Assembly: GCA_034670405.1 (NCBI GenBank)
Contig: JAXDDX010000220.1
Span: 499,501 to 563,500, forward strand
DNA length: 64,000 nt
From: Hoplostethus atlanticus
Lineage: Eukaryota; Chordata; Actinopteri; Trachichthyiformes; Trachichthyidae
Direction of reading: 5' to 3'
In this document: positions 1-64,000 of the stretch, piece by piece
Layout of the letters: the number at the start of each line of letters is the position of its first letter
Numbering within the stretch: the stretch's first letter is position 1
Program-made: the position numbers and the translations under genes
The notes under the pieces: generated by a model
Database searches by the model: none
What the model was told of the DNA's origin: nothing
What the model saw: the letters and a program-made list of their open reading frames with translations, nothing else

Positions 1-99
1 GCTCGTAACTTATCATCAGGCGCATGTCTTCAGGGTGGTTGATAATAGTTATGAGCAAGCGTTAACTTTCCAGTCGAAAAATCCCTATCTCATAACATT

Positions 100-232
100 C
101 CTATAGGGAGTCATTGTGTATCTGTAGTACTTGGTAGTTAGTTTATAGCGACCTTATCGTAGTAGGCCTATATGGTGTTTTATTTCATCTCCTATGGTAT
201 CACTATAATATTCCTATAGGGACTTGTCATTT
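100..232. repeat. Interspersed repeat, copy 1
   Basis: This segment shares an ordered set of blocks with 37040-37125 in slc17a9 intron 1. The shared blocks are a 'gtttat..gaccttatc' stretch and then 'ctatggtatcactataatat' followed by 'tcctat'. The two copies differ by small indels, so this is a dispersed family rather than a recent duplication. I cannot name the family. Confidence 0.55.
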
Positions 233-581
233 TGCTATAATTAATCATATATAATACCCTTAAATAAGGGTAAATTTATGTTAGCATTACTTTAGCTATT
301 TTTTGTAAGAGTTAGGCCTTTGACAAAGCAATTTCACCGACAGCAGTGAGGCTATTTGTCTTTCCCCATCAGTGATTAGCCGATATAAAATGCTCAACCC
401 CATTACCTGCAAAGTTGATTGACTGTATAGTGCCCCTGAGCATTTGGTGCCAGTGCTGACACTGCTAATGTGCAAAGTGAACCGCGCTATAGAGCCCTTC
501 CCTCACTAAGCCCTGTTTCTGGGATCCGTCCAGGACAGACTATGATAACCCACCCAGGGTGTCTCTCTGTCACTTTCTCTT

Positions 582-628
582 TGTCTGTCTGTCTGTCTGT
601 CTCTGTCTGTCTGTCTGTCTGTCTGTCT
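582..628. repeat. (TGTC)n microsatellite
   Basis: A tetranucleotide tract of about 11 units with one interruption near 602. It generates long but meaningless open frames on both strands. Confidence 0.9.
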
Positions 629-1230
629 CGCTCTCTCTCAGGGATGTTGACCTCAAACTCTCTTGTCACTGACAATGACGAGACATGTATTATCACAACG
701 ATCACACATCCCGAGCAAAGGTTACAGTCCGGAACCGTTATTGTGTTTCTCGGGTGGCAAGGTGACCCAGTGTTTCAGAGAGACTGTCCCTTAACCGGAA
801 GATCTCAGGTCCAAACCCCACAACAGCCAATCGTGTCCTTCAGAAAGACCTGAACCACAACCTGGTCACTTACTGTGTGTCTCTGGATAACAGAGTAAGC
901 TACATTATAGATTTTGAGCGCGGAGGTGAATGGACAGCGGCTTTAAGGCAGGTGGATACTGTTCACCCGATGATAGGTGGTTTAAGGTTCATTATATCAC
1001 TCATTATATCAATACTGTCTACTGAATATGGAAATGTAGATATTCGTGAGCTGTAAAGCTATCGCTAAAATGTTAGCTACTGTTCAAGTTTGTTCTATTT
1101 AACTTCATCAGAGGAAGTGACCTCCATGTATTGTAATGGAATAATAGCCAATATAATACAATAATAGACGCGGCTGGGCTGTGTGTCAGTTTGTGTTGCA
1201 ATTATCACTATTATGATTGAAATTGGGAGC

Positions 1231-1560
1231 AGACCTGCGCGCTACCCGAGTTAATTAAAACGCCCCCCTGATTGGACGGGCAGATAATCCCGCCGGGCCT
1301 CGTGCTCCTACTAACTCGCGAGTGGCATAGAGCTCCAGTCACAATCTGCCCAAGGCGAGGGAGGGCACGGAGACGCGCGCGAGGAACCGACTGGGGGACA
1401 CGAGCGCTCCGGTCTCACCGAACACAATTAGAGAAGTGTCGTTGAACGTGGGCTATGCGCGCAAGGGGGGAGCGCTGTGTACAGAGGAGGTGAATACATG
1501 TAGAGGATCAGATTCACATCCACAGCCTCCTTCTTGAAGAGTCACTGCATCGAAAGCGGA
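1231..1560 (+). promoter_or_regulatory. bhlhe23: GC-rich promoter and 5' UTR region of bhlhe23
   Basis: Base composition changes sharply to GC- and CpG-rich from about 1235 and stays so through the coding exon. An inverted CCAAT box (attgg within 1268-1276) and a homeodomain-type TTAATTAA core (about 1250) lie at its upstream edge. I see no TATA box. The transcription start is inferred to lie between about 1300 and 1500; it is not visible directly. Confidence 0.5.
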
Positions 1561-1712
1561 AAGGAGTGAGGGGAAAGAAAGGAAACTCCTAGAAAACAGG
1601 AACTCTTGGAGAAAACTGCGTGAGTACAGCCTACAGTCTTCAAAACAAAAGACACAGAAACAATAACGGGGCGAGTAGACTTTACTGGTAAGAATTTGTT
1701 GTGGAAGAGAAA

Positions 1713-2396
1713 ATGAATGCCGGAGAAGAGAACCTGCTGAAGTCCATCAGCAACGACACGCTCCTCGACCTGACGCAGCGCTACGGCCAGTCCGCCTTCG
1801 GGTTTGGCGCTGGCCATGGTGCTGGAAGTCCCGGCCGATACCCTCTCACACCGGCTGCCGACTTCCTCTCCGGTCAGACCGCGAAGTCTAACGAGAGCGG
1901 CGGGGAGCAAACGAGCGACGACGATGACGGATTTGACACGCTGGAGTCCCGGAAGAGGGGCTCGGCGTTTGGGGACGACAAGCCCGGGGGGCCCCTCGCC
2001 AAGAAGCCCAAGGAGCAGCGGTCCCTGCGGCTCAGCATCAATGCCCGGGAGAGAAGGAGGATGCACGACCTGAACGACGCGCTGGACGGCCTGCGCTCCG
2101 TTATCCCCTACGCCCACAGCCCCTCGGTGAGAAAACTCTCCAAAATAGCCACTCTCCTCCTGGCCAAGAACTATATCCTCATGCAGGCTCAGGCTCTGGA
2201 GGAGATGAGGCGGCTGGTGTCGTATCTGAACCAGGGACAGACCATAACTTCACCAATCCCCACCGCCCTGGCGCCCTTTGGACAGGCTGCCGTCTACCCT
2301 TTCTCGGGCTCTGCACTCGCCACCTGTGCCGAAAAGTGCACTACTTATTCCGGGACACCGTCGAGTCTCTTCAAACACTGTAACGACAAGCCTTGA
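1713..2396 (+). CDS. bhlhe23: Class E basic helix-loop-helix protein 23 (bHLH repressor)
   Basis: A 227-residue, single-coding-exon transcription factor of the Olig/Beta3 bHLH group. BHLHE23 family members are nuclear E-box-binding repressors used in retinal (rod bipolar), brain and pancreatic differentiation. The bHLH domain is at about residues 106-162: basic region [15 protein letters not shown], then helix 1 [14 protein letters not shown], loop HSPSVRKLS and helix 2 [17 protein letters not shown]. An acidic serine stretch (SDDDDGFD) precedes it. The C-terminus ending [15 protein letters not shown] is typical of BHLHE23 and separates it from the longer, glycine/histidine-rich BHLHE22. The open frame reaches up to a GTG at 1701, but the first ATG at 1713 is the sensible start. 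The length agrees with mammalian orthologs (about 225-240). Human BHLHE23 is next to SLC17A9 and GID8, as here. Alternative: bhlhe22, less likely on length and tail. Confidence 0.93.
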
Positions 2397-5300
2397 TTTG
2401 GTTCAATTCTTAGGGTCCTGAACTTTTACCTACTGCATCCACGTCGGTCTCTCTCCCACTCCAGTTATTTTAAAACATTCTGTGGAAAAAAAAGGATTTT
2501 TAGTCTAATGCGTAATCTTAAAATATGTTTAAATAACTACTTCATTGTTTCATCCAGATTTAACAAACGCTACATAGAAAATAAACAGTTTAGGCCTACT
2601 TACTGCAAGATTAGTTTTGGAAACAAATCAAGTCCAAAACATTGTTTAACCATTGTCAGTCTCATTTTTTTTTATCAAGAGAGACTACAGGCCATGTCCA
2701 AATTCCGAGTTTGATATTTGCTGGGTAAATTTTAGAAAGGTTTAGAAGGTTATCATCTTTTATTTGTAAACTATGCAACATTCAACACCAACACGTTAAC
2801 TTGAAATGCCAAGAAATGCGATCTAATCTCCATTTATAGACTTACTGCAGCAATTATGAAAGGATTTCCCCTGACTGTACTGATGCTATGTGGGAAAAAA
2901 TCAAATGTGATGTTGGCTGATATATTTTTCGAAAGGTGTACGACAAGGTTGTTTTAATGTTATTGCACACCTCACATGATTGTATTGTACAACTGTGGAA
3001 AAAATACTTGCTCAAAGTCCGGCTATTATAATGGTTACATAACTACAGCCTATACACTGAAGAAGCATTTTGGTTGTGTTGCAACATGGATTTCATATAT
3101 TGTTTATATGTCTTTATAATTAAAACACATATCTATGCTTGGACCTTGTTTGCTTTATTTCAATAACCGCTCAGGTTTATATTCACAACAATGCTGTCAC
3201 ACACATTTAAAATTAGGCATGTTATGTCTAAAGAGACTCATTTAAATGCCAACCCTAACTCAATATAATTTATATAATTTAAATTAAGTTCTAATAATTT
3301 TAAAATATATTATTTTAAGACACTTATTTTTGTTGATGATTGTGTTTTTGTGAGGTATATAAAGTTATACATTTAACGCAGAACTACAAAAAAAGGCTGT
3401 GTTATCGAATAACACAACTTAAAAATAAATTGAACACTAACCTGTGGCCTGTCATTGGCTAATCGCAAGCAATTGACAGTAATTAAGGTATGGTTTAAAG
3501 GAAGATGGTCGCCTGTTATGAAATTATTTCCATCATTCAACCTAATGCACAGGGTGGCCTCCCCAAATTAGTTGCTAACTTCCTGAGCGCTCTGGTCTCT
3601 TTTCTTTGATGATGCAACTTGAGGAGAAAGATTCAAACGAGCTCAGTGTGGCTGGTGGGGCCCTTTTGGCACGCAGTGGGGTCGGTGGCGCTGAGGGGAA
3701 TGGCGCAAGAGTCGCCCGAGGCGCCCAGGACCTGTCTCTGGATATTTGTGTGATTGCAGGCTTCCTTGGCGGGCTCTTATACCCCGGACAGCTATTAACA
3801 CGATTCCAGCTCCTGTCTCCCTCCTCCAGTTAATTCAATGAACGTTATAGGGCCAATTGGTTTTTCAGGTTAGGATTGGTCAGTATTGAGAACCAAAAAC
3901 TCATGGTTTCATTTTTGTGTTGGTCTCAGATATTGGACACAAAATTCTGTATAACAAACTAATGATTTTGATTATTTATGCCACTGTACCTGTTTTGTTT
4001 CTGCTTTAATAGGCAATACAGTAGATTAGACAATAACAGTAGGCAATGTAGGCCTAAAATAGTAGATAAATATATGTACAGTAGATTCAAGATTCAAGAA
4101 GTTTAATTGTCACATACACACACGAGGTGTGTAGTGAAATGTAGTATGCAGGAATTGTAGTATGCTGTTTTTTTCAAAGATTTGTACTATATACATCTTG
4201 GTCTGAAAACTTGTTCTGGTATTGGTCTGGTCTTGATCCTGACCAGCATCTTGGTCTATAACACTGGCATTGAAGTAGACGCTATTATGTAGGCCTTGAG
4301 AGAAAAAAATGTATTTTAATTTAAAATTTCTCTGTGCAAGTGAATAAACCAGCACTCTTTGAAAGTAAAAGATGCTTATTTGTTGCCTGAAAATTAACAC
4401 CTGGTTCTTCATTCTTCATTTATTTCTCTAATAGGTCAGTTCATATTTTTAACTTTGCACTCTACAAAGTTTGAGTGTTACTATGATTGATGGACATGCA
4501 ACCTCCAGTAGATCAATCATTTTTTAAAACACACCATAAATCAAAATAAGTCATTTATTTCAACTCTACAGGTGCTTCTGCTACAAATACATCTATCTGC
4601 TAGATGTATTTATGTTAGTCAGTGAGTGACAAAGTGCTCCACCCGAGTATCTCTCTCACAGTTTAGCTGCATGTCACAACAGCAGGCCACCCATGACATC
4701 TTAAATTGGCCCTCTGATGACACACGGCTTGTCTGAGGCCCCATGAGACAGTCAGGACAACAGAGATGAGATGTGACAAATGCTACTGATGATGTGAGTA
4801 TTTGGGCCCTGCGTTCCATCAGTCTCCACGCAGCCTAATTCCCACAGATGAGATGGTTGCCTTTTTGCACGGCCGGGTGTGTGGTCGGTTTCCCTATAGG
4901 CCTCTAATGTCGACCTGCTGAAATCTATGTTTCATTGTTTACCCTTATTATCTTAATATGCCTTTTGGCATGCAGGCTGCATCCATACATTTAGACAGAT
5001 TTAGATTAGTAGACCTGTTGTTTTTTGCTCAAGTGGTACTATTTCCTGACCTCAGTGGCCTACAAGAAAATGTAAAAAAAAGCAGAAGTATATTTCTGTT
5101 ACTTTGTGTGATAAATGATAACCATTTAGAATAGGTATTTGGAGCACAATTCACTCACTTTTAATGGTAAATAGGTGCATTGGATAGCTGATATTCTCTT
5201 CTATGCCCGTATGATAATTTTATCAAGAAAATATATAACTCTGTTTATATACCAGAAATTAAACTGGTCAGAAGATCAATAGATTACTGTTGTACCAAAC

Positions 5301-6600
5301 AAAACATTAAGATAAAATGTAAAACAAATAAAAAGATAAGTTTGTGTTTTTTTTAGCTTAGAGGGTTAATTTTATGGAAAGTTTGGAAAGCGGAAAGTGT
5401 TATGAAAGTTGTCTAATATCATGGTCATCACAGAAATTAAAATTCTTGCATCTTCCTTAGACCTTGCCCTTTCAGAAATTGTTTCATAGGCACAGATGTA
5501 AAAAATGTCTAGTCATTTGCAAGGAATCTAAAATTCTTGAAAATTATGGTTTAAAATGTAACAAAATACAGAGTGATGCAACTAAAAAATCTAATTCCAG
5601 TGAGAATTTTGGGCTATTTTAGGCGGGTATAACTGTCTACTTCATACACAGAAACAGACAAAAATAAGGACCTATATTAACCAGGATCACCACTGGCCAC
5701 TCCACACGCCGCATGTCCACTCTAAAAATATGCACTTTGGATCAGATGGAGTACATCGAGTGAATATAATTTACGATGTAATTGTAATCTCTTGTAATGT
5801 GTTATAACCACATTGTTGCTGGTATTTGTTCCATAGAAGCGTAAAAGACGATGATTCATATAATTGAAACAGTTGTCAGCTAACATGTTAAGTCTAGTCT
5901 AAAATACAGGCTAAAACAGATCAGGATAAAAATACTCAGATAGAGTAAAATCATAGGGAACTACTACCAATAAATAATAGTGTAAACTATGCTTATTGTC
6001 GACAATGTCTTTATGTAGATAAACACATAGTATCACAGTCACAGTCACAGTGCACTACCACCCGTAGTACCACAGTGTAGTGTAGTGCAGTGCAAGTGCG
6101 AGCATGGACTGACTGTATGATGTCTGTAAACATTTGTGTTTGCTCTCAGTAGGATGGAAAGGGAATGATTTCATTAGCATGGCTGGGAGCTTTGAGGTAT
6201 GTTTGTGTGCTTTTCTCCAACCCGATGGTATAGTACTAAAACCATATGCCCTTAAGTGCGTACCTCTGCCTAATGCTTCTGACAGCGCTGTATTCTCTAA
6301 TTAAGTTCTCTCTATGTGCAAGCCCATGTGTCTGATGCACATTGTAGCACTCTATCTCTCACACACAGAGCATAAGAATACAGCCATACACACATACAAC
6401 GGGGGCCTTGAAGGAAAATGAACACACATCAACTCTGATTATGCTTGCAGTGGAGGTTGGGGGGGGTTGATAAAACAGTAGCCATGTTTGTTTTAATTCA
6501 AATTTACTCACAGGAGCAAAATTGTGCTCTTAGATCCTAAGTGACACCAGAGACTTGTTGTTTGGGCAGGTTCATGTGGGGTGAAGGAAGGGGTGAAGAA
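2397..6600. other. bhlhe23: bhlhe23 3' UTR and gene-free flank
   Basis: The first few hundred bases after the bhlhe23 stop are AT-rich, as expected of a 3' UTR; possible AATAAA signals include 2580-2585. The following sequence to 6.6 kb is AT-rich and mostly unique. The open frame at 3606-3833 (75 codons) has no recognisable motif and is probably chance. A short interspersed-repeat tail lies at 4084-4145. I see no further gene. Confidence 0.55.
4084..4145. repeat. Interspersed-repeat fragment (ttcaagattcaagaa type)
   Basis: The block 'gattcaagattcaagaagtt', continuing 'taattgtcacat..', and the following gtgtgtagtgaaatg are typical of a short repeat common in teleost genomes. A diverged relative is at about 40578-40650 in gid8 intron 1. 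The family name is not determined. Confidence 0.5.
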
Positions 6601-6624
6601 GTGAGATAAACAATAGGGCTAGAC

Positions 6625-6634
6625 AAGTGTGTGT

Positions 6635-6671
<37 letters not shown>
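6625..6671. repeat. (TG)n microsatellite
   Basis: About 22 TG units with one TATG interruption. The overlapping open frames encode only Thr-His or Cys-Val repeats. Confidence 0.92.
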
Positions 6672-6672
<1 letters not shown>

Positions 6673-7022
6673 AAGGTTCCATATTTGTGCTGGTTCATAT
6701 TTAAGTGAGGGTGCGGGGTGGATGGGCTGAGATGGTAGAGAGAGAATGGAACATAGAGGGAGAGGTGCTGATGCCTCAATGTTTTTCTGCCGGCGGGGGC
6801 ACTGGAAGCACCCACCCCCAGTTCTCCAGTTCCTCTATGACATCACAGTCCGTCGTCCCTCCCAGCCCCGCCTTGTCGGAAGCGATGAGCGGGTGAGTCA
6901 GTTGGTTCGGAGGAGCCATGTGATTCGGGGCGACGTTGCTGCAAGTGTAGCGGGATGCGCCCAGGCCCTCCATTTGTTAATCAGACGGCTAAGGGGGTGG
7001 GGGAATGTCTGTTTGCATGCAA

Positions 7023-7056
7023 GTGTGTGTGTGTGTATGTGTGTGTTTGTGTGTGT
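7023..7056. repeat. Imperfect (TG)n microsatellite
   Basis: A TG tract broken by a TATG and a TTTG unit. Confidence 0.85.
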
Positions 7057-7656
7057 ATTTTGTGCTCATATGGCCACAAACCCTCAGAACATGGCAGTCA
7101 GGCAAAGCGTTTTGCCTATCGCCACAAGGCACCTGACACCACGCATGGTAGACCCAGACAGTGTAGCGGGGGCCAAATTGGGCCTGGTGGGAGGGAGTAG
7201 AGAAGGAGGAGGGACATAGGGAGTACTGGATGACAGCAGTATGACCATTGTTGGAGATGACGTCCTATTGCCCTTATTGTCTCTCATAGGTGTTCCTTCT
7301 GAGTTCAACCAGTTATGATGTGAGGCTTATGTGGAAGGCCATGCTGCTGGTTTTAGAATTCATGCCTTGCCCATTCTTAAGTGCACTGTTGTGTTTCTGG
7401 CGTACCCAGCCACTTTGTTACAGCCCCTTTTCTCTCATTTATGTCCTCCTCTTTTCTCCCACAAACACGCCTCTATGTTTCTCCTCCCTTCGCGGTCCCT
7501 CCTCCCTTGTCTTTCTCTGTGCCTTTCTTCATCACTCGCCCTCTTTCCCTTTAGCTTGTTGTCTTGACAGAGGATGTGAGTTGACAAACCGGGGCATCCG
7601 TTACTTTAGCACAGCCTAATCTCTGTAATGGTCCCACAGACATAGGACTGGTGGTG

Positions 7657-7658
<2 letters not shown>

Positions 7659-7706
<48 letters not shown>
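7659..7706. repeat. (CA)n microsatellite
   Basis: About 22 uninterrupted CA units followed by AAACACAC. Confidence 0.92.
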
Positions 7707-7707
<1 letters not shown>

Positions 7708-7807
7708 CTCAACTCACTGGACAAATATACATGCAAAGCCCCAGGGCCAACAATCATCTTGAGCCCTTTGTACATACAATGACCTCCTTCACACACACAG
7801 ACTACTT

Positions 7808-7814
7808 CTCTCTC

Positions 7815-7852
<38 letters not shown>

Positions 7853-7864
7853 CTACACACATGT

Positions 7865-7932
<68 letters not shown>
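7808..7932. repeat. Compound (CT)n-(CA)n microsatellite
   Basis: A CT tract (7808-7839) runs into a CA tract to 7932, with a short CATGTGCATGCGCG interruption near 7860. With the (CA)n at 7659 this makes nearly 300 bases dominated by dinucleotide repeat. Confidence 0.92.
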
Positions 7933-7934
<2 letters not shown>

Positions 7935-7939
7935 CCCAG

Positions 7940-8075
7940 CACCCCTCTCCCTGCTCGGTACCAGCTGAGGAGCACCATGGTTTTGTGGGGTGCAGGGGGA
8001 GCTCGTTATCCTCATTAATTAATGACAAAAGCGATGTAATTGGCCATCCATAATCCTCCATGCGGAGACAGTGTG
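7940..8075. promoter_or_regulatory. Candidate conserved non-coding block
   Basis: A unique block between two microsatellites, with an attaattaatga homeodomain-type cluster and a taattggccatccataat stretch. There is no coding signal. The regulatory role is inferred only from motif content and from its position downstream of a developmental transcription-factor gene. Confidence 0.3.
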
Positions 8076-8149
8076 ACAGGCAGGGCTGAGACCATCCTCT
8101 ACTGCAACTCATAAACACACACAGAGAAAATGAAGACACATTTCATCCT

Positions 8150-8171
8150 GTGTGTGTGTGTGTGTGTGTGT
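8150..8171. repeat. (TG)n microsatellite
   Basis: An uninterrupted run of about 11 TG units. Confidence 0.88.
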
Positions 8172-8419
8172 GGCTAGTAAGACCGGCTCGTAATTATAAT
8201 GTAATAGTATAGGTTATGATAGAAGGGAAATCTAACACAAACTGTATATTTCCATCGCTTCAGTGGCGTGAATCTACACAGACGAAGAACAAGTGAAAGT
8301 GTGCCAGTGTGTTCATTTGTCTCTGGAGTTTCACTCATCCCTTCACAGCGCAGTTTGAGGCTCCAGTGGGCCCAGGCTGGAGCACCGGGCTGCAACATGC
8401 TGTACCCTCTCTCTGAATG

Positions 8420-8705
8420 AAAGACAAGATTAATGGCACTTCCTGTTGCAGACTATCTTGCGCTAGCCTAATTAAAACCATTGGAACATGCGCGTGGCCA
8501 AGGATCAGTGGCTTTTAATGAGGAGCTTGTAGGCTGATTTGGGCCTCATTTTCTGCTTAATAAGGCTGGTTTAAAAAGTAATTTTGGAGGGATGTGACTC
8601 CTTTAAACCTGCTCATTATCAATGATAGCGCTTCACTTAAGTACTTCAGGAAACGCTGTGTTTAATTAATATTGTGTCGCACACGTGGATTAGCTGACAG
8701 GCTGG
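8420..8705. promoter_or_regulatory. Candidate conserved non-coding block
   Basis: About 285 bases of unique sequence with several homeodomain-type TAAT cores (aagattaatggc, cctaattaaaacc, ttttaatgagg, gtttaattaatatt) and no coding potential. It is flanked by microsatellites on the right. I infer a possible enhancer of bhlhe23; cross-species conservation was not tested. Confidence 0.33.
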
Positions 8706-8834
8706 AATGGTGGAGCGCAAGCGAGCGAGCAAGGGGGCTAAAATTGATGAAGAACTTTCAAGGGCACTGATTTCATTAAGCAGCTTCATTACAGCCCAAA
8801 TAACTCTTCGTGTCATTTCAATGCTTCAGTCACT

Positions 8835-8835
<1 letters not shown>

Positions 8836-8903
<68 letters not shown>
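8836..8903. repeat. (CA)n microsatellite
   Basis: About 33 uninterrupted CA units, one of the longest pure dinucleotide runs in the window. Confidence 0.94.
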
Positions 8904-8905
<2 letters not shown>

Positions 8906-9148
8906 AATCCTGTGTTGAATAGGGAGGGTGCACTAAGGCTTTTTACATTCGAGGTGAAGCCAAAACAATGACACTTTTGCTTCAAGAAATCTTGATGAGA
9001 GAGAGTGTTAGTGTGAGTGTGTTAGTGTATTCTTTCTCTGTGTAATGCTGTCGTACAAAATTGGCTGTGCAAAATAAAATATGGCTTGGCCGTGTCCCCC
9101 TCTTTTACCTATTTTAGGTGTATGGCCCCTATTGTAATTGTTAGTTTT

Positions 9149-9150
9149 CC

Positions 9151-9196
<46 letters not shown>

Positions 9197-9225
9197 AATA
9201 ATAATAATAATATTAATATTATTAT
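9149..9225. repeat. (ATT)n-(AAT)n self-complementary microsatellite
   Basis: About 14 ATT units run directly into AAT units and back to ATT. The two parts are reverse complements, so the tract can fold into a hairpin. Confidence 0.92.
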
Positions 9226-9227
9226 TG

Positions 9228-9420
9228 TGTCTATGGCAGCCCCTAGAACCGATTGGTCGCTTTTTCTGAAACTTGGCACAGTGATAGAGGACTATGTCTC
9301 CTACCCATTTTGACCCATTTGTTCTACAGTCACGAAACCTGTACCCACAGATGCGACTCCTTGTGGTCGTGGGCAACATTTGCCACGAGGCATCAAGATC
9401 AAGACATCAAGATTTACCAA
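9228..9420. repeat. Interspersed repeat fragment with a partial second copy at 10037
   Basis: The stretch 9358-9388 (ending gtcgtgggcaacatttgcca) recurs with few changes at 10038-10068. The preceding 130 bases have the look of a dispersed teleost repeat. It is not coding: the open frames through it are interrupted or read the neighbouring trinucleotide repeat. Family unknown. Confidence 0.5.
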
Positions 9421-9428
9421 GAGAGCAG

Positions 9429-9538
9429 ATTCTGCTGCTGCTACAGCTGCTGCTGCTGCTGCTTTGACTACTGCTACTGCTTCAACTACAGCTGCTACTG
9501 CTTCAGCAACTGCTATTGCTGCTGCTGCTTCAACTACT
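9429..9538. repeat. Degenerate GCT/ACT trinucleotide repeat
   Basis: An imperfect trinucleotide tract (GCTGCTGCT, ACTGCTACT, TCAACTACA variants). It produces a 182-codon open frame rich in Ala/Thr, starting at 9380, which I regard as repeat-derived and not a gene. Confidence 0.8.
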
Positions 9539-10013
9539 CTGTTTTGTGCATGGCGCCTTCATTGCTGCTTGCAACTATATTTTTTGCAATTCATATTCCC
9601 TTCTCATTTCGCAGCTTTTTCGTTCAGAGCTTATGAACAGAGCTATGAAGGTCAAGCAGTTAAAATCAGGCTTGAGAGCTCTGTAGCAACTTTCACTGTG
9701 CACCCATGGCCCCCCCACCACACTGAGGTTACAAAGGCTCTTATGGCCTCTTCATCCCATTGTTGTAATCTGCTTAGCCCCCTGACTCCAGTGTACAATA
9801 TGTACAGTGGCAGAAAGGAACTGAACTTGAGGGGCTTTGAGTGTCCTGCGGCTCAACCTCTGGGATTTTCCTTCCCTTGTCTAGGACCAATTACCACGGA
9901 CAAACAGACTAAGCACTTTGTTGTATGACATCAGGCTCCCCTCTAGCACTGTTACACGTCTTATTTCTCATCGGTCATTCAAGTTATCGGCCACCCAGTA
10001 GATGATTATTTCC

Positions 10014-10037
10014 ATATATATATATATATATATATAT
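10014..10037. repeat. (TA)n microsatellite
   Basis: About 12 TA units immediately before the second copy of the 'ggtcgtgg' repeat fragment. Confidence 0.88.
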
Positions 10038-10647
10038 CCTCGTGGTCGTGGACAACATTTGCCACAAAGCTGAATGTTATTGTGAAATGCTTCACTCACC
10101 AACAACTGAGTTGTAGGAAAATATCTGATGCATACAAGTAATTTGTCTTCCTTTAACGTCTCATTATTTCTCTAATTTCCTTTATTAACCTTTTTACGAT
10201 ACAAACACAAAATAGAAGAAAAAGGAAACAAATAGCTTCTAGTTAGTTGAATGATCCACACTAGAATCAGAGAAAGAAAGGGGAAAAAAAGGAAGGAAGG
10301 AAGTGGAATGCAGAGAGAACAGAGGGGCTGGTATTAGAGGAAGAGATAAATTGGGAAGGAGAAAGCCTCATAGTAATCTCGGCAATGGGGACCTACTTAC
10401 ATTATTTTGGCTTGACTTGTTGATAGCGTTCACACTGTACACCATGCTATCAGGTAATATCAGAGTCTTTGAAGGATTAGCAGGAATAAGAGGGGTTTTA
10501 TTCTGTTTTGTGGAAGGGATAATTCCTTTGAAATATTGTAATATTTTCATACTAATATGGAAATGGATTTCATCGTTTTTCATCCTGAGGTTTCTTGAGG
10601 ATACTACAATAGCAGGGTGCATGATGATAGTGTGATAGTGATTGGGA

Positions 10648-10661
10648 GAGAGAGAGAAAGT

Positions 10662-10705
<44 letters not shown>
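10648..10705. repeat. (GA)n purine tract
   Basis: A mostly pure AG tract. It is the reverse complement of the CT tract 60 bases downstream (10765-10829). Confidence 0.92.
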
Positions 10706-10709
<4 letters not shown>

Positions 10710-10760
10710 ACCACAAAGGGAGGGAGAGAGGGGTTACAGTAATGCCATAAAACAATCAGA

Positions 10761-10764
<4 letters not shown>

Positions 10765-10829
<65 letters not shown>
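10765..10829. repeat. (CT)n pyrimidine tract
   Basis: About 32 uninterrupted CT units, abutting the LINE remnant that starts near 10835. Confidence 0.93.
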
Positions 10830-10830
<1 letters not shown>

Positions 10831-10834
10831 GGGA

Positions 10835-11098
10835 GGTGTATATGGCGGGGGGCCTAGGTACATAGTGGCAGGAAAGAGGAAGGCATGTCTGCTGAATCTT
10901 CTGTTTGGGCCGGTTAAGCTGGCAAGCTGGAAGAGCAGGAGGAACAAGAGGCTGGGCTCAGGGTCTGTGGGGCTGGCCGCGGCGAGGCTCGCCTTTTACA
11001 AACTTGTGAAGAATGTACCTCTGTTTGTTGTTGTGTGCGGTGGATGAGGATGGGGTGTTGGGGACCTCACTTTTAATAGTGCTGTTTTTTGTTTTTTA

Positions 11099-11142
<44 letters not shown>

Positions 11143-11250
11143 TTTTGGGTGGTTTTTGGTTTCTCCATGAGTCATTGTATGGGTTTAGTATGAGGCTGTT
11201 ATATTGTTTTTTATTTACTTGTGGTTTGAACTGAATCAATAAAGGAATTC
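10835..11250 (+). mobile_element. 5'-truncated LINE (L1/Tx1-like) 3' end
   Basis: A short open stretch ends at 11047. It reads ACLLNLLFGPVKLASWKSRR, then NKRL.., then ARLAFYKLVKNVPLF, then a stop. This resembles the extreme C-terminus of reverse transcriptases of fish L1/Tx1-type LINEs (pattern LLLG.AKLA.W..R.N, then a block ending in FYKL). About 200 bases of AT-rich 3' UTR follow and end in an aatcaataaagg signal near 11235. The rest of the element is absent, which fits 5' truncation on insertion. The assignment rests on remembered family pattern, so the subfamily is uncertain. Confidence 0.5.
11105..11147. repeat. (TA)n-(T)n tract
   Basis: About 14 TA units followed by a run of 12 T, inside the 3' UTR of the LINE remnant. 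Confidence 0.88.
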
Positions 11251-11272
11251 TCAATCTCGAAATCTCATTTCC

Positions 11273-11320
11273 CTCTCTTTCTCTTTCTCTTTCTCTTTCT
11301 CTTTGTCTTTCTCTTTCTCA
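11273..11320. repeat. (TTTCTC)n hexanucleotide repeat
   Basis: About eight TTTCTC/TTTGTC units directly after the LINE 3' end; it may have grown at the insertion junction. Confidence 0.85.
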
Positions 11321-11339
11321 TAGTAAGAAAGAGTGACTG

Positions 11340-11560
11340 CAAGGCTTTGATTTTTGTCGCTCCTTTTGGGCCCATGCCCAATGAAGCATTATCATATTAT
11401 ATGGGCTACATAAAGGAGTTAGCTTTAGGCTGCTAATGCTAATGCCACAGCAGTTAATACAGGAGCTCTCGATAAGCCACCGCTCCACTACCTTGTTATT
11501 CGCTTTTCATAGAATGCAAATAAGAGGATAATAATGCAGGATATGATCCCATAAGACAGT
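11340..11560. promoter_or_regulatory. Candidate conserved non-coding block with octamer motif
   Basis: Unique sequence with a perfect POU octamer ATGCAAAT at 11514-11521 and repeated gctaatgctaatg cores near 11431-11445. It is non-coding in all frames. A regulatory role is inferred only. Confidence 0.3.
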
Positions 11561-12221
11561 TATTGTTTCCCAATTGTTTTGATCTGGAGTCAAACAACAG
11601 AAAACACCTCTTGTTTGTTCCTGAGGTATCCCCTGCTGTTTTTGTTTTTAGTGATTACAAAAGGAGGTATTATTAATCCGAAAGAGACAAGATCATATGT
11701 AGGACATATCAAGCCTTCCAACAAAAAACTTTAAACAAACATAATTGTCATCAATTAATGAATCAATTAACCTATCTCAGTGGCAGACTATCTAAATCAT
11801 TCATTATGAGTACTCTCCTAACCTCCCAGTCTTATCTCCCTAGTCCAATAGACACCCCCCAGGTCCCCTACCTCGGCCCCTCAAGGTTGATCTGAGCAGA
11901 GGATGGACAGGAGACAGCTGCCCATCAGTCTCTTGCTACAGCATGCCATTAGAGCACGGCCTGTGTTTGTGTGTACGTGTTTGTCATTTACGGGTTTAAT
12001 TAGACTGCGCTGTTAATGGAGGAGATGACTTTGGAGCCATGGATGAATGACACTCTGTCATCTCAGGCAGCAGGGCCACAATATGTTTCACTAAGAGTCA
12101 GGGAGGGGATACAAAACAGAGAACGAGAGAACAAGGGAGAAACGGGAGCAATAGAGATGAAGCAGAGGGAAAGAGTGAAGGGTGAAGATAGGGTCATATT
12201 GGCATTATTTATGAATGGATG

Positions 12222-12222
12222 G

Positions 12223-12270
<48 letters not shown>

Positions 12271-12311
12271 GTATGTGTGTGTGTGTGTGCGTGTGTGTCT
12301 GTGTGTGTGTG
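12222..12311. repeat. (TG)n microsatellite
   Basis: About 90 bases of TG with a few CG or TA interruptions. It pairs in inverted orientation with the CA tract at 12452. Confidence 0.92.
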
Positions 12312-12448
12312 AATGGAGCCCCATACTGTATATTGGTTGGTCCAGGTCACCTGCCGTTCCCTCTGTTGTGTTAAGGATTATCCCAGGAAGTGAAGTGGAG
12401 CAACAGTAATGTGAAGCGTGCCTCTTACTATAAGCCCCCCCCCCCGAA

Positions 12449-12451
<3 letters not shown>

Positions 12452-12481
<30 letters not shown>

Positions 12482-12517
12482 GCACACGCACACGCACACA
12501 CACACACACACACACAA
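12452..12517. repeat. (CA)n microsatellite with CG interruptions
   Basis: A CA tract with CGCACACGCACACG in the centre, preceded by a run of 10 C (12436-12446). Confidence 0.92.
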
Positions 12518-14059
12518 AATATCCCAAATCCAGCAGCATTGTGTTTCATTACATTTTGAGTTCCACATGTTGTGACAGGTGTCTCTTGGCTATCAAACAA
12601 CATGATGAAAACATGTTTTTATCAAAACCCACTACTCATAAACAAATTAATTTATTACTTTTTCAGAATGAAAATGCTGAATATTATGGTGAGCAAATCC
12701 CCTAAATCATCTTTCTTCTATTTCTATTGCAAACAATCAAAACTGTTTTATGATCAATGCTAGGGAATTCCACAGGACACATTTAAATCATCCCCCTTTA
12801 CACATACACACAAACTTCTGATCTTCCTTATAAGGTGAACATGGGATTTCTGGTAATGTCCCAGCTCCATTTTCATTTTAATCATTGCAATGGGATCAGA
12901 CAAGCTAGTAGGGCAGGCTTGGCCCAGCTTGGTTGATAGTTCTGATTGTTTCCTTTGTTTGGCAGATATGTAATACAGTCTGCTTAAGAGGATTTGATAA
13001 AGGGAAGGAGGTTATTGTGTGATTTAATCATGTTCGCTGACGTGAAGCTGCGCTTGTCCACTTCCTGACAGGCAGACAGAGGGCTTGATGTCTCAGCACC
13101 AAGGGGACATATTAAAAACCATACTGTAACCACAAAGCAAGTGTGGTTACACTGCAGGGGACTTGAGGGCTTTTAGTGCACAGTTCATGATGGGGTGTGT
13201 CTGGAGGTGGGGATGAGTATATGATATGTTGCTGGGAGGGTGGAATTGAACATGGAACATGGGCGTGATCAGTATTTGGGGGGTGGATTTGTCATAGGAA
13301 CATACAAAAACTGGAATTTAAAAGGGTATGGGGTGTCAGCCAAGGGTGTTGGGTGCTGACCCAGATGCACAGGTTTACAGATTGAGAAGAAGTATAGAGC
13401 TTTACAAGGTTGGTCTTTAGCATTTTAATGTGAGGTTGACTGCTAACAAAGATGCATTAGTTAAAGCAACATTCCTAGACAGATGATAGACAGATTATGG
13501 ATGAACAAATGGTGAAGGGGATAAACTATGTAATGAATAATGAACAAAAGATGAAAGCATGGACATAGTTACTAACATTACATCATATATGTTGTATCAT
13601 GTATATAAGTGTTTTGAGGTACACTGGGAATTTGAATGGAATGTTATAAAATGTGTTACATGTGTGCCATATAAAAAAATCTTAACAACCATTGATAATG
13701 CGTGTATAACATAGGTAAAGGCATGGTATTGTTCTTATCTTTTTTCTATCTACCTCATTCAAGGCAGATAAATGGACAGTGGGGCCAGCAAGGTGTTGGG
13801 ATGTTGCAAAATATCTATAAGGGTTTTGGTATGCTGTGGTGCAGTTTGCTACATCACTCACCCTCTTCCCTTTTACTCTGTTTTCCTGGCAACAGAAACA
13901 GATTATCCATCCCAAGAAATAACATCATCATACCACCACCATAATACCATCACACTTGCATAGAGCTATCTACCTTCAAAATTGTGGTGATCCTTGAAGA
14001 CTGAATTGCAAATGAATTGAGTGCAAACTTACAGGTCATCATACTATAATGCATAATGT

Positions 14060-14060
<1 letters not shown>

Positions 14061-14102
<42 letters not shown>
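14061..14102. repeat. (CA)n microsatellite
   Basis: About 21 uninterrupted CA units. Confidence 0.92.
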
Positions 14103-14105
<3 letters not shown>

Positions 14106-14463
14106 AAGCCCAGCATTAGCTTTGCTCAGTTTGTAGGCCTTTCCTCCATCAGCAGCAGTATTATTTACATGAGTCCCAGCAGGGTGCCTGGTCCTGGTTT
14201 AGCACTTCAGCTGGCTGCTGGTTGAGTATTTTACAACGTCATGACAGTTTATTCCTGACTGACAGACACACTTGCAACTTCCGATACCAGATTCCATGAG
14301 GAAATATCTGTATGTATGTATGTATGTATTTGAGATTGTATAGTGTGTCTTGATTTCCTGGATCTATGTATTGTATATTAACATACATTTTTTAAACAGT
14401 GTACCCTTAACCCTGACTTAATCCTCTTATGCCCCCCAATGCTCTGAAAAACCAGGGCCATCA

Positions 14464-14465
<2 letters not shown>

Positions 14466-14510
<45 letters not shown>
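14466..14510. repeat. (TG)n microsatellite
   Basis: About 22 uninterrupted TG units. Confidence 0.92.
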
Positions 14511-14511
<1 letters not shown>

Positions 14512-15383
14512 GTGAATATCTGTGTGCGTGCATACATGCGTGTCTAACAGAGACATGCTGCCCCTGCTGCAGACACGGTACCCAAATACATGACAGCCCC
14601 ATGACCTCAACCCACATCGCCTTTCTGCCCCTCCCTCTACCTCCTTCAACCCCTGCATGAATACACAACCAGGCCCTATCATAATAATCAGATAAAGATG
14701 TCTGTGTACAATATTTATAATCACCAGGTCATTGGTGTTAGAGGAGCTGGTGTTAAGGCTTTTTTTCTCCAGTTGCAAACTCTGTAGGTCCAGCTTAAAT
14801 GTAATTGCTTCCAAAATAACTGAATAGAGCTGTACTAACCTGACAACCTGACAATGACAGTCAGAGCATCTTGGTTCTAGCTGTGTAGTGCATGACTTGG
14901 TATTGTCTTTAACAACTTTTCCATTAAAATCTACTTTTTACTAAATTGTCAACATGGTGGATGCATTGCATGTTTTTTTTTGCTAGATTTTGTGCCCCCC
15001 TTCATGTTCCCTCACACCTCCACGTCTGTTCTTGTTGCTATATAAATCCACTATGATTTATTACTACAGAATGGCACTAATATTTATCTGCTAAACTAAT
15101 TGGCAAAATTGACCCCCCGAGTATTTCTAAAAGCTCCTGTGTTATGGCATTTTGGGCCTCCTGACTGTATGGCAGCTCTTTATGGTTGACTTGCTGGCCG
15201 ATTGAGTGACTGGTTGGCTTAGCGTCAGCTGTTGGCCCAGCCAGGCTCAACTCAGATTGCTCCAGATTAGGAGATGGGGCACTCTGAGAGCATCTATGAT
15301 CCATATTAAAGCTGCATAAAATGAAAATTGCAAAGATTTAGAGACGGATCATAGGCCAAAGAGAATTTAATCACAACCTGGCA

Positions 15384-15391
15384 GTGTGTGT

Positions 15392-15440
<49 letters not shown>
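15384..15440. repeat. (TG)n microsatellite
   Basis: TG tract with one CTG interruption near 15396. Confidence 0.92.
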
Positions 15441-15442
<2 letters not shown>

Positions 15443-15689
15443 CTGCATAATACAGAAGTGCCATAGTGACATGAGGATTATAGATGTAGGCTGTATTTAC
15501 TTATCAACCCAGTGTTTAGAGTTGTATCACAAACATTTATCTGTGCTCCTGCAGTTTCTCGCTGTCATAGTTAGCCAAGAGCATGATGGAGCATGATGGG
15601 TGTGAGGATGTCTATGTTTTGGAGTTCACAGAGACATATGATGTTGTACCATGTATGTAGGCCTAAAAAATATTTGTGTGTGGGTGCAT

Positions 15690-15692
15690 GCA

Positions 15693-15725
<33 letters not shown>

Positions 15726-15731
15726 TTTTTT

Positions 15732-15781
<50 letters not shown>
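15690..15781. repeat. Compound (TG)n-(TA)n-(T)n-(TG)n microsatellite
   Basis: Four tracts in series: TG to 15709, TA to about 15724, a run of T, then about 22 TG units to 15781. Confidence 0.92.
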
Positions 15782-15786
<5 letters not shown>

Positions 15787-15938
15787 CAGCCAGGGATGAT
15801 ATTGTTCCCATGTCCTCGACACTTGTAATCCCCCTAAACCTTTAAATACTGTCACTGTGCAGTGAAATGGTAGTCTAGTAATAATCTCTGATGTCATTTA
15901 CATTTTTCATGTCTGTTCTTCAATACTATTAATTGAAC

Positions 15939-15972
15939 AACAACAACAACAACAACAACAACAATAATAATA
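15939..15972. repeat. (CAA)n-(TAA)n microsatellite
   Basis: Eight CAA units followed by four TAA/TAAT units. Confidence 0.85.
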
Positions 15973-16039
15973 ATGAAATGTGCCTCAAAAGAAGCAAACA
16001 GACAAAGAGCATAAAACAATAACCTAGTTAAAAGCTAGA

Positions 16040-16560
16040 TTGAAAAAGTTATTTTTTAATTTGGTCTTAAAAGTGGATACAGAACTTGCCAAAACGTGTA
16101 GCAATTAGTTCAAAGTTTAGGTGCTTTGATAGCACAGACACGATCATCTTTTGTCATAAATCTAGACTTTGGAACAATAGAAAGGTTCTTGTCTGCCAAT
16201 CTGAGGCTGCGCTTTGGCGCTCAGGGAGATAGAAGTTGAGAAATATATTCTGGAGCCAGGCCATGTAATGCTTTAAAAGTGATTAATCAAATCCTAAAAT
16301 CAATTCTAAAACTAACTGGAACCAACGCAAGTTGGCTAAAATGCAACATTCTCAACAAGTTGCAGACGAGTTAGAGCTTTGTGGTTGAGGCCAGAATAGA
16401 AGGAATCACAGTTGTCAATGCAAGATGAGATTAAGGCATGGGTAACTCTCCAAGTCTCAAGAGGAAAGAAAAGATCTAATTTTGGAGATGTTTCTTAGCT
16501 GAGAGAAGCAAGACTGAACAACTGTTTGAATTTGCTTCTGAAGATTCAGAGCACAGTCAA
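16040..16560. repeat. Interspersed repeat, family shared with 35043-35770
   Basis: This block matches the general order of the repeat in slc17a9 intron 3. A 'gattttaaagatagt'-like start is followed by a 'ggccatgtaatgctttaaaa' region, an 'actggaaccaacgcaa' region (compare 'actgggagccactgaa'), and a 'gcagcac'/'gcagac' region near the end. Both copies lie in the same orientation and are strongly diverged. Such repeats are common in teleost genomes. Family not named. Confidence 0.45.
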
Positions 16561-16713
16561 AGATGACTCACCGCTGCATAGTCTAACTGCACTCTGTTGC
16601 TAACACTGTGCTGCCTGCATGTGTGTAAAATGTATGTGAAGATGTAAGTATAGTAAATAATCCTTAATAATAATACCTATTCCATTCTTTTTTTTTCTTG
16701 TGAATGTCTTTGG

Positions 16714-16715
<2 letters not shown>

Positions 16716-16778
<63 letters not shown>
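16716..16778. repeat. (TG)n microsatellite
   Basis: About 31 uninterrupted TG units. Confidence 0.93.
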
Positions 16779-16780
<2 letters not shown>

Positions 16781-16900
16781 CCCTGGGCTATATGTGCTGA
16801 GACACCTGACAGAATCTGTGGCCTGTGTCCTACTTGTGCTCACCTGTATCTGTGTCTCCACCACATCTAAACACATATGATGTTGCACAAATGAATGCCA

Positions 16901-16901
16901 T

Positions 16902-16933
<32 letters not shown>
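16901..16933. repeat. (CT)n-(TTTC)n tract
   Basis: CT units passing into TTTC units. Confidence 0.85.
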
Positions 16934-17804
16934 ACTATCACTTTCTGCAGTACAATCCCTCCTTTCAATTTTGTGCAGGTTTTTGCTGCGTGTATTTCTC
17001 ATTTGCGAGCTGCTCGCTTTCTTACTCCCTCCCTTTTCTTCCATTCCATATTTCCAAATCCCTCTCCAATAGCACATTGTGTGTGTGTGTGTGTCTGCAT
17101 GGTACTCATACACACTCACAGATGCACACACACGCACACAACGCAGATGAAGATTGAGCAGATGGTGACCGTATTCATTTTTTTCCGACTAACATTAACC
17201 ATTCATTATGGACAGCAGACTAAGCCAATCCCACATCCGCCCCCATGCAACATGTACACACACACACACACACCAGCATACACACACAACCCATAATGTT
17301 GCCGTTAGGCCAGTGACAGTCCCCAAATCCTGTGTGCCCCTCAGTCAGTGTTGGTACTCCCTCCCTCCCTCCAGACAGCCTCAGCTCTGCTATGACTCAA
17401 TCTGTTGACATTTCTGATCCTGCCTCCCTGACTCACTTCCCCCTCCTTCACTTCAGTGGACTACAATAGGAATGAGGAGCATTTGATGACTCTCTATACC
17501 TCCCCTTGCATCCACCTCACTATCTTTCCACTTTTCTCTCCACCCACTTTCACTGTTTGGCCTTTTTCTCATTGTCTGTGCTACTCTCCCATAATGCGAG
17601 TGAGACCACGCTGTCTCTCCATTGCTATCTCTCTGTAATCAAAATGGTTAAAAACTAAAACCTGTTAGGCAGTAAATCAGGTTTAATCTCTGGTTTGAAG
17701 AAAAGATGAACATTAATCCACATCTGTCCATACAAATGTTTACCGCTCATATTTCAGACCTCATTAGGCCCTGCTGTTAAGCTGCATGCTCATGGTTACT
17801 TACA

Positions 17805-17807
<3 letters not shown>

Positions 17808-17835
<28 letters not shown>
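17808..17835. repeat. (GA)n microsatellite
   Basis: About 13 uninterrupted GA units. Confidence 0.88.
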
Positions 17836-17838
<3 letters not shown>

Positions 17839-18160
17839 CAACATGTGTACATTGTCACAGCCCAGGCTCACAGCCATGACAAAAATGGAGACCACACATG
17901 ATTTAAAAAAAATCAACAAATATTTTATTATAAACTAAATAACAATAAGTCTGTAAGGTCAGTGCTGGAATGAGTGGAGAGTATGGTGTGGGGGGTTGTA
18001 TGGCGGGAAAGGAACAAAAAGGGCAGAACTCAAATAATCCAACCAGGTGGGCAGTGGATTAGAGAGAGAGAGCAAAAGCTGGAGGAGCCATCCTAAATCT
18101 CCTGGGAACCAGCCACCCAGGTTATCTACATCCTCACTGATGACCCTCCCTATGTGATTT

Positions 18161-18184
18161 TGTGTGTGTGTGTGTGTGTGTGTG
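18161..18184. repeat. (TG)n microsatellite
   Basis: About 12 TG units. A short CA tract also occurs at 18470-18486. Confidence 0.88.
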
Positions 18185-18529
18185 TTTCTGTGCATGTAGT
18201 CATGCACGCTCGCCCCCTTGCAGGCCTCCCTGTAGAGAAAGCCATCTGAAGAGTTTTTGGCCCTCTGCCGCTGTGTGGTTTGAAGGGTGCCGAAGCAAAG
18301 AACTCTCACACACTTAAACTAATGAGAGTTTTAGATGCAGTCAGAGAGCAGGGTGAGTTAGTGTTCCTCAGCCACCCATTGGACATCAATCGCCCTGCGG
18401 CCTGAAGGCTTTACTCAGTTCCCTTGCTAACCTGCACCCCTTGTATGCCCTTTACACACACGCCTGCGCACACACACACACACACAGAACAGCATTCACT
18501 TTGGGATGTAATAGAAATCACAGGGTGGT

Positions 18530-19830
18530 AGCCTTAAATGTTATGGCAAAGTTCTTTTATTTTGGTGGCATCACAATATAAAATAAATGAAATTTATTTT
18601 ATGATTTTATATCATCATACATAGGCAACTTAACTTTACATTTATTTGTTTTTATGATTTATGACAAGGTCCTTTTAATTGACATTGCTTGAAAGATTAT
18701 TATACTTAGTGAAAGTTTTTGGTTGAGCCACAAAAAGGGATTTTATCAATCAGGTTGCAAACTATACTGTATATATCTTGGGTGTGTCAAAGTATGTTTG
18801 TCTGTGTCTGTATCTATTCATATTTACACCCGTTTGTCTGGCATGTCTACATTTTGTGCAATTAAGGTACAACCCCTCCCCCCACATATTGTAAAGACAA
18901 AAAGCATTATCACCATCCCTCCTGTTGTCTCCTCTCCATCCATCTCCTCTTCTCCCAGTCACCCCAGTGCCCTAAAACTGTCCTAAATGACTTAATCTGC
19001 AGGGTGACAGTCCCCTTGAGAGGGCGGTGAGTGAGGACGGTCTCTGTGCGCTGTAAGGGGATTGCTGTAATTACTGGGATCTGTGCACCGTATTTATCTT
19101 TTCAAGGGATGGGTGATCCTGCCATAAAAAGCCCAACATTTGGCAGTTAACTAATGCACACCATTAGATTGATTGTGCTGGATTTGTGTTTGCTCTCTGT
19201 TTGTGTGTTCTGTTTCTGTGTGTGTGTGTCTGAGCGTGCATGCCTGCATTTGGGTGCGTGTATGTGTGCGTCCCATATTTCCCTGCTGCTGCTGTCCTGC
19301 TCTGTGATGTGTGTTAAATAATGCTTGGTTGTTCCCTGTAATCCTGATTAAATGGGGGTTAATGTGTGTCTGTTACACTTTTTCACAGACTCTCCATCCG
19401 TGACCTTCTATGACAACAGAGCTTGCATAAATGAACTGGCTTATGAGACATGATTAGACAAAGAGAGCTGCAGCGAGACAGGGGAGGGGTAGGAGGTTCA
19501 GGTAGCACACATGGATCCAGCAGTATAGATTGTCTTGACATCCCAGTATGCAGGAGCAAGAATGACAGAACGAGTAATACTGCGTCGCCGTTCCAAAATA
19601 AATACGACCACGATCTGATTTGCTCTTTTCTTGAACATAAACCTCAGCAGTTTAAAAATCGGAGGTTAGAAGTAAAATAAAAGAGAGAAAATAAAAGAAA
19701 ATGAAATTATCACTCTTCTTGGATGTGGCAGAGAAACAAACAGATTGACCACGCTCTTCTTTCCAAAATCCTCCCCCGTGCAGGCAACATGTTCCTCACG
19801 TCCATCTTGGCTGTTTTTTCAGATATTGGT
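18530..19830. other. Gene-free stretch, mostly unique
   Basis: AT-rich sequence without recognisable coding content. The unique GC-balanced part at about 18985-19180 (with ctgtaattactggg and cagttaactaatg) could be regulatory, but nothing in the sequence proves this. Confidence 0.4.
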
Positions 19831-19832
19831 GT

Positions 19833-19834
<2 letters not shown>

Positions 19835-19877
<43 letters not shown>

Positions 19878-19902
19878 TGTGTCTGTGTCTGTGTGTGTGT
19901 GA
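19835..19902. repeat. (TG)n microsatellite
   Basis: TG tract with three TCTG interruptions near its right end. Confidence 0.92.
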
Positions 19903-20235
19903 GGGTTGTGAAGACGGAGGCTGCACCAGGCTGTCCAGCCTACACACAAACCGTCCCATCGTTAAATCACCTTACTGTTCCATCCACCATCCACTGCCCT
20001 GAGCATGTTTTTCATTTGATGTGTGTTTTGGTAGAAATGAAAGACAGACGGGGAGAGGAGAATGAAAATAAAAATGGACGAGTATGGAGAGAGGATGAAA
20101 AGAGCGATAGATCTCAAAGTAACTTTAGACTATATTCTGTCTGCATTAATAAAACTTTAACTTTCACTATATTAGTCTGTCACTTCAAACTCTCGCTCTC
20201 TCTCTTCTCTCTCTCATTTAATCTCTCTACCCAGT

Positions 20236-20256
20236 CCCCCCCCCCCCCCCCCCCCC
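20236..20256. repeat. Poly-C run of 21
   Basis: An uninterrupted run of 21 C preceded by a CT-rich stretch. Such a run may be assembly-sensitive. Confidence 0.9.
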
Positions 20257-20259
20257 TTG

Positions 20260-22730
20260 TTCCTTATTAATTTTTATGTTTCTGACCTCGGAAAGGATGA
20301 GTACACAGATATATTACAGTAATTATCTAATTTTACAGTGCCTTTAAATGTCACAGAGAGCCAGAGTTATGGCATTAATACAATAAAGAGGGTTTGGGCC
20401 AGAGGGATGATAACTTAATACTGGACCAGACTGTAACACACTGTCTACTATGGATTTCTCTCCGTATCATAATATCAACATTATCATTTTGTTTCATCGT
20501 CAACTTAATAAAATGTGCTCATTGTTTATGGACAGTTCAATAAATAGTAAGTTCAAATATTTGATCAACATTATGATTAATGCATTCCACACTCCATAAC
20601 GTCAAAAGTTCACAAGTCAACTGCAGTTCTCTAAATTGTAGTAATAGAGGTTTGGTCTAGATAACTCTTGGCATAAACATTAGTCTTTTAATATAACCTG
20701 TTCTAAGTCCTAAGCATGGTGACAGCGATGCTCGATGCATAATACATACATTTTATGTTTTCATCTCTATATTCGGTTCACCATATTTTCCACCAGAATT
20801 CAAATTTACAGCATATTATATTTAGATTCTCCTCATTTTCGAGAATCCTGGCCGGCAATAGTGTTATTTACTGTGGTACCGACTGAGGCACATTTGGGAG
20901 CCGTTCAAATTCAAAGCTGTGCCAATCTACTCTTTCTTTTTTTGTCTTTTTTTCACCCCCCTTCTCTGTCTCTCTATTTCTCTCCTCCTCTCCAGTCTTT
21001 TCTATGTACCTCTGTCCCAATAGATGGAGATGTGAAATATTTAAACACACTTTGTTGTTTGGGGACAATACACTTCAGCAGATGGGCCATCCCTGCACAG
21101 ACCCAATGTATGCAAATCTCCATACAAAGCAGCCCAGGATGTTTTCAATATAACACAAGCGCCTCAGGCCCTGTTTTAATCCCTCTTTACCCACAGCCAG
21201 TGCACTGTTTCATCCAGTCAAACGCCTTAAGCGCTATGTCAACTTGGACATCTGGCCACATGGCTGAACCAACAAAAAAGTGTGCGTGTGAGTTAGGAGG
21301 GGAGTATGTTTTGGGAGGGCGAGAAGGAGAGGTAAAGGTGATATGGTGCATGCTGTTGGACTGAAACATTCAAACATGAAGTCAGGAGTGTGGATCAGCC
21401 ATCAGAGTATATTGAGGAACCGGGCAGGTTAGATTCTGAGGTGGACTCCTCAACACCAGGGGAAACAGGTGCCAGTGTTGTTTTCTTCATTGTGTCTTAA
21501 GTTGTTTTGCTGTTTTCTCACTTGTTTTTCTCACCCTCGCCCTCTAGGAATACGCAACCACAAGCACAAGTGGAAACACACACATGTGTACATACACACA
21601 CACACACACGCACACAAGTGTGGTGCCGTAACACACATGTGTTGTGCACACATGACTTTCTGGTCAGACCACTGATTTCTGTCGTTGTGACATCTGAAGG
21701 GTGCTACAGCACAGCCAGACACCTGGATACACATGGCATCCTTCACTACTGTGTGTCAATGTCTGTGTGTGTGTGTGTGTGTGTGCGCGCGTGCATGCAC
21801 TACGTGTGTGTGCTAGGTGTGGGGGAAGGTGCCATAGAAGGCAACGTCTCCTGAGGGTAGCTCATCAGCTTTTCCTGGATGGACCACAAGTTCAGTTGCT
21901 TGTGGCGATGTTGCATGTCCTCATTGACGTACATGATATGGAGCTCAACACATGTACTTGTATGTGCCACATATCCCCATGGAAACATATACAGTATATG
22001 CATACAAGAAGCTTCATACATTCACATGGGAGAACGTCGTCATATCGGATCATGTGAATCATTGTGGACAGTTTATTATCTACAATTTGTATTTTGAATG
22101 GTTAAAATGTTCATCTGAACCCGTTGGGAACGGAGAGCTCAGGCAAAAAATAAATTGTACATTCTCAGGTTGTGTGAAATTCTCCACAGTCTATTTTGCA
22201 TTTTAAAATTAATTTGTATGAACAAGGAACTTGCAACAACTGCACACAATAAAGAGACAATAAATAGATAAGAATTGTTGTTGTAAAAGTGTTTTATTTT
22301 TGTTTGTTGAGTGAGAGATATTGTGTCTGAATGTGTCTTCTGACTGATGCCAATGAAGGACACTGGAATCCTGTGTTGTGTTATTTACAGCTCAGTAAAA
22401 TGATGTAGATGAAAAGATGGCATGACCCAATGCCTCAGTGATGGACGTTGGTGGGGAAAATATAGTTGTACCCTTATTCCACTTGCATACTCAAGTAACC
22501 AAGTTGCTTTGTATTCCCCTTGTTTGCTAATATTTGATGAAATTGTAAAAATGTGCTCATGTTATGAGTAGCCACTGTATATCGGAGCTCGGTAAGCATA
22601 TTCCTTTTGCTCTGTTTTTATAGCTGGCATGAGAAAGACTGCCTGCAGCTTGTGTGATGGTCTGTGGATATGTGTGGATGCGGGGGGTTTGTGTGTGCAT
22701 GTGTATTTAAACCCCAGGCCATGAAAGTGT
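20260..22730. other. Gene-free stretch
   Basis: No coding sequence recognised. Short TG/CA runs are at 21593-21612 and 21763-21786. AATAAA motifs near 22247 and 22257 are isolated and not linked to an open frame. Confidence 0.45.
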
Positions 22731-22733
22731 GCA

Positions 22734-22735
<2 letters not shown>

Positions 22736-22769
<34 letters not shown>

Positions 22770-22829
22770 GTTCATCTGTGTGTCTTTGTGTGTGTGTCTG
22801 TATACAAATGTGCTTGTATGCATGTGTAC

Positions 22830-22873
<44 letters not shown>

Positions 22874-22930
22874 ATGTGAGTGTGTGTGTGTGCGTGTGCG
22901 TGTGCATGTCTGTGTGTGTGTGTGTGTGTA
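22736..22930. repeat. Clustered (TG)n microsatellites
   Basis: Three TG tracts in about 195 bases (22736-22768, 22829-22872 and a broken tract to 22930). The (CA)n cluster 165 bases downstream is their inverted counterpart. Confidence 0.92.
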
Positions 22931-23093
22931 AGGGTAGGAAGAGTGTAGGTGAGTGTAGAAGACAAACCTGTCAGTTCCACAGCTGGTTTCTCTGGCTGCA
23001 GGGCTCAGGCCGGAGCAGGGTGACACTCAGCATCACAGCATCACAGCACAGGGCCTGGGGTAAACACACCAACATATACTGTAGGCAGAGGCT

Positions 23094-23113
23094 CACACAC
23101 ACAAACACATACA

Positions 23114-23149
<36 letters not shown>

Positions 23150-23213
23150 TGCGCAAGCACACACACTCACACATATACAGACACACACACACACACACAC
23201 ACACATGCGCACA
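23094..23213. repeat. Clustered (CA)n microsatellites
   Basis: CA tracts at 23117-23146 and 23182-23206, with shorter runs between, in inverted orientation to the TG cluster at 22736-22930. Confidence 0.92.
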
Positions 23214-24257
23214 CACCTTGGTTGGCTGCCCTCACCCATAAGACCAGGAGACCAGTGAAACACACCACCTGGGCACATCATCAGATCTTGTCAAAGATTT
23301 TTTTTAGCTTTGGCTGAATGGAGGTGTGAACAACATCACAGACCAGATTGCCTGGCAATGGACTGACCATCCTCTTGTAAGGAAGGTGGGGGTGTAGGAT
23401 AAGGGGTGGGGGTATGGAGGGTGGGCGAGCGGAGGTTGAGAGGAACACAGGGTGAGAGAAAGAACAAGAGAAACATGGAGAAAAGTATAATGGAGGATGG
23501 GAGTGGGTATTAGCTTTGCAGGGGGATGTAGCTGCAAGTTGGCTTGTCTTCCTGCATCATGTGCTACATTTGCTGGAATGGGACGATCATGGCCATTCCT
23601 GGCACATTATAGATGATAGAAGTTGATGTGTACTATTAGCTGGACAGTCCCTTCCTGCATCAAGAGATGGTGTTCCCATCCTTTGGTCTCATTTCGGGAC
23701 TCTCTTCACAGTGTGTTCCCAAGCAGAGTGGACTCTCTGTGGGGAGAATGCCTCAGGCAGTACCCCTCCCCATCCCCACACATTTCCATCTCCACTAAGA
23801 TGGAAGAGATGGCAATGTCTGTAGGGGATTAGGATGCTGGCCTGTTTAAATGTTCTAATAGCAAATACAGTTCATATAAAAGAAGCGTGTCAAGTTAATA
23901 TAAAAAAAAAATAGAATAAGATAAAAGCATTATCCATCTATGAAGTGTTACGACATCTTGATGAAAAGTACAAGTACAAGAGGAGACATATTCATCCATA
24001 ATGGGCTATATCAAGGTGCTAATTCTGTACTAATGTATAAATAAGAAAGTATAATAAGAAATAAAACAGCCACATTGTGCATTCTACTGACATTTTTAGA
24101 GAAAGACCTAACCAGAGTCAATTATAAAAATAAAGTAAACATGTTGACAGGAGAAATGAAACTGTGTTTTGACTGCCGCTGTCAAGGGAGGTTCCCTCTC
24201 CCCCTGTCTAAAGTTTATACACTAAATGACTATGCCTCAGTGATTCTGCCCTGTGCA

Positions 24258-24260
<3 letters not shown>

Positions 24261-24296
<36 letters not shown>
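24261..24296. repeat. (TG)n microsatellite
   Basis: About 17 TG units. Confidence 0.9.
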
Positions 24297-24297
<1 letters not shown>

Positions 24298-24299
24298 TA

Positions 24300-25850
24300 A
24301 CTGAGCGAGTGCGTGAGTGTTTGCATGTGTGCACTCAGCGATCAACTTCTGTTAAATACTAATTACTGAATACTTAGTACGGATGCCCTTTCTATTGGGT
24401 CCCTTTAGTATAAACATTCATTATGGCTCTTTTTCTCCTTTGTAGCTCCATCATCATTATTCCACCGCATCCCCCGAGGAGAGAGAGAGAGCCGAGGCCG
24501 GGGCTGAGGCTGGACCAGGCTGGGGGAGAAAACACTGTGGAACCAGAGCGCCAGGACCTGGGAATGCACACAAGTGATATTTGCGCTCTGAGATCAAAAA
24601 GCATTTACCTTTAGATGTTTCCCTGATATGAATATTCAACATCCTTATTGAAATCTAATTTGGGTCTCCTTGTCTCAGGGGTCTTTTCATCAGTGCCTGT
24701 TGCCCGAGGCCACAGCTGATTGACAGCCAAACTTTAGTAAAGAGAGAGCAGGAAAAAAGGGAGATCTGGTTGTGTTGGAGATGTGAGCGGCGTGAAGCCA
24801 GGGAGGGCTGGAACAGATGAGTGGAGGGGTGCAGGGGGAGAGAGATGGGCGTGGGGGGGGGGTATTTAACCTCCTCGTGTGCATGCACAAACAGAATGCT
24901 GCAGCTTATTAGGCACTATCTCGGAACATAATAGGAAAAATACAACTATTAAACAATGTTTCATCCTGTCACTTTTTGTCCTCTGTGTATCCCAAACCTT
25001 GGTGTAATTAGAAGTTAATACACAGTCAACATGGTTTTGTTTCTAAATGAGGATCTTTTAGAGTATTTATTAGATTAGATTATTACTACTGATTCCTAGA
25101 CGTGATTTAGCCTGATTACATATTACCTATATTTATTGTTCAGTCATAGCAGTTTTAAAACATGGCCAGGGATGTATGTGTAGGTTTATTTTGCTTGATC
25201 TCTGTATTTTATGTACTCTAGTGAAGCTATTTTAGTGCAACAAACAGATTATTAGACTAGTATGTTTACAAAGGTGAAGGCAATGTGAAACCTTACACAT
25301 TTAAATACAAAGCTACCAAGTGTTATGGATGAACTGGCCATGTTTACACAGTTTTGAGAGTATTTCAGATATTCCCCTGCCATTTCAAAACCGAGCATAT
25401 GATGCTTCACTGCCAAAGGCAAAGCACCATAATGTTTTCTAAAATTACATTTCTGAAACATTCGTTCAGATGGATTTGTCTCTGTTTCTGACTAAGGACT
25501 TGTGAACTCCATAACCATTCATTTGGCAAAATAACAAAAAGTATCTGTCCTCTTATTTTGGCTACAGGGGAAAGAGTTGGTCTGCCATGATGGAGTGCAT
25601 TTGAGTGTCTTTTGCTGTTCTGGCTTATATAACAACACTACAAATAAATGTCTGAAACCAACCTGAGCTGCTCTGGAATAGCGATAGCATACACAACCTA
25701 TAAATGGATCTAATGCAAACATACCTGTGGAGGATCTAGTTGTGGTAAAAGAGCAACAGAAGTTACTGCCATGTTGTTGGTTTAGCAAATACTGTGTGTG
25801 TCATATATTCCTATGTTCTATAAAGATGAATATAAATATTCCTATCACTC
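24300..25850. other. Gene-free stretch
   Basis: Includes a GC-rich unique segment near 24470-24590 and a G9 run near 24854. I find no protein motif in the short frames here. Confidence 0.4.
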
Positions 25851-25851
25851 A

Positions 25852-25884
<33 letters not shown>
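25852..25884. repeat. (CA)n microsatellite
   Basis: About 15 CA units. Confidence 0.9.
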
Positions 25885-25888
<4 letters not shown>

Positions 25889-26095
25889 CATCAGTGTCCT
25901 CATCTGGCCAGTAGGTTGAGCATGGTTTAATTTTAATAATGCGCAGGTGTGGGTCCTGTCCCGCAGGGTTCCATTAAAATGATGCCCCTCTCAATGCCTG
26001 CTCAATTTGCTCTTTAGATTTAACAGAGGCCATATGTCTAGCAGGAGGCAAACAGCTGATGGAGTTTAATTGACAGAAATCAACATATTTGGGGG

Positions 26096-26096
<1 letters not shown>

Positions 26097-26129
<33 letters not shown>
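26097..26129. repeat. (TG)n microsatellite
   Basis: About 16 TG units. Confidence 0.9.
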
Positions 26130-26131
<2 letters not shown>

Positions 26132-26919
26132 ACGCACGTGTGTGTGCTAATTGCGGACGTGTATGGGCATCAGGGAATCCCTTTGAGGGGTCAATTATAT
26201 ATCAGAAAAGAGCTTGGAAAGAAAAGAAGAGAAAAAGAAAGAGGGCAACAAAAGAGAGACAGACAGAGAGAGATGTAGATAGTTGAACCACAGAGACAGA
26301 GAAAATTGTCACAGACATAGAGTGCGGCTTAGCATTGCAGGACATAACCCGACACATCAATGTGTGAATATAAATTCTTCATTTTGGGGTTGACATTCTT
26401 GTCCATTCCAGGGACACCGCTGCGTTCAGAGTGTAAACTTCATGTTTCATCTGCAGTCACAGAGAACTAGAGACACCGTCCCTGACTGCAGTCAAATCAT
26501 ACAAATTACCACTGGCAGTGAGCTGATTTAGGCACAGGAGGGGACCCAAAACAGTTCAGGGTATGTATCCACTTCTAGGCCCTCAAACTCAATCAAACCA
26601 AGCAACAAGAGATTTTTGTCAAAGATTGAAATCATCTAGTAGAAACAAACCAAAACTAAATGTTATGCTTGCTTACGTGTTACTTTGATACATTTTTAAA
26701 AAGAACATTTTTTTCACACTAACTAGGAAATGTTTAAAACTAGTTGTGAGTCATAAGGGACAACCCAACATTAGGCTAACAGGCGCAACGCAATTAGCAC
26801 ATAAAACCTGTCAATGGTCCTCAATACAACAGCCCTCTAAGGAGTAGTAGAATTATAAAGCCTCCTGATCTATTACTACAAAGTGATTAATCCTCCCCAC
26901 ACAATGACCAGTCTTAAAC

Positions 26920-27240
26920 TGGGCCTTTATACCATTAGTTAGCCGATATGGCAGTCCTTCCTTTGGTGTTGCACTAATTAGCATTCGGATCAGGGACCAG
27001 GGAGACAGCCCCTCCGCCACAGAAGAAGGACATGGGATGAGATGGCGACACAGTGAAATGTCATTAACTTGATGTTAATTACTAATTAATGGGGCTATTT
27101 CATTTACATGTATCTCTGGCTGTCTGATGGAGCCTGCCTTTGCTGGGTTACTCTGCCAGCCTCGACCAACCGACAAGATGGGGGAGGGTTCATCTTCCCT
27201 CTCCTCTACTCTCCTCTAATTAAATAGTGGGCCACTCATG
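26920..27240. promoter_or_regulatory. Candidate conserved non-coding block
   Basis: Unique non-coding sequence with many TAAT-type cores (cactaattagcattc, gttaattactaattaatgg, tctaattaaatag). It is free of simple repeats, unlike its surroundings. Regulatory function is inference; conservation was not tested. Confidence 0.35.
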
Positions 27241-27456
27241 ATTATGTCTTCTAGTGTTTTTACAACACCATGTCCATTGAAAGCACTCCAATATGTGACT
27301 TACCGCCTCTTTAACAGAATGGTTGTTTTTATATTTATCAAAAGCTGGATTCACTGCTTACCCACTCCACCACTGACTTCTATCGGACTTGTTACTTTCA
27401 GTCACTTGTGACCCCTCCCTTTCTTTTCATTGCCACGCGGCAGCCACAAGCCACCC

Positions 27457-27470
27457 GTCTCCATGGTAAC
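27457..27470 (+). promoter_or_regulatory. X-box-like RFX motif, intergenic
   Basis: GTCTCCATGGTAAC fits the relaxed X-box consensus GTHNYYATRRNAAC at every position. No gene start is visible nearby, so the function is unknown. Confidence 0.35.
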
Positions 27471-28039
27471 CTGAGCCGTTCGGTCCCATGAGAAGGAGTG
27501 GGTTGGGTTGACTAGCGTCTGGCCGTTCACACGTGGGCAGTGCCAGCTAGCCAACATGGCACACAGCATCCTGCCATATGGTGCCACCACATACGTCCTG
27601 CTGGCCTGGGCTGGGGATCTGGGCCTGAAGTGAGCCACTAGTGTGAACAGGACAGACCTGCACTCGAACCTGTTCAACAGCTGATCCAAATGCAGCATGT
27701 TCCAGCAATGTATAGGCAAATGAATGTTTCACTGTGGAAAAAACTTGCTCTTTCCTTAACTATACCTATGTGTAGCTAGTGCATGTGGAAGTGTATGATG
27801 GAATCCTACTCTTCATAGTATCAAGTAAAATTTGAAAAGTCGCTGGGAGTCACTGTAGCCATATACAAGGCCTACGTTGTACATCACAGAAAATGTTGGT
27901 ACAGTAGTAGATATCTGAGGCTGCATAGCATTTTGTGTCGCTCTTTATTTGTACTGTGCTGCCTCTCTGTGGCACTACAGAGAAAATGCATGTAAAGAGA
28001 AAATGGTGCAAATAGAAGGAAGAGTGATGGAAAAACACA

Positions 28040-30700
28040 GCACAAAATATAATATTTTTATTAAAGTTAATTAAAATATGCTTTCAAATACAACATATCT
28101 TTGAGGCAATAGAATACTGCATTTGTTTCCATTACCTTTTTCATCATACACGTTATCAAAAATTATTTGTCAGAAAGCTTTCAAGAACCTACACTGTAAC
28201 ATGTTGGTGAACAGAACTCCAGACATACATCACGTACGTGTTTTAACTATGCAGCATGTCAATACAACATGTAACAGAAAAAGGACAAGCAACAAAGGCA
28301 GTTCCAAACAATGCACAGCTGCTAAGGCAGTCCAAACATTTGAAGAATGCGGGGTGTTTGTTTGACAAAAAAGGCTGGAAAATTGTGGAAACTGAGCAAG
28401 GCTGAGTATTTGTACAGGTTTTTCTTCCAGTATAGAGGCCAGTGTATGTTAACTGCAAAGAGGATGGTATGTTATCAGATGAGATGTTTTCAAATTAACT
28501 TATTCTATATAGTCAGTCTATAGTTTTATAGATGTTTTTTTATAGATGTGTATTATTTCTCCCAAGAGATGCAGCTGGTTACCCAGAGACCTAAATCAAT
28601 GAATTCCATGAATCCAATATTCCATCATTTTCTGTAGCCACTGACAATCACTGACAGTGTAAGGAATGGAATGACCTTTTTCACAAAGATCAAACCAAAC
28701 TATATGGATGAACCATTCAACCAAAAGGTACACTTCAAAGTACAGCTCTGCCTGTTGCAAACGTCCAAGAAACTATTTGCCTTTTACTTAATCAGACCTA
28801 AATTACACAGAACCAAAGTTACAAAGTAACCAAAATCCCACAAAGAGGGAAAAGATTTGAAGATGTACAATTATCAATAAATCAAACTTTGTGCACCGTG
28901 GTAAACATATCGTCTCCCATTGCATAAATTAGGCACACAAATAATAAATGCATAGACCTATACAGATGTCAAGTAATGGCTGCATTTTAAAAAAAAGATT
29001 GTAACAAAAACATAAAGTAAGATTGGGAAATGATGACGTCTTCCAAATATACAAAAGAAATTGCTAATTGTATTACTCAGACTTAGAATTGAGAAGCTGA
29101 GGATGACAAAGCTAACCATTACCCTCCAGCATTAATTGCACCATTCAGCCTGCTTGTGCTGCTAGCTCTTTACAGTAATATCAAGTGTGGTAAAGTAGTA
29201 GTAACAATAATAACAATAAACTGAATGGTATTTAGTCCCTCAGCTACACTGATTAACATGAATGCAAGTCGGTATTCTAATACTCTCATTTGTCCTGCAA
29301 CATGTATCATGCCAGTGTGCACATGATGCAAAGGGAGCTATGCCTTAATGGGACAGACTACAGACACTTTCTCTTTCATTACAGCTGAAAGGGCTTCATT
29401 CTACACTAAAACACTCCCTCTGAACTAATGACATCACTTCCTGTCTAGAGTCTAGACAACGATGAAGTAAGTGCAGTATTCAGGGTGGATCTAAACACAA
29501 CTAGGCTTTTTCTCCTGATATGATAATATAGATCCCTGTCCACTAATCAGGAAAGAAGAATAAGTCAAGAAACTAGATCTATTGGGGTTAAGCATACTGC
29601 ATTACACCTCTTACAACTTATAATGGAGGTTTAGGTCATCTTACCTAATATATCTCTTTTCTCTACAAAACTTTTGTAATTGACAAAACAATGAGCCATA
29701 TAAATATATAAGTAATGAAAATAATTAAGTGAGGTATTTGGATTTCATGCAATCATTTTATAAAGAAAATAATAATTAATAAGATTTAACCTTTGGTCTT
29801 CTTGATAGCACTCAACACACATTCATCGTGACTACACATGGAGAGAATACTCTTGCGCTGTTGTGATGGTGACCCCCCCACCACCCCCCACCCCCAGAGC
29901 ACAATGAAATGCTTGTAACCATGGAGACTAAAAAAGGTACAACGTACAGGAGATCAGAACGACTGCCAAGTAATTAGTCACTAGGTAATGAGGTGTCGCT
30001 CAGGCAGTTCTCTCATTGATGGGGGGACAGGGAGCTCACCTACTAATAAAAGACGTCAGGTGTGACAGGCTCACCTCTCCCTGCCTCACCCAGATGTGCA
30101 CACTCCACTTTCCACCTCCCTGCAGGGTAAGAACACACCATCTTGGTCTGTCACAATTGTCAGAGAACTTGTGAGACTAACGAATCCATCATTCTTACAG
30201 ACACACATGCGCACGCACATGCGCACGCACGCGCTGGGGTGGGGTATCAGGACTGCACTAACTAACACATTCTGACTGGAAGACAATGAATGTCACAATT
30301 TTGAAAAAATGAGGAACGTAAACAATAGACCAACAACTGTTAAGCCGCCATGCGTTGAGCCAGCCGAGACATGGAGGTACTGTAGACAGTCCACCAGTCC
30401 ACATCCTCCTTAGTCTAACAGTGCATCCATTCCTACTGCTCTTCTTTTAGGACTCAGGCTGGCAGGCTGTGGCAAATCTCACTAACATTGTGCAGGCTCT
30501 GCTGTGTACTTATTGTGGTACTGCCTCAACCAGACCAATCAAAGTGGCCCAGATATTGTATGTGGGTTTCATCAATATGACAGTTTCCATCCTATGGCTA
30601 GTACTCTGATGTGGGTATTGTGGTTGCTGCTTGTTGCCCAAGGTCACATCTCCCTTGAGCATAGCATTCTGGTCCCTCTGTATGGTCCCTGGACTTTGAT
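28040..30700 (-). other. slc17a9: slc17a9 downstream flank and probable 3' UTR
   Basis: AT-rich sequence without coding content, downstream of the slc17a9 stop on the - strand. TTTATT at about 28053-28058 is an AATAAA on the - strand, but a 2.6-kb 3' UTR would be long and I cannot decide the real end. A C-rich stretch at 29873-29896 is G-rich on the transcribed strand. An imperfect RFX site is at 29914-29927. Confidence 0.35.
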
Positions 30701-30703
30701 GAT

Positions 30704-33498
30704 TTAGATGTGGATGTTGTGGTAGCGGGCCTTGATCGAGTCAATATCCACCCGGCGGGCCTCAGCAAAGGCCAGGAAGATGCAGAGGCCCAGCAGGTTA
30801 ACCGTGGTGATGAGGGCAAACACAAACGTCCATGAGCCTGTGGACTCAATCAGATACCCCGAGAAATACACCATCAGGACCCCTGCACAACAACACACAT
30901 ACACACACACCGTTAGCCTGAAAAGCACAGTATCAGAAAACGGGGTGACAGTGAAAACAAAAAACACAACATCTATGTGAATATATGTGATCAGCCCAGT
31001 GTTCCCAGATGTAAGTTGCACAAATAACTGCAGAAAAATGTCAAAGCCCTTTCCAAGTCCCCCACAGGACCACTAACTGTCATCTTCCATTCCCTCCATT
31101 ATTCATCTGACACAAACTCCATTATGCTTTCATGATGAAATATGCATGGCACATAGGAGCCAGCTCGACTGACAGGACACACACAGTTTGACTTCAGTGA
31201 AGTGGATGACTGATTTCATTCAATAGATCAAAGCCAAAACAATAATTTAGGAACTGTAAGTTAAAGATTCATCACAGATGTTTGTTCTCATCATTCTCTC
31301 CCTCAAAACACAGACACTCACCTGAGAAAGCACCACATGTATTCATAACGCCTGAAAAGAAGCGCAGACACACAATTCATTAGTAAAATGTAACAGATAA
31401 TTTAGAATTACATTTTTAAATAAGAAAAGGCTCTGTGTATATTGTATTCATGGTAAGTTTCAAAAAGATTCAAAAACATTTGGAAACAGTCTCTTAACCT
31501 ACCAAACAAAGCTCCAGCACAGGACGGGGCTAGGTCTTGAACATTTACAGATACACCGCTGTAAAAGAGAGACATTTGTGTTTCATCAGATAAGGTGCTC
31601 AACTGACTCCCTATCTTTCTGTCCCCTGAACTGCCTCACAGTAAAACCAATAACCGGACCGACAAATCGCAGCCATAAAAAATTAAATACAACTGAACAA
31701 AGGCAAAAGGAAATAAATATGTCTCCAGGACAATTGATCTTTGTTTATACCCTATTCCCAGCCTGACTATTATTGACTGTATCTTTCTTGTTCCTTGCAT
31801 ATTATGTAGTTTTCCAGCCTGGAACAGAGATCATTTAGGAAGGAGGATCATTAAAATATATTGCTACTGTTGTCATGGAGGGACCCACAAAGTGCAAATT
31901 GAGAACACTAATTTTTGTCCTGACTCAGGGGCTTTTCTTGGGGTTGAAAATGAGATATTGACCTTGACCAACTGTGTTCTTTTTATGAGAAATGCACTGT
32001 ATCAGTGAATGAGATATGGATTCAACTAGAACTATTGCATCTGTAACAGTTACAGGTCAGGGTTGAAAGCTAAAAAAATCCTTGCATTTGAACTGAATCC
32101 TTGCATATGATATACTGCAGGTGCTGTATTCTGTTCAACTGGTCTACGGGCCAAAGGTGGCGCCTGTGCTTGCTATTTTACTATTGTGAGGACAGGGGGG
32201 GTACCAGTACCTGTGGCTGAAGGTGGTGAGGCCCATGGTGGCAGACACAAATGCTACAGCCCACGGGAAAGTGTTGGTGCCACACAGAAGTAGGGTAAAC
32301 ACACTGGCCACACCCATGGAGAAAAACTGACCAGGAATGGGATGGACACACACAAACACATACATCAAGATCTTATGGAATTCATTAGGTGTAAGTGTGG
32401 CAGGAAAGAGGACAGCGGATGGAGAAAAAAATCATCCACAATGAAATCGAACAGATAACATTTATGCATGTGAATTATAAGACAAACAAAATCTGCACAG
32501 AAGAGTTTTCTATACCTGCATGAACTTCCTCACAGAGGCTGTATCAAAACCTGTCGGGACCAAGAGAGAAATGAGGACGAGCAATGACACAATAGCTCTG
32601 TTATCAATAATTAACTTCCATATCTATTCCTCAATTGTCCACAAGGGGTGAGAAGTGAAGTTTATCTGCTCTACCTTGACTGATGAGGTGGTCAGACAGA
32701 CAGCCACTGAAGAGGGAAGAGGGAATGGCCACCAACCAAGGAATGACATTGAACACCCAACCCTGGAGGGAAAACACACATCAGCCACATGTTAGGTCTG
32801 CTTAGACTGTTTTTTTGTTTGTTTTATTAAAAGGCCAGTTCTTTAAGCTACTCGTGCCTGTTATTTCAATCCCTCCAGTCTTGAGGTCAAATGTGAGGTG
32901 AGGGGTGAAGGTGTGAGGAAGGGGGCATGATTACCTTGGCGTCGGGGAAAGTGTCCTTGAAGAAAGTTGGCAGCCATGACAAAAGAGTGAAGAAGGTGCT
33001 CGCTGTGCAAAGGTGTGTAATGATCACAGCACTGGTCAGGCAATAAAGAGAGAAACAGAAAAACTGTAAAACTGCATCAATAAAAGTTGCTTAGTGTTAT
33101 TGCCAAAGACTGTGTCCCATTTCTTTGGGCCTTTTGCTTTGACTGGAGCTCAAGTCAGTGCTACCAGATCTGTGTACATGACAGCTGAGTCTAGTAGTGT
33201 TTTCTTTCATATCGGTGTTAAAGCAAGTAGTATCTGTTGTTTTTTTTTCCAGGTGAGGCTCAGCTATATCAAGAAATTAAACCACAGAGGTGTTCCCTGT
33301 CATTGAAAATAGGGCGGATCAGTTGATTGGCCATTAGCTTGCAGTATATAAATAACCAGGCCATAGGGACGGACTGGGAGGAACTGGAAGAGCTCAATAT
33401 TTGAAACGCTAACACATAGCTAACCAGAGACCAGGAGTCTGGAACAGATAAAAGCAGGATCTACACACACACACAACACCACACCACACCACACCACA

Positions 33499-33537
<39 letters not shown>

Positions 33538-36500
33538 TTTATCTCACCAGACTGCAGGTTGTTTCAAGAGCCGTAGCCAGTGTCTCATGGACAGTTTGGA
33601 TTGGGACCCACCACTTCCCAGGGACTCCAGAGTGATGATAGGGCCTGCAAACACAGATGGACATGAGCAGGAGCATACAAGAGGGAAATTCAATTGAAAA
33701 ATACAAATAATGAGCAACCACAACAAGTCTCCCTTACCTTCTCCTTTGAGAAGATACTTCCACATGCAGTATGCCCACAGGACTGAGAGAACACCAGACA
33801 CATAGAACACACTCTCCCACCCATACAGGTCCAACATGAGGGAACCAGCCCCTCCAATCACCAGGGTGCTGCAAAAAAAGGCACACGTATATAGATGGTA
33901 TCATAATGATCAAGTGCCTTTAAACACAGACCTAGGATGAACTTTACTCTAGTTCTAACTAAACCTGCAAGGGGAATTCAGCAAACATTAATCATAGACT
34001 AGTCGAGACTAGTCAAGTTGCAGTTCATCTGCATGTTTCTGCTACATTCATCAAGCAGCGGTGGACCCTACTGCAGAAAACCTGTCCCTACTGCTACAAC
34101 AATGTCAAGATCAAATACATCATCTGACCATTTGAATACCCATATCAGCATTGCATCTTTGAGTCCTACTGTGGAAAGTAGCTAAAAAGAGGATTTGTTG
34201 CCTGACTCACCCCAGGTAGGAGCCACTACCCACGGTGCTCATGAGGAAGCCTCTCTCACTTTCCACCACCTTTTGAGAGCACAGACTTGCCAGAGATGGA
34301 TAGTGAACCCCTAAAAAGAGAAATCAGGTCAAAAACAGGATTAGTCAAAAGACTTAAAGGTGGATTAAGAAAGACTTTTACTGCCTCATAGCACAAAATG
34401 ACCACAATATATCTGCAGGGAGTTGATAGGGTTGTTGATCAATACCAGTGTCTCAATGTTTACTTCACCAGGTGCTGAGAATTCTTGTTCTAAACTCACT
34501 TTCCTACCAGTCCTACCTGTTTTGAAACAAAAACTCCCCATTGGAATTTTAAAACACCTCTAATCCCCCGACCGACTCATACTCGTATAGAGGACGGCTA
34601 CAGGCGAGCGACCAGCCTTGCAAGACATTTCAGCTATGAAGGCTAATAAGCCTTGTTCTCAAGCCAAAAAGCAAATGACAAAGCAGTAAGTAGTATTATT
34701 ATAATAGTTTGCATTGCAATATATTTCCTCTTCACTAGACATTTCTGTTCGATCCCTGCTCTAATTAGCTAGCTTACTTGTCTCTATTGTGAAAATGTGA
34801 GGACATACATTACTTAATGCCCCTTTAAAGGAAACACACAGCACCATATTTGTTTCAGCCCTGGGGTACAAAAAGGCCAGTGATGACACAAACAAACTGT
34901 ACTTTAACCCAAAGAGACACAGCTGTAGGCTATGGATAAAAGCAATGGCAATCTGGCAGGTCCAGGTCTGAGCAGAGATCAAAGTATGAAATGGACTAAT
35001 GTGCCAATTGTATTCATTGACTCCTGTAGCCTTTGTTGTCTTTCCCGTGAATGACTTCAAATAAAATCAATTTTATTTCTAAGCACTTAACAAAACAGGT
35101 TCATCACAAAGTGCTTTGCAGAGCAACAAGGGACACAAATATAATTAAAACAAGAGAGAAACAAGACAAACGCAGCTGTAGAGTAGGACAGATCTTGTGT
35201 GTGTTTGTTTACGGGTGTGTATGCATGTGTACGTGCATATGGGCACACATGTATAGTGAGTATGGATATGAGAGAGATAGGGCAGCTAATAGCAGATAAA
35301 GCCAAACATAGCAAAGGGGGGGCATAGGGGGCCCTCCAGCAGGGAAGGAATACAGGATGGTGGTTTGTTAGGTAAGTTGAGGTAGGGTTTGAAGACTAGA
35401 TTTAAAGATAGTAGCAGTGTGTGATTCCTTGACATGGGCAGGAAGCTTGTTTCAAAAAGAGGGAGCACTGTAGAAGGCTCTGCTACCGGCTGACTTTATG
35501 TGAATACATCTAGAAAAAGTCCAGCTTCCTGTGAGTAGAGGGTTCAGGTAAATGTGTAGGGATTAAGTAGCTCTGAGATGTATTGAGAGCAAAGTGAGAA
35601 GTAGGATTTTGTATTCAATTCCAGAGTTACTGGGAGCCACTGAAGAGAGACTAAGACCGGGGTGATGTGATCATGTTTCCTGGCACGTGTGAGTATTCTA
35701 GCAGCACAGTTCAGAATAAGCGTGGAGTTGGGACAGACGGAGAGTAGCGCATTGCAGTAAAACATTCTAGATTAAACCAAAGGCATGGATCCATTTTTCA
35801 AGATGTGGAAATACCTGAGGTGAACACATATTTCACCATCTCACCTTGTAGCAAGCCCATGAGGAAGCGAGCCAGCGTCATGGAGAAGATTGGCTGGGAA
35901 CAGAAGTGGGCTAGGACTGGGGTAAAGGCTGTCATAGCTCCCCAGGCCGCTGCAGACAGCAGGAGGACTTTCTCACCGCCCACCCTGTGGACAGAGAAGA
36001 CAGCCAGTCTCCATTAGCTCATTCTTTTTTGACTTTAGGCTCTCTAAAGATTACATCACCATACTGCAAGTTGTGAGAGGTGGCAGAACTTTAAACTCTT
36101 GGATGACTTGTTAGACTAGTTAAAATGGGACATGGGATTCTGTCAACAATATTCTCTTTGGGAAGGAGTTTGGTGAACAAATGAGATGTCCACCATTTTG
36201 AAAAAGTGGCACCTTTTACAAAATGATTGGCAGCATAAACATAAGACATATCATGGATGTTTTTTTAGCATCTTTAGGACTGAATTATTTGTATTTTTGA
36301 AATATTGCTAAATTAACTTTGGGTAACAATTTTGGAAGGAGTAAAACCCTTCAAATATAAACAGCTATCTATTCGAGACACTTTTTGAGGAATAACACAC
36401 ACAAGGAACATATGTAAATATAAATCAAATATCTAGCCTTTATTACTACTTCATGTTTTGCATGAACCATCAGGCAGAGTAAAGAAAACCTTCTCTGTGA

Positions 36501-37817
36501 TGTCAAAGCCAGCCCTGCTCTCATGCAAATCACACCCTTGACAAGCAGGAATGTGACAAGAGTGCCCTGAAAACATCAAACAAATTAGACAGGTATCACA
36601 CAGAGGCAACGTGTCAACTCATATCACATAACTGAAAGGATACATGTCCCTGCTACAAAAAATACTATCATCAGGCCACTGCTATTACATTAACCTGGCT
36701 ATTTTTCAGGGTCATACAGCTGCCCACCTGTCACTGACATAGCCTCCAAGGACCTGGGTGAAGCAGTAGCCCCAGAAGAAGCTGCCCAGTACCATGCCCG
36801 ACTCTCTCTTGCTCCAGTTGAACTGCTCTGCCATGCTGACCGCACAGATGGGCATCGCCACCCGGCAACAGTACAGGAGGCAGGTCCCAAGCAGCAACAC
36901 CACTGTCCATATCCTCGCCACTGGTCTGCACAGGAGGGAAAGAAGAAAAAAAAAAGTCAATTGTCAGTTTGATGTGCTTCTCCCATTGCTGAGTGCCATA
37001 ATGAAAAATCACTATAACATTCTTATGAGGACTTATAGTGTGTCTGTGGTAATCAATAGTGAGTTTATGACCTTATCATACTTAATAGTGTTTTTCTGCT
37101 ATGGTATCACTATAATATTCCTATTTTTGTTGTTTTTTCATAAGGGAAACAGATTGTAAACTGTATCCTTTCTCAGCAATTCCTATGACAGCTTGATGTG
37201 CTTCACTCATCAGTACAAACCACTCGGACCCACGTAGCAAATTGCGTTGCTTTGCACTAACAGCAGATTCTCTAGTCTTACACTCCACATTAGACAGGCC
37301 ATCACAGGCAATGTAGAAGATGGCATTAGATGACCTTCATCACTTTTGGCCCTGATAATAATAATAATATAAAAATCCATGAAACTCTAAAAGTAGTCGC
37401 ATTTTCATATAGGAGTGTTTTCTCCCCAATATGAAAGCAAATATGTTGCATTTTACCACCTGATTTTCAACAAGATGGGATGTGCGAAAAGTTACAACAA
37501 AGTATCAGCGACGTTTAGAGCACAGCTGGGCTTGTCATGAGGAGGTTACGAGGAAAATTGTGGTTGGAAATCCCAATTTGTTGACCTGACGAACAAGATA
37601 CAGGCAAAAACGAAAATGTGAGCCAGCACTGTTGAATGTATTGATCTCTGATGACATACAACCCATGTAGCAGAGTAAAAGGGTACCTCGACCAGTTAGT
37701 ATTCTGTTCAGTCCACTTCTTCTGACATCCAGGGACCCCGATCTTGTCAGATGGATGGTTTTCCTTGTGACAGACCAAATCTGAACAGTTCTTGCCATAT
37801 TTTTGAATAACTGCCAT
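30704..37817 (-). CDS. slc17a9: Vesicular nucleotide transporter (solute carrier 17A9), 13 coding exons
   Basis: Major-facilitator transporter that loads ATP and other nucleotides into secretory vesicles and lysosomes, driven by membrane potential. Coding exons in order on the - strand: 37817-37687, 36925-36728, 35984-35845, 34310-34211, 33868-33738, 33644-33548, 33031-32935, 32762-32675, 32550-32516, 32326-32211, 31558-31503, 31351-31322, 30882-30704. All introns are GT-AG. The exons sum to 1,398 bases, in frame, giving 465 residues (human 436). Diagnostic stretches are SFFWGYCFTQVLGGYVSDR, ARFLMGLLQG (its Arg149 aligns with the transport-critical TM4 arginine of the family), LSWLPTFFKDTFPDAKGW and NVQDLAPSCAGALFG. 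The start is the only ATG that keeps phase with exon 2, and a TGA stands directly in front of it. The N-terminal 43 residues are not conserved. gid8 lies upstream, same strand. Intron 3 holds an interspersed repeat. Fish may have two paralogs (a/b); I cannot say which this is. Confidence 0.95.
33463..33530. repeat. (CA)n/(ACCAC)n compound tract in slc17a9 intron 6
   Basis: CA units, then about five ACCAC pentamers, then about 14 CA units, ending 17 bases short of the exon 6 donor. Confidence 0.9.
35043..35770. repeat. Interspersed repeat in slc17a9 intron 3
   Basis: Begins with an 'aataaaatcaattttatttc' block, then 'aagcactt..caaagtgctttgcag', and later 'ttactgggagccactgaaga', 'ggtgatgtgatcatgtttcc', 'agcagcacagttcagaat' and 'gcattgcagtaaaacattct'. 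This order is typical of an abundant teleost dispersed repeat. A more diverged copy is at 16040-16560. It has no coding capacity and I cannot name the class with certainty. Confidence 0.6.
37040..37125. repeat. Interspersed repeat, copy 2 (slc17a9 intron 1)
   Basis: Shares 'ctatggtatcactataatat' plus 'tcctat' and the upstream 'gtttat.gaccttatc.ta' block with 100-232, same orientation. Confidence 0.55.
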
Positions 37818-38651
37818 TCAACGCGAGGTTAAACGCAGCCTCGTTGCCCGTGGGTTATTTATTTTACTCTTTACTCTTATTTTACTCGGTAAATCACACA
37901 GCCAAAAGTAAAAATTGATGAAAAGCCTTTCAGAATGTAATAAGACAGTAATATCTTCTCTTTTCGACCGCTGTATCCATAACCCGATTGTCAATGAAAA
38001 CAGGAAGGTGAGATGTAGGGAGCCGAGCCACAGAGCCGTCTGTTTTTCCTGATGCTCTAAAAGTAATCCACGTGTCAGTTTTTCTCTCGAGCCACGCAGT
38101 TCTTCTTGCCATCGGTAGGGTTAATCAGGAAGTGAAGAAAGTGATCCAGCTTTACCGAAGTAACCGCCTTAAACTGTCCTATTCCATCGCTACATCTATT
38201 TCAATACCATCCACAACGCCAGAAAGGCGCCTGGTGCTCCGGTCCCTCTCCATCGTGACGGTGCAATTTACAGAATACTTCTCTGCCAGTCGGACTACAT
38301 ACAGTGAGATACCGTCGTTACCGCTGTCCCTTACCGAGCATCCAGGATGCACTCGCCTCTTGTGTTGTCCTTGGCAGGGGCCGACGTGAAGGTCCCCCTG
38401 CTGAGATGGTGCTGCTGTTGTAGTCCGACTATGGGGCAGAGATGCTGCGCAGTACCTACAAAAGGACTTAAATGGTCCCTCTGCCCCGGACAAGACGAAG
38501 TACGAAGCGATCGTTATGTAAGACCCCACATTCAGCTCAACTTTTAGCTGTTCTCTGATTGTATGCTGCTGCACCTTATTGAAACCTGCAGAAAAAAACA
38601 AGCCAAACTAAAAAGTCCGTAATATTATTTTTCCCAGTTTTAAAATCCATT

Positions 38652-38657
38652 TTTATT
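38652..38657 (-). terminator. gid8: Probable gid8 polyadenylation signal
   Basis: TTTATT on the + strand reads AATAAA on the - strand, about 930 bases after the gid8 stop. The next gene on the strand (slc17a9) begins its coding part about 830 bases further on. Confidence 0.45.
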
Positions 38658-38800
38658 GCAAAATAATATCAGCAAAGCACATCAAATGTTGCAAAAGAGC
38701 TTATTCAATACATGTAAATAATCCATCTTTAAAACTGTCTCCATGCCTGTGTACATGGACTCGCATTCACATCTTTTAATATCATTTTGTGATATTATAA

Positions 38801-39090
38801 CACAGTATGAAACTGAGGTTGCACTTAAGCTTACAAAGTCACAGTACATTGGAAGGTTTGAAGCATCCCAGGCATCTTGACTTGGCCCTTGCCTTATCCA
38901 CCTGTTAAACTGCTTCCATCCTGTAGCCTGAATGTAGAGACTTTTCTTTATTTGTGTCTTTTTAGTATCCTTTTGTAATGTTTCAAGCAATAGCACAGTA
39001 TGAAACTAAGGTTGCATTTACACTTACAAAGTCACTGTACTTTGGAAGGTTTGAAACATCCCATATATCTTGCTATGGCCATTGCCTTAA
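38801..39090 (-). repeat. 193-bp-period imperfect duplication in the gid8 3' UTR region
   Basis: The block beginning 'cacagtatgaaactgaggtt' at 38801 recurs at 38994 as 'cacagtatgaaactaaggtt'. Similarity continues for about 90 bases (cttacaaagtcac.gtac.ttggaaggtttgaa.catccca). Two copies only. Confidence 0.75.
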
Positions 39091-39586
39091 CATATGACTA
39101 GCTGAAATGTGGATGTTTTTCTTCAGGAAAAAAGTAAGTGTGTATTTGAGGCAGTGCCCACTGAGCCAACCATTCTCCCTCAACATCAATCCCAGCCACA
39201 TTCTAGGTGGTCACACACAGAAAGTGAGAGCCTAATTTAGGCTTTATTCACACCCTCCAACTTTCCCTGCCAATAGACAGAAAAATACCCTAGTGTAACT
39301 GAAATATGCAAAACAGGAAATCACACAAATGTAACAAACATATAAACAAATCATAATTTTACCAAATAAAACAATGGTTTGTATGTTGTTGTTTTAGTGT
39401 GTGAAGTCATTTTTAAAATGTCAACAATCCAGTTTGCACATTCTATGTTATCAAAGTACTGCAAAAAGCAACCCTTACAAAAAAAGAAAAGGTTGTACTG
39501 TATGAGTCAGTTTGTTGCGGTATAAATAGATAAAGGAAGTGTGTCCATTTTGTACTGATGCTCTAGTGTGTTTTCACTTCAAATCC

Positions 39587-40772
<1,186 letters not shown>

Positions 40773-41167
40773 TATGATATATCCTAAAGGTATAGAATGT
40801 TAGAAATATGTTGCCAAAAAGATTACACATACACAGACTGGATCTTCTATATGTTAGAGTAACTGAATAATGGACTTCTGGTAAATATTATTTTCCCAAA
40901 GTTGATATAGCGATTGTGGAAGTGAACTCTTCAATTTGATACCAACACGACACCGGAAATCCACAGATACAATTTGGGCCTTCGATGAAAACACAACATT
41001 GAAGCCTGACTACCGTCAACACTAACCAAAACAAAGCCATTTTGTGCCCTTATGTGCATTTATATCGAATACAAATGTCAAAGCAGTGGACAATTGTATT
41101 TTATAGTCTTCTATTGATATGTCTCAACAATTATATGCAAATAACATGGTTATTTTATTTACAATAC

Positions 41168-41330
41168 CTGAAAATGATGCCGCTACTCCCCGGCAGTAGC
41201 TAGCGAGCTAGCAGAGAGGTCGCACGGAAAACTCGCGGTATGTCCAAATAACCAAATGGCATTTCAGTGCTGCGTCCGTGATTGGTTAAAACTGTCATGA
41301 CGTTAAAGCTGTCTCAGAATCCGGAAGTAA
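41168..41330 (-). promoter_or_regulatory. gid8: gid8 non-coding first exon and promoter
   Basis: On the - strand, a 5' UTR exon ends at 41168 with a GTATTG donor at 41167-41162. The promoter lies at about 41210-41330 and contains an inverted CCAAT box (attgg, 41281-41285). A MITE begins at 41330, so the promoter is bounded by transposon DNA. Confidence 0.5.
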
Positions 41331-41558
41331 TGGTGCATTCGATTGTACTCGGAACTCGGAAGAAAACGCTACGAGATAGAAGTCTTTACTAGCGTGTGGT
41401 TTAACATTAACATAACATTAAGTTCACTGATATGCGCCCTTTCTCTTCGCTAATGGCACTGTAGTAGTTGATGTAGGTCCTCTTTAGATGCTTGTAAAAT
41501 TCTGAGACTTTCCATACAGTCGGGAATACCGACTTCCGAGGACAATCGAATGCACCAT
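41330..41558. mobile_element. MITE copy 1, 229 bp, TA target duplication
   Basis: Ends are inverted repeats. The left end starts ATGGTGCATTCGATTGT, and the right end is its reverse complement for 17 bases and, with a few mismatches, for about 30. Both ends are flanked by TA (41328-41329 and 41559-41560). The interior matches the right part of the longer copy at 43757-44135 and lacks roughly 250 bases of it, so this is an internally deleted derivative. It abuts the gid8 promoter. The superfamily is uncertain; a TA duplication fits several DNA-transposon groups. Confidence 0.75.
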
Positions 41559-41598
41559 TACCCATGGAGGGCAAGTACCCCCCTTTTTGTGTTTTCTC

Positions 41599-41606
41599 GT
41601 TTGGTG
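41599..41606. repeat. Left 8-bp target-site duplication
   Basis: GTTTGGTG directly before the foldback element, identical to 42853-42860. Confidence 0.85.
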
Positions 41607-42852
41607 CATAGACATATATACATAGACGCCGCATTGGCCTGTGGATCGTACTTAAACGTCGCTGCCATATTGGTCCGGGCAAGACTGGCCTGTAAACAAA
41701 TACAAGTAAACGGGGAGCTGCGTTTTTTCTGGATGAAAAGCACTATAAGGTTTACATTTCTCAACCGATTTCAATGAGTCCTTTTTTATATTCAAGGGTT
41801 TATGATCTACGTGGGGTAGAAAAAAAAGTTTTGTCTCCAGTTACTTAGTTAGGCTATAATCGCTGCTAGACGCTCAAGAGAGTGTCAACGTTAGGCTCAC
41901 ATGAACTGAATTACTTACGTGGTGGAAAATAATTCATTGTCATAAGGCATTGTAAAAACTCAGGTTTGTCAAGCATGGATTTGGCTTATTTTCCTTGGTT
42001 AATACTTGTGGAGACGTCCATATATAATATAAATTAATGTACATGAAATGTGCAGAAAGTTCTTTTTCTGTCCATGTCCCCATCATTTTAGCTTTTGTTG
42101 TGCTCCAGGTCAGAACACAGCTCATTCACTTTGAAATACTGGGGGGGCGGGGGGCGGGGACATCTAAATAGCGCATTTTTAAGTACTAATAATTGACCAT
42201 CATTGAGAAAAATGGAACAAAATCGGCAAATACAAATTATAGTGAGACACTGGCAGTCAGTCTGCTTTCTATATTTTTATAGCAGTGAAAGGATACAGAT
42301 ATACTCCAAGACAGACAATTACAGACAAAGACTATTATGAGATAAGATACGCCTTTATTGATCCCCAGAGGACAAATAAAGAGGGAAAATTCAAATGGCC
42401 TATAATCGAGATTTTCATTTATATTTATATATCTATATTTCTCCAAACCGATTTTTATGACAAGCTACTCGTTTCGGCTAAGCGGCTGATATTATAAATC
42501 TGACTGTAGTTAGCTGGCTAGCTAACTTTTCTCACACTTTGAAGGTTTCCCAAAGAGAAAGAGTTGATACACAGTGATTATAGCCTAACGATTGAGATTC
42601 TAAGTAACTGGAGACAAAACTTTTTTTCCCTACTCCACGTAGATCATAAACCCTTGAATATAAAAACGGCTCATTGAAATCGGTTGAGAAATGTAAACGT
42701 TATAGTGCTTTTCATCCAGAAAAACTGCAGCTCCCCGTTTACTTGTATTTGTTTACAGGCCAGTCTTGCCTGGACCAATATGGCGGCGACGTTTACGTAT
42801 CGTAGCAATGGGCAGAAGCAGTCAATGTGGCGTCTATGTATATATGTCTATG
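41607..42852. mobile_element. 1,246-bp foldback DNA transposon with long terminal inverted repeats
   Basis: The first and last about 260 bases are inverted repeats of each other, with small differences and one 11-base indel. Termini are CATAGACATATATACATAG at the left and its reverse complement at the right. A perfect 8-bp duplication, GTTTGGTG, flanks both sides (41599-41606, 42853-42860). There is no transposase in the 700-base centre, so it is non-autonomous. Eight-base duplications are made by hAT and P-type transposases. The CAT...ATG ends are not the usual hAT pattern, so a P-like origin is my tentative inference. The centre carries a G-rich run (42141-42160) and a fragment of another repeat (42341-42392). 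Confidence 0.85.
42341..42392. repeat. Repeat fragment (cctttattgatcccc type)
   Basis: gataagatacgcctttattg followed by atccccag and gggaaaattc is a dispersed sequence often seen in teleost genomes. It lies inside the foldback element and is therefore nested. Confidence 0.5.
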
Positions 42853-42860
42853 GTTTGGTG
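42853..42860. repeat. Right 8-bp target-site duplication
   Basis: GTTTGGTG directly after the foldback element, identical to 41599-41606. Confidence 0.85.
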
Positions 42861-42993
42861 GGCACAGAACTTCCTGTTATAAACTACAATGAGGTCAGAC
42901 ATAGCTACACAAAACGCTGCTAACACCGTCGAGCTATCCTCACACTACCTATATATATATATATATAACTAATATATTAACCTTGTATCTAAA

Positions 42994-45900
42994 ATGGGTT
43001 CGGGGACACATTGTGCGGTGCGTGGCTGTCCTAATACACGGAAACGCTTGAATGAGTGGTTGGAAAGAGAGTGTTTTGAGCATCGGCCCGCCACAAAACG
43101 GCAATGTCCCTGCACTCCACTTTTTTCGTTTCACAAAAGACCAAGGAGAGATTTGGAATCGCAGATGTGGCTGAAGGCTTTAAATTTGAAGAAACCACCG
43201 AGAGACGTCTTCGTTTGTTCTCATCACTTCCTTGACAAGAAGCCAACCCCAGCAAACCCTTACCCTGAGCTGTGGTTGGGATTGGGATATGACCGACCTC
43301 CACAGAGAAAGAGGCGAAAGCTGGAGAGGAGCACTTGCTGCTACACTGAGCCTGCATCGGAAGGTAAGCTTTGCTAGCTGGCTAGTAACGTTACTAGTTA
43401 CCTTGTTAGCTACGATATAGCTGATTGATAATAAGTCATGTTTGTTTTATGGGTTCTGCTTTGTAACGTTGGCTGGTTTAACGTTAGTTGCCTAGACAGT
43501 AACGTTAGCGTCCATACACTGGCTAGACCGTAGTACAGCCTATGGTAAGGAAGTAATGTTGATGTTAGCTTGTATAATTTTGCCACATTTAACGTTATCT
43601 AACGTTACTACAAAATACAGGTAACTAACGTTAGCCCAAGCAAGCCAGTAAGCTTTGTCAGTCTCTTTGATACAACTTTAATGATCATAACTATCTAAAT
43701 GGCCATACCTTACATTACTTACCCTTCTTGTTCATGGACCATTTAAAAGGTAGATTATGGTGCATTCCAATACTCGGAACTCGGAAAAAAACCGACCTCC
43801 GACACGGAAAAGTGCAATAGAACAGTCATTCAAGTCGGAATTCCCAGTCAGAAACTCGGGCTAGATCCAACTGGCCCGAGTTCGCCGATATAAACACACC
43901 TGACGTCACAACAATACACCGCGAACAGTCAATTTCACTTCATATGTCGTTTTAGTTATGAAAACAGGTTGAAACAACTTTGTAGTTTACGTTTGTAACG
44001 TAATTCGGTTGATTTGAGCTCAACGTTACGAGAAAGAAGTCTTTGCTAGCGTGCGGTACTAGCCTACCAACGTTCACGTTCACGATATGCGCCGATTCTC
44101 TTCACTAATGGCGCTGTAGTAGTCGATGATCCTTCGTGGGAGCACCTATGTGTGTAGTCAACGCTTTGCCCCACAACATTAAAACCACTGACAGGTGAAG
44201 TGAATAACATCGATTATCTTGTGACAATGACACCTGTCAAGGGGTGGGATCGATTGGGAAGCAAGTGAACAGTCAGTTCTTGAAGTTGATGTGTTGGAAC
44301 CAGGAAAAATGGGCAAACTTAAGGATCTGAGCAACTTTTACTAGGGCCAAATTGTGATGGCTAGATGACTGGGTCAGAGCATCTCCAAAACGGCAGGTCT
44401 TGTGGGGTGTTCCCGGTATGCAGTGGTTAGTACCTACCAAAAGTGGTCCAAGGAAGGACAACCAGTGAACCGGCGACAGTCATGGGTGCCCAAGGCTCAT
44501 TGATGCGCTTGGGGAGCGAAGGCTAGCCCATCTGGTCTGATCCCACAGAAGAGCTACTGTAGCACAAATTGCTGAAAACGTTAACGCTGGCTATGATAGA
44601 AAGGTGTCAGAACACAGTGCATCGCAGCTTGCTGTGTATGGGGCTGCGGAGCCACAGACCGGTCACAGTGCCCATGCTGACCCCTGTCCACTGCCAAAAG
44701 CGCCCACAATGGGCACGTGAGCGTCAGAATTGAGCAATGGAAGACAGTGGCCTGGTCTGACGAATCACGTTTTCTTTTACATCATGTGGATGGCCGGGTG
44801 CGTGTGCGTCGTTTACCTGGGGAAGTGATGGCACCAGGATGCACTATGTGAAGAAAGGCAAGCTGGCGGAGGCAGTGTGATGCTCTGGGCAATGTTCTGC
44901 TGGGAAACCTTGGGTCCTGACATTCATGTGGATGTTACTTTGACACGTACCACCTACCTAAACATTGTTGCAGACCAAGTACACCCCTTCATGGCGACGG
45001 TATTCCCTGATGGCAGTGGCCTCTTTCAGCAGGATAATGCACACTGCAAAAACTGTTCAGGAATGGTTTGAGGAACATGACAAAGAGTTCAAGGTGTTGA
45101 CTTGGCCTCCAAATCCCCCAGATCTAAATCCGATCGAGCATCTGTGGGATGTGCTGGAAAAACAAGTCTGATCCATGGAGGCCCCACCTCGCAACTTAAA
45201 GGATCTGCTGCTAATGTCTTGGTGCCAGATACTACAGGACACCTTCAGGGGTCTTGTGGAGTCCATGCCTCGACAGGTCAGAGCTGTTTTGGCGGCACAA
45301 GGGGGACCTACACAATATTAGGCACGTGGTTTTAATGTTATGGCTGATCAGTGTATACACATCAACCAGTGGACGAATCCGGATTGAGTTTTTTTGCATT
45401 TGCTTTTTAACACAGCTTGTATTAATCCATACAAAAAAATGAAAGCATAATAAATTGTCCTGTTTCCATATAAAGCATTTGTGATGTTATGTTACATTTT
45501 GTGATATTTTTGGGGACTGAAAAATGATTACCAAAAATGTATCATGACAATCAAGTGTATCAACATATTTCACACCTTTAGGAAGAGGCTCACAAACTCG
45601 GGAGTCAGTTTACCAGCGAGCAAGGAAGCGTCTTAGTGCTGCTGTCCTGGATGACTCTCAGGAGATGCCTGTCCCAGGGCACAGCACAGAGGAGGCATTG
45701 CCTGCAGGTGCAGTGGCAAAAGATCATGACTATGCCTGCCATCCTTCTCCTGGTTAGTATTACAAAAAAGAGTAACAGCTTATTCTGTCTTGCAGAGAAA
45801 ATATATGGCAGTGAATTACATTGTAACTATCTTGTAGTAGTATTCAGAGAAGCTGGACTTGCTGTGAAAAGACTTTGTTTCGCTGCTCATCCAAGAAGCT

Positions 45901-47199
45901 TCTTCAGTTCTACTGACTGGTGGGGATGTCTCTCTGAGGTGACACACTTAAGAGGTTAAAAATGTCAGACATCCCCACCAGTCAGTAGAACTGAAGAAGC
46001 TTCTTGGATGAGGACATTACATTGTAAACTTAATTTAATTGTATTAGTCTTCACCTCATAAGAGAAGAATTACTGTCAAACTCACCAACAAACAACATCC
46101 AGTAAAGAAGTGAAAATGGATAGATGGATGAGTGATGTATATCAATGTGTATGCTCTTTCTTCCCCTTAAGGTAAACCGGACGGTGCCACTCTGAGAATT
46201 CAAGAGTTGGAGCTGCAAGTTTTGTCACTAGAAACTGAAATCCAGCAGCTGACAGTTAAGAAGCAGCAGCCACTGATTTTCAAGTTTTGTATCACAGATG
46301 AGGACTTTCGTTACTACACAAGATTCAGCTCAAAAGAGGTCTTCACTGTGTTTTGGGAGTCAGTTAACCCCTCTGCTTCAAGGCTTGTGTACTGGTCCAA
46401 GGCACAGCAAACGGCACAAGAGACACCCAGCCCTCAGCGAAAACGTCCACTCATTGATGAATTCTTCATGTTTCTCTGTCGCATTGCAGCTGGGCTTCAG
46501 GAGAAAACCTTGTCATCCATCTTTGAGGTCAGCTTGTCTACAGTTAGTCGCACCATCTTAACGTGGACTACCTACCTTTACCAGGTTCTTGGCTCGCTAC
46601 CATTGTGGATGACAAGAGAGCAAGTGCAGGCCACAATGCCTGACAAGTTCAAGCTCTACTGCCCTCAGGTGAGAGTGATAATCGACTGCACCGAGATCCG
46701 CTGTGAAACAGCATCCTCCCTCTCACTGCAGTCAGAAACTTTTTCCAACTATAAAAATCACACCACCTTTAAAGGTCTGATTGGCATCGCTCCATGTGGG
46801 GTTATCACATTTGTATCCAAACTGTACACAGGCTCCATCTCAGATATAGAAATAACTCGGAAATCACAGATCTTACAGTTACTTCAGCCCAGAGACGGAG
46901 TAATGGCCAACACAGGTTTCCTGATCGAGAAGATGCTGTCAGAGGTGGGGGCAACACTCATCATCCCTCCACTAAAGAAATCTACTCAGCTCAGCATGGA
47001 GGACACCCAGAAGACCCAGGCTATTGCCCATCTGAGGATTTTAGTAGAGAGGGCCATACGCAGGGTGAAGGAGTACCATATTTGGGATGGGCTTGTTCCT
47101 CTTTATATGGTAGGTTCAGTCAATCAGCTGTGGGTCATCTGTTGCCTAATGTCAAACTATCAGGGACCTCTTGATATCAAAGGGGACAAACCAGTCTGA
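42994..47199 (+). CDS. THAP-domain DDE transposase gene (IS4EU/ISL2EU-like), three exons
   Basis: Exons 42994-43363, 45582-45752 and 46172-47199 have GT-AG introns and join in frame to 522 residues plus stop. Residues 1-79 are a THAP-type C2CH zinc finger (Cys7, Cys12, Cys75, His78, with Trp59 and Phe79). The Cys12-Cys75 spacing of 62 is longer than in classical THAP domains. Exon 2 is low-complexity. Exon 3 starts with a coiled-coil-like segment (IQELELQVLSLETEIQQLTV) and continues as a DDE_Tnp_4-type catalytic domain. The first Asp is Asp352 (VIIDCTEIRCE) and the Glu is Glu473 (LVERAIRRVKEY). The motif that normally reads MAD-x-GF reads MANTGF, so the second catalytic residue is Asn427. Intron 1 holds a MITE and a dead Tc1 element; intron 2 holds a 46-bp hairpin. 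I found no matching terminal repeats around the gene. It is either a recently inactivated transposon or a host-retained gene. Confidence 0.85.
43387..43632. repeat. Cluster of seven AACGTT palindromes
   Basis: AACGTT occurs near 43387, 43464, 43479, 43501, 43591, 43601 and 43626, mostly as TAACGTTA/G, at the start of intron 1 of the THAP gene. More copies are at about 44024 and 44072. Chance expectation in 250 bases is far below one. Role unknown; it could be repeat-derived. Confidence 0.6.
43757..44135. mobile_element. MITE copy 2, right end missing
   Basis: Starts ATGGTGCATTCCAATACTCG, close to the terminus of the 41330 copy, and its last 110 bases match that copy's interior (from 'acgagaaagaagtctt' to 'gctgtagtagtcgatga'). 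The right terminal repeat is absent because the Tc1 remnant follows directly. It lies in intron 1 of the THAP transposase gene. Confidence 0.7.
44152..45357 (+). pseudogene. Decayed Tc1/mariner element with broken transposase
   Basis: The right terminal repeat is well preserved (ggttttaatgttatggctga, then tcagtgtata, to 45357). Its inverted counterpart at the left survives only as acattaaaaccactga at about 44175, and the outer 20 bases are not recognisable. Between them is a Tc1-type transposase broken by frameshifts and stops. Remaining pieces include WSDES (first Asp), QQDNAHC (second Asp) and PPDLNPIEHLWDVLEKQV (Glu of a DD34E triad), ending at 45171. The element cannot be active. Confidence 0.88.
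45886..46012. repeat. Perfect 46-bp inverted repeat with 35-base loop
   Basis: 45886-45931 is the exact reverse complement of 45967-46012. The arm contains ctcatccaagaagcttcttc, a sequence type frequent in teleost repeats. It lies in intron 2 of the THAP gene and would form a strong hairpin in the transcript. Confidence 0.92.
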
Positions 47200-47930
47200 A
47201 GCCTCCCCTCCCCTTCAAGCCCTGGCTTTTGTTAAAAGGATATATATATATACCTTTTTCAGAATCAAGTGTAACCTATTAATAGAGACATAACAATGAG
47301 TGTTGTTGCTACACAACATTTTTTACATTTCCTTATATCTACAAAGATTAATGGGATATAAATTTAGGATTACAGTAAGTGTATAAGCTTTGAACATTAT
47401 TTTTATTTTTACTTATCACACAGAATCTTTCTCAGTCTTTATTGTCCTCAAACAACCCATTTCTGTTTTTAAAGATATGTACAAAGTTGTCTTTTGGAGT
47501 TTAGCTACACAAAATCATTGACATCAGACTGAGAAACACACTGAGCTACAGTGGAACCTCGTGGGATACTGCAAGTGCAGCAAAACACAACAAAAATAAA
47601 ACTTAACTCTAATCATAATGTTAGGTAATGAGCCTCCTCATTTTTCTTCATTGACCTGTGCCCTCTCACTGTCTTACAATCCAGACTCTAGCTAACAGCA
47701 GTAATGTGGAAAAGTGGTTGCAACAAGAGTTGCAGTCTGTACTACATTACCTCCAACATCAACCCCTGAGCCTGCTGCTTTCTTCTTGACCCCACACACA
47801 CACACACACACCTACACCCGGACCTACTCAGAACGGAAGTTGTCTGACGTCATGTGAAAAGGGCCTATTGGTGGGTTGTAGTAGGACAGGAGACTTTTGT
47901 GACAGTGGTGAGATAGTAGTGAGATCGGTT
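47200..47930. other. Flank between THAP gene and hAT remnant
   Basis: AT-rich, with (TA)n at 47240-47253 and (CA)n at 47793-47811. No coding sequence and no terminal repeat matching the THAP gene's left side were found. Confidence 0.45.
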
Positions 47931-47934
47931 TGAC

Positions 47935-48395
47935 ATGGAGCCACAGAGAAAGCGTAGATTTTCCCCAGTAAGGGCATACTTTGATTTAATTTCTCCCAAT
48001 AAGGTAAGTCTATGAATAGTAATGATTATCATGCCATAACTAGATACAGATATCATGTCTATCTATATATGCATTGAATTGCTTGGGAGGGTCCTTACTT
48101 TCCTTTTCAACAATGTATTTTATTCTTAAAGTGAAGTGCTTGTTGTGCACCAAGGAATTGATGTACAACAAGAACACTTCAGGTATGTTTTCCAAAACAA
48201 GAGACATTGTTACAAAAAAGAGGAACCGTCTGAGCCCTCACACTGTAGAACAGCTGCTATTTCTAAATATAATATTTCTTTAGACCAGCAGGTGGCCCTA
48301 GTGTGCACTTGAAGCCTCGAGAATTGAACCCATTTTCAACCCATTTGGCTGGAACGCTTCAATGCTTCGAGAAGCTTCATCTCGCCATCACTAAC
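47935..48395 (+). pseudogene. Internally deleted hAT (BED-finger) transposon remnant
   Basis: A first exon (47935-48003) encodes MEPQRKRRFSPVRAYFDLIS.. and ends at a GTAAGT donor. The next coding piece reads VKCLLCTKELMYNKNTSG, the start of a BED zinc finger with only its two cysteines. It runs straight into FSKTRDIVTKKRNRLSPHTV plus EQLLFLN, which is the C-terminal dimerisation motif of hAT transposases. Several hundred residues, with the finger's histidines and the catalytic core, are missing at that junction. The acceptor before VKC also appears one base short, so the spliced frame would stop. A stop follows at 48281-48283. The 3' tail to about 48395 (gcttcatctcgccatcacta) looks like the element's terminal region. 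Confidence 0.75.
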
Positions 48396-48482
48396 AAAAA
48401 GGCAAAACAATAAACAAGCTTGTAGTCTTCCATGTCCATGTGGCATTGGTCCCTTCTCTCTCTGCCCGGGCTGTGTTTCACG

Positions 48483-48538
48483 TCAGGGTGATGATGAGTC
48501 TTCCCCTCCCCCACATGTGTGCATCAGTCTGACCCTGA
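48483..48538 (+). ncRNA. C/D-box snoRNA-like motif (doubtful)
   Basis: A 6-bp terminal stem TCAGGG/CCCTGA directly encloses a C-box-type (G)TGATGA (48488-48494) and a D-box CTGA (48529-48532), the geometry of a C/D snoRNA kink-turn. The total length of 56 bases is short for a vertebrate C/D snoRNA, and no clear C'/D' pair is visible. It may be chance or the remains of a retroposed small RNA. Confidence 0.2.
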
Positions 48539-48554
48539 AGATTATGGGCTCTAA

Positions 48555-48710
<156 letters not shown>

Positions 48711-49230
48711 CGTGAAAAATCTTTGACTTTCTGTTATTCAAAAACTGGTGTATGTGAAAGATGTGGCAACATTCCCGCATCTTTTGTCATTTGCGACCTA
48801 ACCTGCTTTATCGACTACATTTCTAGGGACAAATGGAGCAATTACTGAAATTATATTACTATATTACTCACTTTGATGAATAACGTGAGTCACCCAAACC
48901 TTAAGCACAGACGCGCACAGTCTAGATGGAACTTTTGTCCTGAATGTTCGTCTAAGTTATTTTTTTATATATATGGTTTCCAAATACATTTCTAGTAGTT
49001 TTGCTCTAGTAGTTTTTTGTTCTCCGTAAAAATGAGTCCAACAAATTGGACTCACTTAAGCGAAGTGGCACACTTTGCCATGCCCAATTCAAAAATCTGA
49101 TTATGTTTTTCGTATTTCTATATGAGGTGACAATAGTATTATTTGATAGTATTTATGTGCAGGAGTATGGCTGGTATTCAGTAATTATTGCTTGTGTTTT
49201 CATATCTATTGAACACCGACACATTGCGAT
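48711..49230. other. Gene-free flank upstream of dnah12
   Basis: AT-rich sequence with no coding motif. An open frame of 91 codons at 49046-49321 overlaps the dnah12 promoter and shows no recognisable protein content. Confidence 0.5.
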
Positions 49231-49377
49231 GCCCCCGCCCGCCCGTTTGGTTTACTGTTTCTATAGCAACCACGTTAATGATCTTCCTTGTTTGGGAAGT
49301 GTCGCTGGAGTCCGAGGTTAAGTTAAATAACTCACCGTTATCTGTTAACAAATAGAGGATTTTATTTGAGCGAACAG
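49231..49377 (+). promoter_or_regulatory. dnah12: dnah12 promoter and non-coding first exon
   Basis: A GC-box-like cccccgcccgcccg (49232-49245) is followed by an X-box (49257-49270). A non-coding exon ends at 49377 with gaacag and a GTAAGA donor. Its 3' partner is the acceptor ttcttctcag at 49600. The transcription start is inferred to lie at about 49290-49350. Confidence 0.55.
49257..49270 (+). promoter_or_regulatory. dnah12: RFX X-box in the dnah12 promoter
   Basis: GTTTCTATAGCAAC matches the ciliary-gene X-box consensus GTHNYYATRRNAAC at every position, with a perfect right half-site (AGCAAC). It lies about 110 bases before the first donor. RFX factors drive motile-cilium genes, which fits an axonemal dynein. 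Confidence 0.6.
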
Positions 49378-49616
49378 GTAAGATGACAGCCTCTTGGTAT
49401 TACCGACATTACAGATCATATACCTGCTTGAAGAACTGTCTTCCATGGCTCCATAGCGACGTTAGCTAACTACGTTGGGATCTAAACTGAGATGACTTGC
49501 CAGCGTTACACTAGTCCGTCTGCGACTTAATTTCTAGTTTTTATTCTCTGTGTCGTTGTAGTTAATTCTGGCAAACATCGCTACTTCTAATTCTTCTCAG
49601 GGTGGTGTTGCCAGAA

Positions 49617-52600
49617 ATGCCTATCTCCCCGGGAGTGTTTCAACCCACAGTGGTCGAGGGCATGAGAAAGTTTCCAGTCCTGCCCTCAATTCCAAGCACG
49701 CAGCAGGAGGGAGCCACTGGGCAGAAGACAGCAACAGATGAAGAAAGGGGGGCTGTAAAGAAGAGATTGTTGAGGCACAGAAGGAGTAAACATCAACAAG
49801 AGCAACTCCATAATATAATGTATGATTCAAGCTCAGCTATTGCATTTCCTTTGTTAGTGCCATGCTGTTGCACCTATACTGAGAGTGGTGATTCCAGTAT
49901 CTATCTAATCTAGTAGCTATCCTAAATAGACTATTGGGCTTTCTGGTAGCAATGTGAAAATGTGCTGTCTGAATTTTTTCAGGGTTTCTAGAGCAATGGA
50001 GGCCTACATTAAGAGCAAAAAGAGGGGAGCTGTGCCCCCCAAGTCACCAGAGCCACAGTTTCCACCCTCTGTATGATATCAATCTATTTATCTTTATATA
50101 CACACATGTACATTACAGATAATATAATATTACAAATATTACACAACTGTGTAGTATTTAATATTTTGCAATATTTGCCTTGCAGATGAACAGCGAGGAG
50201 CAGAAGCGAAGGGTAAGCTTGGTCTTTAGTCTTGAATCTCATCTGTAATTAAAGTAAACCCCATTCATAGATCACACCTCTGTTCTTCCATTTTGGCTAC
50301 ATCTGCAGTTGAACTACATGTTCCTGAAGCAGTGTGTGGAGAGCAGTCCGATTGTGCCCATCCAGCAGCAATGGCTGGACGCCATGCTGGCCCGTGTCCC
50401 CCCTCAACTTAGAGAGGGCCCTGGGAGGGACAAACTGCTAGAGGAGCTCTGTAAGGAAGTCAGCGCCGACTTCCTCAATGGGATTGTTAAGCACACAGGT
50501 TTGCCATTTCTTGATTGTTTCTTGAATGTTCTTGATGTGTGAGTGTGTATGCATAGACTTTACTTGAACAATGCCTCATTGTGCTATTTGCACTCCCTTT
50601 AGTGAACACTGTACTGCAGAAGCCACAGATGAAAGGAACTAGCTTTGAAAAACGGAAAGCTACCCTACCAAGGTGAGTATCTGAACTACACAACCATTTT
50701 GTGCACAATTATCCAAGCAGCAAGGCAAAAAGGTATGTCAACAGTTAGTCTTGTCTTTTTTGAATGTTCTATCATTGTGTAAAATACACTTCATATCTTT
50801 TGGTAGAGTTCTTGATTTCTCCAGACCCTGGCATGATACCTTTATTAGGAGCCGCAAGGAGATTAAGGAAAATTTACACATTCTTCATCCAGTGATGCGA
50901 GCGGTCTTGGATATTGGCTACACAACATTTTCTTCACTGCTCCTGGTTGACCTTTCAGGTTGCAGGTAAGACACCATGTATGCAACATAATACTTTTAGA
51001 ATAAGCACATACCAAAGACATTTCAGATGAAGATTTGCTCAAGTTTCTTTTTGCTTAAGTTTTGGCTTCTTTCGATGCAGGGCTTCAGGACCTGTGGACT
51101 GTGAGCACCTAAAGAACAAAGTGGTTGTGGAATGTGAGAGAATAGATGAGCATATCATGAATACCTGGTTCCCCAATGTCATCCACTTGCTGACCAGTAA
51201 GGAGATGCTGCAGGGAGTTAGAGCTGAGAAACTGGACTCCTTCTACACCTGTGTGTCCACCCTCATCTCCAATCAGGTCAGATAGTACTGATTGGATTTG
51301 GAGCACATGAATGAATGAATTCAAGTCAGAATGTATTTAAAGAGTCATTTCATTTCATATAGTTTCTCCATAGTTTTATGGATATTTATTGTTTTTATTT
51401 TGCTGGTTATTTTACCTTTTATTTAAGCAGGGATTATTTAGTAGGGACAGTTCTCTTTAACATAAGAGCTCAGAAACAACAATTGAAAGTAAACTACTTA
51501 GGCTACATTACGTTATACCAAAGCAGTTGTTATAGACATACAGTACATATACAACAGTGAAAGATATAGACTTAAATTGTAAGTGTAAGTGTAAATGCTT
51601 GTGTAAATGCTTGTCGCTGCTGTCTCTATAGTGAATTGGTCAAGGAAGATTATGGACTCTGACCTAAACACTCTATGCCATTAGTCCATTTATACTGTAT
51701 TAGGGGTATATAGCCAGAAGTCTGATTTCCCCAGTTATTTTCACAAGCAACACCTTAAAAACCTGCCATTACTGATTTCTAGTCATTGTATGTATGTAGA
51801 CATTCAGAATAAAATACATTCTTTTGTTTGTAAATTCACAGTTGAAATCTCTTCTTGAGACAAGTGTGCAGGAGTTTGTCAGTCTGTTTGATCCAAGCAA
51901 TCCCCACCGCTTGCCACTCTTCCGTATGGCCTTGACATTTGATGATGAAAAGATGGAGATTTATCCCACCTTTCAAGATCTTGAATCAGCTGTTTTGGAA
52001 ATTCTGAATGCCATCACAAATACTATGCAGGTGAGATTATAGAAAACAGACATTTATATCAATTTGAAGAGAAATCACTATATTATGGCATGTTTTTAGT
52101 GTGTAAACTTACTGACTATGACACTGATCCACAGAAAGTACAGACGGTCCAGTCATGGTTGGCAGAAGCAGCAACCTCGTTTGTTGATGCCAAACTGACT
52201 GATCATGTCCTTGCCTTGGCTCAGGTCACTGTAAAGACTGCTGTGTGCAAGAACCTAGAGGAACCTGACAAACATTTCCAGAATTATGGTGATGCACTAA
52301 AATCTAGTCATTCCCTATCGTCACCCTATTGATGTCAATTCAGTTTGATGCTGACTTTGTCCGCTTTGTGTTTGCAGTTGACAAATATGACTGGCTAGTC
52401 AATGGAACAGCACAGACTCGAGTGGAGAAGTTCATGGAAGAGGAACACTCCTTTGATGAGTATACTGAGGTAACAAGTAGTAGACTCATGATTTTATTCA
52501 TGCTGTTTATTTTATGGGATTATTCCCTTGTTTGATCTGTCTCAATGTGCAATGTGACTCCCAGCTAGTGGAGGAGTTCCGTACTCTCTCAAGGGAGATT

Positions 52601-55600
52601 ATGAGCCTCACAGCAGTAGCCCACTTTACAATGGTTCGTCTGGACTGTGAGGAGCTGAAACAGGGGCTGGCCAACAAAGCCAAGAACTTTGCTCAAATAC
52701 TTTTGAAGAAACTGATCACCAACCACCATGAGCACAATATACAGTGAGTCACATTTTGTCACATTCTCTAATGTATTGGTCTTCTTTTAGTTTCTAAAAT
52801 GCTCACATTTTCTTAAATATTCAATCAGTTCTAACATTTTGTGCCTCCACAAAGGATCTGCCGTGAATTTGAGACCATCAAAGAGAAAGCTCTCACGGTC
52901 CCAGAGAACACAGAGGACATGACTGAGATGATTGCGTACATAAGTTACACTAAGACAAAGGGTATTGCAACGCTAAATGAAAAGATAATCGTGAGTAACC
53001 TAATAATTGGTTCCACAAGTAGTACCGTACACACACATTCATGTATAATTTATATGTATTTCAACCATCTCAGGTCATTACTAACACCATATACTACCAC
53101 CTTGTGCTCTGACAGGAAGCCCACTGCCGACTGAACTACCTCCTGAATGCCCACATCTTTGAGCCAGAGGATCTGGAGCTGAATTCCACTGTCTTTCTCT
53201 GGCCACAAAATATCCTCCCTGTCTTTGAACTCAATGATGAGGTAGTGCTCTTGTTTTTCTGTCTAATATCCTGTTGATCTATAGAGGAAGAAATGATTCT
53301 GGATAGTTATGTCTCTCTCCAGGTGATGGAGAAGGCCAAGCAGAAAGGAAAGCAGGAGCTGTTGGGTAGAAGAGAAAGGTTGACAATAGAGCTGGAGAAG
53401 TTGGGTCGCAGGATGGGCGAGTTTAAAGAATGCTCTGAGTTGGACATGATGCAGCAGGTACAGTGACATGCAGAATGTTTGAACATTGAATTGTAATTAC
53501 AGCACAATTATCATATCATGATAGAAATATCCCAATAAGTCATTCCTGTATCACTGATCCTGGTTCTCAGAAGCAAAATTACCCCCACCCCCTGTTTGGT
53601 CCCAGCTCAGCAGAGGTTGAAAGCTATGTTTTCTGGCTCAGAACCAAATGACTTCTGTTTAACCTGAGTTAGTTAAAAATGTACTTTTATTGTAGCACTA
53701 CACTTTAGATATCACAGTCTAATTATCACTTTTTGGGCAGTATGTGACAGATGTGAGAACAGTTCAGAAAAGGCTGCAGGATGTTGAGGACGCCATTGTC
53801 TTCATCAACAAAGAGGAGACCCTCTACAAATGGGAACAGACATTTTACACAGATGTTGCAGTCATCAAAGAGAGTATTGAACCTTACCAGAAGCTGTTTG
53901 GACTGGTGCTGAAGTGGCAGCGCACTGAGAGGAGGTCTGGTTTCAATTTGATTTGTATTGTATTTCACTACTTATTTGAAATTCTTCTCTGATAAACTTT
54001 AATCCTTTTGTGTCTAGATGGATGGATGGTTCCTTCCTGGACCTAAATGGCGAGAGCATGGAAGTAGAGATGGATGAGTTCTCCAGGGAGATCTACAAGA
54101 CGCTTAAGTTCTTCCAACAGAAACATAAGAAGAATGAACAAGAGAGGGAGAAAATGGATGGGAGGACCAGGCGAAAGTCTGGGGAGGAGGATCCAAGCAA
54201 ACAGGAGAGCCCCACCATACTTATGTGCTCCAGGGTAATGGAGCAGATCAAAGACTTCAAGGTATTGAACTTAACTATTCTTTCAGTGGAAAAGCACTTA
54301 CTAATGAAGTCTCAGAGTATATCACGTCTTGTCTGCTGATACTAATCCATTATGCTGAATGTACTTGTGTCAACAGGAGCATATCCCTATGGTGTCCATC
54401 CTATGTAATCCGGGTATCAGAGCTCGTCATTGGGACCAGATGTCAGAGATAGTGGAGTATGACCTTACTCCAGACTCTGGCACCACACTGCGCAAAGTTC
54501 TTAAACAAAACCTTGCCCCTTACCTGGAGCAGTTTGAGTCCATCAGTGCTGCTGCTAGTAAGGTGACGACTCGACTTGAAATGTTTTTTTTCTATCTACA
54601 ATTTCTACTTGAATCCTTCATGCTAAATCCTTGCGTAAACACTATCAGTGTTGAATGCTGTGTCTCCACACTGTGTCTCAACAGGAGTTTTCTCTGGAGA
54701 AGGCTATGCAAACCATGGTGGAGGTTTGGGATGGCATTTCCTTCCACCACCACCCCTACAGAGAGACCGGAGTCTCCATCCTCACAGCCGTGGATGAGAT
54801 TCAGACCATGCTGGATGATCAAATTGTCAAGACCCAGACCATGAGGGGTTCACCATTCATCAAGCCCTTTGAGAGTGAGATCAAGGTTGGTTTCAAGTTT
54901 CAGAAAGTTTGTTTACCAAACTATGTGATGATGTGCAAATACACAAGTTGTATGAGAGTCTTATCTGTTTGGAAGGTTTTTTAATTCTGGTCATGCTCAT
55001 ACCCAGAGAGATTTAACCCTTTATTCTCTGTCCCAATCTCTGGGTACCTCAGGTATGGGAGGAGCGTCTGATCCGTATCCAGGAAACCATAGACGAGTGG
55101 CTGAAGGTCCAGGCCCAGTGGCTCTACCTGGAGCCAATCTTCTCCTCTGAGGATATCATGCAGCAGATTCCGGAGGAGGGACACCTCTTCCAAACTGTTG
55201 ACAAACACTGGAAAGAGGTCATGAGGCACTGTGTCAAGGACCCCAAGGTAGTTGAAGAAACTTGAGTTTAGGGTGACCACATGGCTGCTGGCTGGTGAAA
55301 TTGTCTTTGTAAATTATTCTGAAAATGAATTCTGAATGAATGAACAAATTTAATTGATACATTGTAATTGTAGATTCTGCCAGCAACCTCACTGCCTGGT
55401 TTGCTTGAAAGACTTCAAGATTGCAACAACCTTCTGGATAATATCATGAAGGGACTGAATGCTTACCTGGAGAAGAAACGTATTTTCTTTCCAAGGTAGA
55501 GAAAAAGATTTTGCTATTTGCTATGGCATACTATGTGTATGTGTATGTCTACTACTTGTCTATAGCTTTGTTAATATCACAATTTGTTTTTCTCACTACC

Positions 55601-58600
55601 TCCACTACGACCAGGTTCTTCTTCTTGTCCAATGATGAAATGCTAGAGATTCTGTCTGAGACCAAGGACCCACTGCGAGTACAGCCCCATCTGAAGAAGT
55701 GCTTTGAGGGTATTTCCAAGCTGGACTTCCTACCGAATCTGGATATCCAGGCAAGTCAGTCTTACATAGTCTTACATTGTTGGGACATGACTCCATGATT
55801 CATGGACTTTATAAAGTTGCCTGTCCTTCCTGTCCAGGCCATGTACAGTAGTGAAGGTGAGCGCGTTCAGCTCATCCAGCATATCTCCACATCTGCGGCC
55901 AGGGGAGCCGTGGAGAAGTGGCTGGTGCAAGTGGAGGATGTGATGCTGCGCAGTGTCAGAGATGTAGTGGCCCGCTCCAGGGTGGTGAGATCACTGTCCT
56001 CCATACTTACTATAATACACAGTAGTATGAGTTGTTCACAGTAAAGCCAAGAATGTGAGTCAGTGACAGATGTGTGGTTGTGTGTGATTGTGCTGGCAGG
56101 CCTATGCTGAGACCCCCCGTAGCCAGTGGGTAAAGGAGTGGCCTGGGCAGGTGGTGCTCTGTACCGCTCAGATCTTCTGGACCCTGGAGGTGCACGGAGC
56201 CATCAGAGCAGAGGCTGATGTAGGTTTTTATATTTTCATTTTTATTACCTAATAATGGATTAACTTTCGTGACAACTGTTTTTTTCTGAAAATTAAACAT
56301 TTTTATTTCTGCTCTTGAAATGAACAGATTCTGTACAGTACCATGATGCATTCATGGCAATGACTAGTTCTTTCTGAATATGATGAGAGGATTTTGGTGC
56401 AAAGATTCATTCATTCATAGTTAAATATTCTTTGTTTTATTAATTAGATACTACTCAATAAAGAACAGACATAATATGTAGAAAAGGATTTTCAGTGAAA
56501 ATGTGCAGTGACAGTGATGAAGTTAGATAGTGTATAGGTATAGACCAGTGAAATGACTAACCTCTGACTGACTGACCTGAATTGTGCTCTTGATGCCCAT
56601 GGTGCCATAGCAATATCACCCTGGGAAAAATATTAAAACGGCAATTGTTTTTTGTTCTGTGCAGGGTTTAAAAAACTACTATCAGCAACTAAAGAATCAG
56701 CTGAATGACATTGTGGAGCTGGTAAGAGGGAAGCTGCCCAAGCAAACGCGGACCACATTGGGAGCACTGGTCACAATTGATGTCCATGCCAGGGATGTGG
56801 TCATGGAGCTTATTGAGAAAGGTACTTCCGGCACAAAATACAAAGTGTTGATATTTGTAACAGAGCTTCATTTAAGTTTATAGAAAGTACCCAGAATTAT
56901 TGATTATAAAACAAAATATTAAGTATCCATTTATTGCAGTTTCCATTTATTTATTCTGTTTCCAGGTGTATCACATGAAACAGACTTCCAGTGGCTAGCC
57001 CAGCTCCGTTACTACTGGAATGATGAAAATGTACGTGTTCGCATTATCAACTGTGATGTCAAGTACGCCTATGAGTACCTGGGGAACTCACCACGACTAG
57101 TCATCACCCCACTGACTGACAGATGCTACCGAACCCTGGTAAAATATCTTACAGTTACCTAAATATAATTACCTTTATTACTTACTTTGTTTTATTGGAC
57201 TAATGCTAAGTTATCAAATATTTTGACATTTCATTTCAAAGTCCTCCCTCTGTCTTAGATCGGGGCTTTTTACCTGAGTTTGGGGGGCGCACCTGAGGGT
57301 CCCGCCGGGACAGGGAAGACTGAGACCACCAAGGATTTGGCCAAAGCTTTAGCTGTGCAGTGTGTGGTCTTCAACTGTTCTGACGGACTGGATTACCTTG
57401 CTATGGGCAAAGTAACAATGACTGGAAATTTCAATCTATGCAATTGCTGCAAAATGATTCTTGATTATCATGTCATCTTGAGATACTGTAACACATCATC
57501 TACCAAGTTGCCTTGCACCAAGTTGTTTGAAATGTCAAATCTACAGTAGTCATCAACACATTTTGACCACAAACATCCTCTGGTAAACACATGTATTTTG
57601 ATGTAACAGTTTTTCAAAGGTCTGGCATCATCTGGTGCGTGGGCATGTTTCGACGAGTTCAACCGTATCGAGCTGGAGGTGCTGTCTGTAGTGGCCCAGC
57701 AGGTGCTCTGCATCCAGAGGGCCGTCGAGCAGAAGTTGGAGTACTTTGACTTTGAAGGGACCACCCTCAAACTCAACCCCAACTGCTTTGTGTCTATCAC
57801 CATGAACCCTGGCTATGCCGGACGCTCAGAACTCCCAGACAACCTCAAGGTCTTTCTGTCTTTTGGACTTTTACCAGCCAGCAGTTATCAGATGCTGGAT
57901 TGGTATTGTCAGTTATGGAAATGTAGGGTGATGTATGTGTAATTACCAATGTTGGGCTTGTTATTCCAAACAAGTAGTGGGAATATTTCCACTGGATGAA
58001 AGTAAACTTTTCTGACACTTCAAGGCTAGCTCAATGTATCATGTGTCAGCTGAGAGGATGATGACTCATGACAAAAATGAATTGGGAGATCAATCAATTT
58101 CAATCTGACATTTAGAGGGGGTTATAGCACAAGTAACAACATATTTTTTGACTGGTAGCTGTAACATTATTATTGAAACTGAATTAGTCATTTGCTATGC
58201 TACTCTACTCGTTACTCATAATCATTATTAACTTTATTTTCTCTGACTTTCTTTTTCCTGCATAGGTGTTGTTCAGAACAGTGGCAATGATGGTCCCTAA
58301 CTATGCCCTGATTGCAGAGATCTCTCTGTATTCGTATGGATTCCTCAATGCCAAACCTCTGTCAGTGAAGATTGTGATGACCTACAGGCTCTGTTCGGAG
58401 CAGCTCTCTTCCCAGTTCCATTACGATTATGGCATGAGGGCTGTCAAAGCCGTACTTGTGGCTGCAGGAAACCTCAAACTCAAGTTCCCTAATGAGAATG
58501 AGGATATACTGGTACATGTCTTAAGATACGTCTTAATTGTGAACCTCACCTCTGGTTTTTGTATTGATACCATGATTTTTTTAATACTTTACATTTATCC

Positions 58601-61600
58601 ACATGTTGTATCGTCCAGCTCCTGAGATCCATAAAGGATGTAAATGAACCTAAGTTCCTCTCCCATGATATTCCACTGTTCAATGGAATCACCAGTGATC
58701 TGTTCCCAGGCATCTCCCTTCCTGAGGCTGACTATCAGGTTGGATATGTTACTGTCTTGGGGCAATATAACAATGTCTGTGTCTTTATTTATACTGTATC
58801 TCTTTAGCGATATTCTGTCATGTCTTTGGCAGCTGTTCCTGGAGGCTGCTGCCGAGTGCTGTAAAAATCACAATATACAGCAAACACAGGTCTTCTTAGA
58901 GAAGATGATCCAGACATATGAGATGATGATAGTCAGGCATGGGTATGCTATACTTCACATCACCATATTTTGATATCATATTTACCATATTTTAAATTAG
59001 ATGTCACATGATGGTGATTTAGGTATTTTTGAAACATATTAGGAACTTGTGAGTTTGCATTAAGATACTGTTTTTTTTTTGTATTAGGTTCATGCTTGTG
59101 GGAGAGCCCTTTGCTGGGAAAACCAAAGTGCTACACATCCTGGCCGACACTCTGACTCTCATGAATGAGAAAGGGTATAACGATGAAGAGAAGGTCATCT
59201 TCCGGACAGTGAACCCAAAGGCCATTACCATGGGACAGCTCTTTGGACAGTTTGACCCAGTCTCCCATGAGGTGGGCCTGTGCTTTCCCTTCTTTGGATC
59301 CTCTCGTACTTATCCACTGATCCACTGGTTTTCGCGGCATTGATGCATACTTTCTTCCTCTCTGTTTTGTCTACTCACTTTCTTTTTTACTCATGTTAAG
59401 TGGACAGATGGGATTGTGGCCAACACATTCCGTGAGTTTGCATCATCTGAGACACCAGACCGTAAATGGGTGGTGTTTGATGGCCCCATAGACACATTGT
59501 GGATTGAGAGCATGAACACTGTGCTGGATGACAACAAAAAGGTAAAAATACAGCTACCGTAAAAAAGACCATAACAAACTTGATACTGCTAGTATTTGAG
59601 AGTCATGTATATGTTATATATTTTAGCCTGTTTTGGTGTACTCTCCCTCCACAGCTGTGCCTCATGAGTGGTGAGATCATCCAGATGTCCAATCAGATGA
59701 GTTTGATTTTTGAAGCCATGGACTTGTCACAGGCCTCAGTAAGTCAATTGTTTGGAGTAAAATAAGTGTGATTGATCTGACACAATGGTTATTGATTTAC
59801 TTTTTTACTCCCTTATTTTTTATTCCCTTACTTCCCTAACCAAACTTCTTCCAAAAAAGGAAGAACTTAGAAGTTGTTATGAAAACATTATGATGAGGTG
59901 GACTGAATTCAGATTAGAGCACCTCATTTTAAAATTGAACAGTTGTCGGTTAATTTGTTGATATCAACTGGCTGTATCTTGCTAATGGATAAGTGGACAA
60001 TCTGCACTGTTGGAATTCAAATAACTCACCAACATGCTTGACTTTTGACCAGGATCTGATTGGCCAATGAGAGTTCAAAATCCTCCTTGCTAGACTGACA
60101 CATTGCAGGTGGATGTAAGAAAGGTCTGGCTTGTTTTTTTCCCTCCCACTCCAGCCTGCCACAGTGAGTCGATGTGGTATGATCTATATGGAACCGTCTC
60201 AGCTGGGCTGGGAGCCCTTAGTGATCTCCTGGGTGAACACTCTTCCAGAGGCCCTGCAGAGCCCGGACAACAGCTCTCTGCTGCTGGAGCTCTTCCACTG
60301 GCTCCTGCCACCTGCCCTCAGGGTGCTGCGTAAGCACTGCAGGGTGAGTGACCTCTGGCCCCAGAACAGTGTTTTTTTTGTGAGGGGGGATTCATACTGT
60401 ATATACATCAAGGTTTTCTCATGCTGAATTATGGCTTTGTTCTTTGCAGGAAGTTGTTTCCACTAGTAACAGCAACACTGTGGTGTCCTTGTGTCGACTG
60501 TTTGAGATGCTGCTCACTGGACCTGTAAAGGAGGACCCTGGGACTAAAAATATACGCACCTGGATCATGGTAAAGGAGAATAATTTGATGTACTACTGTA
60601 GTATATGGTACACGTATCACTGAATTGTATTATATTTTATCTGCAAATCACACTTTGGAATTGCCCCCTTTACCACACATGCGTAATGGAAAAAATGCAA
60701 GCACAAAAAGATTCATAAATGACTTTTTTCCCAGACATTTAATACATTTGAGTGGTTTGAATATATGCATTTTCCACAATTACCTCAATTTCTCACAGGT
60801 TTGGATACGATTTTAGTAAGTGTATGATACCTCCTACCTCTTTATGATTGCAGGCAGCCTTTGCGTTCTCCCTGGTGTGGTCTGTGGGGGGCAGCTGTGA
60901 TGCAGACAGCAGAGAGAGGTTTGATAAGTTCTTCAGGGTGACTGTTTCAGGGAAGACAGACAAACACCCAATCCCTGCCACTGTGGGGAAATGGGAGTGT
61001 CCCATGGATGAAAAAGGCCTGGTGTATGACTATTCTTATGAGGTACTGCATGGTGATACGACTCAAGCATTTCAGTTGTGTTTAAAATCAGAAAGTCCCA
61101 CTGTAATGTCTTCTGCAGTTTAAAGGAAAAGGCCGCTGGGTCCACTGGAATGACACTATCAAGAATGTCAACCTGGGAGACAAGAACACCAAAGTGCAAG
61201 AGATTATCGTTCCCACCATAGACACAGTCCGCTACTCCTACCTCATGGACCTCTGCATCAGCTATGGAGTGTTAGTATTCAGTGTTCAGTTGCATTAATG
61301 AACACAAATACTGACAGTGCTTCCACCTTAGAGTCTGATATGCTTTGGAAATATATACATTTTATACAAGTTTGTAATAGAGTGAAATTCCCTATTTAAG
61401 GAAATGCTTAGATGTTTTTATTAATAAGACCATTGCCGTATGGATATTTTATATGAATATGGCCACTTTCTTATTGATGTATTATGACATATGCCATGCA
61501 TTCTGGTTAACAATGCATTTCCCATTTTATTTTGCCCTTGGTATACCATACAATAATTCAGAGTTTAAATCCAAGCTTATCATCATTACATTATTTACAT

Positions 61601-63901
61601 TTAATACATATAGGAACCATTCCAGATTTCTTCTTCCACCTTGTCTCTGCTTAGGCCTCTGTTGTTTGTTGGTCCTACCGGCACTGGGAAGTCAGTGTAT
61701 GTGAAGGAGAAGCTGATGAACAATCTGGACAAAGACTGCTATCTTCCCTTTTTCATCAATTTTTCAGCCCGCACTAGTGCCAACCAAAGCCAGGTCAGCA
61801 TTTAGGAAAAATGGAAATTTCTTTGAGGAATTTTTGGAGCACTAGGAAACATTCTGTGATGTGATGATATATTGTTTAGGTAAAGTCTGCACAAAGAAAA
61901 TTGTTTCATTTGAATCCTGCCATCCCCTTTTAATCATCACATTTTCCAGCATATCATCATGTCCAGGCTAGATAAAAGAAGGAAGGGAGTGTTTGGACCC
62001 CCCATGGGGAAGAAGTGTGTCATCTTTGTGGATGACATGAGCATGCCTGCGCTGGAGCAGTTTGGAGCCCAGCCCCCTGTGGAGCTCCTTCGACAGTACT
62101 TTGACCATGGAAACTGGTATGAACCATCCATTATTAATTGATCAATTTGAATCAAAACATGAGAGAAATGCAAAAGCAATACAGGATTGATCTCACTGCA
62201 TTAGAGACGCTCAATCATTATCAAATTTACAGTCTTTTCCTACTATTCTCTGTCAGGTATGACCTGAAGGATACCTCGAAGATCAGCCTTGTGGATCTAC
62301 AATTCATCTCAGCCATGGGCCCCCCTGGTGGTGGGAGGAACACTGTGACGCCTCGCTTCCTGCGCCATTTCAACATCTGCAGCATCAATGCCTTTAGTGA
62401 CGACACCATGGTGCGCATCTTCTCCAACGTGGTGGCCTTCTATCTCAGAAACAATGAATTCCCACCTGAATACTTCACTGTGGGCAACCAAATAGTGACT
62501 GCTACTATGGAAGTGAGTCCTACAAAGACACACAAATGAGTTGGATAAATACATTCCTACATGGGTAAAAAGCGCTCAGAAATCATACCTTGTCTTCTCC
62601 AATGCTTTAGCTCTCAGCTCATTCTTGTACACCTTTTTATTCCCCAAGGTGTACAAGAAAACCATGGAAAACCTGCTACCTACCCCAGCCAAGTCTCACT
62701 ACACCTTCAACCTGCGGGACTTCTCCCGTGTTATCCAAGGCTGTCTGCTGCTGAAGAAGGAGTCTCTGGAGAACAAACACACCATGATCCGCTTGTTTGT
62801 CCATGAGGTGTTCCGTGTCTACTATGACCGCCTGGTGGATGACAAAGACCGAGCATGGCTCTACAAGCTGATGAACAACATCCTCAGAGACCACTTCAAA
62901 GAGTCATTTGACCAGGTGTTTGATCACCTGAAACAAGGCAAAAAAGTAAGTTCTGTTATCAGTAAGTTTCTGTTGTAATCGCTGCTGTTTGTTATGGGTC
63001 ATGTTATACTGTAGTCATACAGTATATGTAATGATTCAGCAAAATGTATAGGTTTTAATTTGTATGATTATGATTTTCCCTCTCTCAGCTGGTTGAGGAA
63101 GACATGTGTAATCTTCTGTTTGGCGACTACATGAACCCTGACCTGGAGGATGATGAGCGCCTGTATGCTGAGGTGCCCACTATGGAAAGCTTTGGCCAGG
63201 TGGTGGAGTTCTGTCAAGATGAATACAACCAGACCCACAAGAATCGTATGAATCTCGTCATTTTCCGGTAAACAGCTTTGGCATCACAGAGTCAACTCAA
63301 CTACATGCACTGCAAAGATATCCATCTTATTTAACCTAGTATTGAGTCTTAAAATCATTTTTTTCTTAAAACAAAAACGATGTTATAATGATAATATAAT
63401 TTCACTTGTTTCCAATGTTTAACTGGTTTCAAGAGTGGACTGATCTTTCCTGCCTTGATTCAAGATATTTACTTGTTTCTAGAAAACTCCTGAAGGAAGT
63501 GAAACTGAATTGGCAATACGTGGAATTATTTCATCATTAGCAGAATTTTTCATGTTTTAAGAAAAAATTGATTGAAAAGATTGAATATGAGGCTTACAGT
63601 GTATTAATGAAATTATCCTTTTAAATTCAACTCAATATGCAATATGCATTGATACCTGAACAACTGGGGACCTAAGTTCTAGTTCTACTGAATTTTCTCA
63701 ACACGCAGCTATGTCCTGGAGCACCTGTCCCGTATCAGCCGTGTGCTGAAGCAGCCAGGAGGCAATGCCCTGCAGGTGGGGGTGGGAGGCAGTGGACGCC
63801 AGTCCATCACCCGCCTGGCCACATCCATGGCCCACATGACCATGTTCCAGCCAGAGATCTCCAAGAGCTATGGCATGAACGAGTGGAGGGATGACCTCAA
63901 G
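49617..63901 (+). CDS. dnah12: Dynein axonemal heavy chain 12, 5' 43 coding exons (partial)
   Basis: Single-headed inner-arm dynein motor of motile cilia. Exons: 49617-49819, 49983-50070, 50186-50212, 50309-50498, 50603-50672, 50807-50965, 51081-51276, 51842-52030, 52135-52288, 52378-52469, 52565-52743, 52855-52990, 53116-53241, 53323-53457, 53741-53934, 54018-54261, 54377-54562, 54685-54885, 55053-55247, 55374-55495, 55615-55750, 55838-55984, 56100-56219, 56665-56821, 56966-57138, 57259-57411, 57610-57849, 58266-58511, 58619-58738, 58833-58942, 59088-59271, 59401-59541, 59655-59738, 60155-60343, 60450-60569, 60854-61042, 61119-61270, 61655-61793, 61950-62116, 62257-62512, 62649-62945, 63089-63267, 63709-63901. 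These total 6,978 bases and 2,326 codons with every phase matching. Residues 1-1270 are tail and linker. Nucleotide sites: AAA1 GPAGTGKT 1287-1294 and CFDEF 1337-1341; AAA2 GEPFAGKT 1568-1575 and VFDGP 1649-1653; AAA3 GPTGTGKS 1922-1929 and FVDDM 1988-1992; AAA4 GVGGSGRQS 2286-2294. The short N-terminus with [10 protein letters not shown] and [17 protein letters not shown] marks DNAH12 rather than DNAH3, 7 or 1. The first ATG is 49617; the frame's earlier GTG codons are not starts. AAA4 onward lies beyond the window. Confidence 0.92.
55751..55837 (+). other. dnah12: GC-AG intron in dnah12
   Basis: The donor after NLDIQ is CAG|GCAAGT instead of GT, and the acceptor is ctgtccag at 55837. Splicing here keeps phase 0 and gives [15 protein letters not shown], as in the family. 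No GT donor nearby restores the frame. CAG|GCAAGT is the strong context normally seen at functional GC donors. Confidence 0.85.
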
Positions 63902-64000
63902 GTTAGCTTTATGGATCAGACTTCTGTGTCCTATAATTTTGACAAATTAGATATATTTATGTCTCAGCATTTTGATGTCCTCTTGTGATTAATTTTCATT
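63902..64000 (+). other. dnah12: dnah12 intron 43, 5' part
   Basis: Begins with a GTTAGC donor after exon 43. The rest of the gene (remaining AAA4, stalk, AAA5, AAA6 and C-terminus, expected to be well over 700 further residues) is outside the window. Confidence 0.7.

Follow-up and report, generated by a model that had tools for sequence, protein, structure and literature searches.

A possible host gene apparently assembled by deletion from two ISL2EU transposons in the genome of Hoplostethus atlanticus

Here, we describe an open three-exon reading frame in the fish Hoplostethus atlanticus that joins parts of two different ISL2EU transposons into one predicted protein. The frame occupies positions 42994-47199 on the forward strand of the window, by which we mean the whole 64,000-nucleotide stretch analysed (assembly GCA_034670405.1, contig JAXDDX010000220.1, positions 499,501 to 563,500). 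Its first exon and its last two exons have separate ancestries, and our search of the 633-Mb assembly found no other copy of the family to which its third exon belongs. Our best explanation, offered tentatively, is that a deletion made this mosaic, that it was disarmed as a transposase with its frame still open, and that the host has kept it as a lineage-specific DNA-binding gene.

ISL2EU transposases are described as combining THAP, HTH, and DDE domains (PMC4482050), and ISL2EU is placed in the PHIS (PIF/Harbinger-ISL2EU-Spy) superfamily (PMC4482050, PMC9179366).

Results

An open frame with three transposase domains

If spliced at their GT..AG boundaries, exon 1 (42994-43363), exon 2 (45582-45752), and exon 3 (46172-47199), all on the forward strand, yield 522 codons and a stop. 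An earlier sequence-only reading of this DNA had proposed this structure, and the letters confirm it. Pfam searches of the joined exons detect a THAP domain in exon 1 (27.8 bits), together with HTH_Tnp_4 (32.8 bits) and DDE_Tnp_4 (126 bits) in exon 3, all three scores exceeding the curated cut-offs. The joined exons thus carry the DDE, HTH, and THAP domains of an ISL2EU transposase in a single open reading frame. Residues C7, C12, C75, and H78 of exon 1 are presumably the zinc ligands of the THAP domain. Intron 2 contains an inverted repeat (45886-46012) whose 46-base arms are complementary throughout, and an Rfam scan of the window gave no match at gathering thresholds.

Two ancestries of the exons

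Exon 3 is 90-91% identical to P0001 and P0002 (Paramisgurnus, Labeo), and exon 2 is 78% identical to P0001, gap-free over 58 of 58 residues, and 76% identical to P0002. The THAP exon of these two proteins, however, differs from exon 1. Compared with the 120 listed of 579 relatives, exon 1 is near P0045 only (64%), the rest reaching at most 36% over short stretches. A separate search with residues 1-123 returned six proteins from 23 candidates, including P0121 (65%) and P0045 (58%); in the four of these six that were compared (P0121, P0122, P0125, and P0045), the DDE domain is only 34-48% identical to exon 3. Since the exon-wise identities point to different relatives, we assign exon 1 to an A-type THAP, and exons 2 and 3 to another ISL2EU lineage, family B. 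No protein carrying this A/B fusion occurs among the 120 listed of 579 relatives or the six exon-1 matches. Close kin may be unannotated, because the nearest relative of the bhlhe23 gene in the window (1716-2390) is that of Diretmus argenteus (97%).

The protein most similar in layout, P0045 (LOC133419145, Cololabis saira), has an A-type THAP domain 64% identical to exon 1 and a DDE domain that shares 48% identity with exon 3, with an apparent Gly in place of the first catalytic Asp (VGCVE). Its linker is different from that of the gene described here and its DDE domain merely distantly related, leaving common descent of the two fusions unsupported.

A relic of the lost THAP exon in intron 1

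Intron 1 contains remnants of the missing THAP exon of family B. A first piece, ILRGSTYVCSQRFAPQ (44129-44176, forward strand), matches P0001 at 14 of 16 residues (E 5e-6 in a 9-kb search), and a second, YTSTSGRIRIE (45352-45391, forward strand), continues it by eye in comparison with P0003. The two are separated by a Tc1-like insertion (44171-45351, forward strand) with a DDE_3 match and remnants of terminal inverted repeats. Its right end adjoins the B coding sequence at TA; at its left end, the first bases seem to be gone at a shared CCA. In the assembly, this element has 39 further scored copies at 87-93%, among 910 candidates. Because the insertion sits in B's THAP exon, family B must be the older of the two.

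On its left, the relic is cut at 44128/44129, exactly where a MITE (43757-44128, forward strand) stops without its 3' end. A sister MITE at 41327-41561 continues beyond the corresponding point (41473) for another 88 bases, up to its inverted end, which marks the copy in intron 1 as truncated. The MITE is multi-copy in the assembly, and 11 of 39 other scored copies (from 1431 candidates) match up to the last query base. The simplest account of this arrangement is a deletion that fused the A side, MITE included, with the interior of B's THAP exon. The sequence-only reading of a single transposase with insertions in its introns finds no support: together, exon-wise identity and the intronic relic rule out exon 1 being native to exons 2 and 3.

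Family A elsewhere in the assembly

Exon 1 also makes up the 5' portion of incomplete transposon copies, which rules out an origin as an exon of a host gene. In the window it is preceded by the 5' leader of family A (42853-42993, forward strand), truncated on the left at 42852, where a foldback element has its edge. Across 19 A loci examined, the match starts exactly at 42853 in 13 and at 42855-42858 in three, and it ends at 43168 in 12 and at 43201 in four. Leftward sequence missing from the window is common to 13 of the 14 A copies displayed. One copy (L065) is about 890 bases long, and five of 10 other A copies align with almost its full length; against the window, its right half gives no match better than chance. 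In two A copies, judged by eye, the ends resemble inverted repeats (AGACAAGTTTTT in L064) with a compatible AT duplication.

Searched as protein, exon 1 matches the assembly 44 more times, a single copy sometimes accounting for two of the pieces. These matches end at residues 56-71 in 22 cases, at 89 and 91 in two, and earlier in the others, and none of the 44 is full-length. The start of exon 1 is covered by 16 A copies, the remaining three of the 19 being excluded from the frame count as partial. Three of the 16 are in frame, one of these without a start codon, and some of the frameshifts are shared by descent.

Copy number and element ends

All 61 candidates for exon 3 in the assembly were scored, and the next-best match is a piece with a stop at 59% identity, listed at two places. 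At the DNA level, in a search that passes over very common words, 45352-47700 matches, besides itself, only 63 bases corresponding to 47256-47318. Twenty hand-picked assembly regions contained no copy of the exon 3 family, the best reaching 46% identity to exon 3. Around the gene, the ends of neither A nor B (the terminal inverted repeats and AT target duplication of an ISL2EU element) were found, and the YqaJ nuclease domain expected of a second ISL2EU open reading frame was absent from the 10 frames scanned, three of which lie between 47865 and 48618. Single copy number and the absence of element ends, the combination looked for in a domesticated gene, are both seen here.

A substituted catalytic residue

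Asn427 (AAC, 46909-46911) lies within the motif MANTGF, as had been noted from the letters, and alignment shows it in the place of the second catalytic Asp of THAP/HTH/DDE_Tnp_4 transposases of the ISL2EU type. The remaining members of the triad are intact: D352 at 46684 (DCTE) and E473 in LVERAI. Among the 120 listed of 579 relatives, the residue 427 column holds Asp in 109, Asn in one, another residue in nine, and a gap in one; Asp is present in 103 at the D352 column and Glu in 105 at the E473 column. We also compared 29 relative loci of the same genome, some overlapping one another. The residue 427 column is spanned by 25 of them, with Asp in 23, Ser in two, and Asn in none, and our search of the assembly for other full-length copies with the same Asn found none. 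The protein alignment and the same-genome loci rule out a misaligned residue. Through Asn427, then, the complete DDE triad of an ISL2EU transposase is missing.

Private changes also occur beside Asn427 (K428T) and near the catalytic Glu (R467H). The loss of catalysis first suggested from the sequence is well founded on these changes and on an Asp-to-Asn substitution at an almost invariant metal-ligand column; from what is seen across the family, D427N probably abolishes cleavage. The codon fits an origin by CpG decay. In a structure model of exon 3 (mean pLDDT 82.5), residue 352 lies in a strand, residue 427 follows a strand, and residue 473 belongs to a helix, as in DDE folds. Comparing this fold with others turned up DDE and RNase H-like structures as weak matches only (Mos1 best, E 1.6e-4, TM 0.21), which adds little.

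Is the frame under constraint?

Exons 2 and 3 contain no stop; exon 2 aligns gap-free with P0001 and exon 3 with P0002. As a clock, we used the nested Tc1-like copy, aligned with eight others taken from the 39 scored, each of them ranked in the top nine. The window copy has 38 private substitutions at 1115 sites and six private indels, the highest of the nine aligned copies for both, some of which may predate its insertion; the nine average 2.2% private substitutions and 3.7 indels. In neutral simulations in which every indel was scored as frame-breaking, the probability that exons 2 and 3 remain open was 0.0003 when the window rate was used, 0.0067 with the nine-copy mean, and 0.015 with half the window rate; the lowest substitution count and lowest indel count seen in the nine raised it to 0.17. 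These values overstate the case for constraint, the locus having been picked for its open frame.

Exon 3 carries eight private amino acid changes at 237 sites that are invariant in seven near relatives. The window rate predicts 16.8 such changes (P of eight or fewer, 0.012), the mean rate 10.9 (0.24), and half the window rate 8.5 (0.52). The same count in the seven near relatives gives 3 to 15, a range that includes exon 3, whose conservation is thus nothing unusual. Where columns agree to at least 95%, exon 3 has one change in 137. Several of the eight private changes (Y246N, L272R, D427N, K428T, R467H, and S492Y) look radical, and they are compatible with decay too.

Exon 1 differs from the A-copy consensus at five of 171 coding sites and at 17 of 141 leader sites, three of these 17 being sites with only 70-73% copy agreement (Fisher P 0.003; 0.006 without a TA-rich stretch). 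These differences may have arisen on any of the branches concerned. The A copies as a group show no such contrast between coding and leader sequence; in exon 1 it may go back to the time when A was still active. Taken together, the frame tests lean toward constraint on the exons, short of settling the matter.

Genomic surroundings

The gene lies beside GID8, which starts at 40772 on the minus strand and has a CTLH domain; the query here was human GID8. Frames at 30700-36000 resemble what we take to be SLC17A9, and those right of about 51000 resemble what is presumably a dynein heavy chain. In 500-base steps, the observed/expected CpG ratio is 0.70-1.07 over 41000-44499 and 0.06-0.37 over exons 2 and 3. 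Exon 1 is thus located in CpG-rich sequence that is perhaps promoter-like.

Discussion

In the sequence of events we favor, an A element, with the MITE inside it or behind, would have lost its 3' part, and a B element its 5' part, to a deletion with its junction at 44128/44129. This would have brought exon 1 of A, which supplies the promoter side and the THAP domain, into place upstream of exons 2 and 3 of B. Matching intron phases, perhaps common to this group of transposons, would allow A exon 1 to splice in frame to B exon 2, and the remnant of B's THAP exon would have become intronic, split by the Tc1-like insertion. The product would comprise an A-type THAP domain, an HTH domain, and a DDE domain with Asn, and might be expected to bind the ends of A-type transposons without cutting them. 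Its frame would most likely have been retained after the loss of B's THAP exon, as a gene upstream of GID8. We regard it as a rather doubtful, if specific, prospect that this is a new host gene made by deletion, with an A-lineage DNA-binding exon set on B catalytic exons that have lost catalysis, and a candidate repressor of A elements. Repression is suggested because its THAP domain is the one encoded by the A elements' own 5' end.

Nearly as likely as a retained gene is a neutral relic: pieces of two dead ISL2EU elements joined by the deletion and open by chance and recency, with no protein made or needed, the in-frame join being chance or a consequence of shared intron phase. The setting is much like a transposon graveyard, with halves of two unrelated elements next to an inserted Tc1-like copy, a truncated MITE, and a foldback element, and the low CpG ratio of exons 2 and 3 is like that of methylated inactive DNA. 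Since the private changes of exon 3 fall within the range of its near relatives, little time is required; at the mildest Tc1 rates the probability of an open frame is 0.17, and the site was chosen because it is open. At the window rate or the nine-copy mean, however, the same probability falls to between 0.0003 and 0.0067. The A and B pieces, moreover, are both open, yet 13 of the 16 comparable A copies are out of frame, some through shared frameshifts. The pair of outcomes put forward by the sequence-only reading, very recent loss or domestication, still stands; single copy number and the Tc1 clock lean to retention without proving it.

It seems improbable that the locus is a recently active chimeric transposon, whose A THAP and B catalytic exons drove the partial A copies until D427N and the loss of its ends put an end to it. 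Such a chimera would have precedent, since in other fish the A-type THAP is joined to two or more further types of DDE (P0045; P0121, P0122, and P0125), which indicates that THAP swapping has occurred in the ISL2EU group, and this locus has the sole full-length A exon 1 that the assembly search found. Nevertheless, the assembly search found no second copy of exon 3, the unmatched right half of A argues that the presumed 3' end is missing from the window, and, at the junction, the truncation of the MITE and the relic of B's THAP exon suggest a local accident.

The gene described here resembles ISL2EU transposons in its THAP, HTH, and DDE_Tnp_4 domains, in its teleost relatives, and in the flanks of two A copies, which fit an AT target duplication. 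Unlike them, it is a single-copy mosaic of two lineages with Asn at the second catalytic Asp, with no element ends found and no YqaJ domain in the open reading frames tested. Transposases have also given rise to host genes, among them HARBI1, THAP family genes, and "transposase capture" fusions. Context on transposase-derived host genes is given in PMC10027918. As in such genes, the DNA-binding domain is intact, catalysis is apparently disabled, and the copy is single. Unlike HARBI1, THAP family genes, and "transposase capture" fusions, both partners here are transposons. Among the titles returned by our literature search, none concerned a THAP-swapped ISL2EU gene, which in itself does not establish novelty in print.

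Host genes made from transposases are usually recognized once they are old. If the frame described here is a host gene, it would be a young example that still shows the scar of the deletion, the THAP exon that was discarded, and an insertion that can be dated, and its predicted target would be the ends of A-type transposons. If it is neutral, it is a warning that unrelated transposon pieces can assemble an open three-exon frame with good splice sites. The pairing of A-type THAP domains with the DDE domains of P0045, of P0121, P0122, and P0125, and of exons 2 and 3 here also suggests that THAP exons move between ISL2EU lineages.

The third exon (46172-47199), which is of family B, shares 90-91% identity with proteins from Paramisgurnus and Labeo. 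In contrast, the nearest match of the host gene bhlhe23 is from Diretmus. Family B could possibly have been acquired by horizontal transfer. The next-closest relative of exon 3 within the assembly reaches 59%, at C295:304-918 and C304:235896-236510. These two contig matches have identical scores, one of them lies close to a contig start, and the pair is possibly an assembly duplicate. Downstream of exon 3, a stretch of 63 bases (47256-47318) recurs once in the assembly, at 95% (contig C1:17147664-17147726), with no similarity past these 63 bases within the 301 bases fetched (locus L087).

Between GID8 and exon 1 lies a foldback element (41607-42852), the arms of which (41607-41865 and 42572-42852) are ~86% alike. 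Pieces of this element are also contained in another locus, L005. CpG observed/expected is 0.70-1.07 at 41000-44500, compared with 0.06-0.37 over exons 2-3.

Exon 1 encodes LWLGLGYDRP (43270-43290), while the related protein P0122 has LWLGYDRP; the DNA here resembles a tandem duplication of 6 bases that keeps the reading frame. P0045 of Cololabis saira combines an A-type THAP with a DDE domain, in which Gly apparently replaces the first catalytic Asp, and might be another disarmed THAP-DDE protein. P0123 of Sparus aurata carries an exon-1-type THAP domain (51% identity) with several consecutive C2H2 zinc fingers behind it. This coupling is a sign that the THAP exon of this type has been put to use again in other settings.
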